Shown: piece after piece, positions 1 to 55,927 of the stretch
Position numbering within the stretch: the first letter of the stretch is position 1
Layout: every line of letters begins with the position of its first letter
Origin: Eubacteriales bacterium
Lineage (GTDB): Bacteria; Bacillota; Clostridia; Lachnospirales; Lachnospiraceae
Direction of reading: 5' to 3'
Length of the DNA stretch: 55,927 bases
Assembly: GCA_030524785.1 (NCBI GenBank)
Contig: JAUNFZ010000008.1
Location: forward strand, 1 to 55,927
Position numbers and translations under genes: made by a program
Notes under the pieces: generated by a model
Database searches by the model: none
Seen by the model: only the letters and a program-made list of their open reading frames with translations
Told to the model about the DNA's origin: nothing

Positions 1-10
1 AGAAGACATA

Positions 11-139
11 TAGGGCGAACGCCCGCGACCGAGCGGATGCAAAGCATCGCGAGGTTCGCAGCACTGCGAAGTAGAAGGTTATAGGGCGAACGCCCGCGAC
101 CGAGCGGATGCAAAGCATCGCGAGGCTGGGCACTGCGAA
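11..139. repeat. Two-copy 71-bp palindromic repeat unit
   Basis: A 44-bp block at 11-54 recurs without change at 82-125, a period of 71 bp. Each copy contains small dyads: GGGCG/CGCCC around AA, and GATGC/GCATC around AAA. The linker at 55-70 is itself a palindrome (TTCGCAG-CA-CTGCGAA), and a shortened version follows copy 2. The array ends about 20 bp before the ribosome binding site of the carboxyltransferase gene. It resembles REP-type intergenic repeats, and transcribed copies could fold. Function unknown. Confidence 0.8.
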
Positions 140-176
140 ACTATGCAGAATTTAAGAATAGGAGGAATATAATAAA

Positions 177-1589
177 ATGGCAGAACAAGTAAAGAAACCG
201 ATTAAAATTACTGAAACCATTTTACGTGACGCACATCAGTCTCTGATTGCCACAAGAATGACAACAGAGCAGATGGTGCCGATTATCGACAAGATGGATA
301 AGGTTGGTTATCACTCTGTGGAGTGCTGGGGCGGCGCTACTTTCGACGCATCCCTTCGTTTCCTGAAGGAAGATCCCTGGGACAGACTTCGTAAATTCCG
401 TGATGGGTTCAAGAATACAAAACTGCAGATGCTGTTCCGCGGACAGAATATCCTGGGATACCGTCCCTATGCAGACGACGTGGTAGAATATTTTGTACAG
501 AAATCTATCGCAAATGGTATTGATATTATTCGTATTTTTGACTGCCTGAACGACCTGCGCAATCTGCAGACGGCGGTTACGGCGGCAAACAAAGAGAAAG
601 GCCATGCGCAGGTGGCGCTGTCCTATACTCTTGGTGAGGCATATACGCTGGATTACTGGAAAGAGATGGCAAAGAAGATTGAGGATATGGGTGCAAACTC
701 TATCTGTATCAAGGATATGGCAGGTCTTCTGCTTCCGTATACGGCTACAGAACTCGTAAGCGCTCTGAAAGAGACCGTAAGCATCCCGATTCAGCTTCAT
801 ACGCATTATACTTCCGGCGTAGCTTCCATGACTTATCTGAAAGCGGTTGAGGCAGGCGTAGACGTTATTGATACGGCGATGTCTCCCTTTGCACTGGGTA
901 CTTCCCAGCCGGCGACAGAAGTTATGGTGGAGACGTTCAAAGGTACTCCCTATGATACAGGTTTTGATCAGAATCTTCTGGCTGAAATCGCAGATTATTT
1001 CCGTCCGATTCGCGACGAGGCGCTGGAAAGCGGTCTGCTGAATCCGAAGAACCTGGGCGTAAACATCAAGACGCTGCTGTATCAGGTTCCGGGCGGTATG
1101 CTTTCCAACCTGACTTCTCAGTTAAAGGACCTTCATGCAGAGGACAAGTACTACGAAGTGCTTGAGGAAGTTCCGCGTGTGCGGAAAGACCTTGGCGAGT
1201 GCCCGCTGGTTACTCCGTCTTCACAGATTGTGGGAACCCAGGCGGTTATGAACGTGATTAACGGCGAGCGCTATAAGATGGTTCCGCAGCAGACGAAGGA
1301 CGTGCTGAGCGGAAGATACGGTGCAACAGTAAAGCCTTTCAATCCGGAAGTTCAGAAAAAGTGCATTGGCGATATGGAGATTATCACCTGCCGTCCGGCA
1401 GATCTGATTCCCGACGAGTTGGATACTTTGAGGGGCGAGATGGCGCAGTGGTCACAACAGGATGAGGACGTGCTGTCCTATGCTCTGTTCCCGCAGGTAG
1501 CGGTTGACTTCTTTAAATACAGAGAAGCGCAGCAGACAAAAGTGGATGCAACAGTTGCAGATACAAAGGACGGAGCTTATCCGGTATAA
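177..1589 (+). CDS. Carboxyltransferase (alpha) subunit, oxaloacetate decarboxylase / pyruvate carboxylase subunit B type
   Basis: The 470-residue protein is a TIM-barrel carboxyltransferase. It opens with the family signature TILRDAHQSLIATRM (from about residue 13). The metal-binding HTH lies near residues 208-210 and the probable carboxylated lysine in IKDMAG near 179. It lacks the C-terminal biotinyl domain of full OadA or PycB, so biotin should sit on a separate carrier. In Lachnospiraceae this form normally follows the gamma, biotin-carrier and beta subunits of a sodium-pumping decarboxylase; those would lie upstream of the window. GGAGG at 161-165 sets the start. The exact substrate (oxaloacetate or another 2-oxo acid) cannot be read from the sequence. 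Confidence 0.85.
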   Translation: MAEQVKKPIKITETILRDAHQSLIATRMTTEQMVPIIDKMDKVGYHSVECWGGATFDASLRFLKEDPWDRLRKFRDGFKNTKLQMLFRGQNILGYRPYADDVVEYFVQKSIANGIDIIRIFDCLNDLRNLQTAVTAANKEKGHAQVALSYTLGEAYTLDYWKEMAKKIEDMGANSICIKDMAGLLLPYTATELVSALKETVSIPIQLHTHYTSGVASMTYLKAVEAGVDVIDTAMSPFALGTSQPATEVMVETFKGTPYDTGFDQNLLAEIADYFRPIRDEALESGLLNPKNLGVNIKTLLYQVPGGMLSNLTSQLKDLHAEDKYYEVLEEVPRVRKDLGECPLVTPSSQIVGTQAVMNVINGERYKMVPQQTKDVLSGRYGATVKPFNPEVQKKCIGDMEIITCRPADLIPDELDTLRGEMAQWSQQDEDVLSYALFPQVAVDFFKYREAQQTKVDATVADTKDGAYPV

Positions 1590-1618
1590 AAAGCGGCAAT
1601 TGAAACAGTAAAAAAGAC

Positions 1619-1653
1619 ATCCCGCAGTTTTCAGAAAAAGAAGACTGCGGGAT
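1619..1653 (+). terminator. Hairpin after the carboxyltransferase gene
   Basis: A perfect 10-bp stem pairs 1619-1628 (ATCCCGCAGT) with 1644-1653. The loop is A-rich. Only a short, interrupted T run follows (TGTTG), so termination may be partial. It ends 39 bp before the next start. Confidence 0.55.
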
Positions 1654-1691
1654 TGTTGACTATGGGAAGCGGACGGAAGGAACAGCAGGTT

Positions 1692-2972
1692 ATGAAAAAA
1701 ATCCTGATTATCGGCGGCGGGGCTGCCGGCATGTTTGCCGCCATTGCGGCAGCGGAAGCTGGAAATGAGGTTCATCTTTACGAGAAGAATGAACGGCTTG
1801 GAAAGAAATTGTATATCACGGGGAAGGGCAGATGCAACCTGACAAATGCCTGTGATATGGAGGGACTTTTCGAGGGCGTGTGCACAAACCGGAAATTTCT
1901 TTACAGCGCTTTTTATGGATGCACGAATACGGATGTCATAGATTTTTTCGAGGCTCACGGCTGTCCCACAAAAACAGAGCGTGGGCAGCGGGTATTTCCG
2001 GTTTCGGACAAGTCGACAGATGTGATTGACGTATTGAGAAATGAAATGAAAGCCCGGGGAGTCCATATCCATCTGAACTGCGGGGTAGCGGAAGTCCTGA
2101 CGGCAGAAGAAAAAAGCGAAAACAAAGACGGTAATGTGAAAAGGGCAGCCGGCTTGCGCCTCTTGGACGGCAGGATGGAAAAAGGCGATGCGGTGATTGT
2201 GGCGACCGGAGGGCTTTCCTACCAGAGCACCGGCTCCACAGGGGACGGCTACCGGTTTGCAGAGGAATGTGGACATACGGTAACGCCGCGTTATCCTTCC
2301 CTGGTGCCCTTTAATGTAAAGGAAAACTTTGCAAAAGAAATGCAGGGCCTTTCGCTGCGCAACGTTACGCTGTCCGTGTATGATGGAAAAAAGCGGCTGT
2401 TTGAAGAATTTGGAGAGATGATGTTTACTCATTTCGGAGTTACGGGTCCGTTGGTGCTGACCGCCAGCACAGCAGTGCAGAAAAAGCTGCGGGAAAAATC
2501 CCTGAGCCTGGTGATTGATTTAAAGCCTGCGCTGTCGAAGGAACAGCTTGACGCCCGGCTGCTGCGGGAATTTGAGGAGGGGAGAAATAAGCAGTTTAAG
2601 AATGTGATTGGCAATTTCTTCCCGGCCAAAATGACGCCGGTGATGATCAGTCTGTCCGGGATAGCGCCGGATAAAAAAGTCAACGAGATCACCAGGGAGG
2701 AAAGAAATACTTTAGTACAGCTGATGAAGCATTTGGAGTTGACGGCGACCGGCCTGCGCGATTATAATGAAGCTATTATTACCAGAGGAGGCGTGGCGGT
2801 AAAAGAAATTGACCCGGCCACGATGGAGTCAAAACTGGTAAAGGGACTTTATTTTGCCGGCGAGGTGCTGGATTTGGATGCGGTGACCGGAGGGTTCAAT
2901 CTGCAGATCGCCTGGTCCACAGGGTATGCGGCAGGCCATGGAGCGGCGCAAAGTCAGTGTGAAAGAAAATGA
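1692..2972 (+). CDS. BaiN/RdsA-family FAD-dependent oxidoreductase (HI0933-like)
   Basis: A 426-residue flavoprotein. The N-terminal Rossmann motif IIGGGAAGMFAAIAAAEAG binds FAD. The family markers GKGRCNLTN and VFPVSDKS follow, then GGLSYQSTGSTGDGY, and the C-terminal FAD contact GEVLDLDAVTGGFNLQ. Members include BaiN and flavoproteins of unknown substrate, so no substrate is assigned. The start at 1692 has GGAAGG at 1675-1680 and begins directly with the Rossmann strand; an upstream TTG at 1653 lies inside the terminator hairpin and is rejected. The stop overlaps upstream ATG codons of the cmk frame, which suggests co-transcription with cmk. Confidence 0.85.
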   Translation: MKKILIIGGGAAGMFAAIAAAEAGNEVHLYEKNERLGKKLYITGKGRCNLTNACDMEGLFEGVCTNRKFLYSAFYGCTNTDVIDFFEAHGCPTKTERGQRVFPVSDKSTDVIDVLRNEMKARGVHIHLNCGVAEVLTAEEKSENKDGNVKRAAGLRLLDGRMEKGDAVIVATGGLSYQSTGSTGDGYRFAEECGHTVTPRYPSLVPFNVKENFAKEMQGLSLRNVTLSVYDGKKRLFEEFGEMMFTHFGVTGPLVLTASTAVQKKLREKSLSLVIDLKPALSKEQLDARLLREFEEGRNKQFKNVIGNFFPAKMTPVMISLSGIAPDKKVNEITREERNTLVQLMKHLELTATGLRDYNEAIITRGGVAVKEIDPATMESKLVKGLYFAGEVLDLDAVTGGFNLQIAWSTGYAAGHGAAQSQCERK

Positions 2973-2995
2973 ACGATGGTTTGGAGTGTGAAGAA

Positions 2996-3664
2996 ATGAC
3001 GTATAATATAGCGATAGACGGTCCGGCGGGCGCGGGCAAGAGTACAATTGCAAAGCGGGTGGCAAAGGAACTTTCTTTTATATATGTGGACACCGGAGCC
3101 ATGTACCGGGCCATTGCCCTGTATCTTTTGCGCAAAGGCACGAATACAGATTCGGCGGAGGCGGTGAGCAGTGCTCTTGAGGAAATCAGAATTTCCATTG
3201 CCTATGAAAACGGGGAACAGCAGGTGCTTTTAAATGGAGAGAATGTGTCGGGGCTGATACGTACGGAAGAAGTGGGAAATATGGCGTCAAAAGCAGCGGC
3301 TCTGCCCTGCGTGCGGGAAAAACTTCTGGAGCTTCAGAGAGAACTGGCGCGCAGCCATGATGTAGTAATGGATGGACGCGATATCGGGACAAACATTCTG
3401 CCGGAGGCGCAGCTTAAAATATATTTAACGGCCAGTGCCGATACGCGGGCGAAACGCCGTTACAGCGAATTGAGAGAAAAGGGCCAGAACTGTGATTTTG
3501 ATGAAATCAGAGAAGATATTATCCGGCGGGACGAGCAGGATACGAACCGTACGATCGCTCCGCTGCGCCAGGCGGCAGATGCGGTTTATCTGGATTCTTC
3601 TGATATGACAATTGATGAGGTGACGGAAAGAATTAAATCTCTTTGCCGGGAACACAAAATTTGA
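2996..3664 (+). CDS. cmk: Cytidylate kinase
   Basis: The 222-residue enzyme phosphorylates CMP and dCMP with ATP in the cytoplasm. It has the P-loop IDGPAGAGKST at residues 5-15, the CMP-site motif YVDTGAMYRA, MDGRDIGT, and the lid region RAKRR. GGAG at 2983-2986 with 9-nt spacing favours ATG 2996; the in-frame ATG at 2969 has no good ribosome binding site. Length is normal for bacterial Cmk. It is followed by ispH and rpsA, a gene order widely kept in Clostridia. Confidence 0.95.
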   Translation: MTYNIAIDGPAGAGKSTIAKRVAKELSFIYVDTGAMYRAIALYLLRKGTNTDSAEAVSSALEEIRISIAYENGEQQVLLNGENVSGLIRTEEVGNMASKAAALPCVREKLLELQRELARSHDVVMDGRDIGTNILPEAQLKIYLTASADTRAKRRYSELREKGQNCDFDEIREDIIRRDEQDTNRTIAPLRQAADAVYLDSSDMTIDEVTERIKSLCREHKI

Positions 3665-3704
3665 TCTTAAGGCATAGTATGAAAGTTGTAGGCATAGAAT
3701 AATT

Positions 3705-4556
3705 ATGGAAGTAATTGTTGCAAAAACAGCCGGCTTTTGCTTCGGTGTAAAGCGGGCGGTGGACAAAGTATATGAGCAGGCAAAAAAAGGCGGGGCGCCG
3801 ATTTATACCTATGGACCGATCATTCACAATGAGGAAGTGGTGAAGGATCTGCAGGAAAAAGGCGTTCGCGTGATTGAAAACCGCCATGAATTGGAAGAAT
3901 TGTCAGAGGGAACCGTGATTATTCGTTCCCATGGGGTGGGAAGGGATATCTACCGCCTGATTGAAGAACGGGGGCTTAAACTGGTGGACGCCACCTGTCC
4001 TTTTGTTCTGAAGATTCACAGAATTGTGGAACGGGAAAGTGTCAATGGAAAACGAATTGTGATTATTGGAAACGACAGCCATCCGGAAGTAGAGGGAATC
4101 AAGGGATGGTGCCGGGACGGAGCGACCGTTATCGAGACAGAAGAAAAGGCGCGGGAATTTACGGCTGAACCGGGAGAAAAACTCTGCATTGTTTCTCAGA
4201 CGACATTTAACAACAATAAATTTAAAAATTTAGTTGAAATTATTTGTAAAAAGGGTTATGATAGTGATGTTATGAATACGATTTGCAGTGCGACGGACGA
4301 GCGACAGCAGGAGGCGGCCCGCATTGCAAAGCAGGCGGACGCAATGATTGTGATCGGCGGACGCCATAGCTCAAATACTCAGAAACTATTTGAAATATGT
4401 AAAAAGGAATGCGAAAATACTTACTATATACAGACACTTGTAGACTTGGAGCCAAATACATTACCTCCTGTCGATTGCGTAGGTATTACTGCAGGGGCCT
4501 CAACCCCCAATCATATTATTAAGGAGGTTCAAATATATGTCAGAAATGAGTTTTGA
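3705..4556 (+). CDS. ispH: 4-hydroxy-3-methylbut-2-enyl diphosphate reductase
   Basis: IspH performs the last MEP-pathway step, reducing HMBPP to IPP and DMAPP with a [4Fe-4S] cluster. The 283-residue protein carries the three cluster cysteines in GFCFGVKRA, DATCPFV and CSATDERQ, plus the conserved TAGASTPN near the C-terminus. Its last 20 bp overlap the start of rpsA in a different frame. In many Clostridia the two genes are fused into one protein; here they are separate. Only a weak ribosome binding site precedes ATG 3705. Confidence 0.95.
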   Translation: MEVIVAKTAGFCFGVKRAVDKVYEQAKKGGAPIYTYGPIIHNEEVVKDLQEKGVRVIENRHELEELSEGTVIIRSHGVGRDIYRLIEERGLKLVDATCPFVLKIHRIVERESVNGKRIVIIGNDSHPEVEGIKGWCRDGATVIETEEKAREFTAEPGEKLCIVSQTTFNNNKFKNLVEIICKKGYDSDVMNTICSATDERQQEAARIAKQADAMIVIGGRHSSNTQKLFEICKKECENTYYIQTLVDLEPNTLPPVDCVGITAGASTPNHIIKEVQIYVRNEF

Positions 4557-5673
4557 ACAAATGCTGGAGGAATCGTTAAAAACAATTCATAATGGCGAAG
4601 TTGTAGAAGGAACGGTCATTGATGTGAAAGAAGACGAAATCGTTCTGAACATTGGCTATAAAGCAGATGGTATTATCTCCAGAAATGAATATACAAACGA
4701 TTCAAATGCAGATTTAAGAGAATTGGTGCATGTAGGCGATACAATGGAAGCCAAAGTGCTGAAAGTAAATGACGGAGATGGACAGGTTGCACTCACATAT
4801 AAAAAGCTTGCGGCGGAAAAGGGCAACAAGAGACTTGAGGAAGCCTTCAATAATCAGGAGGTTTTGAGAGCGCCGGTTACACAGGTGCTTTCGGGCGGCC
4901 TGAGCGTTGTTGTAGACGAGGCAAGAGTTTTTATTCCGGCAAGTTTGGTGTCCGATACGTATGAGAAAAATCTTGAGAAGTTTGCTGGTCAGGAGATTGA
5001 GTTTGTGATTACAGAGTTCAATCCGCGCAGAAGAAGAATCATCGGCGACCGCAAGCAGCTTTTGGTTGCACAGAAAGCGGAACAGCAGAGAGAGCTTTTT
5101 GAGAGAATTCACGTAGGCGATGTCCTTGAAGGCGTTGTGAAAAATATTACAGATTTTGGTGCATTTGTGGATCTTGGCGGCGCAGATGGACTGCTTCACA
5201 TTTCGGAAATGTCCTGGGGCAGAGTGGAAAATCCCAAGAAGGTATTCAATGTAGGCGATAAACTGCGCGTTTTGCTGAAAGGCATTAATGGAAACAAGAT
5301 TGCATTGAGCCTGAAATTCGAGGATGAAAATCCCTGGCTGACAGCGGCAGAAAAGTATGCGGTAGGCAATATTGTTGAGGGACGCGTGGCCAGAATGACA
5401 GATTTTGGCGCATTTGTTGAGCTGGAGCCGGGTGTGGATGCACTGCTTCATGTATCACAGATCTCCCATGAGCATGTGGACAAACCCTCTGATGTTCTGC
5501 AGGTGGGACAGGAGATTGAGGCAAAGGTTGTGGATTTCAACGGCGAGGACAAGAAGATCAGTCTGAGCATGAAAGCACTTCAGCAGCCTGCGGCAAATGT
5601 TGATGAAATGCCTGAGGAAGTGTCAGAGGAAGCCGCTGCGGAAGAAGCGCCGGCAGAGGAAATGACAGAATAA
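4537..5673 (+). CDS. rpsA: 30S ribosomal protein S1-like, four S1 domains
   Basis: A 378-residue RNA-binding protein with four S1 motifs starting near residues 18, 105, 190 and 275. The last two (GVVKNITDFGAFVDLG and GRVARMTDFGAFVELE) are the most canonical. The C-terminal 25 residues are an acidic, alanine-rich tail. AAGGAGG at 4521-4527 with 9-nt spacing supports ATG 4537, which lies inside the end of ispH, so the genes should be translationally coupled. Firmicute S1 proteins are shorter than the six-domain E. coli S1, and this length is typical. Confidence 0.92.
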   Translation: MSEMSFEQMLEESLKTIHNGEVVEGTVIDVKEDEIVLNIGYKADGIISRNEYTNDSNADLRELVHVGDTMEAKVLKVNDGDGQVALTYKKLAAEKGNKRLEEAFNNQEVLRAPVTQVLSGGLSVVVDEARVFIPASLVSDTYEKNLEKFAGQEIEFVITEFNPRRRRIIGDRKQLLVAQKAEQQRELFERIHVGDVLEGVVKNITDFGAFVDLGGADGLLHISEMSWGRVENPKKVFNVGDKLRVLLKGINGNKIALSLKFEDENPWLTAAEKYAVGNIVEGRVARMTDFGAFVELEPGVDALLHVSQISHEHVDKPSDVLQVGQEIEAKVVDFNGEDKKISLSMKALQQPAANVDEMPEEVSEEAAAEEAPAEEMTE

Positions 5674-5687
5674 TAAAGTGAAAAGCT

Positions 5688-6752
5688 TTAGAGGATACTA
5701 TGGATCAGATGGCGGATATAATCCGTCATCTTTTCTTTATCCTGCAAAAAAGCGTCGGTGCAGGCGAAATACGTCAGGGTGTCTTTGTAATTTTCTTTGA
5801 ACACAGGCGTAAAGACAGGATGGAATTGGGGAAGATAAAATCCCTTCTTTTTACTGTAGCAGGTAGAGGCTTTGGCAGGTTCCCGGTAGGCTTTGTCTAC
5901 GTAGGCCGCCACGCTTTTGTGGATAGCGGTATCTTCCTGGGGCAGATAATAATAATTTTTATAGTCGTCGAAAAAATGCTTCAGCGGCTGGCGGGTGCCG
6001 TTTATTTGGATGGCCAGGCGCTGCTGGCTGCCGGTCAGATAAAAATGATCCTGGCGGCAGGAAAAAGGGCGCGGCAGAGACTGAGGAAGCCGGGCGTACA
6101 GAATAAGAGTATCCTCCTGGACTTCACTTTCAGTAATTCTGTATGTTCCTGATGTAATGCAGAGATAGGATAACATGGGAAGAATAGAGAGCATCCCACA
6201 GAGATCCTCATAATTGTGCAAAAGAAGCATGTTCAGATCGCCGGAAAGAGCCGAATGGACGTATTCCTGGTACACCTGAATTAGCTCGCCCCCGCTGTAG
6301 GGATCCCTGCGAAAGAGGCCCATAAACTGCTCCAGACTTTTCTGGTTGAGAGCGGACAGTCCCAAAAGCTTTTTTAAAGGACGTATCATTGTGTAGAGGT
6401 CGCGGCTCAGAAGGGGAGACAGCGTGTCCGTAAGGCCGTAGGCGCGGCATTTTTCCTGCAGAAAGGGCAGATCAAAACGGTCGCCGTTGAAATGGATCAG
6501 CTGTGAAAAATTTCTGGAAAAGTCCAGAAAAAGGCTTAAAATCTCGCTTTCCTCGGCGGGATTTTCAGCGAACCACTGAATGGCCTGCCATTCTCCGTCA
6601 AGAAAAGCAACGCAGCCGATCAGATAAAGAGAAGAAGAACGGGCCGTAAATCCGGTGGTTTCAATATCGAAAAAGAGAAGCCGTGATTTTTCAATACTGC
6701 CAAAGGGCGTGTTTTCAAGATGCAGGGAAATTTTTGTGGTTTGTTTTATCAT
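5688..6752 (-). CDS. YprB-like ribonuclease H-fold exonuclease
   Basis: The 354-residue protein has a DEDD exonuclease core. FFDIETTG (D29, E31) supplies the first acidic pair; HFNGDRFDLPFL and NYEDLCGM supply the second and third aspartates. The C-terminal third (after about residue 230) is not recognised. It belongs with the B. subtilis YprB family, whose substrate is not well defined. It converges on rpsA with only 14 bp between stop codons, and no clear terminator is visible there. It diverges from the 3D-domain gene. Confidence 0.8.
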   Translation of the reverse strand: MIKQTTKISLHLENTPFGSIEKSRLLFFDIETTGFTARSSSLYLIGCVAFLDGEWQAIQWFAENPAEESEILSLFLDFSRNFSQLIHFNGDRFDLPFLQEKCRAYGLTDTLSPLLSRDLYTMIRPLKKLLGLSALNQKSLEQFMGLFRRDPYSGGELIQVYQEYVHSALSGDLNMLLLHNYEDLCGMLSILPMLSYLCITSGTYRITESEVQEDTLILYARLPQSLPRPFSCRQDHFYLTGSQQRLAIQINGTRQPLKHFFDDYKNYYYLPQEDTAIHKSVAAYVDKAYREPAKASTCYSKKKGFYLPQFHPVFTPVFKENYKDTLTYFACTDAFLQDKEKMTDYIRHLIHSIL

Positions 6753-6829
6753 GGGTCTTTTCGCTCCTGTTTTGCGTCAACTTCTACCAGTATAGCGCAT
6801 TTTGGAGAATTATGCAAAATATTTCTATC

Positions 6830-6858
6830 TTGTCAAAAGTGGAAAATTGTGGTAATAT
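6830..6858 (+). promoter_or_regulatory. Sigma-A promoter for the SH3-3D gene
   Basis: TTGTCA (6830-6835), 17-bp spacer, TAATAT (6853-6858). The leader to the start codon is about 110 nt. It holds a small stem (GAGTA/TACTC, 6876-6880 with 6893-6897) followed by TGTC and seven T residues, which could act as a weak attenuator. Confidence 0.7.
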
Positions 6859-6975
6859 GGAGCAGGAAAGGGGCGGAGTATTCAAAAAGGGGTACTCTGT
6901 CTTTTTTTGCGCCCATAAAAGACGGTCGGCAGATCGCAGCGCAGAAGAAGGCATCTATTTAAATGGAGGTGCACG

Positions 6976-7668
6976 ATGAAAGCAAAGACGAAAGCGGCAA
7001 TATGCCTGACCTTGTGCCTGGGTTTTGCGGCGTCCGTGTCGGCGGAGGAGTACAACCCAGACTATAGCGCTGCGATGCTCAGCCTGATGGGAGAGGGAAT
7101 CACTCCCCAGGAACAGCAGGTAGAAGCGGTAGAAGACATTGTAGTCCAGGAGGTTGCTATCGACAAGGAGTCTTATACGACGGATGTGCTGACAGTGCGC
7201 GAGCTTCCGGGCACGGAGTATGCGGAAGTGGGGAAACTGTCACAATATACAAAAGTACACATTATCGCTGTATGTGACAATGGCTGGAGCAAGGTACAGA
7301 TGGAAAGCGGACAGACAGGGTATGTAAGCAACGATTATATATCGGATGTAGTTCCGGCGGGCGCTGAAAATATTGGAGAATCCCTGGGAGTATTTACGAT
7401 TACATATTACTGTGCCTGCGAGATCTGCTGCGGATGGTGGTCCGGAGGTCCTACGGCCAGCGGAGCTTATCCGGTGGCGGACTGGACGGTGGCGGCTGAC
7501 CCTGATGTATTGCCTCTCGGTACCAGAATTTATATCAATGGTCACGAATACTGCGTGGAGGATACGGGAAGCGGCGTGGAAGGAGCACATATCGATATTT
7601 ATGTGACGGACCACGATCTTGCAGTTAACAACGGAGTGGCTTCAGCGGAAGTATTTGCCAGCAAGTAA
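6976..7668 (+). CDS. Secreted SH3 and 3D-domain cell-wall protein
   Basis: The 230-residue protein has a signal peptide (residues 1-24, ending ASVSAEE), an SH3b domain (about 70-117) and a 3D domain (about 134-228). 3D domains share the double-psi barrel of MltA and Rpf-type lytic enzymes; the name refers to three conserved aspartates. Here VEDTG and HIDIYVTDHD are present, together with a cysteine pair in YYCACEICCGWW. It probably cleaves or remodels peptidoglycan outside the membrane. GGAGG precedes ATG 6976. It is monocistronic, with its own promoter and a strong terminator. Confidence 0.87.
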   Translation: MKAKTKAAICLTLCLGFAASVSAEEYNPDYSAAMLSLMGEGITPQEQQVEAVEDIVVQEVAIDKESYTTDVLTVRELPGTEYAEVGKLSQYTKVHIIAVCDNGWSKVQMESGQTGYVSNDYISDVVPAGAENIGESLGVFTITYYCACEICCGWWSGGPTASGAYPVADWTVAADPDVLPLGTRIYINGHEYCVEDTGSGVEGAHIDIYVTDHDLAVNNGVASAEVFASK

Positions 7669-7727
7669 GGGCGGCGGGGGTAGGCGTTTACAGCCGCCGT
7701 CAGCAGACAAGACAGGATGAAACGTTT

Positions 7728-7768
7728 ACTGGCTGTCCCTGCAGGGACGGCCAGTTGTTTTGTGTTTT
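7728..7768 (+). terminator. Intrinsic terminator after the SH3-3D gene
   Basis: A near-perfect palindrome of two 14-nt arms (7728-7741 and 7742-7755, ACTGGCTGTCCCTGC with one mismatch) is followed by TGTTTTGTGTTTT. Confidence 0.85.
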
Positions 7769-7885
7769 CGCGAAAAAGGGCTAGACTATTTCGACGTTTT
7801 GTGAGAAAATATGAACAGGGTACGTGCCGGGTGTCTGCTGCCCGGGGTACATAGAAAGATATTTATAATTGAAAGGAGTTTTAAA

Positions 7886-8578
7886 ATGATTTATTCACGC
7901 GAAGTAGAAGAAATGTGTCCAGTTGCGCAGGGCGTTCATCATGGCGCAGCTCCCATTCCGGAAGAAGCGAAATGGGTTCAGGTAAAAGAAGTGAAAGACA
8001 TTTCCGGTCTGACACATGGTGTTGGCTGGTGTGCACCGCAGCAGGGCGCCTGTAAGCTGACTCTGAATGTAAAAGAGGGGATTATCCAGGAAGCACTGGT
8101 AGAGACCATCGGATGTTCAGGTATGACCCACTCCGCGGCTATGGCGTCTGAGATCCTTCCGGGTCTGACGGTTATGGAAGCGCTGAACACAGACCTTGTA
8201 TGTGATGCGATCAACACCGCCATGAGAGAGCTGTTCCTGCAGATCGTTTACGGACGTTCTCAGTCCGCATTTTCTGAGGATGGTCTTCCGGTTGGCGCTG
8301 GTTTGGAGGACCTTGGAAAAGGCCTTCGTTCTCAGGTTGGCACTATGTACGGAACTCTGAAAAAAGGTCCCCGTTATCTGGAGATGGCAGAAGGCTATGT
8401 AACCGGTATCGCTCTTGATGCAGACGATCAGATCATTGGTTATCAGTTTGTAAGCCTTGGAAAAATGACAGACTTTATTAAAAAAGGCGACGATCCCAAT
8501 ACTGCATGGGAAAAGGCAAAGGGTCAGTACGGCCGTGTTGCAGACGCTGTCAAAATCATCGATCCCAGAAAAGAATAA
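7886..8578 (+). CDS. IscU/NifU-like iron-sulfur scaffold protein
   Basis: A 230-residue cytoplasmic protein with an IscU-like core. Possible cluster ligands are C11, C49, C56, C77 (in ETIGCSGMTHSAA) and C106. It is longer than standard IscU/SufU (about 150 residues), with an extra C-terminal domain containing GYVTGIALDADDQIIGYQF. AAAGGAG at 7872-7878 selects ATG 7886. The next gene, the GGGtGRT protein, starts 18 bp after the stop, and the two are a recurrent pair in Lachnospiraceae. The scaffold role is inferred from family resemblance; what it delivers clusters to is unknown. Confidence 0.8.
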   Translation: MIYSREVEEMCPVAQGVHHGAAPIPEEAKWVQVKEVKDISGLTHGVGWCAPQQGACKLTLNVKEGIIQEALVETIGCSGMTHSAAMASEILPGLTVMEALNTDLVCDAINTAMRELFLQIVYGRSQSAFSEDGLPVGAGLEDLGKGLRSQVGTMYGTLKKGPRYLEMAEGYVTGIALDADDQIIGYQFVSLGKMTDFIKKGDDPNTAWEKAKGQYGRVADAVKIIDPRKE

Positions 8579-8596
8579 TTGAAGGAGGACATATCA

Positions 8597-9607
8597 ATGG
8601 CTTTATTTGAATCATATGAAAGACGAATTGACAAAATCAATTCTGTTCTGAATAGTTATGGAATTGCTTCTATTGAGGAAGCTGAGAAAATTACAAAGGA
8701 TGCCGGACTGGACGTATACAATCAGATCAAGGGTATCCAGCCGATCTGCTTTGAGAACGCATGCTGGGCATATACGGTAGGTGCTGCAATTGCCATCAAG
8801 AAAGGCTGCAAAAAAGCAGCGGATGCTGCTGCGGCAATCGGTGAAGGCCTTCAGGCATTCTGTATCCCGGGATCTGTTGCAGATACACGTAAGGTTGGCC
8901 TTGGCCATGGAAATCTGGGTAAAATGCTTCTGGAAGAAGATACGGAATGTTTTGCGTTCCTGGCAGGCCATGAGTCCTTCGCAGCTGCAGAGGGCGCGAT
9001 TGGTATTGCTGAGAAGGCAAACAAGGTTCGTCAGAAACCGCTGCGTGTTATCCTGAACGGTCTTGGAAAAGACGCTGCGCAGATTATTGCAAGAATCAAC
9101 GGTTTTACCTTTGTAGAAACAGAGTATGATCCGTATACCAACGAGGTAAAGGAAGTATCCAGAAAATCTTATTCTGAAGGACTTCGTGCGAAAGTAAACT
9201 GCTACGGTGCGAACAGCGTTCCCGAAGGCGTAGCTATTATGTGGAAGGAAGGCGTTGATGTTTCTATTACAGGAAACTCCACAAACCCCACGCGTTTCCA
9301 GCATCCGGTAGCAGGCACCTACAAGAAAGAATGTAACGAGAAAGGCAAAAAGTATTTCTCCGTAGCTTCCGGCGGCGGCACAGGACGTACGCTTCACCCG
9401 GATAATATGGCGGCAGGTCCGGCTTCCTACGGTATGACCGACACTCTGGGACGTATGCACTCTGATGCTCAGTTTGCAGGTTCGTCCTCCGTTCCCGCTC
9501 ACGTAGAGATGATGGGTCTGATCGGCGCAGGCAACAACCCGATGGTTGGTATGACTGTAGCAGTAGCCGTTTCCATTGAAGAAGCAGCGAAGGCTGGGAA
9601 GTTCTAA
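8597..9607 (+). CDS. GGGtGRT family protein
   Basis: The 336-residue protein contains the family-defining motif GGGTGRT at residues 259-265. Alanine- and glycine-rich segments (AIGEGLQAFCIPGSV, GLGHGNLGKMLL, HESFAAAEGAIG) precede it. No signal peptide or membrane segment is present. The function is undescribed. Linkage to an IscU-like scaffold suggests it receives an iron-sulfur cluster or takes part in its assembly; its few cysteines (in FENACWA, AFCIPG, DTECFAF, KVNCYG) are possible ligands. AGGAGG before ATG 8597 fixes the start. A strong terminator follows. Confidence 0.88.
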   Translation: MALFESYERRIDKINSVLNSYGIASIEEAEKITKDAGLDVYNQIKGIQPICFENACWAYTVGAAIAIKKGCKKAADAAAAIGEGLQAFCIPGSVADTRKVGLGHGNLGKMLLEEDTECFAFLAGHESFAAAEGAIGIAEKANKVRQKPLRVILNGLGKDAAQIIARINGFTFVETEYDPYTNEVKEVSRKSYSEGLRAKVNCYGANSVPEGVAIMWKEGVDVSITGNSTNPTRFQHPVAGTYKKECNEKGKKYFSVASGGGTGRTLHPDNMAAGPASYGMTDTLGRMHSDAQFAGSSSVPAHVEMMGLIGAGNNPMVGMTVAVAVSIEEAAKAGKF

Positions 9608-9743
9608 GAAATCCAGTGAAATCAAGGGTTGTTCAGAATTGAAAGCGGTGTAAAACGTCGTGAGAAGTTGCCTGTAATACACACATAGTACACAGGTAAT
9701 ACACAAGGAAAAACGGCGGTAATACACAAAGTTGAATATAAAT

Positions 9744-9790
9744 AAAGGCTATACTCAAGAAAGAAATTTCTGGTATAGCCTTTATTTTTA
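9744..9790 (+). terminator. Intrinsic terminator after the GGGtGRT gene
   Basis: The 11-bp stem AAAGGCTATAC / GTATAGCCTTT (9744-9754 with 9773-9783) is followed by a T-rich tract. Upstream, GTAATACACA occurs three times between 9675 and 9735, a short local repeat of unknown role. Confidence 0.88.
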
Positions 9791-9818
9791 GGGAATTATG
9801 AGGAAAAGGAAATTTTTG

Positions 9819-9847
9819 TTGGATGGGATGGGATTTTCTGATATAAT
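9819..9847 (+). promoter_or_regulatory. Promoter of the DUF3990 / xpt unit
   Basis: TTGGAT (9819-9824), 17-bp spacer, perfect TATAAT (9842-9847). It lies 29 bp before the start codon and is the only good promoter seen ahead of the three-gene unit. Confidence 0.65.
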
Positions 9848-9875
9848 AGAAACACATTTACGGAGGTATGTTGTT

Positions 9876-10571
9876 ATGAGTGTGCAGTCGGATGTGGAAA
9901 TGCTCTCAATCCAGGTTTTAGAGGAGTATACAAAGGTTCACCATTTGTCTGAACGGGAAGCAGTTGATCTTTTTCGTAAGTATCAGGTGTTTGAGAAGCT
10001 GATTTTACAACATGAATACCTTCATCAGCTGGATTTTAGTGAAACGATTCAGTATGTTGAAGAAATTATAGCACAGAAATCGACAATTTTGGTTTTGTAT
10101 CATGGGAGTAATATTGCTTTTGATCAGATTGATCTATCGAAGTCACATAACAAAAGAGACTTTGGGCGGGGCTTCTATTGTACAATTTTGGAAAAACAAG
10201 CTCAGGACTGGGCGCATCGCTTATATATGCGGAATTTTTCAGGCGGGGAATATGTATATCAGTATGTTTTTCACCAGACGGACACCTTGAAGATCAAACA
10301 CTTTAACGCATTGGATAAAGAGTGGCTTGAATTTATAAAAGAAAATCGTATGAAAGGCGGAATTCAACATTCTTATGATGTTGTTATTGGACCAGTAGCC
10401 GATGATAATACAATGGAGACTGTTCAGCTCTATATGTCAGGCGTTTTAAAGGCGGAAGAAGCGGTGGAAAGATTACGATATAATAAAGTAAATAACCAGG
10501 TATCTTTTCATACGTCGCTTGCTTTGAAACAATTACGGTTTGAACACCGAAAGGAGGTTTCTCATGTCTGA
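9876..10571 (+). CDS. DUF3791-DUF3990 fusion, ADP-ribosyltransferase-like toxin candidate
   Basis: The 231-residue protein appears to join two domains. Residues about 10-65 resemble DUF3791 (EEYTKVHHLSEREAVDLF, then EYLHQLDFSETIQYVEEII). Residues 74-222 resemble DUF3990, with LYHGS (H76), KRDFGRGFYCT (94-103) and the late QVSFHTSLAL motif. The HGS and GxGFY motifs match those of ADP-ribosyltransferase folds; DUF3990 activity is not established as far as I know. GGAGG at 9862-9866 selects ATG 9876. The stop overlaps the next gene by 8 nt. The gene is AT-richer than its neighbours, which suggests acquisition. Confidence 0.75.
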   Translation: MSVQSDVEMLSIQVLEEYTKVHHLSEREAVDLFRKYQVFEKLILQHEYLHQLDFSETIQYVEEIIAQKSTILVLYHGSNIAFDQIDLSKSHNKRDFGRGFYCTILEKQAQDWAHRLYMRNFSGGEYVYQYVFHQTDTLKIKHFNALDKEWLEFIKENRMKGGIQHSYDVVIGPVADDNTMETVQLYMSGVLKAEEAVERLRYNKVNNQVSFHTSLALKQLRFEHRKEVSHV

Positions 10572-10815
10572 AGGAAAATATTTTTTTAATGGCAGGGATA
10601 TCACAATGAACATATGTATCCAGATTCGGGATGTGGTCGATATTATTCAGGAGAAAACAGGAATGAATTTTCCGGATGCAATGGTTGCATTTTATCATTC
10701 AAAAACATACAAAGCATTGCAGAATACAGAGAATACCCTGTGGGCAGAATCGGCAGGATATATCGCGGACCGTTATTTCGAGGAAGCACATGCAGAAAAT
10801 GCTGTATTGTCATAA
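10564..10815 (+). CDS. Small partner protein of the DUF3990 gene (antitoxin candidate)
   Basis: An 83-residue acidic protein with no signal peptide. It contains GMNFPDAMVAFYHSKTY and ENTLWAESAGYIADRYFEEA, a pattern common in small proteins encoded beside DUF3990 genes. It starts inside the upstream gene (8-nt overlap) with AAGGAGG directly upstream, so the two are translationally coupled, as in toxin-antitoxin pairs. The antitoxin role is inference from size, acidity and context. Confidence 0.65.
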   Translation: MSEGKYFFNGRDITMNICIQIRDVVDIIQEKTGMNFPDAMVAFYHSKTYKALQNTENTLWAESAGYIADRYFEEAHAENAVLS

Positions 10816-10839
10816 AATGAGCAGACAAAGGAGAAGGAT

Positions 10840-11415
10840 ATGCGACTGTTGGAGGAAAGAATTTTAAGGGACGGTGTTGTGCGCAAAGGGAATGTGCTGA
10901 AAGTGGACAGCTTTATTAACCATCAGATGGATATCGCGCTCTTTGAGGAGATGGCCAAGGAGTGGAAACGACTGTTTCAGGGAAAGCCGATCAATAAAAT
11001 CTTAACGATTGAGGCCAGCGGTATAGGTATTGCGGCGATTGCAGCGCGGGAATTTGGAGTGCCGGTGATCTTTGCCAAAAAGGCGAAAAGCATTAATCTG
11101 GACAGTGACAACTATTCCACCAATATACAGTCCTTTACCCATGGAAAAGTGTATGAGGTTATTGTATCAAAAAAGTATCTGTCCAGTGAGGATCATGTGC
11201 TGATTATCGACGATTTTCTTGCAAATGGCTGCGCGCTGATGGGGCTTCTGGAGATCGTGGAACGGTCGGGAGCCACTGTAGAGGGAATCGGCGTGGCAAT
11301 TGAGAAGGGATTTCAGCGGGGAGGAGATATGATCCGGGAGAGGGGAATCCAACTGGAATCCCTGGCAATCATAGAATCGATGGACGAAAACGGCGGAATC
11401 GTATTTCGCAGATAG
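10840..11415 (+). CDS. xpt: Xanthine phosphoribosyltransferase
   Basis: The 191-residue enzyme converts xanthine and PRPP to XMP in purine salvage. It has the PRPP-binding motif [14 protein letters not shown] near residue 120 and the N-terminal [12 protein letters not shown] typical of Xpt. It starts 24 bp after the small DUF3990 partner and appears to share its promoter. Xpt genes in Firmicutes are often headed by a guanine riboswitch; none is possible in this gap. A long inverted repeat follows the stop. Confidence 0.93.
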
Positions 11416-11416
11416 G

Positions 11417-11465
11417 CCAATTATTTCTTTCGGCATAAAATAGTATTGCAGAAAGAAATAATTGG
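11417..11465 (+). promoter_or_regulatory. 15-bp inverted repeat ending in the lysin ribosome binding site
   Basis: CCAATTATTTCTTTC (11417-11431) pairs perfectly with 11451-11465. The right arm ends in GG, the first two bases of the GGAGG (11464-11468) used by the next gene. No T run follows. It could act as a weak terminator for xpt or mask the next ribosome binding site in read-through RNA. Confidence 0.6.
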
Positions 11466-11475
11466 AGGAATAATC

Positions 11476-12180
11476 ATGGGCAGTATTTCAGAAGTTTCCG
11501 CCCTTATCCGGTCCAGGGAAGGAAAAAATTCCTACACGCAGAGTTATCTGCGCGACAGGGTTTTTGACGGTTATTCCGACTGCTCATCCCTGGTATGGAA
11601 GTGTTATGAGCGCGGCATGGGCCTTTTTGTCGGCACGTGGACCGGTGAACAGATTGACCGGGGAACGCTGGTTTTCAAGAATACGGACACACAGAAAAAA
11701 AGCCTTGCAGAGAGCGATCTGGCGCTTATGCAGGAGGGTGATCTGGTATTCTGGGGCCCCTCCAGGGGCGATTCCCGCCATGTGGAATATTATATGGGAA
11801 ATGGCGAACTTTCGGGCCATGGCGCCGGGCTGGGACCGGTCAGAAAAAGAGCCGTAGATTACCGTCACAGGTACCAGTTGCTGGAAGTTCGAAGATACGC
11901 CAAAAAAGGAAGCACCACAAAGCCGGGAGCCGGAGGAAGCGATCCGGCAGATCGCAGACGGCTGTTTATAGGCCGGTGCGTGGCAGATGATGTGAATGTC
12001 CGCGCATGGGCGGGCACCCAGTATGATACGATTAAAAGCTGGCCGAAACTAAACGCTGGAGATCTTGTGGATGTCATTGACTATACTCAGAAGGATATAG
12101 AGGGTATGGACTGGTATTATGTGCAGATCGCAGATAAATATTATGGATTTGTGAGATCGGATTTGATTCTGAAAGTATAA
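11476..12180 (+). CDS. NlpC/P60-SH3 endopeptidase without signal peptide
   Basis: A 234-residue cell-wall lysin. The NlpC/P60 cysteine peptidase spans residues about 1-135, with C36 in YSDCSSLV, H102 in SRHVEYY and H115 in LSGHGAG as the likely catalytic triad. A linker (about 142-158) leads to an SH3b domain (about 162-234). There is no signal peptide or transmembrane segment. The layout resembles phage endolysins, but no holin or phage gene is nearby, so it may be a domesticated lysin or rely on cell lysis. GGAGG with 7-nt spacing selects ATG 11476. Confidence 0.83.
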   Translation: MGSISEVSALIRSREGKNSYTQSYLRDRVFDGYSDCSSLVWKCYERGMGLFVGTWTGEQIDRGTLVFKNTDTQKKSLAESDLALMQEGDLVFWGPSRGDSRHVEYYMGNGELSGHGAGLGPVRKRAVDYRHRYQLLEVRRYAKKGSTTKPGAGGSDPADRRRLFIGRCVADDVNVRAWAGTQYDTIKSWPKLNAGDLVDVIDYTQKDIEGMDWYYVQIADKYYGFVRSDLILKV

Positions 12181-12200
12181 AAGCCCTTCGCGGGCTTTTT
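12180..12200 (+). terminator. Intrinsic terminator after the lysin gene
   Basis: The stem AAAGCCC / GGGCTTT with a TTCGC loop is followed by TTTTT. It overlaps the last base of the stop codon. Confidence 0.9.
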
Positions 12201-12268
12201 GCTTTGTGGCAGTGCAGCTTTTTGAATTTTACGGAACTAAAGCCATTGCGGCATTTTAAATTTTGTGC

Positions 12269-12297
12269 TTGCAACCAAAAGAGATATGCGTTATACT
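12269..12297 (+). promoter_or_regulatory. Promoter of tRNA-Gly
   Basis: TTGCAA (12269-12274), 17-bp spacer, TATACT (12292-12297), 23 bp before the mature 5' end of the tRNA. Confidence 0.75.
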
Positions 12298-12319
12298 GGC
12301 TAAGTAGAAAATACAAGAC

Positions 12320-12390
12320 GCAGATATGGTTCATCGGTAGAACGCTAGCTTCCCAAGCTGGAAAGGCGGGTTCGACTCCCGTTATCTGCT
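12320..12390 (+). tRNA. tRNA-Gly(CCC)
   Basis: A 71-nt cloverleaf. The acceptor stem GCAGATA pairs with TATCTGC. The D arm is GTTC/GAAC around a GG-containing loop. The anticodon stem CTAGC/GCTGG encloses TTCCCAA, giving anticodon CCC. The T arm is GCGGG-TTCGACT-CCCGT. No CCA is encoded. It is a single gene between strong terminators. Confidence 0.93.
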
Positions 12391-12410
12391 CTCTGAAATC
12401 CTTGATTTTA

Positions 12411-12480
12411 ATATGCTCCTCATATGGCAGGCTTTCGGATATTTCCGTTGTCTGCCATATGGGGAGCATATCATTTTTCT
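12411..12480 (+). terminator. Long hairpin terminator after tRNA-Gly
   Basis: A stem of about 20 bp with one mismatch pairs ATATGCTCCTCATATGGCAG (12411-12430) with 12452-12472, followed by CATTTTTCT. The stem is unusually long for an intrinsic terminator. The rest of the region to 12604 shows nothing further. Confidence 0.8.
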
Positions 12481-12604
12481 GGTATCATAGGATACAAAGG
12501 ATGCGCACCTCATGGGAGAAGAAGTTAGCTGTAAACAAGGTGTGCGGCAAGCGCACACTTTGTTATGATGTCCCGAACTACATGTTTTGCGGGCGGCGGC
12601 GAAC

Positions 12605-13375
12605 TTACTTCTCGCGGGTGTAAAATCTGCGTCTTTCTTCCTTTATGCGCTGGCGCAGCCTGCGCTGCTCCTCCGAAATGCGCTTCTGAATTGCCTTTGT
12701 ACGTGCCTGCATATAGGGGTAGGCATCCAGGATACGGCGGTGGAAAAAGGACTTCTGGGAAAGTATCCGGCGGATTTCCTGACTGATTTCCTCGGTGCTG
12801 TCTCCCTGGCTGCTTTCACCGACTTTACGGACCATAGAAGTAATAATATAAGAAACAATATTGTCCGCAATTATCGGAACAACGATAAAAATGCTCAGGC
12901 CATATAGGAGAGTGTCCGGCAGTTTGTCAAATTCGCGAAACAAAAGCGGAGCGATCAGCTTGACAATAAAAAGGCCGCCGATGCCGAATAGAATTAGATT
13001 GCCGATCCAGATACGTCCTTCCAGATTCATGGGGCGCTCGCTGTAATCCCACCATCGGGCATGGAACATTTTCTCCATATACCAGCTTACAAAATATTCC
13101 AGTGCGCCGCAGAATACAAAGCTGATTAAAAATGTCTCAAAATAACCGGCGTCGTCTCCGGCGATAATATGTACGACGGCGGTGACAATCACAGCTCCGG
13201 TTCCGTAGATAGGACAATATGGGCCGATCAGAAAACCGCGGTTGATAAAGCGGTGGAACTGAATATACTTCAGCGTAACCTCCATAATCCATCCGGCAAC
13301 GGAAAATACCATAAAGAGAAGGATAAAAAAGCAGAATTCCCGAGGGGAAAGACTGACAGGATATAAGTGGTGCAT
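12605..13375 (-). CDS. Putative ABC-transporter type IV (CmpB-like) membrane protein
   Basis: A 256-residue integral membrane protein with about five hydrophobic segments in residues 13-185. It contains the family signature GPYCPIYGTGAV and YFVSWYMEKMFHARWWDYS followed by NLEGRI. The C-terminal 70 residues are a highly charged, probably coiled-coil cytoplasmic tail (KAIQKRISEEQRRLRQRIKE). Proteins of this family are annotated as putative ABC permeases but usually lack an ATPase partner, and none is here. The start has GGAGG upstream on the reverse strand. Function unknown. Confidence 0.78.
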   Translation of the reverse strand: MHHLYPVSLSPREFCFFILLFMVFSVAGWIMEVTLKYIQFHRFINRGFLIGPYCPIYGTGAVIVTAVVHIIAGDDAGYFETFLISFVFCGALEYFVSWYMEKMFHARWWDYSERPMNLEGRIWIGNLILFGIGGLFIVKLIAPLLFREFDKLPDTLLYGLSIFIVVPIIADNIVSYIITSMVRKVGESSQGDSTEEISQEIRRILSQKSFFHRRILDAYPYMQARTKAIQKRISEEQRRLRQRIKEERRRFYTREK

Positions 13376-13533
13376 TGCAGAAACCTCCGGTTAAAATTTA
13401 AACTGAGTATACCATGATTTGATAGAAAACGCTATGAAAATATTGCAGTTTAAGAGAGGAAAAATCAACGATATATGTATAGGATTGGAATTTTCAGGCA
13501 TACTTCTATTAGAAATCGACAGGAGGTAGCATT

Positions 13534-13749
13534 ATGAGCAACAGAGGTTTGGATTATACAGCAATTGTAATTTCAGTGATAGGAGCTATAAACTGGGGGC
13601 TGGTTGGCCTGTTTAAACTGGATCTGGTGGCGTGGATATTTGGCAATATGAGCTGGTTGTCACGAATTATTTATGTGATTGTTGGAATCTGCGGATTGTA
13701 TCTGCTGACATTTTTCGGCAGGATCGGCAGCAGTGCAGAGACACGTTAG
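13534..13749 (+). CDS. DUF378 small membrane protein
   Basis: A 71-residue protein with two hydrophobic helices (about 9-30 and 42-62). It has the DUF378 pattern GAINWGLVGLF followed by VYVIVG-type residues. GGAGG sits 8 nt before ATG. DUF378 proteins (B. subtilis YuzA type) are widespread and of unknown function. It stands alone between the CmpB-like gene and the TetM-like fusion gene. Confidence 0.85.
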   Translation: MSNRGLDYTAIVISVIGAINWGLVGLFKLDLVAWIFGNMSWLSRIIYVIVGICGLYLLTFFGRIGSSAETR

Positions 13750-13823
13750 AGGCAGAGAACGATTTTTAAGGTGAAGTTTTCAAAATGAGGTTTTCAAAAT
13801 AAGGTATATCGACGAACGCTCCG

Positions 13824-13865
13824 TTCTGTGGTATGATAGTAAACGTACGATTATGAACCACAGAA
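13824..13865 (+). promoter_or_regulatory. Dyad spanning the probable promoter of the TetM-NYN gene
   Basis: The 9-bp arms TTCTGTGGT (13824-13832) and ACCACAGAA (13857-13865) flank a possible -10 element, TATGAT (13832-13837). The right arm touches the ribosome binding site AAAGGGG. It could be an operator, or an RNA stem if transcription starts further upstream. Confidence 0.45.
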
Positions 13866-13878
13866 AGGGGCGTTTTCT

Positions 13879-16611
13879 ATGGGAAATTCCTCGGAAGAAA
13901 ATAAATCAGAGAGTATGCTTTCGGAAAATCTCTGCGTTGGTATTCTGGCCCATGTGGATGCGGGAAAGACGACGCTGGCGGAAAATATCCTTTTTCGATG
14001 CGGGAGCATCCGAACGATGGGGAGAGTAGATCACGGCAATACGTTTCTTGACAATTACGAACTGGAGCGTGCCAGGGGGATCACAATCTTTTCCAAACAG
14101 GCGCAGTTTCGTCTGGGCAACCGGGAGATAACGCTTCTGGATACGCCCGGACATGCAGATTTTTCGGCGGAGATGGAACGGACGCTGCAGGTGATCGATT
14201 ACGCAATTCTGGTGATCAGCGGCGCGGATGGGGTACAGGGACATGTAACGACGCTCTGGAGGCTTTTGGAGCGCTACAGGATTCCTGTGTTTCTGTTTGT
14301 CAACAAAATGGACAGAGAGGAAACGGACCAGGAGGAGCTTTTGAGGGAACTGAGAAAAAAGCTTCATGAGCACTGCATTGATTTCGGCAGACCACCGGCG
14401 GAAATATATGAGGAGCTGGCGCTCTGTGATGAAAAGGTACTGGAGCATTACCTGGAGACGGAGCATGTGACTGATGATGAAATTAGGCAGTTGATTAAAA
14501 AGCGCCGGGCCTTCCCGTGCTATTTTGGCTCTGCGCTGAAGGACAGCGGCGTGGAGGAGCTTCTGCAGGGCATTGAGGCCTATGCGGCGGGCAGAAAATA
14601 TCCGGAGGAGTTTGGAGCGAGAGTTTATAAAGTGTCCAGAGACGCCCAGGGAAACCGGCTGACACATATGAAAATTACCGGAGGCTGCCTGAAAGTAAAA
14701 ATGCCTCTGGCGGCAGGTCCCATATCGGAGGGACAGAGGCGCCAGGAGAAAGCAGATCAGATACGAATTTATTCCGGAGCCGGATACCGCGGGGTATCTG
14801 AAGCGCCGGCGGGATGCGTGTGCGCTGTCACAGGGCTTACCGGGATTCTGCCGGGAGAGGGGCTTGGCTTTGAACAGGAATTTGTAGAGCCGGTGCTGGA
14901 ACCGGTGCTTCGGTATCAGATGATATTGCCGGAGGGGTGCGACGCCTATGAGATGCTTGCCAGACTGCGCCAGCTGGAGGAAGAAGATCCGCAGCTTCAC
15001 CTCGTCTGGGAGGAAGCGTCAAAGGAAATTCATGTGCAGGTGATGGGCGAAATTCAGACGGAGATATTAAAGAGCCTGATTGAAGAACGTTTTGGAATTT
15101 CGGTTTCTTTTGGAAGCGGCAGCATTGTTTATAAGGAGACGATTGCAGAAGCGGCGGAGGGGATAGGCCATTTCGAACCGCTGCGCCATTATGCGGAGGT
15201 ACATTTGCTGCTGAAACCCGGGAAACGGGGAAGCGGCCTGGTATTTCGCGCAGACTGCAGCGAGGATATGCTGGATCGAAACTGGCAGAGGCTGATCATA
15301 TCGGAGCTTGCCGGAGCCCGTCACAGGGGTGTTTTGACCGGGGCTGAGATTACAGATATGGAGATTACGGTAATTGGCGGACGAGCCCATTTAAAACATA
15401 CCGAGGGCGGTGATTTCCGCCAGGCGGCGTGCCGCGCACTGAGGCAGGGGTTAAAAAGTACACAGAATATTTTGCTGGAGCCTGTCTTTTTCTTTCGGCT
15501 GGAAGTGCCGGAGGAAAACATTGGACGGGCGATGTCGGATATTACAAGGATGAATGGAGAATTTTCAGGACCTGAATCGGAGGGCGAATACGCCGTTTTG
15601 TCAGGCAGCGTTCCGGCGGCATGCCTTGGGGATTATCAGAGAGAGGTAGTCGCCTATACCAGGGGACGGGGACGCCTGTTTTGTTCTCTGAAGGGATATG
15701 AACCCTGCCATAATGCAGAAGAAATCATAGAAGCTTCCGGGTATGATGCAGAGGCGGATACAGAATATCCAACTGGTTCCATATTCTGCGCCCATGGAGC
15801 AGGGTTTTACGTTCCCTGGGACCGGGTACGGGAATATATGCATGTAGACTGCGGGAATCCCGCCGGACCCAAGGCGCTTTCTGAGAACGATACGGCGGCA
15901 GGAAACAGAGACAGAGCTTCTGAAGTGTCCGGCGCTGCCCTTGACAGGGAACTGGAGGAAATATTTACACGTACCTACGGAGCCGGAAAAGAGGAGAGAA
16001 GCGGCTGGGGCAGAAAGAGAATGGAACCGGCAAGACGGGCCGAGACAGGGAAGGCTGTGGGGCCGGCAAACCAGCCAAAAGACGAATATCTTCTCGTAGA
16101 CGGATATAATATTATCTTTGCCTGGGAGGAACTGAAGGAGCTGGCAAAGATTAATATTGAGAGCGCCAGGGGAAAGCTGATGGATATCCTCTGCAATTAT
16201 CAGGGGTATAAACAGAATACGCTGATTTTAGTATTTGACGCTTATAAGGTGTCCGGCGGTGTGGGAAGCGTTCAAAAGTATCACAATATTTATGTGGTAT
16301 TTACCCGGGAAGCGGAGACGGCTGACCAGTATATAGAAAAAGCAGTTCATGAGATCAGCGCCGGATATCGGGTGACGGTAGCCACATCGGATGCGCTGGA
16401 GCAGATGATTATATGGGGAGCCGGGGCTTTTAGAATGTCGGCAGCGGAACTGAAAGAGGAAATCTGCGCTGTAAGCCGGGAAATGCGTGAGCAGTTTCTT
16501 AATCAGCGCCCGGACGGCGGCAGCGGCCGTTTGTTTGATGGCCTGCCTGAAGAACTGAACAGGCATATGGAGGAAGTCCGGCTTGGAAAAAAGAAATTTG
16601 GAGAAACATAA
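13879..16611 (+). CDS. TetM-like ribosomal GTPase fused to a YacP/Rae1-type NYN endonuclease
   Basis: A 910-residue fusion. Residues about 18-612 follow the domain order of TetM/EF-G: G1 AHVDAGKTT (from 24), switch RARGITIF, G3 DTPGH (88-92), G4 NKMD (142-145), domain IV about 440-530 and domain V about 532-612. A conserved stretch with PTGSIFCAHGAGF and a charged linker lead to an NYN/PIN nuclease (735-900). Its likely catalytic acids are D741 in LLVDGYN, LVFDAYK, EAETADQYIEK and TSDALEQ. YacP of B. subtilis (Rae1) is a ribosome-associated mRNA endonuclease. Both halves therefore point to the ribosomal A site. Tetracycline resistance is possible but not implied by the fusion. Confidence 0.85.
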   Translation: MGNSSEENKSESMLSENLCVGILAHVDAGKTTLAENILFRCGSIRTMGRVDHGNTFLDNYELERARGITIFSKQAQFRLGNREITLLDTPGHADFSAEMERTLQVIDYAILVISGADGVQGHVTTLWRLLERYRIPVFLFVNKMDREETDQEELLRELRKKLHEHCIDFGRPPAEIYEELALCDEKVLEHYLETEHVTDDEIRQLIKKRRAFPCYFGSALKDSGVEELLQGIEAYAAGRKYPEEFGARVYKVSRDAQGNRLTHMKITGGCLKVKMPLAAGPISEGQRRQEKADQIRIYSGAGYRGVSEAPAGCVCAVTGLTGILPGEGLGFEQEFVEPVLEPVLRYQMILPEGCDAYEMLARLRQLEEEDPQLHLVWEEASKEIHVQVMGEIQTEILKSLIEERFGISVSFGSGSIVYKETIAEAAEGIGHFEPLRHYAEVHLLLKPGKRGSGLVFRADCSEDMLDRNWQRLIISELAGARHRGVLTGAEITDMEITVIGGRAHLKHTEGGDFRQAACRALRQGLKSTQNILLEPVFFFRLEVPEENIGRAMSDITRMNGEFSGPESEGEYAVLSGSVPAACLGDYQREVVAYTRGRGRLFCSLKGYEPCHNAEEIIEASGYDAEADTEYPTGSIFCAHGAGFYVPWDRVREYMHVDCGNPAGPKALSENDTAAGNRDRASEVSGAALDRELEEIFTRTYGAGKEERSGWGRKRMEPARRAETGKAVGPANQPKDEYLLVDGYNIIFAWEELKELAKINIESARGKLMDILCNYQGYKQNTLILVFDAYKVSGGVGSVQKYHNIYVVFTREAETADQYIEKAVHEISAGYRVTVATSDALEQMIIWGAGAFRMSAAELKEEICAVSREMREQFLNQRPDGGSGRLFDGLPEELNRHMEEVRLGKKKFGET

Positions 16612-16634
16612 TCCGCCGGGAAGCTTTACATGAA

Positions 16635-16700
16635 TGGCGAAAAATGTCGAATGTTCACGATGGAAAATTCTTGATTCCAGGAATCCCATGACGGTATAAT
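16635..16700 (+). promoter_or_regulatory. spo0A promoter with two 0A boxes
   Basis: TTGATT (16671-16676), 18-bp spacer, TATAAT (16695-16700). Upstream lie TGGCGAA (16635-16641) and TGTCGAA (16645-16651). Both match the Spo0A box TGNCGAA and are spaced 10 bp start to start, one helical turn. This suggests autoregulation by phosphorylated Spo0A from an upstream site. Confidence 0.7.
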
Positions 16701-16736
16701 AATACCAGCGACTGGGAATAATTGGAGGATGGACTT

Positions 16737-17534
16737 TTGGAAAAATTACATGTGGCAATTGCAGACGATAATGAGAGAATGGTGCAGCTTTTAGAGGATA
16801 TTGTCAGAAGCGACAGGGATCTGGAGGTTGTGGGAAAGGCGGGCAACGGAGAAGATCTGATCAATATTATACGTCAGAAGGAGCCGGACGTTGTGCTGCT
16901 GGATATTATTATGCCGAAGGTGGACGGGCTGAATGTGATGGAGAAGATCAATCTGGACACGACGATTAAGAAGCGTCCGGCATTTATTGTCATTACGGCG
17001 ATTGGACAGGAAAAGATCACAGAGAATGCCTTTGACCTTGGAGCAGATTATTACATATTAAAACCCTTTGACAACGAGATGGTGCTGAACCGCATCAAGC
17101 ATCTGCACAGGGAGCGGGAACGCAACTTTGCGCAGGTACGCAAAGTGAACGCCTATGAAAGCAAGACAGAATATATGGAACGGAATCTCGAGACGGATGT
17201 GACGAATATTATTCACGAAATTGGCGTTCCGGCACATATCAAGGGATATCAGTACCTGCGGGATGCGATCATCATGTCCATAGGCGATATGGAAATGCTC
17301 AATTCTATCACAAAGATTTTGTATCCGACTATTGCCAAAAAGCATCAGACGACGCCGAGCCGTGTGGAGCGTGCCATACGCCATGCGATCGAGGTGGCCT
17401 GGAGCCGGGGAAAAATGGATACGATTGACGAGCTTTTTGGCTATACGGTCAATGGCGGAAAGGGCAAGCCCACAAATTCAGAATTTATTGCCCTGATTGC
17501 AGATAAAGTGCGTCTGGAATATAAAAACCGGTAA
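16737..17534 (+). CDS. spo0A: Sporulation master regulator Spo0A
   Basis: A 265-residue response regulator. The receiver domain has acidic residues D10 and D11 and phospho-acceptor D56 in [13 protein letters not shown]. The C-terminal Spo0A DNA-binding domain (about 155-265) contains [20 protein letters not shown], the recognition helix region. The start is a TTG with GGAGG at 16724-16728 and 8-nt spacing; the TTG at 16722 overlaps that site and is rejected. In many Clostridia spoIVB lies directly upstream; here the TetM-NYN gene does. Confidence 0.95.
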
Positions 17535-17592
17535 CGATACAGGCCGGGGAAATAAAAAGATAAGGTTACAAAAGAGAAGGAGACAACAAGAG

Positions 17593-18795
17593 GTGCTGGC
17601 GGTCTATTTATCGCCGCTCTATGCGGCATGGAATATTCTTCAACTGATCTGGATTTTGAGGTGGATGCAGAACTGCAGCGGGTTTTTCCGCTCTAACGGA
17701 GCAAGGACAGTTGTGGTGCTCATCTATGCGTTCTTTGCGGTGAGTATGCTGATTGCGTTTTTTCTTCCGCCCTCGCAGCTGCAGAGGTGGATGAAAGTGA
17801 TTGGCAACTACTGGCTGGGAACCCTGCTTTATATGACGCTCACCATCGGTGCAGCTTTGGTGATTCGCTTTCTGATGCTGATTCTGCCCCTGAAAAACAA
17901 AGGCTTTCTGTTTTCCAGGAGAGGGTTTGCAGTTTCAGGGGCAGTCTGCCTTTTGATCATTGTGGGACTGAGTATCTGGGGAATCATCAACGCCAGAACC
18001 ATACGGATCACCCGGTATACGGCAAGTGTAAACAAGGAGTGCAGCCTCAGCCAGGCGACCGGCGGGACGCTTCGCATTGCCCTGATTGCCGATCTGCATC
18101 TGGGGTATAATATCAGCAACGGCAGCATGCGCAAAATGGTGGAAAAGCTCAACGAGGAAGCGCCCGATCTGGTGGTGATTGCCGGTGATATTTTTGATAA
18201 TGAATACGAGGCGCTGGAGGATCCGGAGGAGCTGGCGCAGATTCTTTCCGGTATCCGGTCAAAATACGGCGTATTTGCCTGCTATGGGAATCATGATATC
18301 CAGGAGCCGATTCTGGCGGGCTTTACGTTTGGATCAAAGACAAAGAAAATGAGTGATCCGAGGATGGACGAGCTTCTTGAGAAAGCGGGAATCCGTCTGC
18401 TGCGGGATGAGGCGGTGCTGATCGAGGATGCCTTTTACGTGTACGGGCGCCCGGATTACGAACGGCCGGGCCGTGGAATCGACCAGAGAAAGACGCCGGA
18501 GGAGATTACGGCAGGACTGGATCAGACAAAACCGATCATTGTAATCGACCATCAGCCCAGGGAGCTTAAGGAATTGGCAGACGCCGGGGTGGACATCGAC
18601 CTGTGCGGCCATACCCACGACGGCCAGATGTTTCCGGCGAACCTTCTCGTCAGTATGATGTGGGAAAACTCCTGTGGGATGCTGAAGAAGGGAAATATGA
18701 CAAATATCGTAACCTCCGGCCTCGGAGTCTTCGGGCCGTTTATGCGCGTGGGGACGAAATCTGAAATCTGCATGATTGATGTGAATTTCCGGTAA
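17593..18795 (+). CDS. Membrane-anchored calcineurin-like metallophosphoesterase
   Basis: A protein of about 400 residues. The N-terminal 150 residues hold four hydrophobic segments. The catalytic domain (about 165-400) has the metal motifs ADLHLG, AGDIFDN, YGNHD, IDHQP and GHTHDGQ. It resembles YkuE-type phosphoesterases, whose physiological substrates are poorly known. The GTG at 17593 with GGAG at 17579-17582 is preferred; an open frame extends upstream into spo0A. It follows spo0A closely and may be co-transcribed. Confidence 0.82.
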   Translation: MLAVYLSPLYAAWNILQLIWILRWMQNCSGFFRSNGARTVVVLIYAFFAVSMLIAFFLPPSQLQRWMKVIGNYWLGTLLYMTLTIGAALVIRFLMLILPLKNKGFLFSRRGFAVSGAVCLLIIVGLSIWGIINARTIRITRYTASVNKECSLSQATGGTLRIALIADLHLGYNISNGSMRKMVEKLNEEAPDLVVIAGDIFDNEYEALEDPEELAQILSGIRSKYGVFACYGNHDIQEPILAGFTFGSKTKKMSDPRMDELLEKAGIRLLRDEAVLIEDAFYVYGRPDYERPGRGIDQRKTPEEITAGLDQTKPIIVIDHQPRELKELADAGVDIDLCGHTHDGQMFPANLLVSMMWENSCGMLKKGNMTNIVTSGLGVFGPFMRVGTKSEICMIDVNFR

Positions 18796-18822
18796 CGGTG
18801 AAAACGATTCTAAATGTTTTAG

Positions 18823-18851
18823 TTGCTCTTTGCGGAAAGTTGCGTTATACT
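18823..18851 (+). promoter_or_regulatory. Promoter of glgA
   Basis: TTGCTC (18823-18828), 17-bp spacer, TATACT (18846-18851). It lies 67 bp before the glgA start. Confidence 0.6.
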
Positions 18852-18918
18852 TATCATATCAAAAATGAGTATGTGCAGCTTCAGTCCAAGGGCCGGGCTG
18901 TATGCGTGGGAGGTTTTC

Positions 18919-20355
18919 ATGAAGAAGGTACTTTTTGTGGCGTCAGAGGGGGTTCCGTTTATCAAAACGGGCGGATTGGCAGATGTGGTTGGTTCTCTCC
19001 CGAAATATCTGAATAAGGAGGAATTTGATGTTCGCGTGATTCTTCCGAAATATCTGTGCATGAGGGAAGATCTGAAGAACCGGCTGAATTATGTAAATCA
19101 TTTTTATATGGATCTTGGCTGGAGGAGCCAGTACGTTGGAATTTTGGAAACAGTGTATGACGGCATCCAGTTCTATTTTATCGACAACGAATATTATTTC
19201 GGCGGATTTAAGCCCTATGGGAATATTTACGAAGATATCGAAAAGTTTGCGTTCTTCTCAAAAGCGGCTTTGTCTGCTCTGCCGGTCATCGGTTTCCAGC
19301 CGGATATTGTGCACTGCCACGACTGGCAGACAGGTCTGATTCCGGTATTTTTGAAAGACAAATTCCATGACGGACCGTTCTTTGCAAATATGAAATCCAT
19401 CATGACCATCCACAACCTGAAATTTCAGGGCGTGTGGGATATGAAGACCATCAAGAACATCACGGGACTTCCGGATTATTACTTTACGCCGGACAAGCTG
19501 GAGGCGTACGGCGACGCCAACTATCTGAAGGGCGGCCTTGTATATGCGGATGCGCTGACTACAGTAAGTCCTACTTATGCGGAAGAAATCAAGACCCCGT
19601 TTTATGGAGAAAACTTAAACGGACTGATGGCTGCCAGAGCGCATGATCTGCGCGGCATCGTAAACGGCATTGACTATGAGGAATATAATCCCGAGACGGA
19701 CAAGATGATTGAGAAGAATTACAATGCCCGCAATTTCCGCAAGGAAAAGATTAAAAATAAGATTGCCCTGCAGAAAGAGCTTGGCCTTGCCCAGAATGAC
19801 AAGACCTTTATGATCGGCATTGTTTCCCGATTAACTGACCAGAAGGGCTTCGACCTGATCAATTATATGATGGAAGAAATGTGTCAGCAGGATTGGCAGA
19901 TCGTGGTACTCGGCACAGGCGAGGAACGCTACGAAAACATGTTCCGCCATTTTGCCTGGAAATATCCTGACAAAGTATCTGCAAATATTTATTATTCTGA
20001 GGCAATGTCTCACAAGATTTATGCTTCCTGTGACGCGTTCCTGATGCCGTCGCTTTTTGAGCCCTGCGGATTGAGCCAGCTTATGAGCCTTCGCTACGGC
20101 ACACTGCCGATTGTACGTGAAACAGGCGGCCTGAAGGATACGGTAATTCCGTACAATGAGTTTGAAGGGACCGGAACAGGTTTCAGCTTTACAAATTACA
20201 ATGCCCATGAGATGTACAACACCATCCGTTATGCACATTCTGTCTATGTGGATCACAAGCGCGAGTGGAACAAATTGATTGACCGCGCGATGGCGGCGGA
20301 TTTCTCCTGGAAGGCTTCTGCAGATAAATACGCAGAGCTGTACAACTGGCTGTAG
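18919..20355 (+). CDS. glgA: Glycogen synthase
   Basis: The 478-residue GT5 enzyme adds glucose from ADP-glucose to growing glycogen. It has the N-terminal ADP-glucose site KTGGLADVVGSLPK and HCHDWQTGL. GIVSRLTDQKGFDL and PSLFEPCGLSQLMSLRYG, which contains the conserved acidic and glycine residues, follow in the C-terminal lobe. GGGAGG at 18908-18913 selects ATG 18919. No other glg gene is adjacent, so glycogen synthesis genes are scattered. The terminator hairpin at 20384-20445 ends its transcript. Confidence 0.95.
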   Translation: MKKVLFVASEGVPFIKTGGLADVVGSLPKYLNKEEFDVRVILPKYLCMREDLKNRLNYVNHFYMDLGWRSQYVGILETVYDGIQFYFIDNEYYFGGFKPYGNIYEDIEKFAFFSKAALSALPVIGFQPDIVHCHDWQTGLIPVFLKDKFHDGPFFANMKSIMTIHNLKFQGVWDMKTIKNITGLPDYYFTPDKLEAYGDANYLKGGLVYADALTTVSPTYAEEIKTPFYGENLNGLMAARAHDLRGIVNGIDYEEYNPETDKMIEKNYNARNFRKEKIKNKIALQKELGLAQNDKTFMIGIVSRLTDQKGFDLINYMMEEMCQQDWQIVVLGTGEERYENMFRHFAWKYPDKVSANIYYSEAMSHKIYASCDAFLMPSLFEPCGLSQLMSLRYGTLPIVRETGGLKDTVIPYNEFEGTGTGFSFTNYNAHEMYNTIRYAHSVYVDHKREWNKLIDRAMAADFSWKASADKYAELYNWL

Positions 20356-20383
20356 AAAAATTTTTTAAATAGGAACCAGGAAT

Positions 20384-20445
20384 AAAAAGCCCTCCCGGCT
20401 GACATACTAGCAATGTAACGATATGTCAGCAAGGAGGGCTTTTTT
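20384..20445 (+). terminator. glgA terminator that contains the next gene's ribosome binding site
   Basis: Outer stem AAAAAGCCCTCC (20384-20395) pairs with GGAGGGC plus T5 (20433-20444). Inner stem GCTGACATA (20398-20406) pairs with TATGTCAGC (20422-20430). The T tract ends directly at the ATG of the following gene (20446), and AAGGAGG (20431-20437) is its ribosome binding site. Read-through RNA would therefore bury that site. A transcript starting inside the hairpin would leave it free. Confidence 0.85.
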
Positions 20446-20631
20446 ATGGCAGAATTATCAGAACTTGACCTGCAGAACCTGCGTCATCTGATTGGAGGAT
20501 TTTCCACCACGCACTGTAAGATGACGGCTTATGCATCCCAGGCAACCGACCCCAGCGTAAAGCAGTTTTTCCAGAAATCTGCGCAGAGCGCTATGGAATC
20601 AAAACAGCAGCTGATGGGATTTTTACAGTAG
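20446..20631 (+). CDS. Small CotF-associated protein
   Basis: A 61-residue soluble helical protein: an N-terminal LSELDLQNLRHLIGGF segment and a C-terminal helix rich in Q, S and K. It contains one cysteine (THCKMTAYA). It overlaps functionally with the next CotF-like gene, whose start is 13 bp after its stop. Small proteins of this kind accompany CotF-type coat genes in Lachnospiraceae. A coat or spore role is inferred from the neighbour only. Confidence 0.7.
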   Translation: MAELSELDLQNLRHLIGGFSTTHCKMTAYASQATDPSVKQFFQKSAQSAMESKQQLMGFLQ

Positions 20632-20643
20632 GAGGTGGCAGTC

Positions 20644-20892
20644 ATGGATGAGAAGACAATGGTATCCGATACCCTTGCAGGTATCAACGGCGAATTGGTA
20701 CGCTACGGCGAAATGATTCCCCAGACGGAAAACAGGGAATTAAAGCAGGTGCTCAAACAGATCCGCAATCAGTGTGAGATGTCCCAGGAGGAGATCTACC
20801 AGATTGCCAGAAGCAAACAGTATTATGTTCCGGCGGCAAAGGCCACCGCAGAGGAAGTTGCGCATGTGAAAGCAATTCTGACGCAGGGCTGA
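20644..20892 (+). CDS. CotF-like spore coat protein
   Basis: An 82-residue protein resembling the CotF family: a helical bundle with YGEMIPQTENRELKQVLKQI and the C-terminal KQYYVPAAKATAEE, matching the Y-x-P-A-x-x-A element of coat F proteins. GGAGG at 20631-20635 selects ATG 20644. It forms a two-gene unit with the small protein upstream. Expression late in sporulation is expected from the family; no sporulation sigma promoter could be assigned with confidence. Confidence 0.75.
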   Translation: MDEKTMVSDTLAGINGELVRYGEMIPQTENRELKQVLKQIRNQCEMSQEEIYQIARSKQYYVPAAKATAEEVAHVKAILTQG

Positions 20893-21022
20893 TGCGGGAC
20901 AATATGGCATAGTTTTCCTTGCAGTTTATGGAAAAGTATGCCATACTGTACATAGAAAATACGGGGAAAACAGCCGCTGCATGTGGAGCAGCCGCTGCAG
21001 AGGTGAATCTGGGGGAATAAGT

Positions 21023-21724
21023 ATGAAAAGAGCGAGAAAAACCGGGGCGGCAGCAGTGCTGCTGATTTGCCTGACGCTTCTTCTGACGGCGACGGCGGAA
21101 GCGGGGTTTCGGAAAGTTAAGGTAAATAGCAGATCTTATTACCGGTACTATACTTCCAAAACGAACTATATTAAAGGAAAGAAAGGCGCTTCGGGAACGA
21201 AGGCATACCTGCGCTGGCGGTTTCTGAATCTGAGAAAGAACGGTAAGACAGCCACATATTGTTTTGATGAAAACGGCATTATGCAGACCGGATGGAAACG
21301 GCTGGCTGTTCTCAAAACGGACAGCCGGACGAAAAAGAAAACCCAGAGAATAGAATGGTATTATTTTGACAGCAGCGGGAAGATGTACAAAAACCGCACG
21401 AAAAATGGCCATTACCTGCAAAGCAACGGGGCGATGCTGACAAACGGCGTTGCAAACGGCGTTTATTACGGGGCGGACGGCAGTGCGGTGCCGGGATATC
21501 ATCAAAAGGCAACGGGCGGTTCTTTCGTCAAAAACGGAAAAAAGGGAACAAAGTTCAGAAAGTATGATGGCAGCTATGCCAGCAAGGAATGGCTGTGCAT
21601 TAAAAAGAACGGCAAATATGGCTGGTACTATTTCTATACGAACGGCTATTTGGCAAAGAACAAGTGGCTTGGAACACGCCATGTGGATAAAAATGGAATG
21701 TGGGACAAGACGAAGGCCTCATAG
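21023..21724 (+). CDS. Secreted cell-wall-binding repeat protein
   Basis: A very basic 233-residue protein with a signal peptide (about 1-26, ending TATAEA). The rest is made of short aromatic/glycine repeats of the choline/glucan-binding type, for example YCFDENGIMQTGWK, WYYFDSSGKMYKN, YLQSNGAMLTN, YYGADGSAVPGY and WYYFYTNGYLAKNKW. No catalytic domain is visible, so it is probably a surface adhesin or wall-associated protein. GGGGG precedes ATG 21023 with 9-nt spacing. The flavodoxin gene starts 12 bp downstream. Confidence 0.8.
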   Translation: MKRARKTGAAAVLLICLTLLLTATAEAGFRKVKVNSRSYYRYYTSKTNYIKGKKGASGTKAYLRWRFLNLRKNGKTATYCFDENGIMQTGWKRLAVLKTDSRTKKKTQRIEWYYFDSSGKMYKNRTKNGHYLQSNGAMLTNGVANGVYYGADGSAVPGYHQKATGGSFVKNGKKGTKFRKYDGSYASKEWLCIKKNGKYGWYYFYTNGYLAKNKWLGTRHVDKNGMWDKTKAS

Positions 21725-21736
21725 GGGGGACACAAA

Positions 21737-22180
21737 ATGAAAACAGCTATTGTTTATTATTCCAAACATCACGGAAATACCAAAAAATTGATTGACGCTA
21801 TTGCAAAAGTTGGAGATGTAACGCCAATTGATGTGACAAAACAGTCAGAATATGATTTGGACGGTTTTGATCTTATTGGATTTGCTTCCGGAATTTATTA
21901 TCAAAAATACAGTGAAAAAGTGCTTGAATTTGCCGAGAATAATTTGCCCAATTCCAAAAAGGTGTTTTTTCTCTATACCTATGGAATAAAGCGTGATTCC
22001 TATATTTCAGAGATTCAGGAAGCGGCGGAAAATAAAAATGCCAAGGTTGTGGGAGCTTACGGATGCAGGGGATTTGATACTTTCGGCCCATTCAGATTTG
22101 TGGGCGGAATTGCAAAGGGCAGACCAAATCAAGATGATATTGCGGGTGCCGTTCAATTTTTTAAAGAAATGACGAAATAA
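21737..22180 (+). CDS. Flavodoxin-family protein
   Basis: A 147-residue FMN-binding flavodoxin-like protein. The phosphate loop lies in YYSKHHGNTKKL (about residues 7-18), followed by DLIGFASGIYY and FFLYTYGI, where the second and third FMN contacts are expected. It is an electron carrier or quinone-reductase type protein; no partner is encoded nearby. The gene is AT-richer than its neighbours. GGGGGG precedes the ATG, and a strong bidirectional terminator follows. Confidence 0.85.
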   Translation: MKTAIVYYSKHHGNTKKLIDAIAKVGDVTPIDVTKQSEYDLDGFDLIGFASGIYYQKYSEKVLEFAENNLPNSKKVFFLYTYGIKRDSYISEIQEAAENKNAKVVGAYGCRGFDTFGPFRFVGGIAKGRPNQDDIAGAVQFFKEMTK

Positions 22181-22206
22181 ATGAGATAATATTGTTATCG
22201 AAAACA

Positions 22207-22244
22207 GAGCCGACAAGCTGTGATTGCCATAAGCTTGTCGGCTC
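22207..22244. terminator. Bidirectional terminator between the flavodoxin gene and aroA
   Basis: The 13-bp stem GAGCCGACAAGCT pairs with AGCTTGTCGGCTC. It is placed between two converging genes, with A-rich sequence on the left and T-rich on the right. Confidence 0.85.
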
Positions 22245-22274
22245 TTATCCTGTGGTCCGGCTTTTTTACCCGTA

Positions 22275-23570
22275 TCAGCCGGCAGCCAGGCTTTGCATGG
22301 TTTCATAGAAATTCGGATAACTGATATTTACACAATCCGCGTCTGCAATGGTTGTTTCGCCCTCTGCGGCCAGTGAGGCCACAGCGAAGCTCATGGCGAT
22401 GCGGTGATCTTTATAGCTGTTTATCGCAGCTCCTTTCAGGGGATATCCCCCCTCGATTACCATGCCGTCCTCGGTGGCAGTTACATGAGCGCCCATGGCT
22501 GCAAGATTTTCTGCCATCACGTCGATTCGGTTAGATTCCTTCACTCTTAATTCCTGCGCATCCCGAATGACAGTGGTTCCCTGGGCCTGGGTGGCCAGTA
22601 CTGCCAGCACGGGAAGCTCGTCGATCAGTGCTGGAATCAGGGCGCCGCCGATTGTGACGCCTTTTAGCTCACTGTATTTGACCAGTAAATCGGCAGTGGG
22701 TTCACCGCCGCTTATTTTTTTGTTTAAAACAGAGATATCGCCGCCCATGCTGCGGACCGCCTGAAGCATGCCGTCGCGGGTTGGATTGATGCCCACATTT
22801 CGAATCAGAATCTCAGAGCCCGGAACCATAAGGCCTGCAGCGATAAAGTATGCTGCGGAGGAAATATCGCCGGGAACTTCAATCTTCATCGCATGAAGTT
22901 GGGGATTGGGCTCAATCCGGGCGGTACAGCCTTCTGTCCGGATGGATGCGCCAAAGCCGGAGAGCATCAGCTCCGTGTGATTTCGGGAAAGCTGAGGTTC
23001 CGTGACGCTTACCGGGGCGTCTGCATAAAGCCCGGCCAGAAGAATACACGATTTTACCTGAGCCGAGGCAACCGGACTTGTATAATGAATACCGTGCAGG
23101 CCGCCGGGGCGCACAGCGCCGATATGCAGAGGAGCGCAGCCATTTCCCTTTATACTCACAATATCGGCACCCATCTGTGAGAGGGGTTCCATAATGCGCT
23201 TCATAGGACGGCTCTGTATGGAAGCGTCGCCGTTTAGTGTGGAGGAAAACTTCTGCCCGGACAGGATTCCTGCGATCAGGCGGGTGGTTGTTCCGCTGTT
23301 GCCAGTATCAAGCATAGCCTTGGGGGCCGTCAGGCCGTGAAGTCCGCGGCCGTGAATCAAAATGCGATCTTGTGCAGTCTCAATGTCAATGCCAAGCTGA
23401 CGGAAACAGCGGATGGTGGAAAGACAATCGGCTCCCTGCAGAAAATTGGTCACTTCCGTGGTTCCCTCTGCCAATGCTGCGAACATAACAGCGCGGTGGG
23501 AGATGGACTTGTCTCCGGGAACTGTAATTTCGCCTCTCAGAGGCGCATGCTTCGAAAACGTCATATTCAT
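22275..23570 (-). CDS. aroA: 3-phosphoshikimate 1-carboxyvinyltransferase (EPSP synthase)
   Basis: The 431-residue enzyme joins shikimate-3-phosphate and PEP in chorismate synthesis. It shows GDKSISHRAVMFAALAEG at the N-terminus, LDTGNSGTTTRLIAGIL (PEP site), the SPVASAQVKSCILLAGL loop, DISSAAYFIAA and the C-terminal RIAMSFAVASLAAEG. It is the last gene of the reverse-strand aroF-tyrA-aroA operon, 12 bp after tyrA. GNSGTTTRL instead of GNAGTAMRP in the PEP loop places it with the class II-type EPSP synthases, a group known for reduced glyphosate sensitivity. Confidence 0.95.
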   Translation of the reverse strand: MNMTFSKHAPLRGEITVPGDKSISHRAVMFAALAEGTTEVTNFLQGADCLSTIRCFRQLGIDIETAQDRILIHGRGLHGLTAPKAMLDTGNSGTTTRLIAGILSGQKFSSTLNGDASIQSRPMKRIMEPLSQMGADIVSIKGNGCAPLHIGAVRPGGLHGIHYTSPVASAQVKSCILLAGLYADAPVSVTEPQLSRNHTELMLSGFGASIRTEGCTARIEPNPQLHAMKIEVPGDISSAAYFIAAGLMVPGSEILIRNVGINPTRDGMLQAVRSMGGDISVLNKKISGGEPTADLLVKYSELKGVTIGGALIPALIDELPVLAVLATQAQGTTVIRDAQELRVKESNRIDVMAENLAAMGAHVTATEDGMVIEGGYPLKGAAINSYKDHRIAMSFAVASLAAEGETTIADADCVNISYPNFYETMQSLAAG

Positions 23571-23582
23571 AAAACAATTCCT

Positions 23583-24683
23583 TTATCTTTCATAAACAGT
23601 GTAACGGTATCTGCGCAGAAGCTCTACCGATTTTTTCAGAGATTCTTCGTCATAAAATTCTACCTTCAGTACAGCGTCCTCAAATTCGCGGTTATGAACA
23701 ATACCGATATTTTTCAGGCTGATGCCGCTGCTGGCAAGAATGGTGGCCAGCGTTGCGATTCCTCCGGCTTCGTCCACCATATCGCAGTAAAGCATATAGG
23801 CTTTTTTCAGAGGACCGCTGGAACAGTCCGAGAAGGAATTGCGGTATTCGCGGGAATCCGCAAAAAGCTGCCGGATAGCGCCGCTGTCTTTTGCGGACAA
23901 TTGCCGGCGCACCGTATTCAGACTGTCTGTGTAGGCGTCCAGTATGCGGACAATATTTCCGGCGTTCGTGGTACAAATCTGTTCCCACATCTCCGGGGAG
24001 GAGGAGGCGATGCGCGTAATATCCTTAAATCCCCCGGCGGCAAGCGTTTTCATGGTTTCATTCGGAGAATCCGTATCATGCACCAGATTTACCAGGGCGG
24101 CAGCGATAATGTGGGGCAGGTGGCTGATCGCCGCCGTCACAAAATCGTGTTCCCGGTAATCAAGAACCAGGGGGATTGCCCGAAGCGAAGCCACAAGATG
24201 TATGTAGGCCTCCAGCTTGTCTTTGGAAATTTTGTCGGAAGGCGTAATGATATAATAAGCGTTTTCAATCAGATGGCGCTTGGCGTTTTTAAGGCCCGTT
24301 TTTTCAGAACCGGCCATGGGATGGCCGCCGATGAAATATTCTTCCAGGCCGAGGGCAGCTACGTGTTCGTGAATATCTGTTTTTGTGCTGCCCACGTCCG
24401 TGAGAATACAGCTTTCCTTTAAATAAGGCTTTAACTGCTCCAGATAGGAGACGTTGGATTCCACCGGGGCGCATAAAAAAATGTAATCGCAACGGGAAAA
24501 GTCCTTTCCCACGGAAGAAAGGGCCTCGTCAATGATCCCCTCGGAAAGAGCATAATCCGTAGTCTCCGGCGTCCTGGAAAGCGCCAGGAGAGTGGCGCCG
24601 GGATAAAAGTATTTTATGGCTTTTGCGATTGAGCCGCCGATCAGTCCAAGGCCGATAAAACCTGCTGTAAAATTACTGTCCAT
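23583..24683 (-). CDS. tyrA: Prephenate dehydrogenase with C-terminal ACT domain
   Basis: The 366-residue enzyme converts prephenate to 4-hydroxyphenylpyruvate with NAD. A Rossmann motif GFIGLGLIGGSIAKA opens the protein, and the catalytic GGHPMAGSEKTG motif lies near residue 120. The C-terminal 70 residues form an ACT domain (NIGIVHNREFEDAVLKVEF), a probable tyrosine sensor. AGGAAGGA upstream supports the ATG at 24683; an upstream in-frame TTG is rejected. The start overlaps the end of aroF by 11 bp. Confidence 0.92.
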   Translation of the reverse strand: MDSNFTAGFIGLGLIGGSIAKAIKYFYPGATLLALSRTPETTDYALSEGIIDEALSSVGKDFSRCDYIFLCAPVESNVSYLEQLKPYLKESCILTDVGSTKTDIHEHVAALGLEEYFIGGHPMAGSEKTGLKNAKRHLIENAYYIITPSDKISKDKLEAYIHLVASLRAIPLVLDYREHDFVTAAISHLPHIIAAALVNLVHDTDSPNETMKTLAAGGFKDITRIASSSPEMWEQICTTNAGNIVRILDAYTDSLNTVRRQLSAKDSGAIRQLFADSREYRNSFSDCSSGPLKKAYMLYCDMVDEAGGIATLATILASSGISLKNIGIVHNREFEDAVLKVEFYDEESLKKSVELLRRYRYTVYER

Positions 24684-25695
24684 GGAATTTCCTTCCTGCC
24701 AGCGCGGCAAAGGGCGCAAGCTCCCGGGCCAGCGCGTCAAACTGTTCGCAGGTCAGCGATTGGGGACCATCCGAGAGGGCGCAGGCCGGATTGTTATGTA
24801 CTTCGATCATCAGACCGTCCGCGCCCACAGCCACAGCGGCTTTGGATAAGGGGGCCACATAGGCGCGCACGCCGGTAGCGTGGCTTGGGTCGATGATAAC
24901 CGGAAGGTGCGTCTTGGACTTGAGCACCGGAACGGCGCTGATATCCAATGTATTTCTTGTGGATGTCTCATAGGTGCGGATTCCGCGTTCACAGAGCACA
25001 ATATTTTCATTGCCCTCAGCAATAATATATTCCGCGGCGTTCAGCCACTCGTCGATTGTGGCGGAGAGACCGCGCTTTAAAAGCACCGGAAGCCCGGAAC
25101 GTCCGGCTTCCCGAAGAAGCTGGAAATTCTGCATATTGCGGGCGCCGATCTGGATCATATCTATGTATTTTACAGCGGCCTCGATAGATTCGGCGCTGAT
25201 GACTTCGCAGATGGTGGAAAGACCTGTTTCTTCCTTTGCTTCTTTCATATAGCGAAGGCCTTCCTCCTCAAGCCCCTGAAAAGAGTAGGGGGAGGTGCGT
25301 GGCTTATAGGCGCCGCCCCGGATAAATGTGGCTCCGGCCTTCTTTACTTCCCGGGCGATCAAAAGAAGCTGCTCCCGGGATTCAATGGCGCAGGGGCCGG
25401 CCATCACCGTCAGGCTGCCCGGGCCGATCTGTGTGTTTCCCACCTTCACTGTGGTGGGCTGAGGATGAAACTTTAGATTGGTCAGCTTATAGCTCTCCGT
25501 AACCGGCACCAGCTTGTCCACCTCCGGGGCCAGCTCCAGATTGCGGTTGGAGAGCCGGGACTTATCGCCTACAACGCCGATGATGGTGACTTCTTTACCG
25601 GCGGAAAGGTGAACCTCCAGTCCGTTTGACTTTACAATATCTATCACATGGTCAATGGATTCCTTTGACGCATGGGGTTTCATAACAATAATCAT
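24673..25695 (-). CDS. aroF: DAHP synthase, type I-beta with N-terminal regulatory domain
   Basis: The 340-residue enzyme condenses PEP and erythrose-4-phosphate, the first shikimate step. A ferredoxin-like regulatory domain occupies residues 1-70 ([19 protein letters not shown]). The catalytic barrel has [47 protein letters not shown] and IDPSHATG. The N-terminal domain is of the kind that gives feedback control by aromatic amino acids. It is the first gene of the operon, behind a strong reverse-strand promoter. A second, type I-alpha synthase is at 47692-48726. Confidence 0.94.
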
Positions 25696-25746
25696 AATAA
25701 GCCTTCTTTCTACCTATAATAATTTAGAGCAACAAAACTACAGATC

Positions 25747-25776
25747 ATTGTACTATTTAGGCAGGGCCTTTGTCAA
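25747..25776 (-). promoter_or_regulatory. Promoter of the aroF-tyrA-aroA operon
   Basis: On the reverse strand: TTGACA (25771-25776), 18-bp spacer, TACAAT (25747-25752). The leader is about 45 nt. No T-box or riboswitch fits in it. A small dyad (CGCACTTTAAAGCGC-like) lies just upstream. Confidence 0.75.
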
Positions 25777-25854
25777 CACTTTTGCGCTTTAAAGTGCGAA
25801 AAATGACAGATCGTCCAGAGTATGTGTCAAAGTTGGTGGAATTGAATAATTTAC

Positions 25855-25883
25855 TTGCTATTTTAGCACAATTTTAGTAGAAT
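25855..25883 (+). promoter_or_regulatory. Promoter of the EF-G2 gene
   Basis: TTGCTA (25855-25860), 17-bp spacer, TAGAAT (25878-25883), 66 bp before the start. Confidence 0.6.
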
Positions 25884-25948
25884 ATATCCATAGGCATCAT
25901 GATGAGGCAGCAGGGCTGTTTCAAATAACCAGTATTGGAGGAAAGTAT

Positions 25949-28039
25949 ATGAAAGTTTATACAACAGACAGGATTCGCAACGTGGTGATTTTGGGACATG
26001 GCGGAGCAGGAAAGACATCTCTGACAGAAGCAATGGCCTATTTGTCCGGTATTACCAGCCGTATGGGAAGCGTAACAGAAGGAAATACGGTGAGTGATTA
26101 TGATAAAGAGGAAACAAAGAGAAAGTTTTCAATCAGCACATCCATCGTGCCGATTATCTGGGGCGATATCAAAGTGAATATTCTGGACACACCAGGTTAT
26201 TTCGACTTTGTGGGCGAGGCTGAGGAAGCGGCTGCCGCTGCGGACGCGGCTGTGATTGTTGTAAACGGAAAGAGCGGCGTGGAGGTTGGAACCCAGAAAG
26301 CATGGGAACTCTGCGAAAAATATAAACTGCCCAGAATGTTCTTCATCAGCAATATGGATGTAGACAACGCAAGCTTCCGTCAGGTGGTGGAGGATTTGGA
26401 GGGACTTTATGGCAAAAAGATTGCCCCGATCCATTTCCCGATTCGTGAAAACGAAAAATTTGTGGGTTATGTAAATGTGGTAAAGAAAGCGGGACGCCGC
26501 TGGGCAGCCAAAGGAGAAAAGGTGGAGTGTGATATCCCCGATTACTCCATGGAATACCTGGAGAAATACCGTGAAAATCTTTTGGAGGCAGTTGCGGAAA
26601 CTTCCGAGGAATTTATGGACCGCTATTTTGCCGGCGAGGAGTTTTCCACGGCAGAGATTATGGCTGCGCTGACAATGAACGTATCCGACTGTTCGATTGT
26701 TCCGGTGGCGATGGGTTCACCCGTAAATCTGCAGGGCGTTTCCAACCTGCTGGACGACATGGTACAGTATTTCCCGAGTCCGGATAAGCGTCAGATCGCC
26801 GGCATTAATATGAAAACGAACGAGATCTACGAGGCAAATTACGATTTTGCCAAGGCAAAATCCGCATTTGTATTCAAGACCATCGTAGACCCGTTTATTG
26901 GAAAGTATTCTCTGATTAAAGTGGCTTCCGGCGTAATCAAGAACGACGATACGCTTTACAATCCCCGCAGGGAGGCAGAGGTAAAATTAAGTAAGCTCTA
27001 TGTGATGGAGGGAAGCAAGCCTGTTGAAATCTCCGAGCTTCATGCCGGCGACATCGGCGCGATTGGAAAGCTGAACGAGACGAGAACCGGAGATTCCCTG
27101 GCGACAAAGACGACCCCGATCCAGTATGCCGGCATTGATGTTTCTGTGCCGTATACCTACAAGAGATACTTTGCAAAGACGAAGGGCGACGAGGATAAGA
27201 TCTCCCAGGCCCTTGCAAAGATGATGCAGGAGGATCTTACCATGAAGGCAGTCAATGATGCGGAAAACCGCCAGACGCTGCTTTACGGTATGGGCGATCA
27301 GCATCTGGACATTATTGTCAGCAAGCTTTTGGGCAAGTATAAGATAGAGGTGGAACTTGACCGGCCGAAGGTCGCTTTCCGGGAGACAATCCGCAAAAAC
27401 TCTGATGTGGAGGCAAAATATAAAAAGCAGTCCGGAGGACATGGACAGTACGGCCACGTAAAGATGCGTTTTGAAAACTCCGGCGATCCGGAAACGCCGT
27501 ATATCTTTGAACAGGTGGTTGTAGGCGGAGCAGTTCCGAAGAACTACTTCCCGGCAGTAGAGAAGGGAATTCAGGACTCCGTTATGAGAGGACCTCTGGC
27601 AGCGTATCCGGTGGTAGGCGTGAAGGCTACGCTGTATGATGGATCTTACCATCCGGTGGATTCCTCTGAAATGGCATTCAAGACGGCGGCAAGCCAGGCC
27701 TTTAAGAAAGGCTTTATGGAGGCTTCTCCCGTACTTCTTGAGCCGATCGCTTCTCTGAAGGTAACAGTGCCGGATAAATATACCGGCGATGTTATGGGCG
27801 ATCTCAATAAGCGCCGCGGCCGTGTACTGGGTATGAACCCGGATCACAAAGGCAACCAGATCATCGAGGCGGATGTTCCGATGATGGAGCTTTATGGATA
27901 TTCCACACAGCTTCGTTCCATGACGGGCGGAAGCGGAACCTTTGCTTATGAATTTGCAAGATACGAGCAGGCTCCGTCGGATATTCAGGCCAAGGAAGTA
28001 GAAGCAAGGGCAAGCAAAGTAAATACAAACGAGGACTAA
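25949..28039 (+). CDS. EF-G paralogue (EF-G2 type) with altered GTPase motifs
   Basis: The 696-residue protein has the full EF-G domain order. The G domain differs from canonical EF-G: P-loop GHGGAGKT (16-23), G3 DTPGYFDF with Tyr84 replacing the catalytic histidine, and SNMD (134-137) in place of NKMD. The switch I RGIT motif is missing (KRKFSIST). Domain IV retains QSGGHGQYGHV and domain V GDVMGDLNKRRGR. These changes are typical of the EF-G2 subfamily; an EF-G2 of Bacteroides thetaiotaomicron is reported to work without GTP hydrolysis. The main EF-G is presumably encoded elsewhere, with the str operon. Confidence 0.88.
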   Translation: MKVYTTDRIRNVVILGHGGAGKTSLTEAMAYLSGITSRMGSVTEGNTVSDYDKEETKRKFSISTSIVPIIWGDIKVNILDTPGYFDFVGEAEEAAAAADAAVIVVNGKSGVEVGTQKAWELCEKYKLPRMFFISNMDVDNASFRQVVEDLEGLYGKKIAPIHFPIRENEKFVGYVNVVKKAGRRWAAKGEKVECDIPDYSMEYLEKYRENLLEAVAETSEEFMDRYFAGEEFSTAEIMAALTMNVSDCSIVPVAMGSPVNLQGVSNLLDDMVQYFPSPDKRQIAGINMKTNEIYEANYDFAKAKSAFVFKTIVDPFIGKYSLIKVASGVIKNDDTLYNPRREAEVKLSKLYVMEGSKPVEISELHAGDIGAIGKLNETRTGDSLATKTTPIQYAGIDVSVPYTYKRYFAKTKGDEDKISQALAKMMQEDLTMKAVNDAENRQTLLYGMGDQHLDIIVSKLLGKYKIEVELDRPKVAFRETIRKNSDVEAKYKKQSGGHGQYGHVKMRFENSGDPETPYIFEQVVVGGAVPKNYFPAVEKGIQDSVMRGPLAAYPVVGVKATLYDGSYHPVDSSEMAFKTAASQAFKKGFMEASPVLLEPIASLKVTVPDKYTGDVMGDLNKRRGRVLGMNPDHKGNQIIEADVPMMELYGYSTQLRSMTGGSGTFAYEFARYEQAPSDIQAKEVEARASKVNTNED

Positions 28040-28046
28040 GCTATAG

Positions 28047-28931
28047 ATGTTGAGCAGTATAATGGGAAGCCTGGCAGCGCTGTGTTTATCGGCAGCGCTG
28101 TCAGGCGATTTATCGCAGGAGCTGCAGCAGAATATGATGTATGAGATTCGCGCCAGAGCGTTTCATCCCTATAAAGAACATGGGATCTATGAAAATATGC
28201 AGATCGTATATAAAGCCGGTGACACAAAGATTGTCCTTGACGCGGAGGATGTGCAGGACTGGGTGCGCTGGTGGCCCGACGGGCACTGGGACATCGACGA
28301 CGACAGAATCTCAGAATATATTGGCAGCCTGCAGAAAGAATTTGATACCTGGGATTATGTAAAGATACTCCAGACGACAGAGTCGGAGGGAGTGCCCTCC
28401 AGGGAAGTGCGTATTCCGCCGGGAGAATATGGCTGGAGGCTGAATCGGAAAGAAGAAATAAAAGAGATATCAAAATTGCTGAGACGCAACGGCACATCCG
28501 TACATAATCTGCATTTTTCCTCCACGGCTGCCGAATACGGCAATCCCACCGGGGATTATGGAGACAGCTACGTGGAGATTGATCTGACACGGCAGCATCT
28601 ATGGATGTACGTGGAGGGGGAACTGAAAGTATCCACGGATATTGTTTCAGGGATGATGAACACGGACCGGCAGACGCCGGCGGGGGCTTACGCCATTTAT
28701 TATAAGCAGTCTCCGGCGGTATTAAAGGGAGAGGATTATGAGACCCCGGTAACCTTTTGGATGCCCTTTAACAGGGGAATTGGCCTGCATGACGCCACAT
28801 GGCAGTGGTCTTTCGGCGGCGACGCCTGCTATTACAGAGGCTCCCACGGATGCATCAACCTGCCGATGGACGCGGCGGAGCAGATTTACGGCCTGATTTC
28901 CAAAGGATTTCCGGTACTTTGTTATTATTGA
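28047..28931 (+). CDS. L,D-transpeptidase (YkuD domain)
   Basis: A 294-residue exported protein. The N-terminal hydrophobic stretch (MGSLAALCLSAALSG) is a signal peptide or anchor. The C-terminal YkuD domain (about 170-293) has the signature GLHDATW, then YYRGSHGCINLP with the catalytic cysteine. It forms 3-3 cross-links or attaches proteins to peptidoglycan. The middle region (30-165) is not recognised; it includes DVQDWVRWWPDG and may be a degenerate wall-binding domain. It starts 8 bp after the EF-G2 stop and is probably co-transcribed. The start is uncertain; ATG 28062 is an alternative. Confidence 0.83.
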   Translation: MLSSIMGSLAALCLSAALSGDLSQELQQNMMYEIRARAFHPYKEHGIYENMQIVYKAGDTKIVLDAEDVQDWVRWWPDGHWDIDDDRISEYIGSLQKEFDTWDYVKILQTTESEGVPSREVRIPPGEYGWRLNRKEEIKEISKLLRRNGTSVHNLHFSSTAAEYGNPTGDYGDSYVEIDLTRQHLWMYVEGELKVSTDIVSGMMNTDRQTPAGAYAIYYKQSPAVLKGEDYETPVTFWMPFNRGIGLHDATWQWSFGGDACYYRGSHGCINLPMDAAEQIYGLISKGFPVLCYY

Positions 28932-28939
28932 AATACTCC

Positions 28940-28968
28940 TTGAAAACAGAAGTATATTAAAGTATAAT
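28940..28968 (+). promoter_or_regulatory. Promoter of the rubredoxin gene
   Basis: TTGAAA (28940-28945), 17-bp spacer, perfect TATAAT (28963-28968), with a leader of about 80 nt. Confidence 0.75.
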
Positions 28969-29057
28969 TTTACCTGTAGCAAAAGGCTGCGGATGGAAGC
29001 AGGTACAAATGTTTGACGCACTGCCTGCAGAAATGAATGATAAAGGAGGAAACGAAA

Positions 29058-29213
29058 ATGAAGTATGTATGCAACGTTTGCGGATGGGAATATGACGAGG
29101 AAGCAGGATGCCCGGAAGAAGGAATTGCACCGGGAACAAAATGGGAAGACCTTCCTGACGACTTTGTATGCCCGCTTTGCGGAGTAGGAAAAGAAGACTT
29201 CGAGGAAGCCTAA
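29058..29213 (+). CDS. Rubredoxin
   Basis: A 51-residue electron carrier with one FeS4 site. The two CxxC pairs are [11 protein letters not shown] (C5, C8) and [12 protein letters not shown], exactly as in rubredoxins. The length is normal. AAAGGAGG sits 7 nt before ATG 29058. In anaerobes rubredoxin passes electrons to rubrerythrin, flavodiiron proteins or superoxide reductase, but none is adjacent. It has its own promoter and a small hairpin (29225-29241) downstream. Confidence 0.95.
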
Positions 29214-29264
29214 GAAGAAAGAACACCCATGAAAAATGGGTATCATATCAGAAAGAGATGGGAT

Positions 29265-29327
29265 TATCGGCAAATCGATAGTCCTGCACAGGGGCAGGTG
29301 TGATTGATGCGAATTACATCTGCCCCT
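29265..29327. repeat. 63-bp structured repeat, copy A
   Basis: It matches copy B (31737-31799) at 56 of 63 positions, in the same orientation. It can form two hairpins: TATCG/CGATA, then AGGGGCAG/CTGCCCCT with an inner extension. Several differences between copies keep pairing. It lies between converging genes and may serve as a two-way terminator. Confidence 0.8.
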
Positions 29328-29345
29328 GAAATTCGTGTTATGTAT

Positions 29346-29483
29346 TCAGTTTGCGTTGGCAATTGCAAAATCCATAAAGGGTTCCAGTATTTTATACATA
29401 TCCGCCCGGTTCTTCTTATATTCCCCGGCACCGATCCCTGACAGCCACTCACTCAGCTTTGGCCAGTATTCTGTTTGGAGGTT
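29346..29483 (-). pseudogene. C-terminal remnant of a RloB-like protein
   Basis: Directly downstream of the ATPase stop there is an open frame of 45 codons without a start. Its product has YWPKLSEWLSGIG, EYKKNRADMYKILEPF and a final AIANAN. The pattern K-N-x-x-x-MY-x-x-L and terminal AIxNA resembles the end of RloB/AbiLii proteins, the normal partner of this ATPase type. The frame is preceded by a stop only 3 nt after the ATPase gene, so the rest of the partner gene appears deleted. Assignment rests on the short motif and on context. Confidence 0.5.
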
Positions 29484-29489
29484 TCAGGC

Positions 29490-30662
29490 TCATTTCCATC
29501 CACCCCCGCTCAGCATATTCTGGAGATATGGGTCAGCACCATATCTTCCCTCCAGATACTGCTTATCAAAAGCTGCCGTGCTGTTTACTCTTTCATTGTC
29601 TTCACACCGGATGTCATAAAGGGAATATATCTCACTTACATGGTTTTCATTTGAAACCGCAAACCAGATCTCATCCCTCCGGAACACGGTATTCTTCATC
29701 GTCGCCATATCGTGGGAAGTAAAAAGAAGCTGCGCACCGTTCCGGTTGACTTTCCGATTCTTAAACAGGGAGATCACATACCGGAGGAGCTTTGGGTGCA
29801 ATTTGGCATCCAACTCATCAATGATCACGAGCCTTCCTTCCTGCAGTGCTACCAGCAATACCGGAAGAACTGCAATCAGCTTCTTAGTGCCATCTGATTC
29901 CTCTCCATAAGACAATTCATAGCTTTTATTCTGTACAGTCCGGCGTAAAAACAGCTGCTTTTCTTCCTCATCGAAACGATAGTCCGTAATGTCAATCCCC
30001 ATATCATTCAGCAGCCTTACGATCTGGCTCTTAAACGCTTCGTTGTCTGACACCATAATCTGGCGTTCTGCGCTTGGATTGGCATAACTGCGGATAATAC
30101 AGGACTCAAACCACTCTTGCACTTCTGCAATCACCGGCAGGTTATAATTGATGGCAAGGAAAGACAAAAAAGGCATCTTGGCATTCACGCTGGTATTGAT
30201 ATTCGCTCTGCTTAAGGACGCGCCAAGGGAAATCTCATCCCTCTCCCTGTCAAAAATATGGGCTGGCTTTTTCCCACCTATTTTCTTCCTGTCCAAAGAT
30301 TCGGACACAACCTCATCCTTATAGAGAGCAAGATAATATCTGTATTCATTCTCCCCGGTTCTGAAATATACCTGGAATTCCGTAGGCTCGCCCGAAGACT
30401 CCTCATCAAATAAAAATGGCGCATAGGGAATCCTTTGCTGCATGATAAGCGGCAGACGGTTCTTTTCCAGGTCATGGATTGGCTTTACTACTGTGGAGAT
30501 CAGGCAGGACAATGCCTGCAGGAGATTCGTCTTGCCTCCGCCGTTTGGGCCATATACTGCTCCAACCGGGAGCAGATCGCTGTATTTCTCCTTTGTGATC
30601 AGGCTGTCCGGAAATTCCGGTATCGCGGCAGCCTGGAAATCAACTTTTATATGCCGTTTCAA
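29490..30662 (-). CDS. AAA/ABC-class ATPase of abortive-infection type, 5' end damaged
   Basis: An SMC/Rad50-like ATPase of about 390 residues: Walker A GPNGGGKT (38-45), signature region SYGEESDGTKKL, Walker B VIIDELDAKLH and switch LLFTSHDMAT. Such ATPases pair with RloB in AbiL-like phage defence. The frame opens only at a TTG without a ribosome binding site, and an in-frame stop lies a few codons upstream. An ATG at 30696 (reverse strand) begins a different frame that runs into the same region across a run of six A (30661-30666). Loss of one base there would give a normal N-terminus, so a frameshift is likely. The gene is probably inactive or phase-variable. Confidence 0.7.
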   Translation of the reverse strand: MKRHIKVDFQAAAIPEFPDSLITKEKYSDLLPVGAVYGPNGGGKTNLLQALSCLISTVVKPIHDLEKNRLPLIMQQRIPYAPFLFDEESSGEPTEFQVYFRTGENEYRYYLALYKDEVVSESLDRKKIGGKKPAHIFDRERDEISLGASLSRANINTSVNAKMPFLSFLAINYNLPVIAEVQEWFESCIIRSYANPSAERQIMVSDNEAFKSQIVRLLNDMGIDITDYRFDEEEKQLFLRRTVQNKSYELSYGEESDGTKKLIAVLPVLLVALQEGRLVIIDELDAKLHPKLLRYVISLFKNRKVNRNGAQLLFTSHDMATMKNTVFRRDEIWFAVSNENHVSEIYSLYDIRCEDNERVNSTAAFDKQYLEGRYGADPYLQNMLSGGGWK

Positions 30663-30776
30663 AAAATATTTTTGGTATTTTTATTATAAAAATCATTTTT
30701 CCATTGTTTGTGAATGTTCCAGCTTCTTTCGATGCGAGTAAAAAAATGATATACTCAAAGAAAAATAAAAAACCTA

Positions 30777-30807
30777 TTGACCCTCACGGTGCGTAATAGA
30801 TTAAAGT
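30777..30807 (+). promoter_or_regulatory. MerR-type promoter with 19-bp spacer
   Basis: TTGACC (30777-30782), 19-bp spacer, TAAAGT (30802-30807). The long spacer, containing CCTCACGGTGCGTAA, is the hallmark of promoters untwisted by MerR-family activators. It suggests the TipA-type regulator activates its own gene. Confidence 0.7.
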
Positions 30808-30837
30808 GAATATATCAGGAACAGGAGGCATATGACA

Positions 30838-31689
30838 ATGAGGACAGTAAAAGAAATATCGGATTTAACAGGTATCAGCGTGCGCACGCTCCACTACTAT
30901 GATGAAATCGGACTTTTGAAGCCGACTGACAAAAGTGAAGCGGGATACCGGCTTTATGACGATAAAGCGTTGGAAACATTGCAGCAGATTTTGTTTTTCC
31001 GTGAGTTTGATATTTCCCTGAAAGAAATCAAGGCAGTTATAGAAAATCCGGCTCTTGAGAAAAAACAGATTTTACAAATGCAGCGGAAAATGCTGGTGGC
31101 AAAGAAAGAACGCATGGAGCGTCTGATCGCCGGCATTGATGACATTCTGAAAGGAGAGAATAAGATGGATTTTGAAGTATTCAGCAAGACCGAATTAGAG
31201 GATATGTATAACTCTATGGAGGCGAGGATGAACGAAAAACAGAAAGCGATTTTTATCGAGCAATACGGCAGTATGGAGGAATGGAAAAAGAAATTCCTTG
31301 AAAATGCTTCTACTGAAGCGGTTCAGAAAAATTTCCAGAAGGTTGTAGAGTGGTACGGCAGCAAGGAGAAAGCAATGGAAGCATCGAAAAATCCGGAAAA
31401 TACAGAAATCTTTCCGGCTTATCAGAAACGGCTTGGGGAAATTGTGAAGAAACTGGCGGATAAAAAAGGTCAGGACGTAAATTCTTTTGAAGTAAAAGAA
31501 TTAGTCGGGGAATATGACTTTGTGACAAAGCAGATGTTTCAACTGCCGGATGCTGCTTCCATGCTTCTTGAACTGGCTGCCGCCTATCGCACAAACACGG
31601 AAATTCAGGCAGTACAGGACAGCATTTATGGAGAAGGAACAACAGAGTTTATTGGAAGGGCGATTGAAGCCTTTTATCAGAAAAAGTAA
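30838..31689 (+). CDS. MerR-family regulator with TipAS ligand domain
   Basis: A 283-residue activator. The N-terminal winged helix carries VKEISDLTGISVRTLHYYDEIGLLKPT, followed by a coiled-coil dimerisation helix (about 75-110). The C-terminal TipAS domain (about 115-283) is an all-helical antibiotic-binding module known from TipA of Streptomyces and Mta of Bacillus. AGGAGG at 30823-30828 favours ATG 30838 (9-nt spacing) over ATG 30832. No efflux pump is adjacent, so the regulon lies elsewhere, or the gene acts as a drug sequestrator controlling itself. Confidence 0.9.
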   Translation: MRTVKEISDLTGISVRTLHYYDEIGLLKPTDKSEAGYRLYDDKALETLQQILFFREFDISLKEIKAVIENPALEKKQILQMQRKMLVAKKERMERLIAGIDDILKGENKMDFEVFSKTELEDMYNSMEARMNEKQKAIFIEQYGSMEEWKKKFLENASTEAVQKNFQKVVEWYGSKEKAMEASKNPENTEIFPAYQKRLGEIVKKLADKKGQDVNSFEVKELVGEYDFVTKQMFQLPDAASMLLELAAAYRTNTEIQAVQDSIYGEGTTEFIGRAIEAFYQKK

Positions 31690-31736
31690 TTCGTGGCAAC
31701 AAAATACCGGTCGCCCATCAGCGACACTGATGGTGC

Positions 31737-31799
31737 TATCGGCAAATTGATAGTCCTACACAGGGGCAGATGTGATTTATGCGAATCATACCTGCCCCT
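31737..31799. repeat. 63-bp structured repeat, copy B
   Basis: Second copy of the element at 29265-29327. It lies between the MerR gene and the converging LacI gene. The stem CTATC/GATAG and the long AGGGGCAG/CTGCCCCT stem are kept. A separate hairpin (CCATCAG/CTGATGG, about 31715-31733) stands just upstream. Confidence 0.8.
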
Positions 31800-31802
31800 T
31801 CT

Positions 31803-32786
31803 TTAATTCTCAATTTCCACATAATAGGCCTGAAAAATCCTTTCCTTAATGGGAAGTGACGGGTTTGAAATGCAATCCATAATTTGCTGACCGGCGGCCT
31901 GAGCAAGCTCAAGAGCCGGCTGCCGCACATATCCCATTTTTCCAAGATAATAGTAGCGCCGGTCGTCCAGATTGGAGGTGAGAAGATCTACATCCTGACC
32001 AATTACGATACCGTGTTTATGGCAATAGTAAATGACATCCTCTGCCATGGCATTGTTGGATATGGCAATGGCAGTGCAGCCCCGGCTGATCAGTGTTCCC
32101 ACGTAAGCGTCTGCGCTGTTGTGCAAAGAATCGCCAAAGCAGATCAATTCATCACGGATGGGAAGACCGCAGTCCGTCAGAGCGGCTTTGTATGCAAGAA
32201 AACGTTCATAGGCTGTGGAGATATGCTGCAGGCCTGCTATGTAGCCAATATTTTTATGCCCCCGCCGGATCATTTCACGCACGCCCTGGTAGACAGCTCT
32301 GTGATTAGAGATAGTAAGGCTGTGGAAAGTGCAGTCGGGGAAGGTTCTGTCCACAAGAACAACAGGAAAATCTTTTGGTATTATTTCCTGCAGCGTGCAG
32401 AACTTTTTTACCGTGCTGGCGATTAAAAGGCCATCTACCATACCGCTTGTCAGCGCCCGTATGGTGTCGATTTCATTCTGCTCATTCTCATGAGTGTTGG
32501 TAACAATTAATTTATAAGATTCATGGGCGATTACCCGTTCCACTTCTTCAATCAATGCAGCAAAGTATTCATTTGAAATGTCGGGAACAATAAATCCGAT
32601 CATATTTTTTTTGCCGGTTTTCAGAATACGGGCCATCTCGTTTGGAGTGTATTCCAGGGCGTTTATGCTGTCCAGCACACGCTGCCGCGTGGCCTCCGAG
32701 ACAAAACGCGTATGATTGATTACGTGACTTACCGTAGCTGTGGAGACACCAGCGTGTCTGGCTACATCATTTATGGTTACTTTCAT
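31803..32786 (-). CDS. LacI-family transcriptional regulator
   Basis: A 327-residue repressor. The HTH has TINDVARHAGVSTATVSHVINHTRFVS, with the hinge helix NEMARILKTGKK. The periplasmic-binding-protein-like effector domain follows (IGFIVPDISNEYF, then GCTAIAISNNAMAEDV). GGAG with 9-nt spacing selects the ATG at 32786. It diverges from the ABC importer operon starting at 33076. Shared AAACGATT half-sites in the gap suggest it controls both itself and the importer. Confidence 0.92.
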   Translation of the reverse strand: MKVTINDVARHAGVSTATVSHVINHTRFVSEATRQRVLDSINALEYTPNEMARILKTGKKNMIGFIVPDISNEYFAALIEEVERVIAHESYKLIVTNTHENEQNEIDTIRALTSGMVDGLLIASTVKKFCTLQEIIPKDFPVVLVDRTFPDCTFHSLTISNHRAVYQGVREMIRRGHKNIGYIAGLQHISTAYERFLAYKAALTDCGLPIRDELICFGDSLHNSADAYVGTLISRGCTAIAISNNAMAEDVIYYCHKHGIVIGQDVDLLTSNLDDRRYYYLGKMGYVRQPALELAQAAGQQIMDCISNPSLPIKERIFQAYYVEIEN

Positions 32787-32824
32787 AATATCCATCTCCG
32801 TAATTGATAATGTAAAAATGATTT

Positions 32825-33018
32825 AAACGATTTTCTAAAAGAACCATCTGTTTTTCTATTATAATTTGATATGACAAAAATGTCAATTTTTTGTAGCGAC
32901 AATTCAAAAATATGTCAAACTGCATAAAAACAGGGGCGAAATTTGTGGAAAATGTCAATTGATTTTACACATAAAATCCCGTAATATAATGTCATTAAAA
33001 CGATTACGTAAACGTTTA
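32825..33018 (+). promoter_or_regulatory. LacI operators and importer promoter
   Basis: TATAAT at 32985-32990 has a poor -35 (TTTTAC, 16-bp spacer). Just downstream, AAACGATT (32998-33005) is followed by the perfect palindrome TAAACGTTTA (33009-33018), a typical LacI-family operator in a repressing position. AAACGATT recurs at 32825-32832, near the LacI gene start. Confidence 0.65.
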
Positions 33019-33075
33019 ACAAGTACATGTAGCTAAAAACTGTGCCTTGCACGAGGCAAAAAAGGAGGAAAGGAT

Positions 33076-34008
33076 ATGAAAAGAACAGTAATTACGGCAA
33101 TTCTTGCAGCATCTATGGCAATTGGAATCACTTGCACTGCCGGAGCATCCGACGGGGAGTTCAAGGTCAGCTTTATCTGCCCGAATGTGGCTTTGTCCTA
33201 TTGGAGCGACGTAAAAGAGGGGCTTGACAGCGCGGCTGAGGAATTTGGTGTGGAGCTTGATTTTGTGGGTCCGTCGAAAATTGATACGCAGCAGCAGATA
33301 CAGATGATGGAGGCGGCGATTGCAAACAAGGCGGATGGTATTATCGTGGCTTCTCTGGATGCAAACGCGTTTATTCCCGTTATCGACCGTGCCGTGGAGG
33401 AAGGTATCCCGGTAATTTGCCTCGATGCGGATTCGCCGGACAGTAAGCGGTCAAGCTTTATCGGAACGGAAAATACTGCGGCGGGTCAGGTGCTGGGACA
33501 GGCTTTGGTGGATGCTATGGACGGACAGGCAAATGTTGGAATTATTACGGGAGCTCTGGACAGTGAAAATGTGAATCAGCGTGTAGACGGTGTGGAAGCT
33601 GCTTTTGAGGGAAATGACGGCATGAATATTCTCGCAGTGGAAGCGGCGAACACAGATCTTGGACAGGCGACTCAGAAAGCACAGGCGATGATGCAGGCTT
33701 ACCCGGAAATGGACGCGATGCTTGGAACCACGTCAAACGACATGATCGGCGCTGCCCAGGCAATTAAGGAGCAGGGCCGTACCGGAGAAATTCTGCTGAT
33801 CGGTTTTGATGATCTGGAGCAGACGCTGGATTTAATACGCAATGGTGAAATTTATGGAACCGTTGCGCAGCGCCCGGTAAACGGCGGTTATTTGGCGGTA
33901 CAGTATATGGTGGATCTTCTGAACGGAAAAGAAATTCCGGAACGTGTGGATACGGGCTGCGTACTTGTAACAAAGGACAATGTAGATACTTATAAAACGG
34001 GAGAATGA
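33076..34008 (+). CDS. Ribose-type ABC substrate-binding protein
   Basis: A 310-residue exported binding protein of the RbsB type. The signal peptide ends near residue 25 (ITCTAGAS). A nearby cysteine does not form a good lipobox. The mature part has two Rossmann-like lobes with FICPNVALSYWSDVKEGL, KADGIIVASLDANAF, CLDADSP and the late LLIGFDDLEQTLDLI. AAGGAGG precedes the ATG. It is the first gene of an operon with permease, ATPase and phosphotriesterase-like protein. The substrate is probably a sugar or sugar-like compound. Confidence 0.9.
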   Translation: MKRTVITAILAASMAIGITCTAGASDGEFKVSFICPNVALSYWSDVKEGLDSAAEEFGVELDFVGPSKIDTQQQIQMMEAAIANKADGIIVASLDANAFIPVIDRAVEEGIPVICLDADSPDSKRSSFIGTENTAAGQVLGQALVDAMDGQANVGIITGALDSENVNQRVDGVEAAFEGNDGMNILAVEAANTDLGQATQKAQAMMQAYPEMDAMLGTTSNDMIGAAQAIKEQGRTGEILLIGFDDLEQTLDLIRNGEIYGTVAQRPVNGGYLAVQYMVDLLNGKEIPERVDTGCVLVTKDNVDTYKTGE

Positions 34009-34010
34009 TT

Positions 34011-35027
34011 ATGAGGGAAGACCAGACAAAGGGCGCGTCAAAGTGGATCAGGGGATTGCTTGGCAGGCCGGAGATGGGAATTTTTATACCGCTGCTGATT
34101 CTCTGTGCGCTTACGGCCATATTGAATCCGAATTTTCTCAGCAAGAGCAATATGGCGGATACGCTGAATTATGTTTCACTGGATTTTATTATTGCTGTGG
34201 GTATGACGTTTACGATTATCAGCGGTGGGATGGATTTGTCCGTAGGGTCTACCGTGGCTCTGGGCGGTTATGTTACCGGGCTTGCCCTGGTAAATCACGT
34301 GCCAGTTTTTGCAGCGGTGCTTCTGGGCCTTCTGACGGGAGCGGTGATAGGACTGGCAAACGGCCTTATTATTGTAATGTTTCGGATTCCACCTTTTATA
34401 ACGACCCTGGGTATGATGAATATTGTAAAAGGAGTAGTGAATGTGCTCAGTGAGGGGAGGCCGGTGTTTCCATTTCCAGACAGCTTTAACGCTTTGGCGC
34501 AGACCCGTATCTGGGGCTTTCCGACTCCGGTTTATATGGCACTGCTTCTGTTGATTGCAGCTGTTTTTCTGCTGAAAAATACGAGCTTCGGGCGAAGTGT
34601 GATGGCAGTGGGCGGCAATGAGGCTGCGGCAAACACATCGGGAATCGACGTTAATAAAGTCAAAGTAATTACGTATGTGATGACGGCTGTGCTGGCTTCT
34701 TTCAGCGGTATTCTGCTGGCAAGTAAAAGCGGAACGGCTACGCCGGGCGCTGGCGACGGTTACGAGATGAATATTATTGCGGCTGTTATTATTGGGGGAA
34801 CCAGCCTTTCCGGAGGAAGCGGCTCTATTATCAGTACGGCAATCGGCTGTGCGCTCATTAAGGTTCTCAATAATGCGATGGTTATTTTGTCGATCAATAC
34901 TTATTGGCAGAATATCGTAATTGGAGCGATCATTATCGCGGCGGTGATTATTGATACGCTGCGAAGGGAAAGTGCTCTTAGGGGAGGAAAATCAAAACGT
35001 GGCGGCTTCAGGCCTTCCAGAAACTGA
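34011..35027 (+). CDS. Ribose-type ABC permease
   Basis: A 338-residue RbsC-type membrane protein with about ten hydrophobic segments. It has the family motif VGMTFTIISGGMDLSVGS, and GTSLSGGSGSI near the C-terminus for the ATPase contact. GGGAG at 33999-34003 selects ATG 34011; ATG 34005 overlaps the previous stop but is too close to the ribosome binding site. Only a single permease is encoded, which would act as a homodimer. Confidence 0.92.
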   Translation: MREDQTKGASKWIRGLLGRPEMGIFIPLLILCALTAILNPNFLSKSNMADTLNYVSLDFIIAVGMTFTIISGGMDLSVGSTVALGGYVTGLALVNHVPVFAAVLLGLLTGAVIGLANGLIIVMFRIPPFITTLGMMNIVKGVVNVLSEGRPVFPFPDSFNALAQTRIWGFPTPVYMALLLLIAAVFLLKNTSFGRSVMAVGGNEAAANTSGIDVNKVKVITYVMTAVLASFSGILLASKSGTATPGAGDGYEMNIIAAVIIGGTSLSGGSGSIISTAIGCALIKVLNNAMVILSINTYWQNIVIGAIIIAAVIIDTLRRESALRGGKSKRGGFRPSRN

Positions 35028-35040
35028 GAGGGGTGAAAGC

Positions 35041-36588
35041 GTGAGCAGAGTTACACTGGAGATGAGTCATATTACAAAGCGCTTTCCGGGCGTTACCGCC
35101 CTTGACGACGTCAGTATCAAAGCGTACGAGGGGGAAACCCTGGCGCTTCTGGGGGAAAACGGTGCGGGAAAATCCACATTGATGAAGATATTAAGCGGTT
35201 TTTATCCGGCGGGCAGCTATGACGGAGAAATCCGTGTGGACGGCAAAAAGGCTGCATTTATGAATACAAGCCAGAGCGAGAAAGCCGGAATTGCGATGAT
35301 CTATCAGGAACTGAATATGCATAATGAGATTACGGTGGCCGAGAACCTGTTCCTGGGACACTGGCGGAAGAATAAGTGGGGCGCGATTGACTGGAAAGGA
35401 CTGTATCAGGAAGCGGGAAACTATCTGGAGACCGTTGGACTTGGGTTTGTGAAGCCGGATGCGCCCCTCAGGACGCTGAACCCCAGCCAGCAGCAGCTTG
35501 TGGCGATTGCAAAGGCGCTGACTGCAGATCCGGAGATACTGGTGCTGGATGAGCCGACCGCGGCGCTAAGTGAAGAAGAATCGGAGAACCTGTACCGTAT
35601 CCTGGAAAAATTAAAGGCAAACGGACTGACGTGCCTTCTGATCTCTCATAAACTGGATGAAGTATTTGCGCACGCACAGCGCATGGTGGTTATGAGAGAT
35701 GGGCGGGTGATCGGAGAACACGATACGAAGGAAGCCAAACTGGATTTGATTATTTCAGAGATGATCGGCCGTACTTTGGAGGATTATTATCCGGGGCGGG
35801 AGACTTCTTTGGGTGAGATACTTTTTGAGGCGAGGAATATATCTGTTCCTTATCCCTACAACCGTTCCAGAAATATTGTGAGCGGTGTAAATTTTAAAGT
35901 GCGTAAGGGTGAGATTCTGGGTATCTGCGGTTTGGTTGGAAGCGGCCGCAGCGAGCTTGTAAACGCAATATTCGGGAAACTGCCGGTTACCGGCGGGGAG
36001 CTTTACATGGACGGAAAAAGATATTTTCCTAAAAATCCAAAGGATGCGATTGAAAAAAAGATCGCGCTTGTTACGGAAGACCGCAAGGCAGACGGTATGG
36101 TAGGGATGCTGAGCATTTCTCAGAATCTGACTCTTTCCAGCCTGAAAAAGGTAGCAAGCCACGGGATCATCAACAAAAAAACAGAGCGCAGCGAGTGCGG
36201 GCACTATTTTGAAAAGCTTCATGTGAAGGCGCAGAACATGTCTGTGCTGGTGCAGACGCTTTCCGGCGGGAACCAGCAGAAGGTAGTTCTGGGACGGTGC
36301 CTGATGGCGGGACCGAGGCTTTTGATTTTAGATGAGCCAACCCGTGGAATCGATATCGGCGCAAAAAATGAGATTTATAAGATCATGAACAGCCTGGCCG
36401 GAGAGGGAATATCTATCATCATGATTTCTTCGGAAATGCCGGAGCTTCTATCTATGAGCAACCGCCTTCTTTTATTGGCAAATGGAAAATGTCTGGGAGA
36501 AGTGGCGGCGGACAGATACACAGAGGAGGAGATCATGAAATTGATTACCGGTGCTGTGCCGGCAGAAAACGGGGAGGAATCGGCATGA
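35041..36588 (+). CDS. Ribose-type ABC ATPase with two nucleotide-binding domains
   Basis: A 515-residue RbsA/MglA-type ATPase. The first domain has Walker A GENGAGKST, signature-like NPSQQQLVAIAKAL and Walker B ILVLDEPTAAL. The second has the degenerate Walker A GLVGSGRS, TLSGGNQQKVVLGR and LLILDEPTRGIDIG. A GTG at 35041 with AGAGGGG upstream is the likely start; an open frame extends 90 bp further upstream into the permease gene. Its stop overlaps the ATG of the next gene (ATGA). Confidence 0.92.
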   Translation: MSRVTLEMSHITKRFPGVTALDDVSIKAYEGETLALLGENGAGKSTLMKILSGFYPAGSYDGEIRVDGKKAAFMNTSQSEKAGIAMIYQELNMHNEITVAENLFLGHWRKNKWGAIDWKGLYQEAGNYLETVGLGFVKPDAPLRTLNPSQQQLVAIAKALTADPEILVLDEPTAALSEEESENLYRILEKLKANGLTCLLISHKLDEVFAHAQRMVVMRDGRVIGEHDTKEAKLDLIISEMIGRTLEDYYPGRETSLGEILFEARNISVPYPYNRSRNIVSGVNFKVRKGEILGICGLVGSGRSELVNAIFGKLPVTGGELYMDGKRYFPKNPKDAIEKKIALVTEDRKADGMVGMLSISQNLTLSSLKKVASHGIINKKTERSECGHYFEKLHVKAQNMSVLVQTLSGGNQQKVVLGRCLMAGPRLLILDEPTRGIDIGAKNEIYKIMNSLAGEGISIIMISSEMPELLSMSNRLLLLANGKCLGEVAADRYTEEEIMKLITGAVPAENGEESA

Positions 36589-37541
36589 AAGTAAATACAG
36601 TTTTGGGGCCGGTAGACAGCAGCAAATTGGGGAAAACATTAATGCATGAGCACATCCTGTGCGCCAACTGGACGGCAAGAATGAGCTATCCGGGGTGGAT
36701 TAATCACGACGAGGTGGTAGAACTGGCAGTTCGCATGCTGCGGGCAGTGAAAGCCTGCGGGTTTCAGACGATTGTGGACTGCACGCCGCCGGGACTCGGA
36801 CGTGATATTGCAATTCTGCGTGAAGTCAGTGAAAAGGCTGAGATGAACATTATCGCCTCCACCGGATTTTACTGGTATGAGGAAGTATGGCTGGTGTGCA
36901 AGGACATCAAACGTATGGCGGACAGATTGATCCAGGAAGCAGAGAGGGGAATACAGGGAACCGACAGCAAGGCTGGCATTATTAAGTGCGCTACAGATAA
37001 GTATGGATTATCAGAAAACAATAAGCGGCTGCTGGAGATGACGGCAAGGGTTTATGAAGCTACGGGACTGCCGGTGTATACCCATACCTCCATTCAAAAT
37101 CGGGTTGCTCCTGCCCAGCAGGAATATCTTATGGAACTTGGAATACCGGCAGAGCGTATGGTGATCGGCCATCTGGGAGATACGGATGACCTGGAATTTA
37201 TTGAGTCTGTTTTGAAAAAGGGAAGCTATGCGGGTCTGGACCGTTTTGGCCTGGGCTGGATTTTCCCGGACGATAAAAGGATTCATACGCTGGCAGAACT
37301 GGTAAAGCGCGGCTATAGAAATCAATTGGTGCTGTCTCATGACTGCAGCGTTTTTATAGACGAGTTTGACAACGAATGGGAGGAACGAAAAAACGTAGAT
37401 TTGAATACACTGCAGTTTCAGTATACGCATCTTCCAAAGCGTATTGTTCCAAAACTCCTTGAGGCAGGACTGACTGAGGAGGATATAGACGTTTTGTTTA
37501 GAAAAGTACCAAGGGACTACTTTGAACAAAGACCGGCATAA
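36585..37541 (+). CDS. Phosphotriesterase-like metal-dependent hydrolase (Php family)
   Basis: A 318-residue amidohydrolase-fold enzyme related to bacterial phosphotriesterases and lactonases (E. coli Php). The metal ligands are HEH near residue 22, the carboxylated lysine in GIIKCATDKYG, THTS, IGHLGD and SHDCS. GGGGAGG and the ATGA overlap couple it to the ABC ATPase. In transport operons such enzymes act as lactonases or sugar-lactone and carbohydrate ester hydrolases, so it probably acts on the imported compound. The true substrate is unknown. Confidence 0.85.
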   Translation: MKVNTVLGPVDSSKLGKTLMHEHILCANWTARMSYPGWINHDEVVELAVRMLRAVKACGFQTIVDCTPPGLGRDIAILREVSEKAEMNIIASTGFYWYEEVWLVCKDIKRMADRLIQEAERGIQGTDSKAGIIKCATDKYGLSENNKRLLEMTARVYEATGLPVYTHTSIQNRVAPAQQEYLMELGIPAERMVIGHLGDTDDLEFIESVLKKGSYAGLDRFGLGWIFPDDKRIHTLAELVKRGYRNQLVLSHDCSVFIDEFDNEWEERKNVDLNTLQFQYTHLPKRIVPKLLEAGLTEEDIDVLFRKVPRDYFEQRPA

Positions 37542-37556
37542 TTTTCTGCCGGTCTT
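37529..37556 (+). terminator. Hairpin at the end of the LacI-controlled operon
   Basis: The 10-bp stem AAGACCGGCA / TGCCGGTCTT spans the stop codon. No good T run follows, so it may mark the mRNA 3' end only weakly. Confidence 0.5.
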
Positions 37557-37590
37557 CATACATTAAAGCAAAGAGATTCCCGGAGGCTGC

Positions 37591-38178
37591 ATGAAGAAAT
37601 ACTCTGTGAAAGAAATTCTGCTGACAGCTGCCTTTTTCGGCGGATTTCTGGCTGGAATACTGTTTACCGATCTGTGGGGGAATACTTATCTGAAAGAAAA
37701 CACATTTTTGTCCCCGGAGAATCTTGTGCGCGTGGCCCGGCAGGAGATTGATACGCAGGCGCTTTTTTTCTACCTTTTGAAACACAGAGGAAAGTGTGCG
37801 CTGCTTTTGTGGCTTCTTGGATATACGGTGGTGGGAATACCGGCGGCGCTGCTGGCTCTTGTCTGGATCGGATGTTCGGCGGGGGTATTTCTGAGCTTAT
37901 TTGTGGTTCATATGCATTTGATGGGTGTGCTCATGTTTCTTGCGGCTGTTCTGCCCCAGGCGCTGTTCTATGGGCCGATGGTCTGGCTGCTGGTGCTGGA
38001 TGTTTATGACAGGTGTGCGGCGAGATACAAAAGCCGAAGGCTTTCGGCAGAATTGTTTCGGGATTCTTCCGGTGCAAAGCGGTTTGCCCTTCTGCTGGCG
38101 CTTTTTCTGGCGGGGGTGGTTCTGGAGAGCAGCATCAATCCATGGCTTCTGACACAGGCTGTAAATTATTTTTTATAA
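37591..38178 (+). CDS. spoIIM: Stage II sporulation protein M
   Basis: A 195-residue membrane protein with five or six hydrophobic segments. It resembles SpoIIM, part of the DMP (SpoIID-SpoIIM-SpoIIP) engulfment machinery. Features include an N-terminal GGFLAGILFTDLW helix and the central GIPAALLALVWIGCSAGVF. Its place upstream of xerD matches the spoIIM-xerD gene order of other endospore formers. It is separated from the ABC operon by a weak hairpin. Family membership is moderately certain, as SpoIIM is a divergent family. Confidence 0.72.
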   Translation: MKKYSVKEILLTAAFFGGFLAGILFTDLWGNTYLKENTFLSPENLVRVARQEIDTQALFFYLLKHRGKCALLLWLLGYTVVGIPAALLALVWIGCSAGVFLSLFVVHMHLMGVLMFLAAVLPQALFYGPMVWLLVLDVYDRCAARYKSRRLSAELFRDSSGAKRFALLLALFLAGVVLESSINPWLLTQAVNYFL

Positions 38179-38291
38179 AAAAATTTCTAGTGATTCACAA
38201 GATATAGTGGTATACATAATATTGAAAATCGAAATCTTGTAAAAAAAGTTCAAATGTGTAAAAAGTGAAGTAATAGTGCAAAAAAAACGGA

Positions 38292-38320
38292 TTGATTTTC
38301 TTTGGAAAAGTACGTATAAT
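38292..38320 (+). promoter_or_regulatory. Promoter ahead of xerD
   Basis: TTGATT (38292-38297), 17-bp spacer, perfect TATAAT (38315-38320). A terminator follows only about 50 bp later. The rest of the 287-bp gap after spoIIM shows only AT-rich sequence. Confidence 0.75.
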
Positions 38321-38367
38321 GTTTACATAAAATGATTCTGGGGAGAATTATTTGTATAATCAAGGGG

Positions 38368-38388
38368 ACAAGGGAACCTTGTTTTTTT
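38368..38388 (+). terminator. Leader terminator between the xerD promoter and xerD
   Basis: The stem ACAAGG / CCTTGT with a GAA loop is followed by seven T. Initiation at the promoter above would give a short RNA of about 60 nt unless read through. Confidence 0.65.
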
Positions 38389-38465
38389 GCGCGCTTTTTG
38401 GGGAGATTCTGTGCAAAATCGGCCGGTTCCGTAGAAATACGAAAGAAAGATGAGACTTATTTAAT

Positions 38466-39380
38466 ATGATGGCAGCACAGAGCTTAACTCCTCAATTACA
38501 GCAGAACATAAGCCAGTTTGTGATTTATCTGGAACAGGAAAAGAATGCGTCCAACAGTACGGTTATGTCGTACCAGCGGGATTTAAAAAAGTTATTTCAG
38601 TTTTTAGGAAAACGCGGAGTGGAGGATATTCAGGGCATTACCGCCACAAATCTGAATTCCTACATACTTCAGATGGAGAAGGAGGGCTTTTCCACGTCGT
38701 CGGTATCCCGCTCGATTGCGTCTATCCGTGCCTTCTGCCATTACCTGACAAAGACCAGAAAGACGCAGGAGGATCCCAGTGAAATGCTGAAAGCACCCCA
38801 TGTGGAAAAGAAACCACCGGAAATTTTGACGCTGGGCGAAGTGGTGCTGCTTTTAGATCAGCCGGATACGACTACGCCCAAGGGAATCCGTGACAAGGCA
38901 ATGCTGGAATTATTATATGCTACCGGGATGCGGGTGTCGGAGCTGATTTCTGTGAAGCTGTCGGAAGTCAATCTGCAGATGAGCTATGTGATGTGCCGGG
39001 ACGGAGAAAAAGAGCGGGTGATCCCCTTTGGAAAAGAGGCATCGAAGGCGCTGAAACAGTATCTTGGGGAGAGCCGTGAAATACTGCTTAAGGGCAGGGA
39101 AAGCGAGTATTTGTTTACGAACTGTTCGGGAAAATGCATGAGCCGCCAGGGATTCTGGAAGCTGATTAAGCAATATGCGGCGAAAGCAGGAATTACAAAG
39201 GACATTACCCCTCATACGCTGCGTCATTCCTTTGGCGCCCATCTGGTGCAGAATGGGGCGGATCTTCGGGTAGTGCAGGAAATGATGGGCCATGCGGATA
39301 TTTCCACCACGCAGATTTATATGGAGATGAACGTGCGCAGGGTAAGAGAAATTTATGCGAAATCTCACCCGCGGGGATAA
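38466..39380 (+). CDS. xerD: XerD-type tyrosine recombinase
   Basis: The 304-residue recombinase resolves chromosome dimers at dif with its partner. The N-terminal SAM-like core-binding domain covers about 1-95. The catalytic residues are R156 in ATGMRVSEL, the lysine in the DGEKERVIPFG beta-hairpin, H250 and R253 in HTLRHSFG, H276 in GHADI and nucleophile Y285 in TTQIYMEM. The length is typical for XerC/XerD. Position after spoIIM favours the housekeeping XerD rather than an integron or phage integrase. No phage genes adjoin it. Confidence 0.92.
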   Translation: MMAAQSLTPQLQQNISQFVIYLEQEKNASNSTVMSYQRDLKKLFQFLGKRGVEDIQGITATNLNSYILQMEKEGFSTSSVSRSIASIRAFCHYLTKTRKTQEDPSEMLKAPHVEKKPPEILTLGEVVLLLDQPDTTTPKGIRDKAMLELLYATGMRVSELISVKLSEVNLQMSYVMCRDGEKERVIPFGKEASKALKQYLGESREILLKGRESEYLFTNCSGKCMSRQGFWKLIKQYAAKAGITKDITPHTLRHSFGAHLVQNGADLRVVQEMMGHADISTTQIYMEMNVRRVREIYAKSHPRG

Positions 39381-39402
39381 TATGATTCAGAAAATATTCA
39401 GA

Positions 39403-39428
39403 GGAAGCTGTGTTCGGCAGCTTCCTTA
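39403..39428 (+). terminator. Intrinsic terminator after xerD
   Basis: The stem GGAAGCTG / CAGCTTCC is followed by TTATTTTAT. Confidence 0.88.
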
Positions 39429-39461
39429 TTTTATATCATAGGATTACAGTGTCAAAAGGTC

Positions 39462-39493
39462 TGTGTCCACTTGTGCTTGCACAAAAGTGGACA
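39462..39493. repeat. Isolated inverted repeat downstream of xerD
   Basis: GTCCACTT and its complement AAGTGGAC flank an inner TGTGC/GCACA stem. It lies between the xerD terminator and the 59-bp repeat. Function unknown. Confidence 0.55.
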
Positions 39494-39571
39494 TATGACC
39501 TTGGGACACGCCACAATATGAGCATAAAAGTGGAGCGTAAGCTACACGATATGCGAATATTGGGTAGGATT

Positions 39572-39630
39572 GTGGGAGTGCGAAGCACGAAACAATCCGT
39601 GTAATCATAAATTCGGGTGTTTCGACGCCC
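39572..39630. repeat. 59-bp dispersed repeat, copy 1
   Basis: It matches copy 2 at 54496-54554 in 56 of 59 positions and the same orientation. It contains AGTGCGAAGCACG (stem GTGC/GCAC) and GGGTG/CGCCC around TTTCGA. It lies between xerD and the end of ogt. The two copies are 15 kb apart, so this is a dispersed genomic repeat. Confidence 0.85.
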
Positions 39631-39668
39631 AAATCATCATAGGAAACTTAACGGGAAACGCACGGCTT

Positions 39669-40169
39669 CTACGGCAAAATTACACCTTCCAGCGCAAGGA
39701 GTTTTACTTTCTTTTCGATTCCTCCTGCGTAGCCCGTCAGGCTTTTGCCCGCTCCCAGCACCCGGTGACAGGGAATAATCAGGGAGATTGGGTTGTGCCC
39801 GACGGCGCCGCCCACCGCCCGGGCAGACATTGCGGAAGGCTTCTGTTGTACGGCAATTTTTTCTGCAATCTCACCGTAGGTGACAGTCTGCCCAAAGGGA
39901 ATCGTAAGGAGAATGTCCCACACAGCTTTTCGAAAGGGCGTTGCTTGTGGGAAAAGCGGCGGCGTGAAGCCGGGATCTTTTCCGCTGAAATAAATATCAA
40001 GCCATTTTTTGGTATCGTCAAAAAGAGGCAGAGATTTCTCAGGACAGTCGTCTGGCAGACCCAGACCAAAATATTTCTGGCCGTCAAACCACAATCCCGT
40101 GAGGGCGGTTTCACTGCCGGAAATGGTAATGTTTCCCAGAGGGGAGCGGTAGTGCGATATATAAATCAT
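39669..40169 (-). CDS. ogt: Methylated-DNA--protein-cysteine methyltransferase
   Basis: The 166-residue suicide enzyme removes O6-alkyl groups from guanine in DNA. The active-site motif IIPCHRVLG carries the acceptor cysteine. ATPFRKAVWDILLTIPFGQTVTYGEIA holds the recognition helix and the conserved Y. AGGAGG with 9-nt spacing selects the ATG at 40169. An open frame extends further upstream through a 30-bp tandem repeat, but that stretch is not needed by the family. It ends 38 bp from the 59-bp repeat. Confidence 0.93.
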   Translation of the reverse strand: MIYISHYRSPLGNITISGSETALTGLWFDGQKYFGLGLPDDCPEKSLPLFDDTKKWLDIYFSGKDPGFTPPLFPQATPFRKAVWDILLTIPFGQTVTYGEIAEKIAVQQKPSAMSARAVGGAVGHNPISLIIPCHRVLGAGKSLTGYAGGIEKKVKLLALEGVILP

Positions 40170-40190
40170 GAAAGAAAACCTCCTGTATGC

Positions 40191-40280
40191 AAAACCTTCG
40201 TGCCGCATCCTGCCGCATACGAAGCCTTTGCGCCATGGTCTTTGGCATGCAAAGCCTTTGCGCCGCATCATGTAGCGTTT
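40191..40280. repeat. Three degenerate 30-bp tandem repeats upstream of ogt
   Basis: Units start at 40191, 40221 and 40251. The best-kept core is AAGCCTTTGCGCC, twice, with a diverged copy AACCTTCGTGCCG first. The palindrome GCAAAGCCTTTGC lies at 40249-40261. They sit just upstream of the ogt ribosome binding site on the reverse strand. The rest of the 375-bp gap to 40544 holds AT-rich sequence and the promoter of the ROK gene. Confidence 0.75.
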
Positions 40281-40419
40281 CTTCTATGATACCATGCCCT
40301 GGGCCGATTGGAAAGAAGAAAGACGTAAAACGCTATTTTGTCTAACACTATTTTGTGCAAAAAATAGCAGATTTTGAATTTTATCTAAAAAATACTATGC
40401 AAATTGTTGATAATAGTGG

Positions 40420-40469
40420 TTGACAGACAGAATTTTATATAATATAATAAATAAAACTTATTAATTATT
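40420..40469 (+). promoter_or_regulatory. Consensus promoter and possible ROK operator
   Basis: Perfect TTGACA (40420-40425), 17-bp spacer, perfect TATAAT (40443-40448). TTATTAATTATT (40458-40469) follows at the start point. It shares its first ten bases with the palindrome before the importer genes (42724-42737). Confidence 0.75.
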
Positions 40470-40544
40470 TGAAACGGACGGACTGCCGTTTCCCTGGCTG
40501 GAGGCATCGGCTGGGGTGTGGAAAGAAAAGGATGGAAGATAGGG

Positions 40545-41711
40545 ATGGCGACGGCTGGAAAACCTCAGATTTTAAAACAGTATAATACAAGTATGATACA
40601 GAAGCTGATTCTGGAGAGGGGGCCGGTTTCGAAACCGGAACTGGCGCACCTGACGAATTTAAGTCTTCCTACGGTAAATAAAATCGTGGATGAGCTGGTG
40701 AGAGAGGAATTTGCCCTGGAGGATACGTTTCAGGCGGGAACCGGCGCCGGAAGAAAGGCTATGACCTATGTGGCAAACGGAAACTACGGCACTTTTGCCA
40801 CGGCCTATTACATGGATGGAAAGTGGATCGGCTGCGTGGCAAATATGCTGGGGGAAGTGCTGTTTAAGTCGGAGACCAGAATCCCTGCGTTAGAGGATGA
40901 AAACAAAGAGCAGCAGGAGGAGGCAGAACCACAATCGGCGCTGTATTTCGCAAAAGCAGAAAAGACTTCCGGGCAGCTTAATCTTTTGTTTGAGGTGCTG
41001 AAGGATTTGATGAACAATGCGCAGAGAGTCAAAGCCATTGGCGTGGGGATTCCCGGCATTGTGATGGGCAATGATGAAATTGCGGCAATTCCAAGCCTTC
41101 CGCAGTTTGAAGGGCTGAACCTGAAAAAGAAACTGGAGGAGCGGTACGGTCTTCCTGTTTTTATAGAGAATGATGTAAAACTGATGACAGTAGGCTATCA
41201 TTCCCAGAGGATGAGTCATCTGGACAACATGGTATTTTTATACATTGGCAGCGGCATCGGCGGCGGTATTTTGATTAATGGACAGCTTTACAAGGGAAAT
41301 ACCAGCTTTGCCGGTGAGTTTGGGTACATACCGGCCGGACAGGGACAGCAGGAGGACGCGTGCAGCTTCCAGGGCGGGAGCCTGGAAATGAGGCTTTTTG
41401 CCCTGCGCAAACAGATGGAGGACAGAAATCTGGCCCGGGAGGCCAGGCAGAAGTTTTCTGCGGAGATTGGCCGGGCTCTGGTGAGCTGCGTGGCAGTGGT
41501 AAACCCGGAGGCGGTAGTGCTGTACTGCAATGAGCTCAACGAGGGAAGCCTTGGTGAGATTTCCCAGGAGATTGCCCGTTTCCTTCCCTCGCACTGCGTG
41601 CCCAGAATTTATCTGGCGGCCAGCAATACGTATGGTTTGTATGGCCTGATCTGTATGTGCAAAGAGGGCGTCAACCGCAGATATCCGCTGTTGGAGACCA
41701 TGGAAGGATAA
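40545..41711 (+). CDS. ROK-family transcriptional regulator
   Basis: A 388-residue NagC/XylR-type regulator. An N-terminal winged helix (about 12-70) has SKPELAHLTNLSLPTVNKIVDELV. The ROK domain follows, with GVGIPGIV, FIENDVKLMTVGYH and IGSGIGGGILING. The usual zinc cluster CxCGxxGC is replaced by DACSFQGG, and the domain carries an unusual acidic insert (ENKEQQEEAEPQ, about 127-138). GGAAG precedes ATG 40545; the GTG at 40518 is an alternative. It likely senses a sugar or phosphorylated sugar and controls the cluster downstream. Confidence 0.88.
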   Translation: MATAGKPQILKQYNTSMIQKLILERGPVSKPELAHLTNLSLPTVNKIVDELVREEFALEDTFQAGTGAGRKAMTYVANGNYGTFATAYYMDGKWIGCVANMLGEVLFKSETRIPALEDENKEQQEEAEPQSALYFAKAEKTSGQLNLLFEVLKDLMNNAQRVKAIGVGIPGIVMGNDEIAAIPSLPQFEGLNLKKKLEERYGLPVFIENDVKLMTVGYHSQRMSHLDNMVFLYIGSGIGGGILINGQLYKGNTSFAGEFGYIPAGQGQQEDACSFQGGSLEMRLFALRKQMEDRNLAREARQKFSAEIGRALVSCVAVVNPEAVVLYCNELNEGSLGEISQEIARFLPSHCVPRIYLAASNTYGLYGLICMCKEGVNRRYPLLETMEG

Positions 41712-41745
41712 GCCGCTGGAAGAAAGGGGGTTGAGGTGATTCGCA

Positions 41746-42672
41746 GTGAAAGAACAGAATAGGATTTGGATTTCAGTGGATGGGGGCGGGACGAAAACAG
41801 AGCTCTGCGCCTGCGACAGTTCGGGGAAAAAGGTGTACGACGAATTTTTCGGCCGCTCGAATTATAAGACGGCGGGCCGTGATACCGTGAAAAATACGCT
41901 GACATTAGCCTTTCGGGAAATGATGGAAGCCCTGGGAATCCAGATGGAGCATGTGGCGGGAATTGTGCTGGCCATTGCGGGATGCGATTCCAGGCAGGAC
42001 AAGAAGGTATATACGGAAATGATGCTGTCCGCCGGGATACCCGAAGAAAAACTATTTATCTGTAATGATACAGAGGTGATTTTTAGGGCTCTCTCCGATG
42101 AAGACGGCGTGTGTGTGGTGGCCGGAACAGGTTCCATCGTATGCGCCTACAACAAAATTGAGATGTTCGCCCGGGTGGGCGGATGGGGACCGCCCCTTTC
42201 GGATATGGGCTCCGGCTACTGGATCGGCACGGAGATTCTGCGCAGGATGGTGCGCTGGCTGGACGGCATGGAGGAACAGAAACTGCCGGTATTCCAAAAG
42301 ATTGAGGAACGGTTTGCAAGGCCGGACGTGGAGCTTTCCTGGGTGCTGGCCGGACTGACTGTGACGGAGATGGCTTCCGTCTCCTCCCTGGTGTTTGAGT
42401 ATGCCGGACAGGGGGACGAGGTGTGCCGGAAGATTATCCATCAGGCGGCGCAGCTTTTAGTGGAACAGATCACAGCGCTCTGCAGGAAGGCCGGATTTTT
42501 GAAAAGGATTCCCATTGTGACGGTTGGAGGACTGTTTTCTGACGAAAATTTTTGCAGAAAAGTGGAAGACGGAGTGCAGAGGGCCTTAAAAGAAAAGGAA
42601 ATATCCTTTTTAAAGCCGGTGGGTTCTCCGGCGGAAGACGGCCTGCACTATGCAAGAAAGCTGTTTCCATAG
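41746..42672 (+). CDS. BadF/BadG-type kinase, N-acetylglucosamine kinase-like
   Basis: A 308-residue ASKHA-fold kinase. The phosphate-1 loop is ISVDGGGTKTELC; CNDTEVIFRAL and GVCVVAGTGSIVCAY form the phosphate-2 and acceptor region; VGGWGPPLSDMGSGYWIGTEIL completes the signature. Proteins of this group phosphorylate N-acetylglucosamine and related amino sugars. A GTG at 41746 with GAGG (8-nt spacing) is the start. The location between a ROK regulator and an ABC importer suggests it phosphorylates the imported sugar. Confidence 0.83.
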   Translation: MKEQNRIWISVDGGGTKTELCACDSSGKKVYDEFFGRSNYKTAGRDTVKNTLTLAFREMMEALGIQMEHVAGIVLAIAGCDSRQDKKVYTEMMLSAGIPEEKLFICNDTEVIFRALSDEDGVCVVAGTGSIVCAYNKIEMFARVGGWGPPLSDMGSGYWIGTEILRRMVRWLDGMEEQKLPVFQKIEERFARPDVELSWVLAGLTVTEMASVSSLVFEYAGQGDEVCRKIIHQAAQLLVEQITALCRKAGFLKRIPIVTVGGLFSDENFCRKVEDGVQRALKEKEISFLKPVGSPAEDGLHYARKLFP

Positions 42673-42723
42673 GAGCTGCGGCGAAGGAGAGGTAAAAGCA
42701 CAAGGCAGCAACTGAACTGGGTA

Positions 42724-42737
42724 TTATTAATTAATAA
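42724..42737 (+). promoter_or_regulatory. Perfect 14-bp palindrome before the importer genes
   Basis: TTATTAATTAATAA lies 30 bp before the binding-protein start. It shares TTATTAATTA with the site at the ROK gene promoter, so it is a candidate operator for the ROK regulator. Confidence 0.6.
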
Positions 42738-42766
42738 ACTATATAAATAAAAAAGGAGGACATGAC

Positions 42767-43885
42767 ATGAAAAAAGCACTTGTTACCACACTGGCTGCTG
42801 TCACAGCAGCGTCCATGATTTCCGCCGCCTGTATGGCAGAGGACAATGAAAAGTATCTGACGATGATTCCAAATTACGACAATGCGGTAGGCACTTTCGC
42901 GCAGGGACCAAATGGCGAGGAAGCTGTTCCGGCAGATGATGTCGAATTGACGGAAGAACAGTATGCGGCGGCAAAGGAGATGAACCTGACGCTGGCGATG
43001 CTGTGGGCAGGCGCGGGAGAGTGGTATAACGGCATGTCGGACGGGGCAAAATCGGAATGTGAAAAGATGGGCATCGAGATTGTGACGACGGCGGACGCGG
43101 AGTTTGATCCGGCCCTTCAGGCCACCCAGATTGAGACGGCTCTTTCCCTGAGCCCGGATATTATATTGACGCTTCCGGTGGATCCCACCAGCGGAACCGC
43201 GGCATATCAGCCGGCGGTAGATGCGGGGACGAAAATTGTTTTTGCGGATAACTCCGTAGATGATTACGTGGGCGGCGAGCAGTATGTAGCGGTCTGCACC
43301 GGCGACCAGTATGGAATGGGACGTACCTGCGCGCAGTTGATTTCTGACGCAATCGGTGGCCAAGGAAAAATTGGCATTATTTATTACGAGGCAGATTATA
43401 CGGTTACGAACAACCGCGACAATCAGTTTGTGCGCTCTATTTTGGAAGATTATCCTGATATCGAGATTGCCAGCATGATGGGATTTGCGGAAGAAACGGC
43501 AACAGGCGAGGTAGCCTCCGCAATGCTGACCCAGAATCCGGATCTGGATGCGATTTATGTCTCCTGGGATGTGGCGGCAGAACCGGTGGTAGCAGAAATC
43601 CGGGCCGGCGGATATGACACAAAGCTGGTTACGATTGACCTTGGAGGCAACAATGACCTGGAGATGGCAAGAGGCGGCATCGTATATGGAAAATCTGCAG
43701 ATATGCCCTATCAGATCGGAGCGACCATGGTAAAACTGGCAGTTCTGGATCTTCTGGGAGAAGAAACACCGACGTATGTGGTAAGCGACAGCATTTGTAT
43801 GACAAAAGACAATATTGAGGAAAGCTGGTTGGCAGCCATGAACTGCGAGCCCAGCGAGGATGTTTTGAAGGCGCTGGAAAACTAA
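42767..43885 (+). CDS. Ribose-type ABC substrate-binding protein (second importer)
   Basis: A 372-residue exported binding protein. The signal peptide is about 1-23 (ASMISAACMA), with a cysteine that could be lipidated but lacks a strict lipobox. An extra acidic stretch (about 24-65) precedes the first lobe. The lobes have LTLAMLWAGAGEWYNGM, LSPDIILTLPVDPTSGTAAYQP, VFADNS and LVTIDLGGNN. It is about 60 residues longer than the first importer's protein and differs throughout. GGAGG precedes ATG 42767. The substrate is unknown. Confidence 0.9.
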   Translation: MKKALVTTLAAVTAASMISAACMAEDNEKYLTMIPNYDNAVGTFAQGPNGEEAVPADDVELTEEQYAAAKEMNLTLAMLWAGAGEWYNGMSDGAKSECEKMGIEIVTTADAEFDPALQATQIETALSLSPDIILTLPVDPTSGTAAYQPAVDAGTKIVFADNSVDDYVGGEQYVAVCTGDQYGMGRTCAQLISDAIGGQGKIGIIYYEADYTVTNNRDNQFVRSILEDYPDIEIASMMGFAEETATGEVASAMLTQNPDLDAIYVSWDVAAEPVVAEIRAGGYDTKLVTIDLGGNNDLEMARGGIVYGKSADMPYQIGATMVKLAVLDLLGEETPTYVVSDSICMTKDNIEESWLAAMNCEPSEDVLKALEN

Positions 43886-43931
43886 GCAAAGAAACAAAAC
43901 TGTGCATCAGAGGAGCGAAAGGAGTTGTATG

Positions 43932-44882
43932 ATGCCAAAATCAGAAGGTACAAAAAATAGGAATCTTGGCAAGTTTATTGTTTACATCAGTTTTTTTATT
44001 GTTCTGATCGGATTTTCTGTGCTGCTGCCAGGTAAATTTCTGACGGCGGGAAACATTCTGAATATCCTGCGTCAGACGGCAATGATTTCCGTGGCAGCCG
44101 TGGGAATGACCTTTGCGATCACTGCCGGACAGATTGACCTGTCTACGGGCGGGGTGACGGCGACTGCCAGTCTGATTACAGCTCTGACGCTCCAGAAAGC
44201 GCCCACCATGGCGGCTGTCCTGGCGGGAATCCTGGTGGGCCTGGTGTGCGGCGGACTCAACGGCGTGATACTGACGAAATGCCGCATCCCGGCGTTCATT
44301 GTAACCCTGGGTACCAGCAGCGTTTACACGGGAATTGCCCGCTCACTGACAAATCTGGAGGCGGTGCCGATCACCAACGAAACCTTTACCAATTACTTTG
44401 GGTCCGGCAATCTGGGTGTGATCCCCACACTGTTTTTCTGGACGATTATTCTGACACTGGCGGGTCAGTACCTCTACAAAAAGACTTCCTTTGGCCGGGC
44501 GGTGCTGGCGGTGGGCGGCAATGAATCGGCGGCCCGCTATTCCGGAATCAATACGGACAGTATTAAATTCTGGTCGATGGTAATCTGCGGCCTGGCGGCC
44601 TCCTGTGCAGGAATATTATACGCGGGGCGTATGCACGGGGCCCGCTATACTTATGGCGAAAACGACAGCATGAACATTATTGCCGCAGTGGTAATCGGAG
44701 GCACCAGCTTCAGCGGCGGCAAGGGGACTGTACTGGGGACGCTGATTGGCTCCCTGGTGATCGGTATGCTGAACAACGGCCTGCTGCTTCTGGGACTGAG
44801 CGTAAATGCCCAGATGATTGCCAGAGGAATTGTGATCATTGTAGCGGTTTCCTTAAGCCTGCGGGAAAAGAAAGTGGATTAG
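43932..44882 (+). CDS. Ribose-type ABC permease (second importer)
   Basis: A 316-residue RbsC-type permease with about ten hydrophobic helices. It has VGMTFAITAGQIDLSTGG and the C-terminal IGGTSFSGGKGTVLGT loop that contacts the ATPase. AAAGGAG with 7-nt spacing selects ATG 43932; ATG 43929 is equally possible. It lies 46 bp after the binding protein and 10 bp before the YhfX-like gene. The cognate ATPase comes only after that enzyme gene. Confidence 0.91.
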   Translation: MPKSEGTKNRNLGKFIVYISFFIVLIGFSVLLPGKFLTAGNILNILRQTAMISVAAVGMTFAITAGQIDLSTGGVTATASLITALTLQKAPTMAAVLAGILVGLVCGGLNGVILTKCRIPAFIVTLGTSSVYTGIARSLTNLEAVPITNETFTNYFGSGNLGVIPTLFFWTIILTLAGQYLYKKTSFGRAVLAVGGNESAARYSGINTDSIKFWSMVICGLAASCAGILYAGRMHGARYTYGENDSMNIIAAVVIGGTSFSGGKGTVLGTLIGSLVIGMLNNGLLLLGLSVNAQMIARGIVIIVAVSLSLREKKVD

Positions 44883-44892
44883 GAGGCAGCCT

Positions 44893-46098
44893 ATGTTTTT
44901 AGAGAAAACCTTATCAAGAAACGAAGCATTGATTGATGCGGCCGTAACGCTGCATCAGGCGTATCAGATTCCGGCGAACTCCTATGTGCTGGATGTGGAT
45001 GCGATTGTGGAAAACGTAAGAATGATGGCAGAGATGTGCCACAAATATCATATGAAGCTGTACCCGATGACAAAGCAGATCGGAAGAAATCCGGTGGTGA
45101 TTAAAGCGCTGAAAGAAGCCGGAGCCGACGGATGCGTCTGCGTGGACATGGCGGACGCCCGCCGCGTTCACGAAGCCGGAATGAAAATCGGTCATCTCGG
45201 CCATCTGGTACAGGTGCCGGCAGGCGAGACGGACGCCGCCGTTGCCATGAAACCGGAGTACTGGACGGTGTACAGCATGGAAAAAGCCAGGGCAATCTCG
45301 GAAGCTCTGGTGAGAAGCGGTCTTGAAAAGACCTATACGCAGAAAGTGATGGCCCGTATTTACGCTGAGGGAGACACTTACTATACGGGACATGAAGGCG
45401 GATTTGCTGCGGAGGATGTGGTGGAAACGGCCAGAGCGCTGGACGCTTTGCCGGGGCTTAAATTTGCCGGAATTACCAGCTTCCCAACCCAACTGTTCGA
45501 TGCGGATGCCGTGGAAGTAAAACACACGCACAATTATCAGACGCTTTTAGAGGCAAAGGAGCGGCTGGAGGCGGCGGGATTTACCAAGATCGAGGTAAAC
45601 GCGCCGGGCACTACCTCGTCCCATCTTTTTGCTGAAATGGCTCAAAAGGGCATTACGCAGGTGGAGCCGGGACATGGGATGACCGGAACGACGCCACTTC
45701 ATGCGCTGAAGGATCTGGCTGAGAAACCGGCCATGGTGTATGTGTCGGAGGTGTGCCATTTTTATAAAGGACGGGGATACTGCTATGGCGGCGGAATGTA
45801 TATTGATCCGGTGTTCCCGGCATATCCGGTGAAAGCCTGCGTGGGGGCAAGTCCCGAAGAAGCCAGGAAAAATCAGGTGGTGTGCGATATACCAAGCCCC
45901 GCCGCGATAGATTATTATGGCATTTTCAAGCCGGGCGCTTCCATGAAGCAGGGGGACACGGCAGTGTTCGGCTTCAGGGCGCAGGCGTTTGTCACCAGAG
46001 CCTTTGTGGTTCCCGTAGTGGGAATTTCCAGGGGGACACCGCAGGCAGCAGGCATATTTGACAGTGATGGAAAAGCAATGGGGTGGCCAAATTGGTAG
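44893..46098 (+). CDS. YhfX-family PLP-dependent enzyme (alanine racemase-like barrel)
   Basis: A 401-residue fold-type III PLP enzyme. The barrel strand YVLDVDAIVENVRMM precedes the likely PLP lysine K61 in YPMTKQIGRNP. VNAPGTTSSHLF and VEPGHGMTGTTPLHAL follow, probably at the phosphate-binding site, with GGGMYIDPVFPAYPV and GFRAQAFVTRAFV at the C-terminus. Similar proteins are encoded by yhfX in E. coli, whose function is unknown. It lies within a sugar-type ABC operon between permease and ATPase genes, suggesting an imported amino-acid-containing or amino-sugar substrate. Confidence 0.82.
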   Translation: MFLEKTLSRNEALIDAAVTLHQAYQIPANSYVLDVDAIVENVRMMAEMCHKYHMKLYPMTKQIGRNPVVIKALKEAGADGCVCVDMADARRVHEAGMKIGHLGHLVQVPAGETDAAVAMKPEYWTVYSMEKARAISEALVRSGLEKTYTQKVMARIYAEGDTYYTGHEGGFAAEDVVETARALDALPGLKFAGITSFPTQLFDADAVEVKHTHNYQTLLEAKERLEAAGFTKIEVNAPGTTSSHLFAEMAQKGITQVEPGHGMTGTTPLHALKDLAEKPAMVYVSEVCHFYKGRGYCYGGGMYIDPVFPAYPVKACVGASPEEARKNQVVCDIPSPAAIDYYGIFKPGASMKQGDTAVFGFRAQAFVTRAFVVPVVGISRGTPQAAGIFDSDGKAMGWPNW

Positions 46099-47600
46099 AA
46101 ATGAAAAATGCGCTGGAACTTAAAGAGATTTACAAATCCTTTTATGAAAACCAGGTACTAAAAGGCGTATCTTTTGCGGTGGAGAAAGGAACGATTCTGG
46201 GACTTTTGGGCGGAAACGGCGCCGGAAAATCTACGCTGATGAAGATTGTCAACGGTGTTTACCGCAAAGACGCGGGTCAGATCTTTGTGGATGGGAAGGA
46301 AGTGCAGATTCAAAACGCCCAGGACGCCAGAAAAAGCGGTATTGCCATGGTTTACCAGGAACTCTCCCTGGTGCCTACGCTGACTGTGGTGCAGAATCTG
46401 TTTTTGAATGACGAACCCCATAAGGGGCTGAGCATTGATGAGAAAGAATGTATGAGAAGGGCAGAACGGGCCTTCGATGAATTTGGAATCGACGATATCG
46501 ATCCTAAGGCGGTGACAGGAGAGCTGCCGATTGGAAAGCAGCAGCTGATTGAGATCATCAAGGCGATGCTGAAAGAGCCCCATGTGTTGATTCTGGACGA
46601 GCCCACGGCTTCTCTCACCCAGAGAGAGATCGGACTGCTGTTTGAATTTATGGAGAAGCTTAAGAAGAAAGACATCGCGATTATTCTGATTTCTCACCAT
46701 ATGCAGGAGATTGTGCAGATATGCGACCGGACAGTGATTCTGTTCAACGGAACCGTGGCTCTTAACGACGAGGTGGCGAACCTGACGATTCAGAAAATGG
46801 TGGAGGCGATGGTGGGCCGGAAGGTTCAGGAAAGGGCTGTGGAGAGAAAAGCGCCTCCCCGGTATGAGCAGGAACCGCTTCTTGTGGTAAAAGAGCTCTC
46901 CAGCAAAGATCAGAAAGTGAATAAAGCAGAGTTTTGCATATATCCGGGAGAAGTGCTGGGCATCGCTGGACTGATGGGAAGCGGCCGCACAGAGCTGATT
47001 AAGTGCATTTATGGAATGATGAAGCCCGGGGAAGGAAGCGTTTTGCTGAAGGGACGAGATATCACCGGCCAGAAGCCCTGGAAGGCGATAGACAACGGCG
47101 TTTTTATGATTCCGGAGGACCGCAGAAGATCAGGTATCGTTTCCATTCACTCTGTAAAAATGAATCTATTTATGTCCGCCTGGAAACGATTTTCAAAGAG
47201 AACCTGCATCAACGACAAAAAGGCGGAAAAGGCGGCGAACGAGCTGATCGAACGGCTGGATATCAAGACCACCGGAACCGGTCAGGAACTGAAAAACCTT
47301 TCCGGAGGCAATCAGCAGAAGGTTGTATTTGGAAAAAGCATCTTTCTGCATCCGGATATTCTGATGCTGGATGACCCTACGGTGGGCGTAGACGTGGAGG
47401 CGAAGGAGAGCATCTGCCACATTATTGCGGATATCGCGGATTCGGGCAGCGGGGTACTGCTGGTCTCCTCGGAATTTGAACATCTGGCGAAGGTCTGCGA
47501 CCGTATTCTGATTATGAAGCAGGGAACCTTCACCGGAGAACTGCGAAGGGGAAAGGACGAGCTGTCGGAAGCGTCGCTTCTGGTGGCGGTACAGTCCTAA
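46083..47600 (+). CDS. Ribose-type ABC ATPase (second importer)
   Basis: A two-domain ATPase of about 500 residues. The first domain has GGNGAGKST and VLILDEPTASL; the second has GLMGSGRTEL, LSGGNQQKVVFGK and the Walker B variant ILMLDDPTVGVDVEAKE, where D replaces the usual catalytic E. The start is unclear: GTG 46083 overlaps the YhfX gene by 16 bp, while TTG 46092 or ATG 46101 are alternatives. It is the last gene of the cluster. A bidirectional terminator follows. Confidence 0.88.
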   Translation: MAKLVEMKNALELKEIYKSFYENQVLKGVSFAVEKGTILGLLGGNGAGKSTLMKIVNGVYRKDAGQIFVDGKEVQIQNAQDARKSGIAMVYQELSLVPTLTVVQNLFLNDEPHKGLSIDEKECMRRAERAFDEFGIDDIDPKAVTGELPIGKQQLIEIIKAMLKEPHVLILDEPTASLTQREIGLLFEFMEKLKKKDIAIILISHHMQEIVQICDRTVILFNGTVALNDEVANLTIQKMVEAMVGRKVQERAVERKAPPRYEQEPLLVVKELSSKDQKVNKAEFCIYPGEVLGIAGLMGSGRTELIKCIYGMMKPGEGSVLLKGRDITGQKPWKAIDNGVFMIPEDRRRSGIVSIHSVKMNLFMSAWKRFSKRTCINDKKAEKAANELIERLDIKTTGTGQELKNLSGGNQQKVVFGKSIFLHPDILMLDDPTVGVDVEAKESICHIIADIADSGSGVLLVSSEFEHLAKVCDRILIMKQGTFTGELRRGKDELSEASLLVAVQS

Positions 47601-47631
47601 GAAGGAATATATAAATAAGAAAGAATATACG

Positions 47632-47671
47632 AAAAGGGAAGCCCTGGCAATGAAGCCGGAGCCTCCCTTTT
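47632..47671. terminator. Bidirectional terminator between the second ABC cluster and aroF-like gene
   Basis: AAAAGGGA (47632-47639) pairs with TCCCTTTT (47664-47671), with a GC-rich inner part. It sits between converging genes and has A and T tracts on both sides. Confidence 0.75.
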
Positions 47672-47691
47672 CCGTCATGCGCCAAAGATAC

Positions 47692-48726
47692 TCAGCACAT
47701 TTTATAGATATCGTAAATCAATTCCTCAGATTCTTTCCATCCCAGACAGGGGTCGGTGATGGATTTTCCATAAATATGCTGGCCGCAGCCGATTTTCTGG
47801 CTGCCGGGTTCCAGATAGCTTTCGATCATGACGCCTTTTACAAGCTCATGAAGGCGCGGGTTTAAAGCGCGGCTGTTCAGAATCTCCTTGACAATACGCA
47901 CCTGCTCCTCGTACTGCTTATTGGAATTGGAGTGGTTGGCGTCGATGACCACTGCGGGATAGGACAATTCGCGCTGGTCGTACATATGCAGCAGGCGGAT
48001 AAGATCCTCGTAGTGGTAATTGGGGATCGAATTGCCGTGCTTATTCGTGGCGCCCCGCAGTATGACATGGGCCAGAGGATTTCCCTGGGTGGCGACTTCC
48101 CAGCCGCGGTAGATAAAGTCGTGGGCGTTCTGGGCCGCCACAACGGAATTTAACATAACGGAGAGATCTCCGCTGGTAGGATTTTTCATGCCTGCGGGAA
48201 CGTCCATGCCGCTGGTGGTCATGCGGTGGTGCTGATCCTCCACGGACCGGGCGCCGATGGCCACGTAGGAAAGAATATCCGCCAGATACCAGTAGTTTTC
48301 GGGATAAAGCATTTCATCCGCGGAGGTGAGGCCTGTCTCCTCAATTACCCGAAGATGGAGCTTGCGGATGGCAATCAGGCCGGCCAGCATGTCCGGTTTC
48401 TTTTCGGGGTCGGGCTGATGCACCATGCCTTTGTAGCCCTCGCCGGTGGTGCGGGGTTTGTTGGTATATACGCGGGGAATCAGGATCAGACGGTCGGACA
48501 CGCGCTCCTGCACCTTTGCAAGGCGGCGCACATAGTCCATAACGGAGTCCTCCGCATCCGCGGAACAGGGACCGATAATTACCAGAAACTTTTTGGAGGC
48601 TCCGGTAAACACATCTCTGATCTCGGCATCTCTTTTGGCTTTTATTTCGGCGGCTGCTTCCGAGATGGGAAACTGCTTCTTGATCTCCGCCGGGATTGGC
48701 AATTTTCTTACAAATGTAAAACTCAT
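47692..48726 (-). CDS. DAHP synthase, type I-alpha (AroFGH-like)
   Basis: The 344-residue enzyme catalyses the same step as the synthase at 24673 but belongs to the E. coli AroF/G/H group. Motifs are IIGPCSADAEDSVMDY, PRVYTNKPRTTGEGYKG, GARSVEDQHHRMTTSGMDVPAGMKNPTS-like, and IDANHSNSNKQY. The N-terminal extension of about 45 residues is the site of feedback inhibition in this group. GGAGG with 6-nt spacing selects the ATG at 48726. It stands alone. Two synthases of different types allow separate feedback by aromatic amino acids. Confidence 0.92.
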   Translation of the reverse strand: MSFTFVRKLPIPAEIKKQFPISEAAAEIKAKRDAEIRDVFTGASKKFLVIIGPCSADAEDSVMDYVRRLAKVQERVSDRLILIPRVYTNKPRTTGEGYKGMVHQPDPEKKPDMLAGLIAIRKLHLRVIEETGLTSADEMLYPENYWYLADILSYVAIGARSVEDQHHRMTTSGMDVPAGMKNPTSGDLSVMLNSVVAAQNAHDFIYRGWEVATQGNPLAHVILRGATNKHGNSIPNYHYEDLIRLLHMYDQRELSYPAVVIDANHSNSNKQYEEQVRIVKEILNSRALNPRLHELVKGVMIESYLEPGSQKIGCGQHIYGKSITDPCLGWKESEELIYDIYKMC

Positions 48727-48791
48727 GGGTTTCCTCCGGTGTTTTTTCGTATTCTGCGTTCCCAGTATAACGCAGCTTTGCCAAAAATGCC

Positions 48792-48835
48792 AGTGCAAAT
48801 TAGCACTTGATGAAAACAGGAAGTTTTTGTATACT
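48792..48835 (+). promoter_or_regulatory. Promoter of the siroheme dehydrogenase gene with a dyad on -35
   Basis: TTGATG (48807-48812), 17-bp spacer, TATACT (48830-48835). The inverted repeat AGTGC-AAATTA-GCACT (48792-48807) ends on the -35 element and may be a repressor site. Confidence 0.6.
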
Positions 48836-48869
48836 GAAATATAAGTACAAGCAACGAGGTATGTGCAAA

Positions 48870-49340
48870 ATGGCTGAGAGCAGAAAACCGTATTTTCCCA
48901 TGTTTGTGGATCTGTCAGAAAAAGAAATTTTTGTGGTGGGAGCCGGTACAATTGCAAAGAGAAGAATCCGGTCCCTTTGCAATTTTACGGAGCATCTTAC
49001 CGTGATTGCGCCGGAGGTAAATCCCGAACTGAATGAGATGGAACAGGCGGGACAGATACACATCCTGAGAAAAAAATATGAAAGCAGCGATATTTACAAG
49101 GCGGATATGGTAATCGCAGCCACAAATGATTTCAAGACAAACAGCGATATCTACCGCGTATGCAAGGAGCGGGGGATTCTTGTGAATGTCTGCAGCGACA
49201 AGACAAAGTGCGATTTCTATTTTCCGGGCCTGGCGGTGAAGGACGATGTGGTAGCGGGTGTGACGGCCAACGGACTGAACCACAAAAAGGCGAAAATAAT
49301 GACGCAGAAAATCAGGGAGATGCTGGAAAAATGCTGGTAA
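48870..49340 (+). CDS. Precorrin-2 dehydrogenase / sirohydrochlorin ferrochelatase-type protein
   Basis: A 156-residue NAD-dependent protein of the CysG N-terminal/Met8p type. The Rossmann motif [16 protein letters not shown] lies near residue 20, followed by [28 protein letters not shown] and the [20 protein letters not shown] segment. It oxidises precorrin-2 to sirohydrochlorin in siroheme synthesis. It is shorter than full CysGB (about 200 residues), lacking most of the C-terminal helical part. No other siroheme gene is adjacent. GAGG with 10-nt spacing supports ATG 48870. The stop overlaps rnhA. Confidence 0.87.
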
Positions 49341-49816
49341 AAATATATACGGACGGAGCGGCCAGGGGAAATCCCGACGGGCCGGGCGGTTACGGAACGA
49401 TTCTTCATTATGTGGATTCGGCAGGGAAGCTTCATGAGCGGGAGCTTTCCCGCGGCTATAAGAGAACGACCAACAACCGCATGGAGCTGATGGCGGCGAT
49501 TGCCGGACTGGAGGCTCTGACAAAACCCTGCAGCGTGGAGCTGTACTCTGATTCCAAATATCTGACGGACGCTTTCAATCAAAACTGGATTGACGGATGG
49601 GTACGCCGGGGATGGAAGCGTGGAAAAAATGAGCCGGTAAAAAATGAGGAACTGTGGAAGCGGCTGCTGGCGGCTATGGAGCCCCATGACGTCCGCTTTA
49701 TTTGGGTAAAGGGGCACGACGGCCATGAATTGAACGAGCGCTGCGACGCCCTGGCCACTGCGGCGGCAGACGGAGAGGAACTGTATGTGGATGAGGGAGT
49801 GCAGGAAAAGGACTGA
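49331..49816 (+). CDS. rnhA: Ribonuclease HI
   Basis: The 161-residue enzyme cuts RNA in RNA-DNA hybrids. The catalytic acids are in [30 protein letters not shown] and ERCDALAT; a basic handle ([21 protein letters not shown]) binds substrate as in E. coli RNase HI. ATG 49331 overlaps the end of the upstream gene by 10 bp, and an upstream GGGAG supports it. The longer open frame upstream is the shadow of the dehydrogenase gene. Confidence 0.95.
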
Positions 49817-49866
49817 AAAAGGCTGGCGCTTCCCCCAAAAAGCTTCCCGGAAAAGGGCAGCAAAGC

Positions 49867-49895
49867 TTGCAATAGCGCCGCCGGTATGCTATAGT
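49867..49895 (+). promoter_or_regulatory. Promoter of the tyrS-alaS unit
   Basis: TTGCAA (49867-49872), 17-bp spacer, TATAGT (49890-49895). The leader is about 55 nt, too short for a T-box, so tyrS seems not to use tRNA-dependent attenuation here. Confidence 0.65.
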
Positions 49896-49956
49896 GGATA
49901 GATGGCAATAAAGGCGTTTCCCGGATGCAGGGGAGCGTGAATGAGGAGAATGAGAG

Positions 49957-51183
49957 ATGGGAATTTATGAGGAACTGGTTGAGCGCGGCCTGATCGCGCA
50001 GGTGACGAATGAGGAAGAAATCAGAACGATGATCAACGAGGGAAAAGCTACCTTCTACATCGGTTTTGACCCCACGGCGGACAGCCTTCATGTGGGACAT
50101 TTTATGGCGCTTTGCCTGATGAAGCGGCTGCAGATGGCGGGAAACCGTCCGATTGCCCTTCTGGGCGGCGGTACAGGTATGGTGGGCGATCCCTCCGGAA
50201 GAACGGACATGCGCCAGATGATGACGACGGAGACCATCAACCACAATATCGAGTGCTTTAAAAAGCAGATGAGCCGTTTCATTGAATTTGGCGAGGGCAA
50301 AGCCATGATGGTAAATAACGCCGACTGGCTGACAAACCTTAATTACATTGAGTTTCTGCGGGAAGTTGGCCCCCATTTTTCCGTAAATAATATGCTGCGG
50401 GCAGAGTGCTATAAGCAGCGCATGGAAAAAGGCTTAAGCTTCCTGGAATTTAACTATATGATTATGCAGAGCTACGATTTTCTGGAGCTTTACGAGCGCT
50501 ACGGCTGCAATATGCAGTTTGGCGGCGACGATCAGTGGAGCAATATGCTGGGCGGAACGGAGCTGATTCGCCGCAAGCTTGGCAAGGACGCCCATGCGAT
50601 GACGATTACGCTGCTTTTAAACTCCGAGGGCAAGAAGATGGGCAAGACCCAGTCCGGCGCCGTGTGGCTGGATCCGAATAAGACTTCACCCTACGAGTTT
50701 TATCAGTACTGGAGAAATGTGGCGGACGCGGACGTGCTGAAATGTATCCGTATGCTGACATTTCTTCCGCTGGAGGAAATTGACGCCATGGACGCCTGGG
50801 AGGGCAGCCAGCTCAACCGGGCGAAGGAGATTCTGGCCTATGAGCTGACAAAGCTGGTACATGGCGAGGAGGAAGCAAAGAAAGCTGATGAGGCGGCAAA
50901 GGCGCTGTTTGCCGGCGGCGGGAAAAGCGAAAATGTGCCGGCTACCGAGTATGAGAGAGAAGTGCTGGCAGCGGGAAAAGATATTCTGAGTCTTCTTGTG
51001 GAGACAAAGCTTTCTGCAAGCCGCTCGGAGGCAAGACGTCTTGTGCAGCAGGGCGGAGTCAGCGTAAATGATGTAAAGGTGACGGCCATCGACCGTATAT
51101 TTACATTGGAGGATTTGGACGGCGACGGCACGCTGCTGATTAAAAAAGGCAAAAAGGGTTATCATCAGATCAGAGTGAAGTAG
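49957..51183 (+). CDS. tyrS: Tyrosyl-tRNA synthetase
   Basis: The 408-residue class I synthetase has [19 protein letters not shown] (HIGH box as HVGH) and KMGKT at 227-231 as the KMSKS equivalent. The tyrosine pocket lies in [24 protein letters not shown]. An S4 RNA-binding domain is at the C-terminus ([22 protein letters not shown]). AGGAG precedes ATG 49957. It begins a unit with a tiny membrane protein and alaS. Confidence 0.96.
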
Positions 51184-51194
51184 GAGGTACATTC

Positions 51195-51338
51195 ATGGAT
51201 TTTGTGGTTTACTTTGTACAGACAGTAATCAAAATGATTCTGGTGGCGATTGTGGCGCTGGGCGGCATTCGCCTGGGAAAGGTGCTGCGGGACCGCAAGG
51301 ATGAGAAGAAAGCCGCGGAGGATTCAAAGACGGCTTAA
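51195..51338 (+). CDS. Small single-span membrane protein between tyrS and alaS
   Basis: A 47-residue protein with one hydrophobic helix (VVYFVQTVIKMILVAIVALG, about 4-23), then a charged tail (LGKVLRDRKDEKKAAEDSK). AGGAGG at 51182-51187 lies 7 nt before the ATG, which strongly supports translation. It begins 11 bp after tyrS and ends 17 bp before alaS. I do not recognise a family. The tail is likely cytoplasmic. It could act on a membrane partner or be a leader; nothing more can be said. Confidence 0.75.
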   Translation: MDFVVYFVQTVIKMILVAIVALGGIRLGKVLRDRKDEKKAAEDSKTA

Positions 51339-51355
51339 AAACGGGAGGAGCAATT

Positions 51356-54043
51356 GTGAAACAGTACGGTGTAAATGAACTTAGAAAAATGTTTTTGGAC
51401 TTTTTTGAGAGCAAGGGTCATCTGGTAATGAAAAGTTTTTCCCTTGTTCCGCATAATGACAAGAGCCTTCTGCTGATCAACGCAGGTATGGCGCCCCTGA
51501 AGCCCTATTTCACGGGCGCGGAGATTCCGCCGAGACGCCGGGTGGCAACCTGCCAGAAGTGCATCCGCACGGGCGATATCGAAAATGTGGGAAAGACGGC
51601 CCGTCACGGTACATTTTTTGAAATGCTGGGAAATTTTTCTTTTGGCGATTATTTTAAACATGAAGCGATTGCCTGGTCCTGGGAATTTCTGACGGAGGTG
51701 GTGGGACTGGATCCCAACAGGCTGTATCCGTCGGTATATCTGGAGGACGACGAGGCGTTTGATATCTGGAATCAGGAGATCGGCATCCCGGCGGAGCGGA
51801 TTTTCCGCTTTGGAAAGGAAGACAACTTCTGGGAGCACGGAGCCGGACCCTGCGGTCCCTGCTCGGAGATTTACTACGACCGCGGCGAGCAGTACGGCTG
51901 CGGAAAGCCGGGCTGCACCGTGGGCTGCGACTGCGACCGCTACATTGAAGTCTGGAACAACGTGTTTACCCAGTTTGAGAACGACGGGGAAGGCCATTAT
52001 GAAACGCTGAAGCAGAAGAACATCGACACCGGAATGGGGCTGGAACGTCTGGCTGTCGTTGTGCAGGAAGTGGACTCTATTTTTGATGTGGATACGATTC
52101 AGGCACTGCGCAACAAGGTGTGCGAGTTTGCCCATACGCAGTATAAGCAGGACGAGAATAAAGACGTCTCCATCCGTCTGATTACGGACCATATCCGTTC
52201 CGCCACCTTTATGATTTCGGACGGCATTATGCCGACGAACGAGGGCAGAGGATACGTGCTGCGCCGGCTGATTCGCCGGGCGGCCCGCCATGGAAGGCTT
52301 CTGGGTATCCAGGGGGCGTTCCTGTCCAAACTCAGCGAAGAAGTGATCCGCGGTTCCAGAGACGGCTATCCGGAGCTTGAAGAAAAGAAAGAATTTATCT
52401 TCAAAGTACTTTCTGAGGAGGAAGAAAGGTTTAATAAAACGATCGATCAGGGCTTAAATATCCTTGCGTCCATGGAGAGCAAAATGGAGAAGGCAGGCGT
52501 AAAGACTCTGGCGGGCACAGATGCGTTTACACTGTATGATACTTACGGCTTTCCGCTGGATCTGACAAAAGAGATCCTGGAGGAAAAGGGTTATTCCATC
52601 GATGAGGATGGATTTAAGGCCGCCATGGAGGAACAGCGCACCAAGGCGAGAAACGCCCGGGAGATTACCAATTACAGCGGAGCCGAAGCAACGGTTTACG
52701 ACGAGATCGATCCTGCTGTCACCACAGAGTTTGTGGGATACGACAGCCTTTGCTGTGATTCAAAAATTACGGTACTGGTGGTAGAAAAAGAGACTGCCGG
52801 AGAGGTATCCGACGGCGAAAAGGCGCCGGCTGCTGAAAAAGAGATTACCGATGCGGTATCCGACGGCGAAAAGGTGACAGTCTTTGTGGAAAAAACGCCG
52901 TTTTATGCCACCATGGGCGGCCAGGAGGGCGATACGGGAGTGATCCGTATGGCGGACGCAGAAATTGTGGTAGAAGACACAATCAAGCTGCTGGGCGGCA
53001 AGGTAGGCCATGTGGGCAGAGTGACGAAGGGCATGTTTAAGACAGGAGACGTTGTGACGCTTGAAGTTGACGCCGCAAAGCGTGCCGATACCTGTAAAAA
53101 TCACAGCGCGACCCACCTTCTGCAGAAAGCTTTAAAGACGGTGCTTGGAAGCCATGTAGAGCAGAAGGGCTCTCTGGTAACGCCGGACCGGCTGCGCTTT
53201 GACTTTGCACATTTTGCGCCGATGACGGCGGAGGAGATTGCAAAAACGGAAGCCCTTGTCAATGAACAGATTGCGGCGGCCCTTCCGGTGGAAACAAAGA
53301 TAATGAACATTGAGGACGCAAAGAAGACCGGAGCGATGGCCCTCTTTGGCGAGAAATATGCGGATGATGTGCGCGTGGTGTCTATGGGAGAATTTTCCAA
53401 AGAACTCTGCGGCGGCACCCATGTGGCGAATACCAGCGCGATTACTACCTTTAAGATTCTTTCCGAATCCGGCATTGCGGCAGGTGTGCGCCGTATTGAG
53501 GCGCTGACCGGCAGCGGCGTGTTCGCCTATTATCACGGTGTGGAGCAGCAGCTTGCCGAGGCGGCAAAGGCGGTGAAAGCGACGCCGGCAACATTGATTG
53601 ACAGACTGCATCATCTGACCGGGGAGCTGAAAGCGGCCCAGAGCGAAGTGGAATCCTTAAAGAGCCGGCTGGCGAAGGATGCTCTGGGGGATGTTATGGA
53701 CAATGTCAGAGAAGTGGACGGCGTGAAGCTTCTTACGGCAAAGCTGGAGGGCGTGGATATGAACGGCCTCAGAGATCTGGGCGATCAGTTAAAAGAAAAG
53801 CTGGGCGAGGGCGTGATTGTGCTTGCCAGCGTGTGCGACGGAAAAGTAAGCCTTTTGTCCATGGCGACTGACGGTGCCCAGAAGCTTGGAGCCCATGCAG
53901 GCAATCTGATTAAGGGAATTGCTTCCTGCGTCGGCGGAGGCGGAGGCGGACGCCCGAATATGGCTCAGGCCGGCGGCAAAAATCCGGCGGGCATGGACGA
54001 TGCTCTCGCTAAAGCGGAGGAAGTGCTGAAGGGCCAGCTCTGA
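51356..54043 (+). CDS. alaS: Alanyl-tRNA synthetase
   Basis: The 895-residue class II synthetase starts with GTG (GGGAGG upstream). The catalytic core has RKMFLDFFESKGH and RVATCQKCIRTGDIENVG. The editing domain has HSATHLLQKAL (from residue 583) and the zinc-binding CGGTHV. The C-Ala domain ends in GGGGGGRPNMAQAGGK. It is slightly longer than usual because of a 51-bp in-frame tandem duplication (52784-52885) encoding a V-S-D-G-E-K-containing, acidic insert at residues 477-510, just ahead of the editing domain. Confidence 0.96.
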   Translation: MKQYGVNELRKMFLDFFESKGHLVMKSFSLVPHNDKSLLLINAGMAPLKPYFTGAEIPPRRRVATCQKCIRTGDIENVGKTARHGTFFEMLGNFSFGDYFKHEAIAWSWEFLTEVVGLDPNRLYPSVYLEDDEAFDIWNQEIGIPAERIFRFGKEDNFWEHGAGPCGPCSEIYYDRGEQYGCGKPGCTVGCDCDRYIEVWNNVFTQFENDGEGHYETLKQKNIDTGMGLERLAVVVQEVDSIFDVDTIQALRNKVCEFAHTQYKQDENKDVSIRLITDHIRSATFMISDGIMPTNEGRGYVLRRLIRRAARHGRLLGIQGAFLSKLSEEVIRGSRDGYPELEEKKEFIFKVLSEEEERFNKTIDQGLNILASMESKMEKAGVKTLAGTDAFTLYDTYGFPLDLTKEILEEKGYSIDEDGFKAAMEEQRTKARNAREITNYSGAEATVYDEIDPAVTTEFVGYDSLCCDSKITVLVVEKETAGEVSDGEKAPAAEKEITDAVSDGEKVTVFVEKTPFYATMGGQEGDTGVIRMADAEIVVEDTIKLLGGKVGHVGRVTKGMFKTGDVVTLEVDAAKRADTCKNHSATHLLQKALKTVLGSHVEQKGSLVTPDRLRFDFAHFAPMTAEEIAKTEALVNEQIAAALPVETKIMNIEDAKKTGAMALFGEKYADDVRVVSMGEFSKELCGGTHVANTSAITTFKILSESGIAAGVRRIEALTGSGVFAYYHGVEQQLAEAAKAVKATPATLIDRLHHLTGELKAAQSEVESLKSRLAKDALGDVMDNVREVDGVKLLTAKLEGVDMNGLRDLGDQLKEKLGEGVIVLASVCDGKVSLLSMATDGAQKLGAHAGNLIKGIASCVGGGGGGRPNMAQAGGKNPAGMDDALAKAEEVLKGQL
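52784..52885 (+). repeat. 51-bp in-frame tandem duplication inside alaS
   Basis: Unit 1 (52784-52834) and unit 2 (52835-52885) both begin GAAAAAGAGA and share GGTATCCGACGGCGAAAAGG. The middle has diverged, so the event is not recent. It adds 17 residues. Confidence 0.8.
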
Positions 54044-54107
54044 TTTTGCGCAATGGCCGGTCACAGAACTTTGTGAGGCAAAAAGTAGACCTTCCGCTGA
54101 AAATAGC

Positions 54108-54136
54108 TTGACGGATGGCAGCAAACTGGGTATAAT
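54108..54136 (+). promoter_or_regulatory. Promoter of rpsU
   Basis: TTGACG (54108-54113), 17-bp spacer, perfect TATAAT (54131-54136), 77 bp before the start. Confidence 0.8.
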
Positions 54137-54212
54137 AACTCTAGTGCAATAAAAAATACCCACAGTTGTATTATGCACAATCTGCAACTGGAGGGAGGTT
54201 AGGTGTGAGACT

Positions 54213-54389
54213 ATGTCAAATGTAATCGTTAAAGAAAACGAGACTTTGGACAGCGCATTACGCCGTTTCAAAAGAAACTGCGCAAAAGCTGGTATCCAGC
54301 AGGAAATTCGTAAGAGAGAACATTACGAAAAGCCGAGCGTAAGACGCAAAAAGAAGTCTGAAGCAGCTCGTAAACGTAAATTTAACTAA
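54213..54389 (+). CDS. rpsU: 30S ribosomal protein S21
   Basis: The 58-residue, highly basic protein has the S21 pattern: [23 protein letters not shown], then [25 protein letters not shown]. It binds the 30S platform near the anti-Shine-Dalgarno region. The start ATG 54213 has AGGTG about 9 nt upstream and a stronger GGAGG further away. It has its own promoter and terminator, so it is monocistronic. Codon use differs from neighbours, as expected for a highly expressed gene. Confidence 0.97.
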
Positions 54390-54400
54390 TGTGCAGAGCA

Positions 54401-54430
54401 AATCCCCGGTCATCAGGCCGGGGATTTTTT
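54401..54430 (+). terminator. Intrinsic terminator after rpsU
   Basis: The stem AATCCCCGG / CCGGGGATT is followed by TTTTTC. Confidence 0.93.
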
Positions 54431-54495
54431 CTGATATCATAGGGTGCTGCGTGCCAGTGACACGCGTTCAGCACCGACCGTAGTGAAACGGAGAT

Positions 54496-54554
54496 GTGGG
54501 AGTGCGAAGCACGAAGCAATCCGTGTAATCATAAATTCGGATGTTTCGACACCC
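54496..54554. repeat. 59-bp dispersed repeat, copy 2
   Basis: Second copy of the element at 39572-39630 (56 of 59 identical). It overlaps the 3' end of the MFS gene: the stop codon and the last eight or so codons of that gene lie within the repeat. Confidence 0.85.
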
Positions 54555-55701
54555 TTCTGCTGTTCAGGTAATTCCACAAAATAAACAGGAAAGATACGGC
54601 GACGGCCACGACAATCACGCTCATCCCGCCGTAGATGCCGATATGCTGGGCGGCTACGCCCACGACCGAGGGCATCAGGATAGCGCCTGCGCCTGCAAAG
54701 GTCAGCACAAAACTTAAAGCCAGTGGATAACGGCCTGCGATATCGCCGATGGAGGCAATGGTGGTGGGATAAAGCCCCGCCATAAAAAAGCCGATGCCGA
54801 TGATGCCTGCTATGCAGGGGGCCGAGGAGCGGGCGGTAATCAGCAGAACAAAAAAGGCCACATATCCGATAGAATTTGCCAGAAGGAGTTTCGGCTTTTC
54901 TATCCGGGTGGAAAGAGCGGCGCTGGTTAAGCGGCCGATAAGGATTACACCCCATAAAAGCGAGGCCATAATCTGCGAAAATTCTTCGCTCATGATACCG
55001 GTGTCTTTTAAATAGGTGACAAGCCAGCCGTTGATGGCCTGCTCTGCGCACATATAAGAAAACAAAATGCCGCAGGCGATGACAAAGCGTTTGTTTCTCA
55101 GAAAGCTCCAGTCGTTTCTGGCGTTTTCTGCCTTTGCAGGGTAATTGTTTGGGACAGTCATCCGCCAGATGACCGCAAGCTCCGTGGCGATGGCGCCGGC
55201 CATCAGGAAAGCTGCAAAGATCCAGTTGGCGCTGCTGTTTCTTACAAACAGCAGAACAACAAAGGGAGAAAGCAGCGCACCGGTACAGAAAAAGGCGTGC
55301 AGCAGATTTAACGCCGCGGCCTTTCCGCCGGAGACATCATTGATAATGGCATTATTGAAGTTGCTGACAGCTCCGCGGTTGATGCCGGTCAGGAAAAAAG
55401 CCAGGATTAAAAGCAGCGGATTTCCGGTGACTGTCATCAGCAGAAAGGCGACAACGCCGCTGGTGCACAGGAGCAGGGCTGTTTTCTTTCTCCCCAGCCA
55501 GATCGGCAGAGCGCCGCCCAAAAAGCTGGAACACAGATTCCCGATAGAGTGGGCGGAGACAAGGAATCCGGCGATTCGGTAATCAATACCATAAGTCTCC
55601 CTAAGATATGGCAGCAGGGAACCGATCATCAGCGCCAGAGCTCCGTTTACAAAAAAGATGTAGTAACATTGTGCAATTGTTTTTTTCTGATTCATTTTCA
55701 T
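54529..55701 (-). CDS. Major facilitator superfamily transporter
   Basis: A 390-residue membrane protein with about 12 hydrophobic helices. It has the MFS signature between helices 2 and 3 (GGALPIWLGRKKTALLLC) and a central charged loop (KAENARNDWSFLRNKR). Proteins of this group resemble fucose/sugar-type and uncharacterised MFS carriers; the substrate is unknown. AAGGA upstream favours the ATG at 55701, with neighbouring ATG codons at 55704 and 55707. Its C-terminus (VSKHPNL) is encoded by the dispersed repeat. Confidence 0.85.
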   Translation of the reverse strand: MKMNQKKTIAQCYYIFFVNGALALMIGSLLPYLRETYGIDYRIAGFLVSAHSIGNLCSSFLGGALPIWLGRKKTALLLCTSGVVAFLLMTVTGNPLLLILAFFLTGINRGAVSNFNNAIINDVSGGKAAALNLLHAFFCTGALLSPFVVLLFVRNSSANWIFAAFLMAGAIATELAVIWRMTVPNNYPAKAENARNDWSFLRNKRFVIACGILFSYMCAEQAINGWLVTYLKDTGIMSEEFSQIMASLLWGVILIGRLTSAALSTRIEKPKLLLANSIGYVAFFVLLITARSSAPCIAGIIGIGFFMAGLYPTTIASIGDIAGRYPLALSFVLTFAGAGAILMPSVVGVAAQHIGIYGGMSVIVVAVAVSFLFILWNYLNSRRVSKHPNL

Positions 55702-55856
55702 CATCATATCCTTTGTGTATCGTTTCGTTTGATTTGCAGGCAGCAGAGCGCACATCCAGCTCCGCAAATCTTAACTATCATATAATATAACAGTAGAAAA
55801 GACAATAAAAATTTCTTTTTGTAAGCTCATATCAGACAGACATTTGAAAAAATGTA

Positions 55857-55885
55857 TTGAGAAATTTCATTCCCGATAGTATAAT
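55857..55885 (+). promoter_or_regulatory. Promoter for a gene beyond the window
   Basis: TTGAGA (55857-55862), 17-bp spacer, perfect TATAAT (55880-55885), pointing out of the right end of the window. No start codon for its gene is within view. Confidence 0.7.
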
Positions 55886-55927
55886 AAAAGCAGTAGAAAA
55901 TGCGTGGAAGGGACTTGACAGAGACTA

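Follow-up and report, generated by a model that had tools for sequence, protein, structure and literature searches.

A translational GTPase joined to a Rae1-type nuclease domain takes the place of free Rae1

The window (the whole stretch of DNA analysed here, 55,927 nucleotides) encodes a protein in which a complete EF-G/Tet-type translational GTPase (residues 1-655) is followed by an 80-residue linker and then by a Rae1/YacP NYN nuclease domain. Across genomes of the same class the fusion takes the place of free Rae1, and the GTPase-joined form is the only NYN copy in 99 of the 188 NYN-bearing genomes. The fusion is most likely how Rae1 occurs in a large share of these bacteria, and many Clostridium-related gut bacteria seem to have Rae1 only as the tail of a ribosome-binding GTPase, the free protein being gone. 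The sequence features suggest a factor that clears stalled ribosomes rather than an ordinary tetracycline-resistance gene. We give about an even chance to the reading that the protein is a Rae1 tethered to a GTPase that would clear the A site, after which the nuclease would cut the mRNA.

As far as the literature was searched, the family has been noted in print but is unstudied. The passages of Atkinson 2015 (PMC4342817) on these proteins, two sentences and a mention in its Background, report that in ten species of clostridia a Tet protein carries a YacP-like NYN domain, and suggest an rRNA-cleaving RNase ability or a new resistance mechanism. These Tet proteins have the same architecture as the fusion and almost certainly belong to the same family; those passages hold nothing on Rae1 replacement, a single origin, the domain-IV signature, the linker helix or the leader palindrome. 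Within the literature searched, what is new here is the conservation of the acids, the replacement of free Rae1, the GTPase clade and its domain-IV tip, the linker helix and the leader palindrome.

Architecture and conservation of the fusion protein

The initial annotation described a complete GTPase module and an NYN domain with four acidic positions in one protein, and this description is borne out by the open frame, the Pfam matches (Table 1) and the intact G1 (AHVDAGKTT, 24-32), G3 (DTPGH, 88-92) and G4 (NKMD, 142-145) motifs. Pfam matches to EFG_III (354-412), EFG_IV (415-527) and EFG_C (532-612), an AlphaFold2 model (mean pLDDT 87.4, pTM 0.72) and a fold alignment of model residues 15..652 with 3j9y_w 1..639 identify a five-domain EF-G-like translational GTPase, in which the conserved tail (613-655) overlaps the C-terminal extension of TetM. 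The nuclease domain scores 165.6 bits against the NYN_YacP profile (cut-off 24.6, E 1e-48) and is a Rae1 domain by this measure; its acids D741, D787, D816 and D838, together with E820, align with those of B. subtilis YacP (5mq9, E 7e-29).

Table 1 Features of the fusion gene and its leader.
Feature	Position	Strand	Basis or remark
Putative promoter TCGACG-17-TATGAT, TG before second hexamer	13809..13837	+	9 of 12 consensus positions
18-bp imperfect inverted repeat, arms 13815-13832 and 13857-13874	13815..13874	+	3' arm holds the Shine-Dalgarno
Fusion gene (translational GTPase, linker, NYN/Rae1 nuclease)	13879..16611	+	Uninterrupted open frame, ATG, 910 aa; Pfam
GTP-binding domain, residues 18-235	13930..14583	+	PF00009 (GTP_EFTU), E 5e-51
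EF-G domains II-V, residues 245-612	14611..15714	+	
Domain-IV loop III, residues 501-513, GRAHLKHTEGGDF	15379..15417	+	Family signature; differs from Tet YYSPVSTPADF
Conserved tail, residues 613-655	15715..15843	+	Unfused orthologues end after this tail
Linker, residues 656-735, mostly disordered	15844..16083	+	pLDDT <50 at 664-689 and 699-730
Conserved linker helix, residues 686-700, ELEEIFTRTYG, basic stretch after	15934..15978	+	AlphaFold2 helix, motif count
NYN_YacP (Rae1) nuclease domain, residues 738-901	16090..16581	+	Pfam

A single open frame with both modules is found in 79 of the 80 named loci, which are the best 80 of at least 593 candidates and all close relatives; the frame of the remaining one (L086) contains a stop. 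Because the joined frame recurs in these 79 loci and in 99 of 291 class genomes, where the NYN lies within a frame of at least 734 residues, chance joining of the two modules is excluded. Since the named loci are all close, 20 diverse fusions were brought in for a retest, 19 of which entered a conservation set of 133 distinct fusions that excludes L165 (broken in frame) and L086. D741 and D787 occur in 133 of 133, and D816, E820 and D838 in 132, the missing row (L097) being truncated by a contig end, so that the acids are kept wherever a row reaches them; they are also present in all 20 free copies compared. The refuting outcome named initially, loss of the NYN catalytic acids across homologues, thus did not occur. 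E813 is replaced by Q in 29 of the 133. The GTPase is similarly constrained: D27, G29, K30, T31 and T32 of G1 are found in 132 (one gap), H25 in 130 and A28 in 116, and in G3 and G4 residues D88-H92, N142, K143 and D145 are found in all 133 and M144 in 124. Domain IV is nearly invariant for GHFEPLRHYAEV and HxKHTEGGDF.

Core NYN residues are identical between 132 fused and 20 free domains. The C-terminal end differs: R852, E857 and R901 are present in 20, 18 and 19 of the 20 free copies versus 89, 60 and 58 of the 132 fused ones, and the profile match stops at or before position 158 of 166 in 62 of 98 fused (the 99 less G100, at a contig end) versus 1 of 82 free copies. The early end in most fusions may reflect loss or divergence of the YacP C-terminal end. 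The relaxed region contains R166 of B. subtilis Rae1 (numbering from the 5mq9 alignment), a residue at which, according to PMC6613710, a proline substitution was obtained as a selected loss-of-function allele. The NYN of the window fusion is of full YacP length, its profile match reaching 165 of 166, and shows no such erosion.

The linker ranges from 68 to 143 residues (median 83) across the 133 fusions. It contains the motif ELxxIFxRTYG, a pattern framed after viewing the rows, in 116 of 133 fusions, whereas 0 of 1330 shuffles contain it; a near variant is visible by eye in 16 of the 17 non-matching rows, and a tighter pattern matches 80 of 133. The 18 residues after the motif are basic, with a median charge of +4. 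The helix and the basic stretch may form a candidate docking motif, possibly for the ribosome.

Replacement of free Rae1 and origin of the fusion

Among 291 genomes sampled from the class of the window, with the class delimited as in the genome collection, 188 contain NYN_YacP and 187 of these contain it once; the exception, G152 (61% complete), has two copies, both fused. The profile search gave no NYN match in the other 103, some of which are incomplete genomes. When the form is called by how long the open frame enclosing the match is, 99 genomes have the fused form and 82 the free form, 6 are ambiguous through contig ends or frame breaks, and 1 (G183) is without a call. None of the 291 holds both a fused and a free NYN; arithmetic on the counts would predict about 28 such genomes under independence, a contrast that is inflated by shared descent, through which genome counts are non-independent. 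Both forms occur within four families, in different genomes (fused/free 9/1 in f1, 6/2 in f32, 2/4 in f33 and 4/1 in f37), while 20 families have the fused form only and 26 the free form only. A phylum sample, overlapping the class sample by four genomes, has the domain in 98 of 179 genomes, which by the same frame-length rule are 12 fused (9 outside the class), 85 free and 1 ambiguous. Fused or free, the NYN is thus a single copy in 187 of 188 class genomes and in 98 of 98 genomes of the phylum sample.

Because the fusion replaces free Rae1, the tie between the two is stronger than could be known from the window. The occurrence of both forms within four families implies that free Rae1 can do without the fusion, and replacement shows that the NYN is retained, not that the GTPase aids it.

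Where it can be seen in genomes with the fusion, the old locus of rae1 holds no NYN. Free yacP adjoins rlmB in 20 of 22 genomes, with a sigH-like gene found in 19; these 22 are the free-yacP genomes met during the analysis, not a random draw, and the exceptions for rlmB are G262 (neither rlmB nor sigH found) and G281 (sigH only). The rlmB gene was identified by TIGR00186 in G014, G015 and G016 and by blastp in the other genomes; the second neighbour we take to be sigH, a label based on the B. subtilis gene order. The fusion gene sits elsewhere than this rlmB-rae1-sigH locus, and an NYN follows rlmB in none of the eight fused genomes in which that side is visible, a ninth (G002) ending at a contig end. 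In the fused genome G008, the rlmB and sigH frames lie approximately 38 nt apart with nothing between them, rae1 being gone.

Phylogenetic analysis of the GTPase (a quick tree of 82 rows with SH-aLRT support, flagged for the long rows L162 and L187 and for odd letter make-up) places 43 fused GTPases in one clade (support 99) with 18 unfused orthologues beside it, which indicates that the fusion arose once on this tree. These 61 proteins split from 13 tetracycline-type and related proteins along a branch of 1.32 with support of 100. The unfused orthologues end right behind the tail SVFC..G..V.W...MH (17 of 18 by motif, L122 by eye), so the linker and the NYN were appended after residue 655.

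The NYN tree gives a less tidy picture. A single clade of fused domains is rejected (AU p 0.027): five free domains from the window's order (G014, G017, G179, G262 and G281) group with 42 of the 43 fused domains and one fused domain, the long-branched L162, falls outside; the free group of this tree wrongly includes the NYN piece of L086, a stop-split fusion. The simplest reading is that the fusion took up a rae1 from within the window's order before it spread, and that some fission or exchange followed. A candidate for fission of the fusion, or for regain by transfer, is G262 of the window's family, in which a free YacP lies away from rlmB and sigH and an unfused GTPase is also present (L146 and L126).

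Leader region and gene neighbourhood

The promoter-like arrangement upstream of the fusion gene also precedes the gene in relatives, across part of the Lachnospiraceae, and the inverted repeat overlaps it (leader 13809-13881). As RNA, the window copy of the repeat would fold with -31.5 kcal/mol (z -4.86). A leader alignment was built from 142 upstreams, of which 43 had the promoter motif and 31 were kept after dropping 10 off-pattern rows and 2 duplicates; since rows were picked by that motif, the invariance of the promoter is partly due to selection, and since the 31 rows are a selection, pair counts lean towards structure. In this selection, 91.1% of the cells of the 12 outer pairs are paired, versus 52.5-63.1% when slid, and 24 pair cells are doubly changed versus 6.5 in shuffles, with 0 of 500 shuffles as high.

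A model of this leader gave 16 hits at E ≤1.5e-6 in 120 genomes of the window's family, each immediately upstream of the fusion gene and at least 8 of them from genomes already in the model; in a search of more than 40 genomes, filters lose weak matches. Five weaker hits comprise three of the same sites on the opposite strand and two sites elsewhere (G371:C6 and G394:C157), and a stricter pattern has 8 of its 9 hits before the fusion gene, the other being in G394. A genome-wide regulon was rejected, as in these searches the element is not scattered across the genome. A LexA box was likewise rejected, GAAC-N4/5-GTTC patterns not being enriched in 123 upstreams, and no known RNA family matches the leader (E up to 0.1). 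Transcription from the promoter within the repeat would leave the 5' arm out of the message; in that case either read-through transcripts alone would be silenced by the hairpin, or the repeat would be a DNA operator.

Downstream, spo0A adjoins the fusion gene (16722-17534, Spo0A_C E 1e-45), as initially noted, and the accompanying idea of a response to stress before sporulation did not hold up. Among the named loci, the best 80 of at least 593 and several of them with short flanks, spo0A is one of the two genes that follow in just 2 of 80 (L009 and L010, apparently of the window's own genus), and we reject a sporulation link; the commonest other neighbour occurs in 10 of these 80. The sole tRNA found in the window is a tRNA-Gly (anticodon ccc) at 12320-12391.

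Proposed mechanism and comparison with known systems

Both halves of the protein point to the ribosomal A site, EF-G/Tet factors through domain IV and Rae1 through the A-site activity on the ribosome described in the relevant parts of PMC6613710 and PMC12320835. An EF-G-type domain IV and Rae1 would share this site and could not act together on one ribosome. Because both halves need the same A site, simple delivery of the nuclease by the GTPase, in the manner of EF-Tu, is unlikely, and a sequential hand-off is favoured. We propose that Rae1 left the rlmB-rae1-sigH locus and became the C-terminal domain of a translational GTPase that forms a subfamily by itself, related to EF-G and Tet. This GTPase probably binds ribosomes with an empty or blocked A site, where it would insert domain IV, hydrolyse GTP and depart. 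The linker of 68-143 residues would hold the NYN at high local concentration, so that the predicted nuclease could enter the vacated A site and cut the mRNA, its presumed substrate, a cut that would allow rescue of the ribosome and decay of the message. Which step comes first and what stalls the ribosome likewise belong to the model. Against this mechanism stand the existence of the two halves as separate genes in other genomes and the 103 of 291 class genomes without an NYN match. A fuller version, which we hold only tentatively, is a clear-and-cut rescue factor in which a GTP-powered protein would empty the A site for its own tethered nuclease, having arisen once, replaced free Rae1 in many gut-bacterial families and, in some of these, been guarded by a leader palindrome hiding the Shine-Dalgarno of read-through transcripts.

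A rather unlikely alternative, which nevertheless fares best among the competitors, is that the protein combines two independent activities, the NYN acting as free Rae1 does and the GTPase serving as a separate conditional translation factor, with the fusion fixing their ratio or co-localising them. An unfused GTPase and a free YacP coexist in nine genomes (G017, G087, G140, G164, G208, G230, G262, G281 and G287), and the GTPase occurs where no NYN match was found in six (G048, G053, G081, G097, G202 and G226); because the halves occur separately there, each seems to work alone, and the long, mostly disordered linker fits such independence. On the other hand, the fused GTPase clade has one origin, none of the fused genomes yielded a free NYN, the linker helix is conserved, and the YacP end is lost or diverged in most fused forms, which points to coupling.

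Resistance to tetracycline or another A-site drug, with the RNase adding a new mechanism as the cited passages of Atkinson 2015 (PMC4342817) suggest, is improbable. The GTPase module, initially described as TetM/EF-G-like, is an EF-G/Tet-type GTPase but is not a TetM: it scores 417.3 bits against NCBIfam tet_protect (NF012153), far below the cut-off of 775, and another fusion and three unfused orthologues score 393-430 bits, whereas all four Tet proteins from related genomes used as a control pass with 811-853 bits. On the 82-row tree the family lies outside the Tet clade, and its loop III reads HxKHTxGGDF in fused and unfused members, in place of YYSPVSTPADF in Tet proteins and YHxVDSSEMAF in EF-G, so that neither the YSPV (Tet) type nor the EF-G type is present in the fusion. 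Pro509 of TetM overlaps bound tetracycline in the account consulted from PMC7456112; a triple loop mutant of TetM is still active in that from PMC4750697, and loop III therefore speaks against drug release without excluding it. Furthermore, 105 of 120 genomes of the window's family contain a relative, which the open frame shows to be fused in about 99, and 12 of the 120 carry the fusion together with a Tet-like protein of 643-644 residues, recognised by length and 30-32% identity only. The initial view that the gene is something other than plain tetracycline resistance is in keeping with the separate clade, the domain-IV tip, the profile scores and these twelve genomes.

Among the plasmid-record matches (H2 and H4-H12), a fused relative in Agathobacter rectalis is annotated as TetM-family tetracycline resistance, as are unfused orthologues on Ligilactobacillus salivarius plasmids, in which the match ends at the fusion point (residue 655-657). 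Because some relatives are annotated as TetM, yet the members tested fall below the curated cut-off, resistance counts in gut genomes may be inflated. We rejected a mobile gene, as only 2 of 1030 plasmid records with a match cover at least 80% of the query; 13 phage records match the NYN part. The window also encodes a second EF-G-like GTPase (25949-28039, 696 aa) that groups with a paralogue in G014, apart from standard EF-Gs. Another EF-G/Tet-related group (L134, L135, L136 and L183) has a loop III of HxxHSN/HTxPxDF, unlike that of Tet, EF-G or the fusion family, and L134-L136 share approximately 33% identity with the GTPase of the fusion.

Assembly is a common role of ribosomal GTPases, and the rRNA methylase gene rlmB adjoins free yacP in 20 of 22 genomes. 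A factor for assembling ribosomes or processing stable RNA, in which the GTPase would bring the NYN to rRNA or tRNA precursors (a processing role for the NYN was proposed in 2006, as quoted in the cited passages of Atkinson 2015, PMC4342817), is nevertheless the least probable reading, given that PMC6613710 describes B. subtilis Rae1, which has identical catalytic residues, as a nuclease that acts on mRNA in the A site and that the GTPase retains an EF-G-like domain IV with a nearly invariant tip.

The fusion makes testable the question of how Rae1 gets to the A site and what it requires there. It differs from each of its nearest known systems. With TetM and TetO (3j9y, 4v6v) the fusion shares the G motifs, the five-domain EF-G-like fold and a tail overlapping the TetM C-terminal extension; it differs in its separate clade, its own loop III, its score far below the curated cut-off and its additional linker and nuclease. 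With elongation factor G it shares the fold and a nearly invariant loop III histidine, H504, present in 132 of 133 fusions at the position of an EF-G histidine that we take to be His583 of E. coli; the rest of loop III differs, and the genome also has its own EF-G (L188, G000:C47). With Rae1/YacP of B. subtilis (5mq8, 5mq9) it shares the NYN_YacP domain, the same acids and the single copy per genome. Free Rae1/YacP, however, is a 170-residue protein, encoded in the window's relatives beside rlmB and a sigH-like gene, whereas the NYN of the fusion is the C-terminal domain of a 910-residue GTPase whose gene lies at an unrelated locus; most fusions, though not that of the window, have a relaxed YacP C-terminal end.
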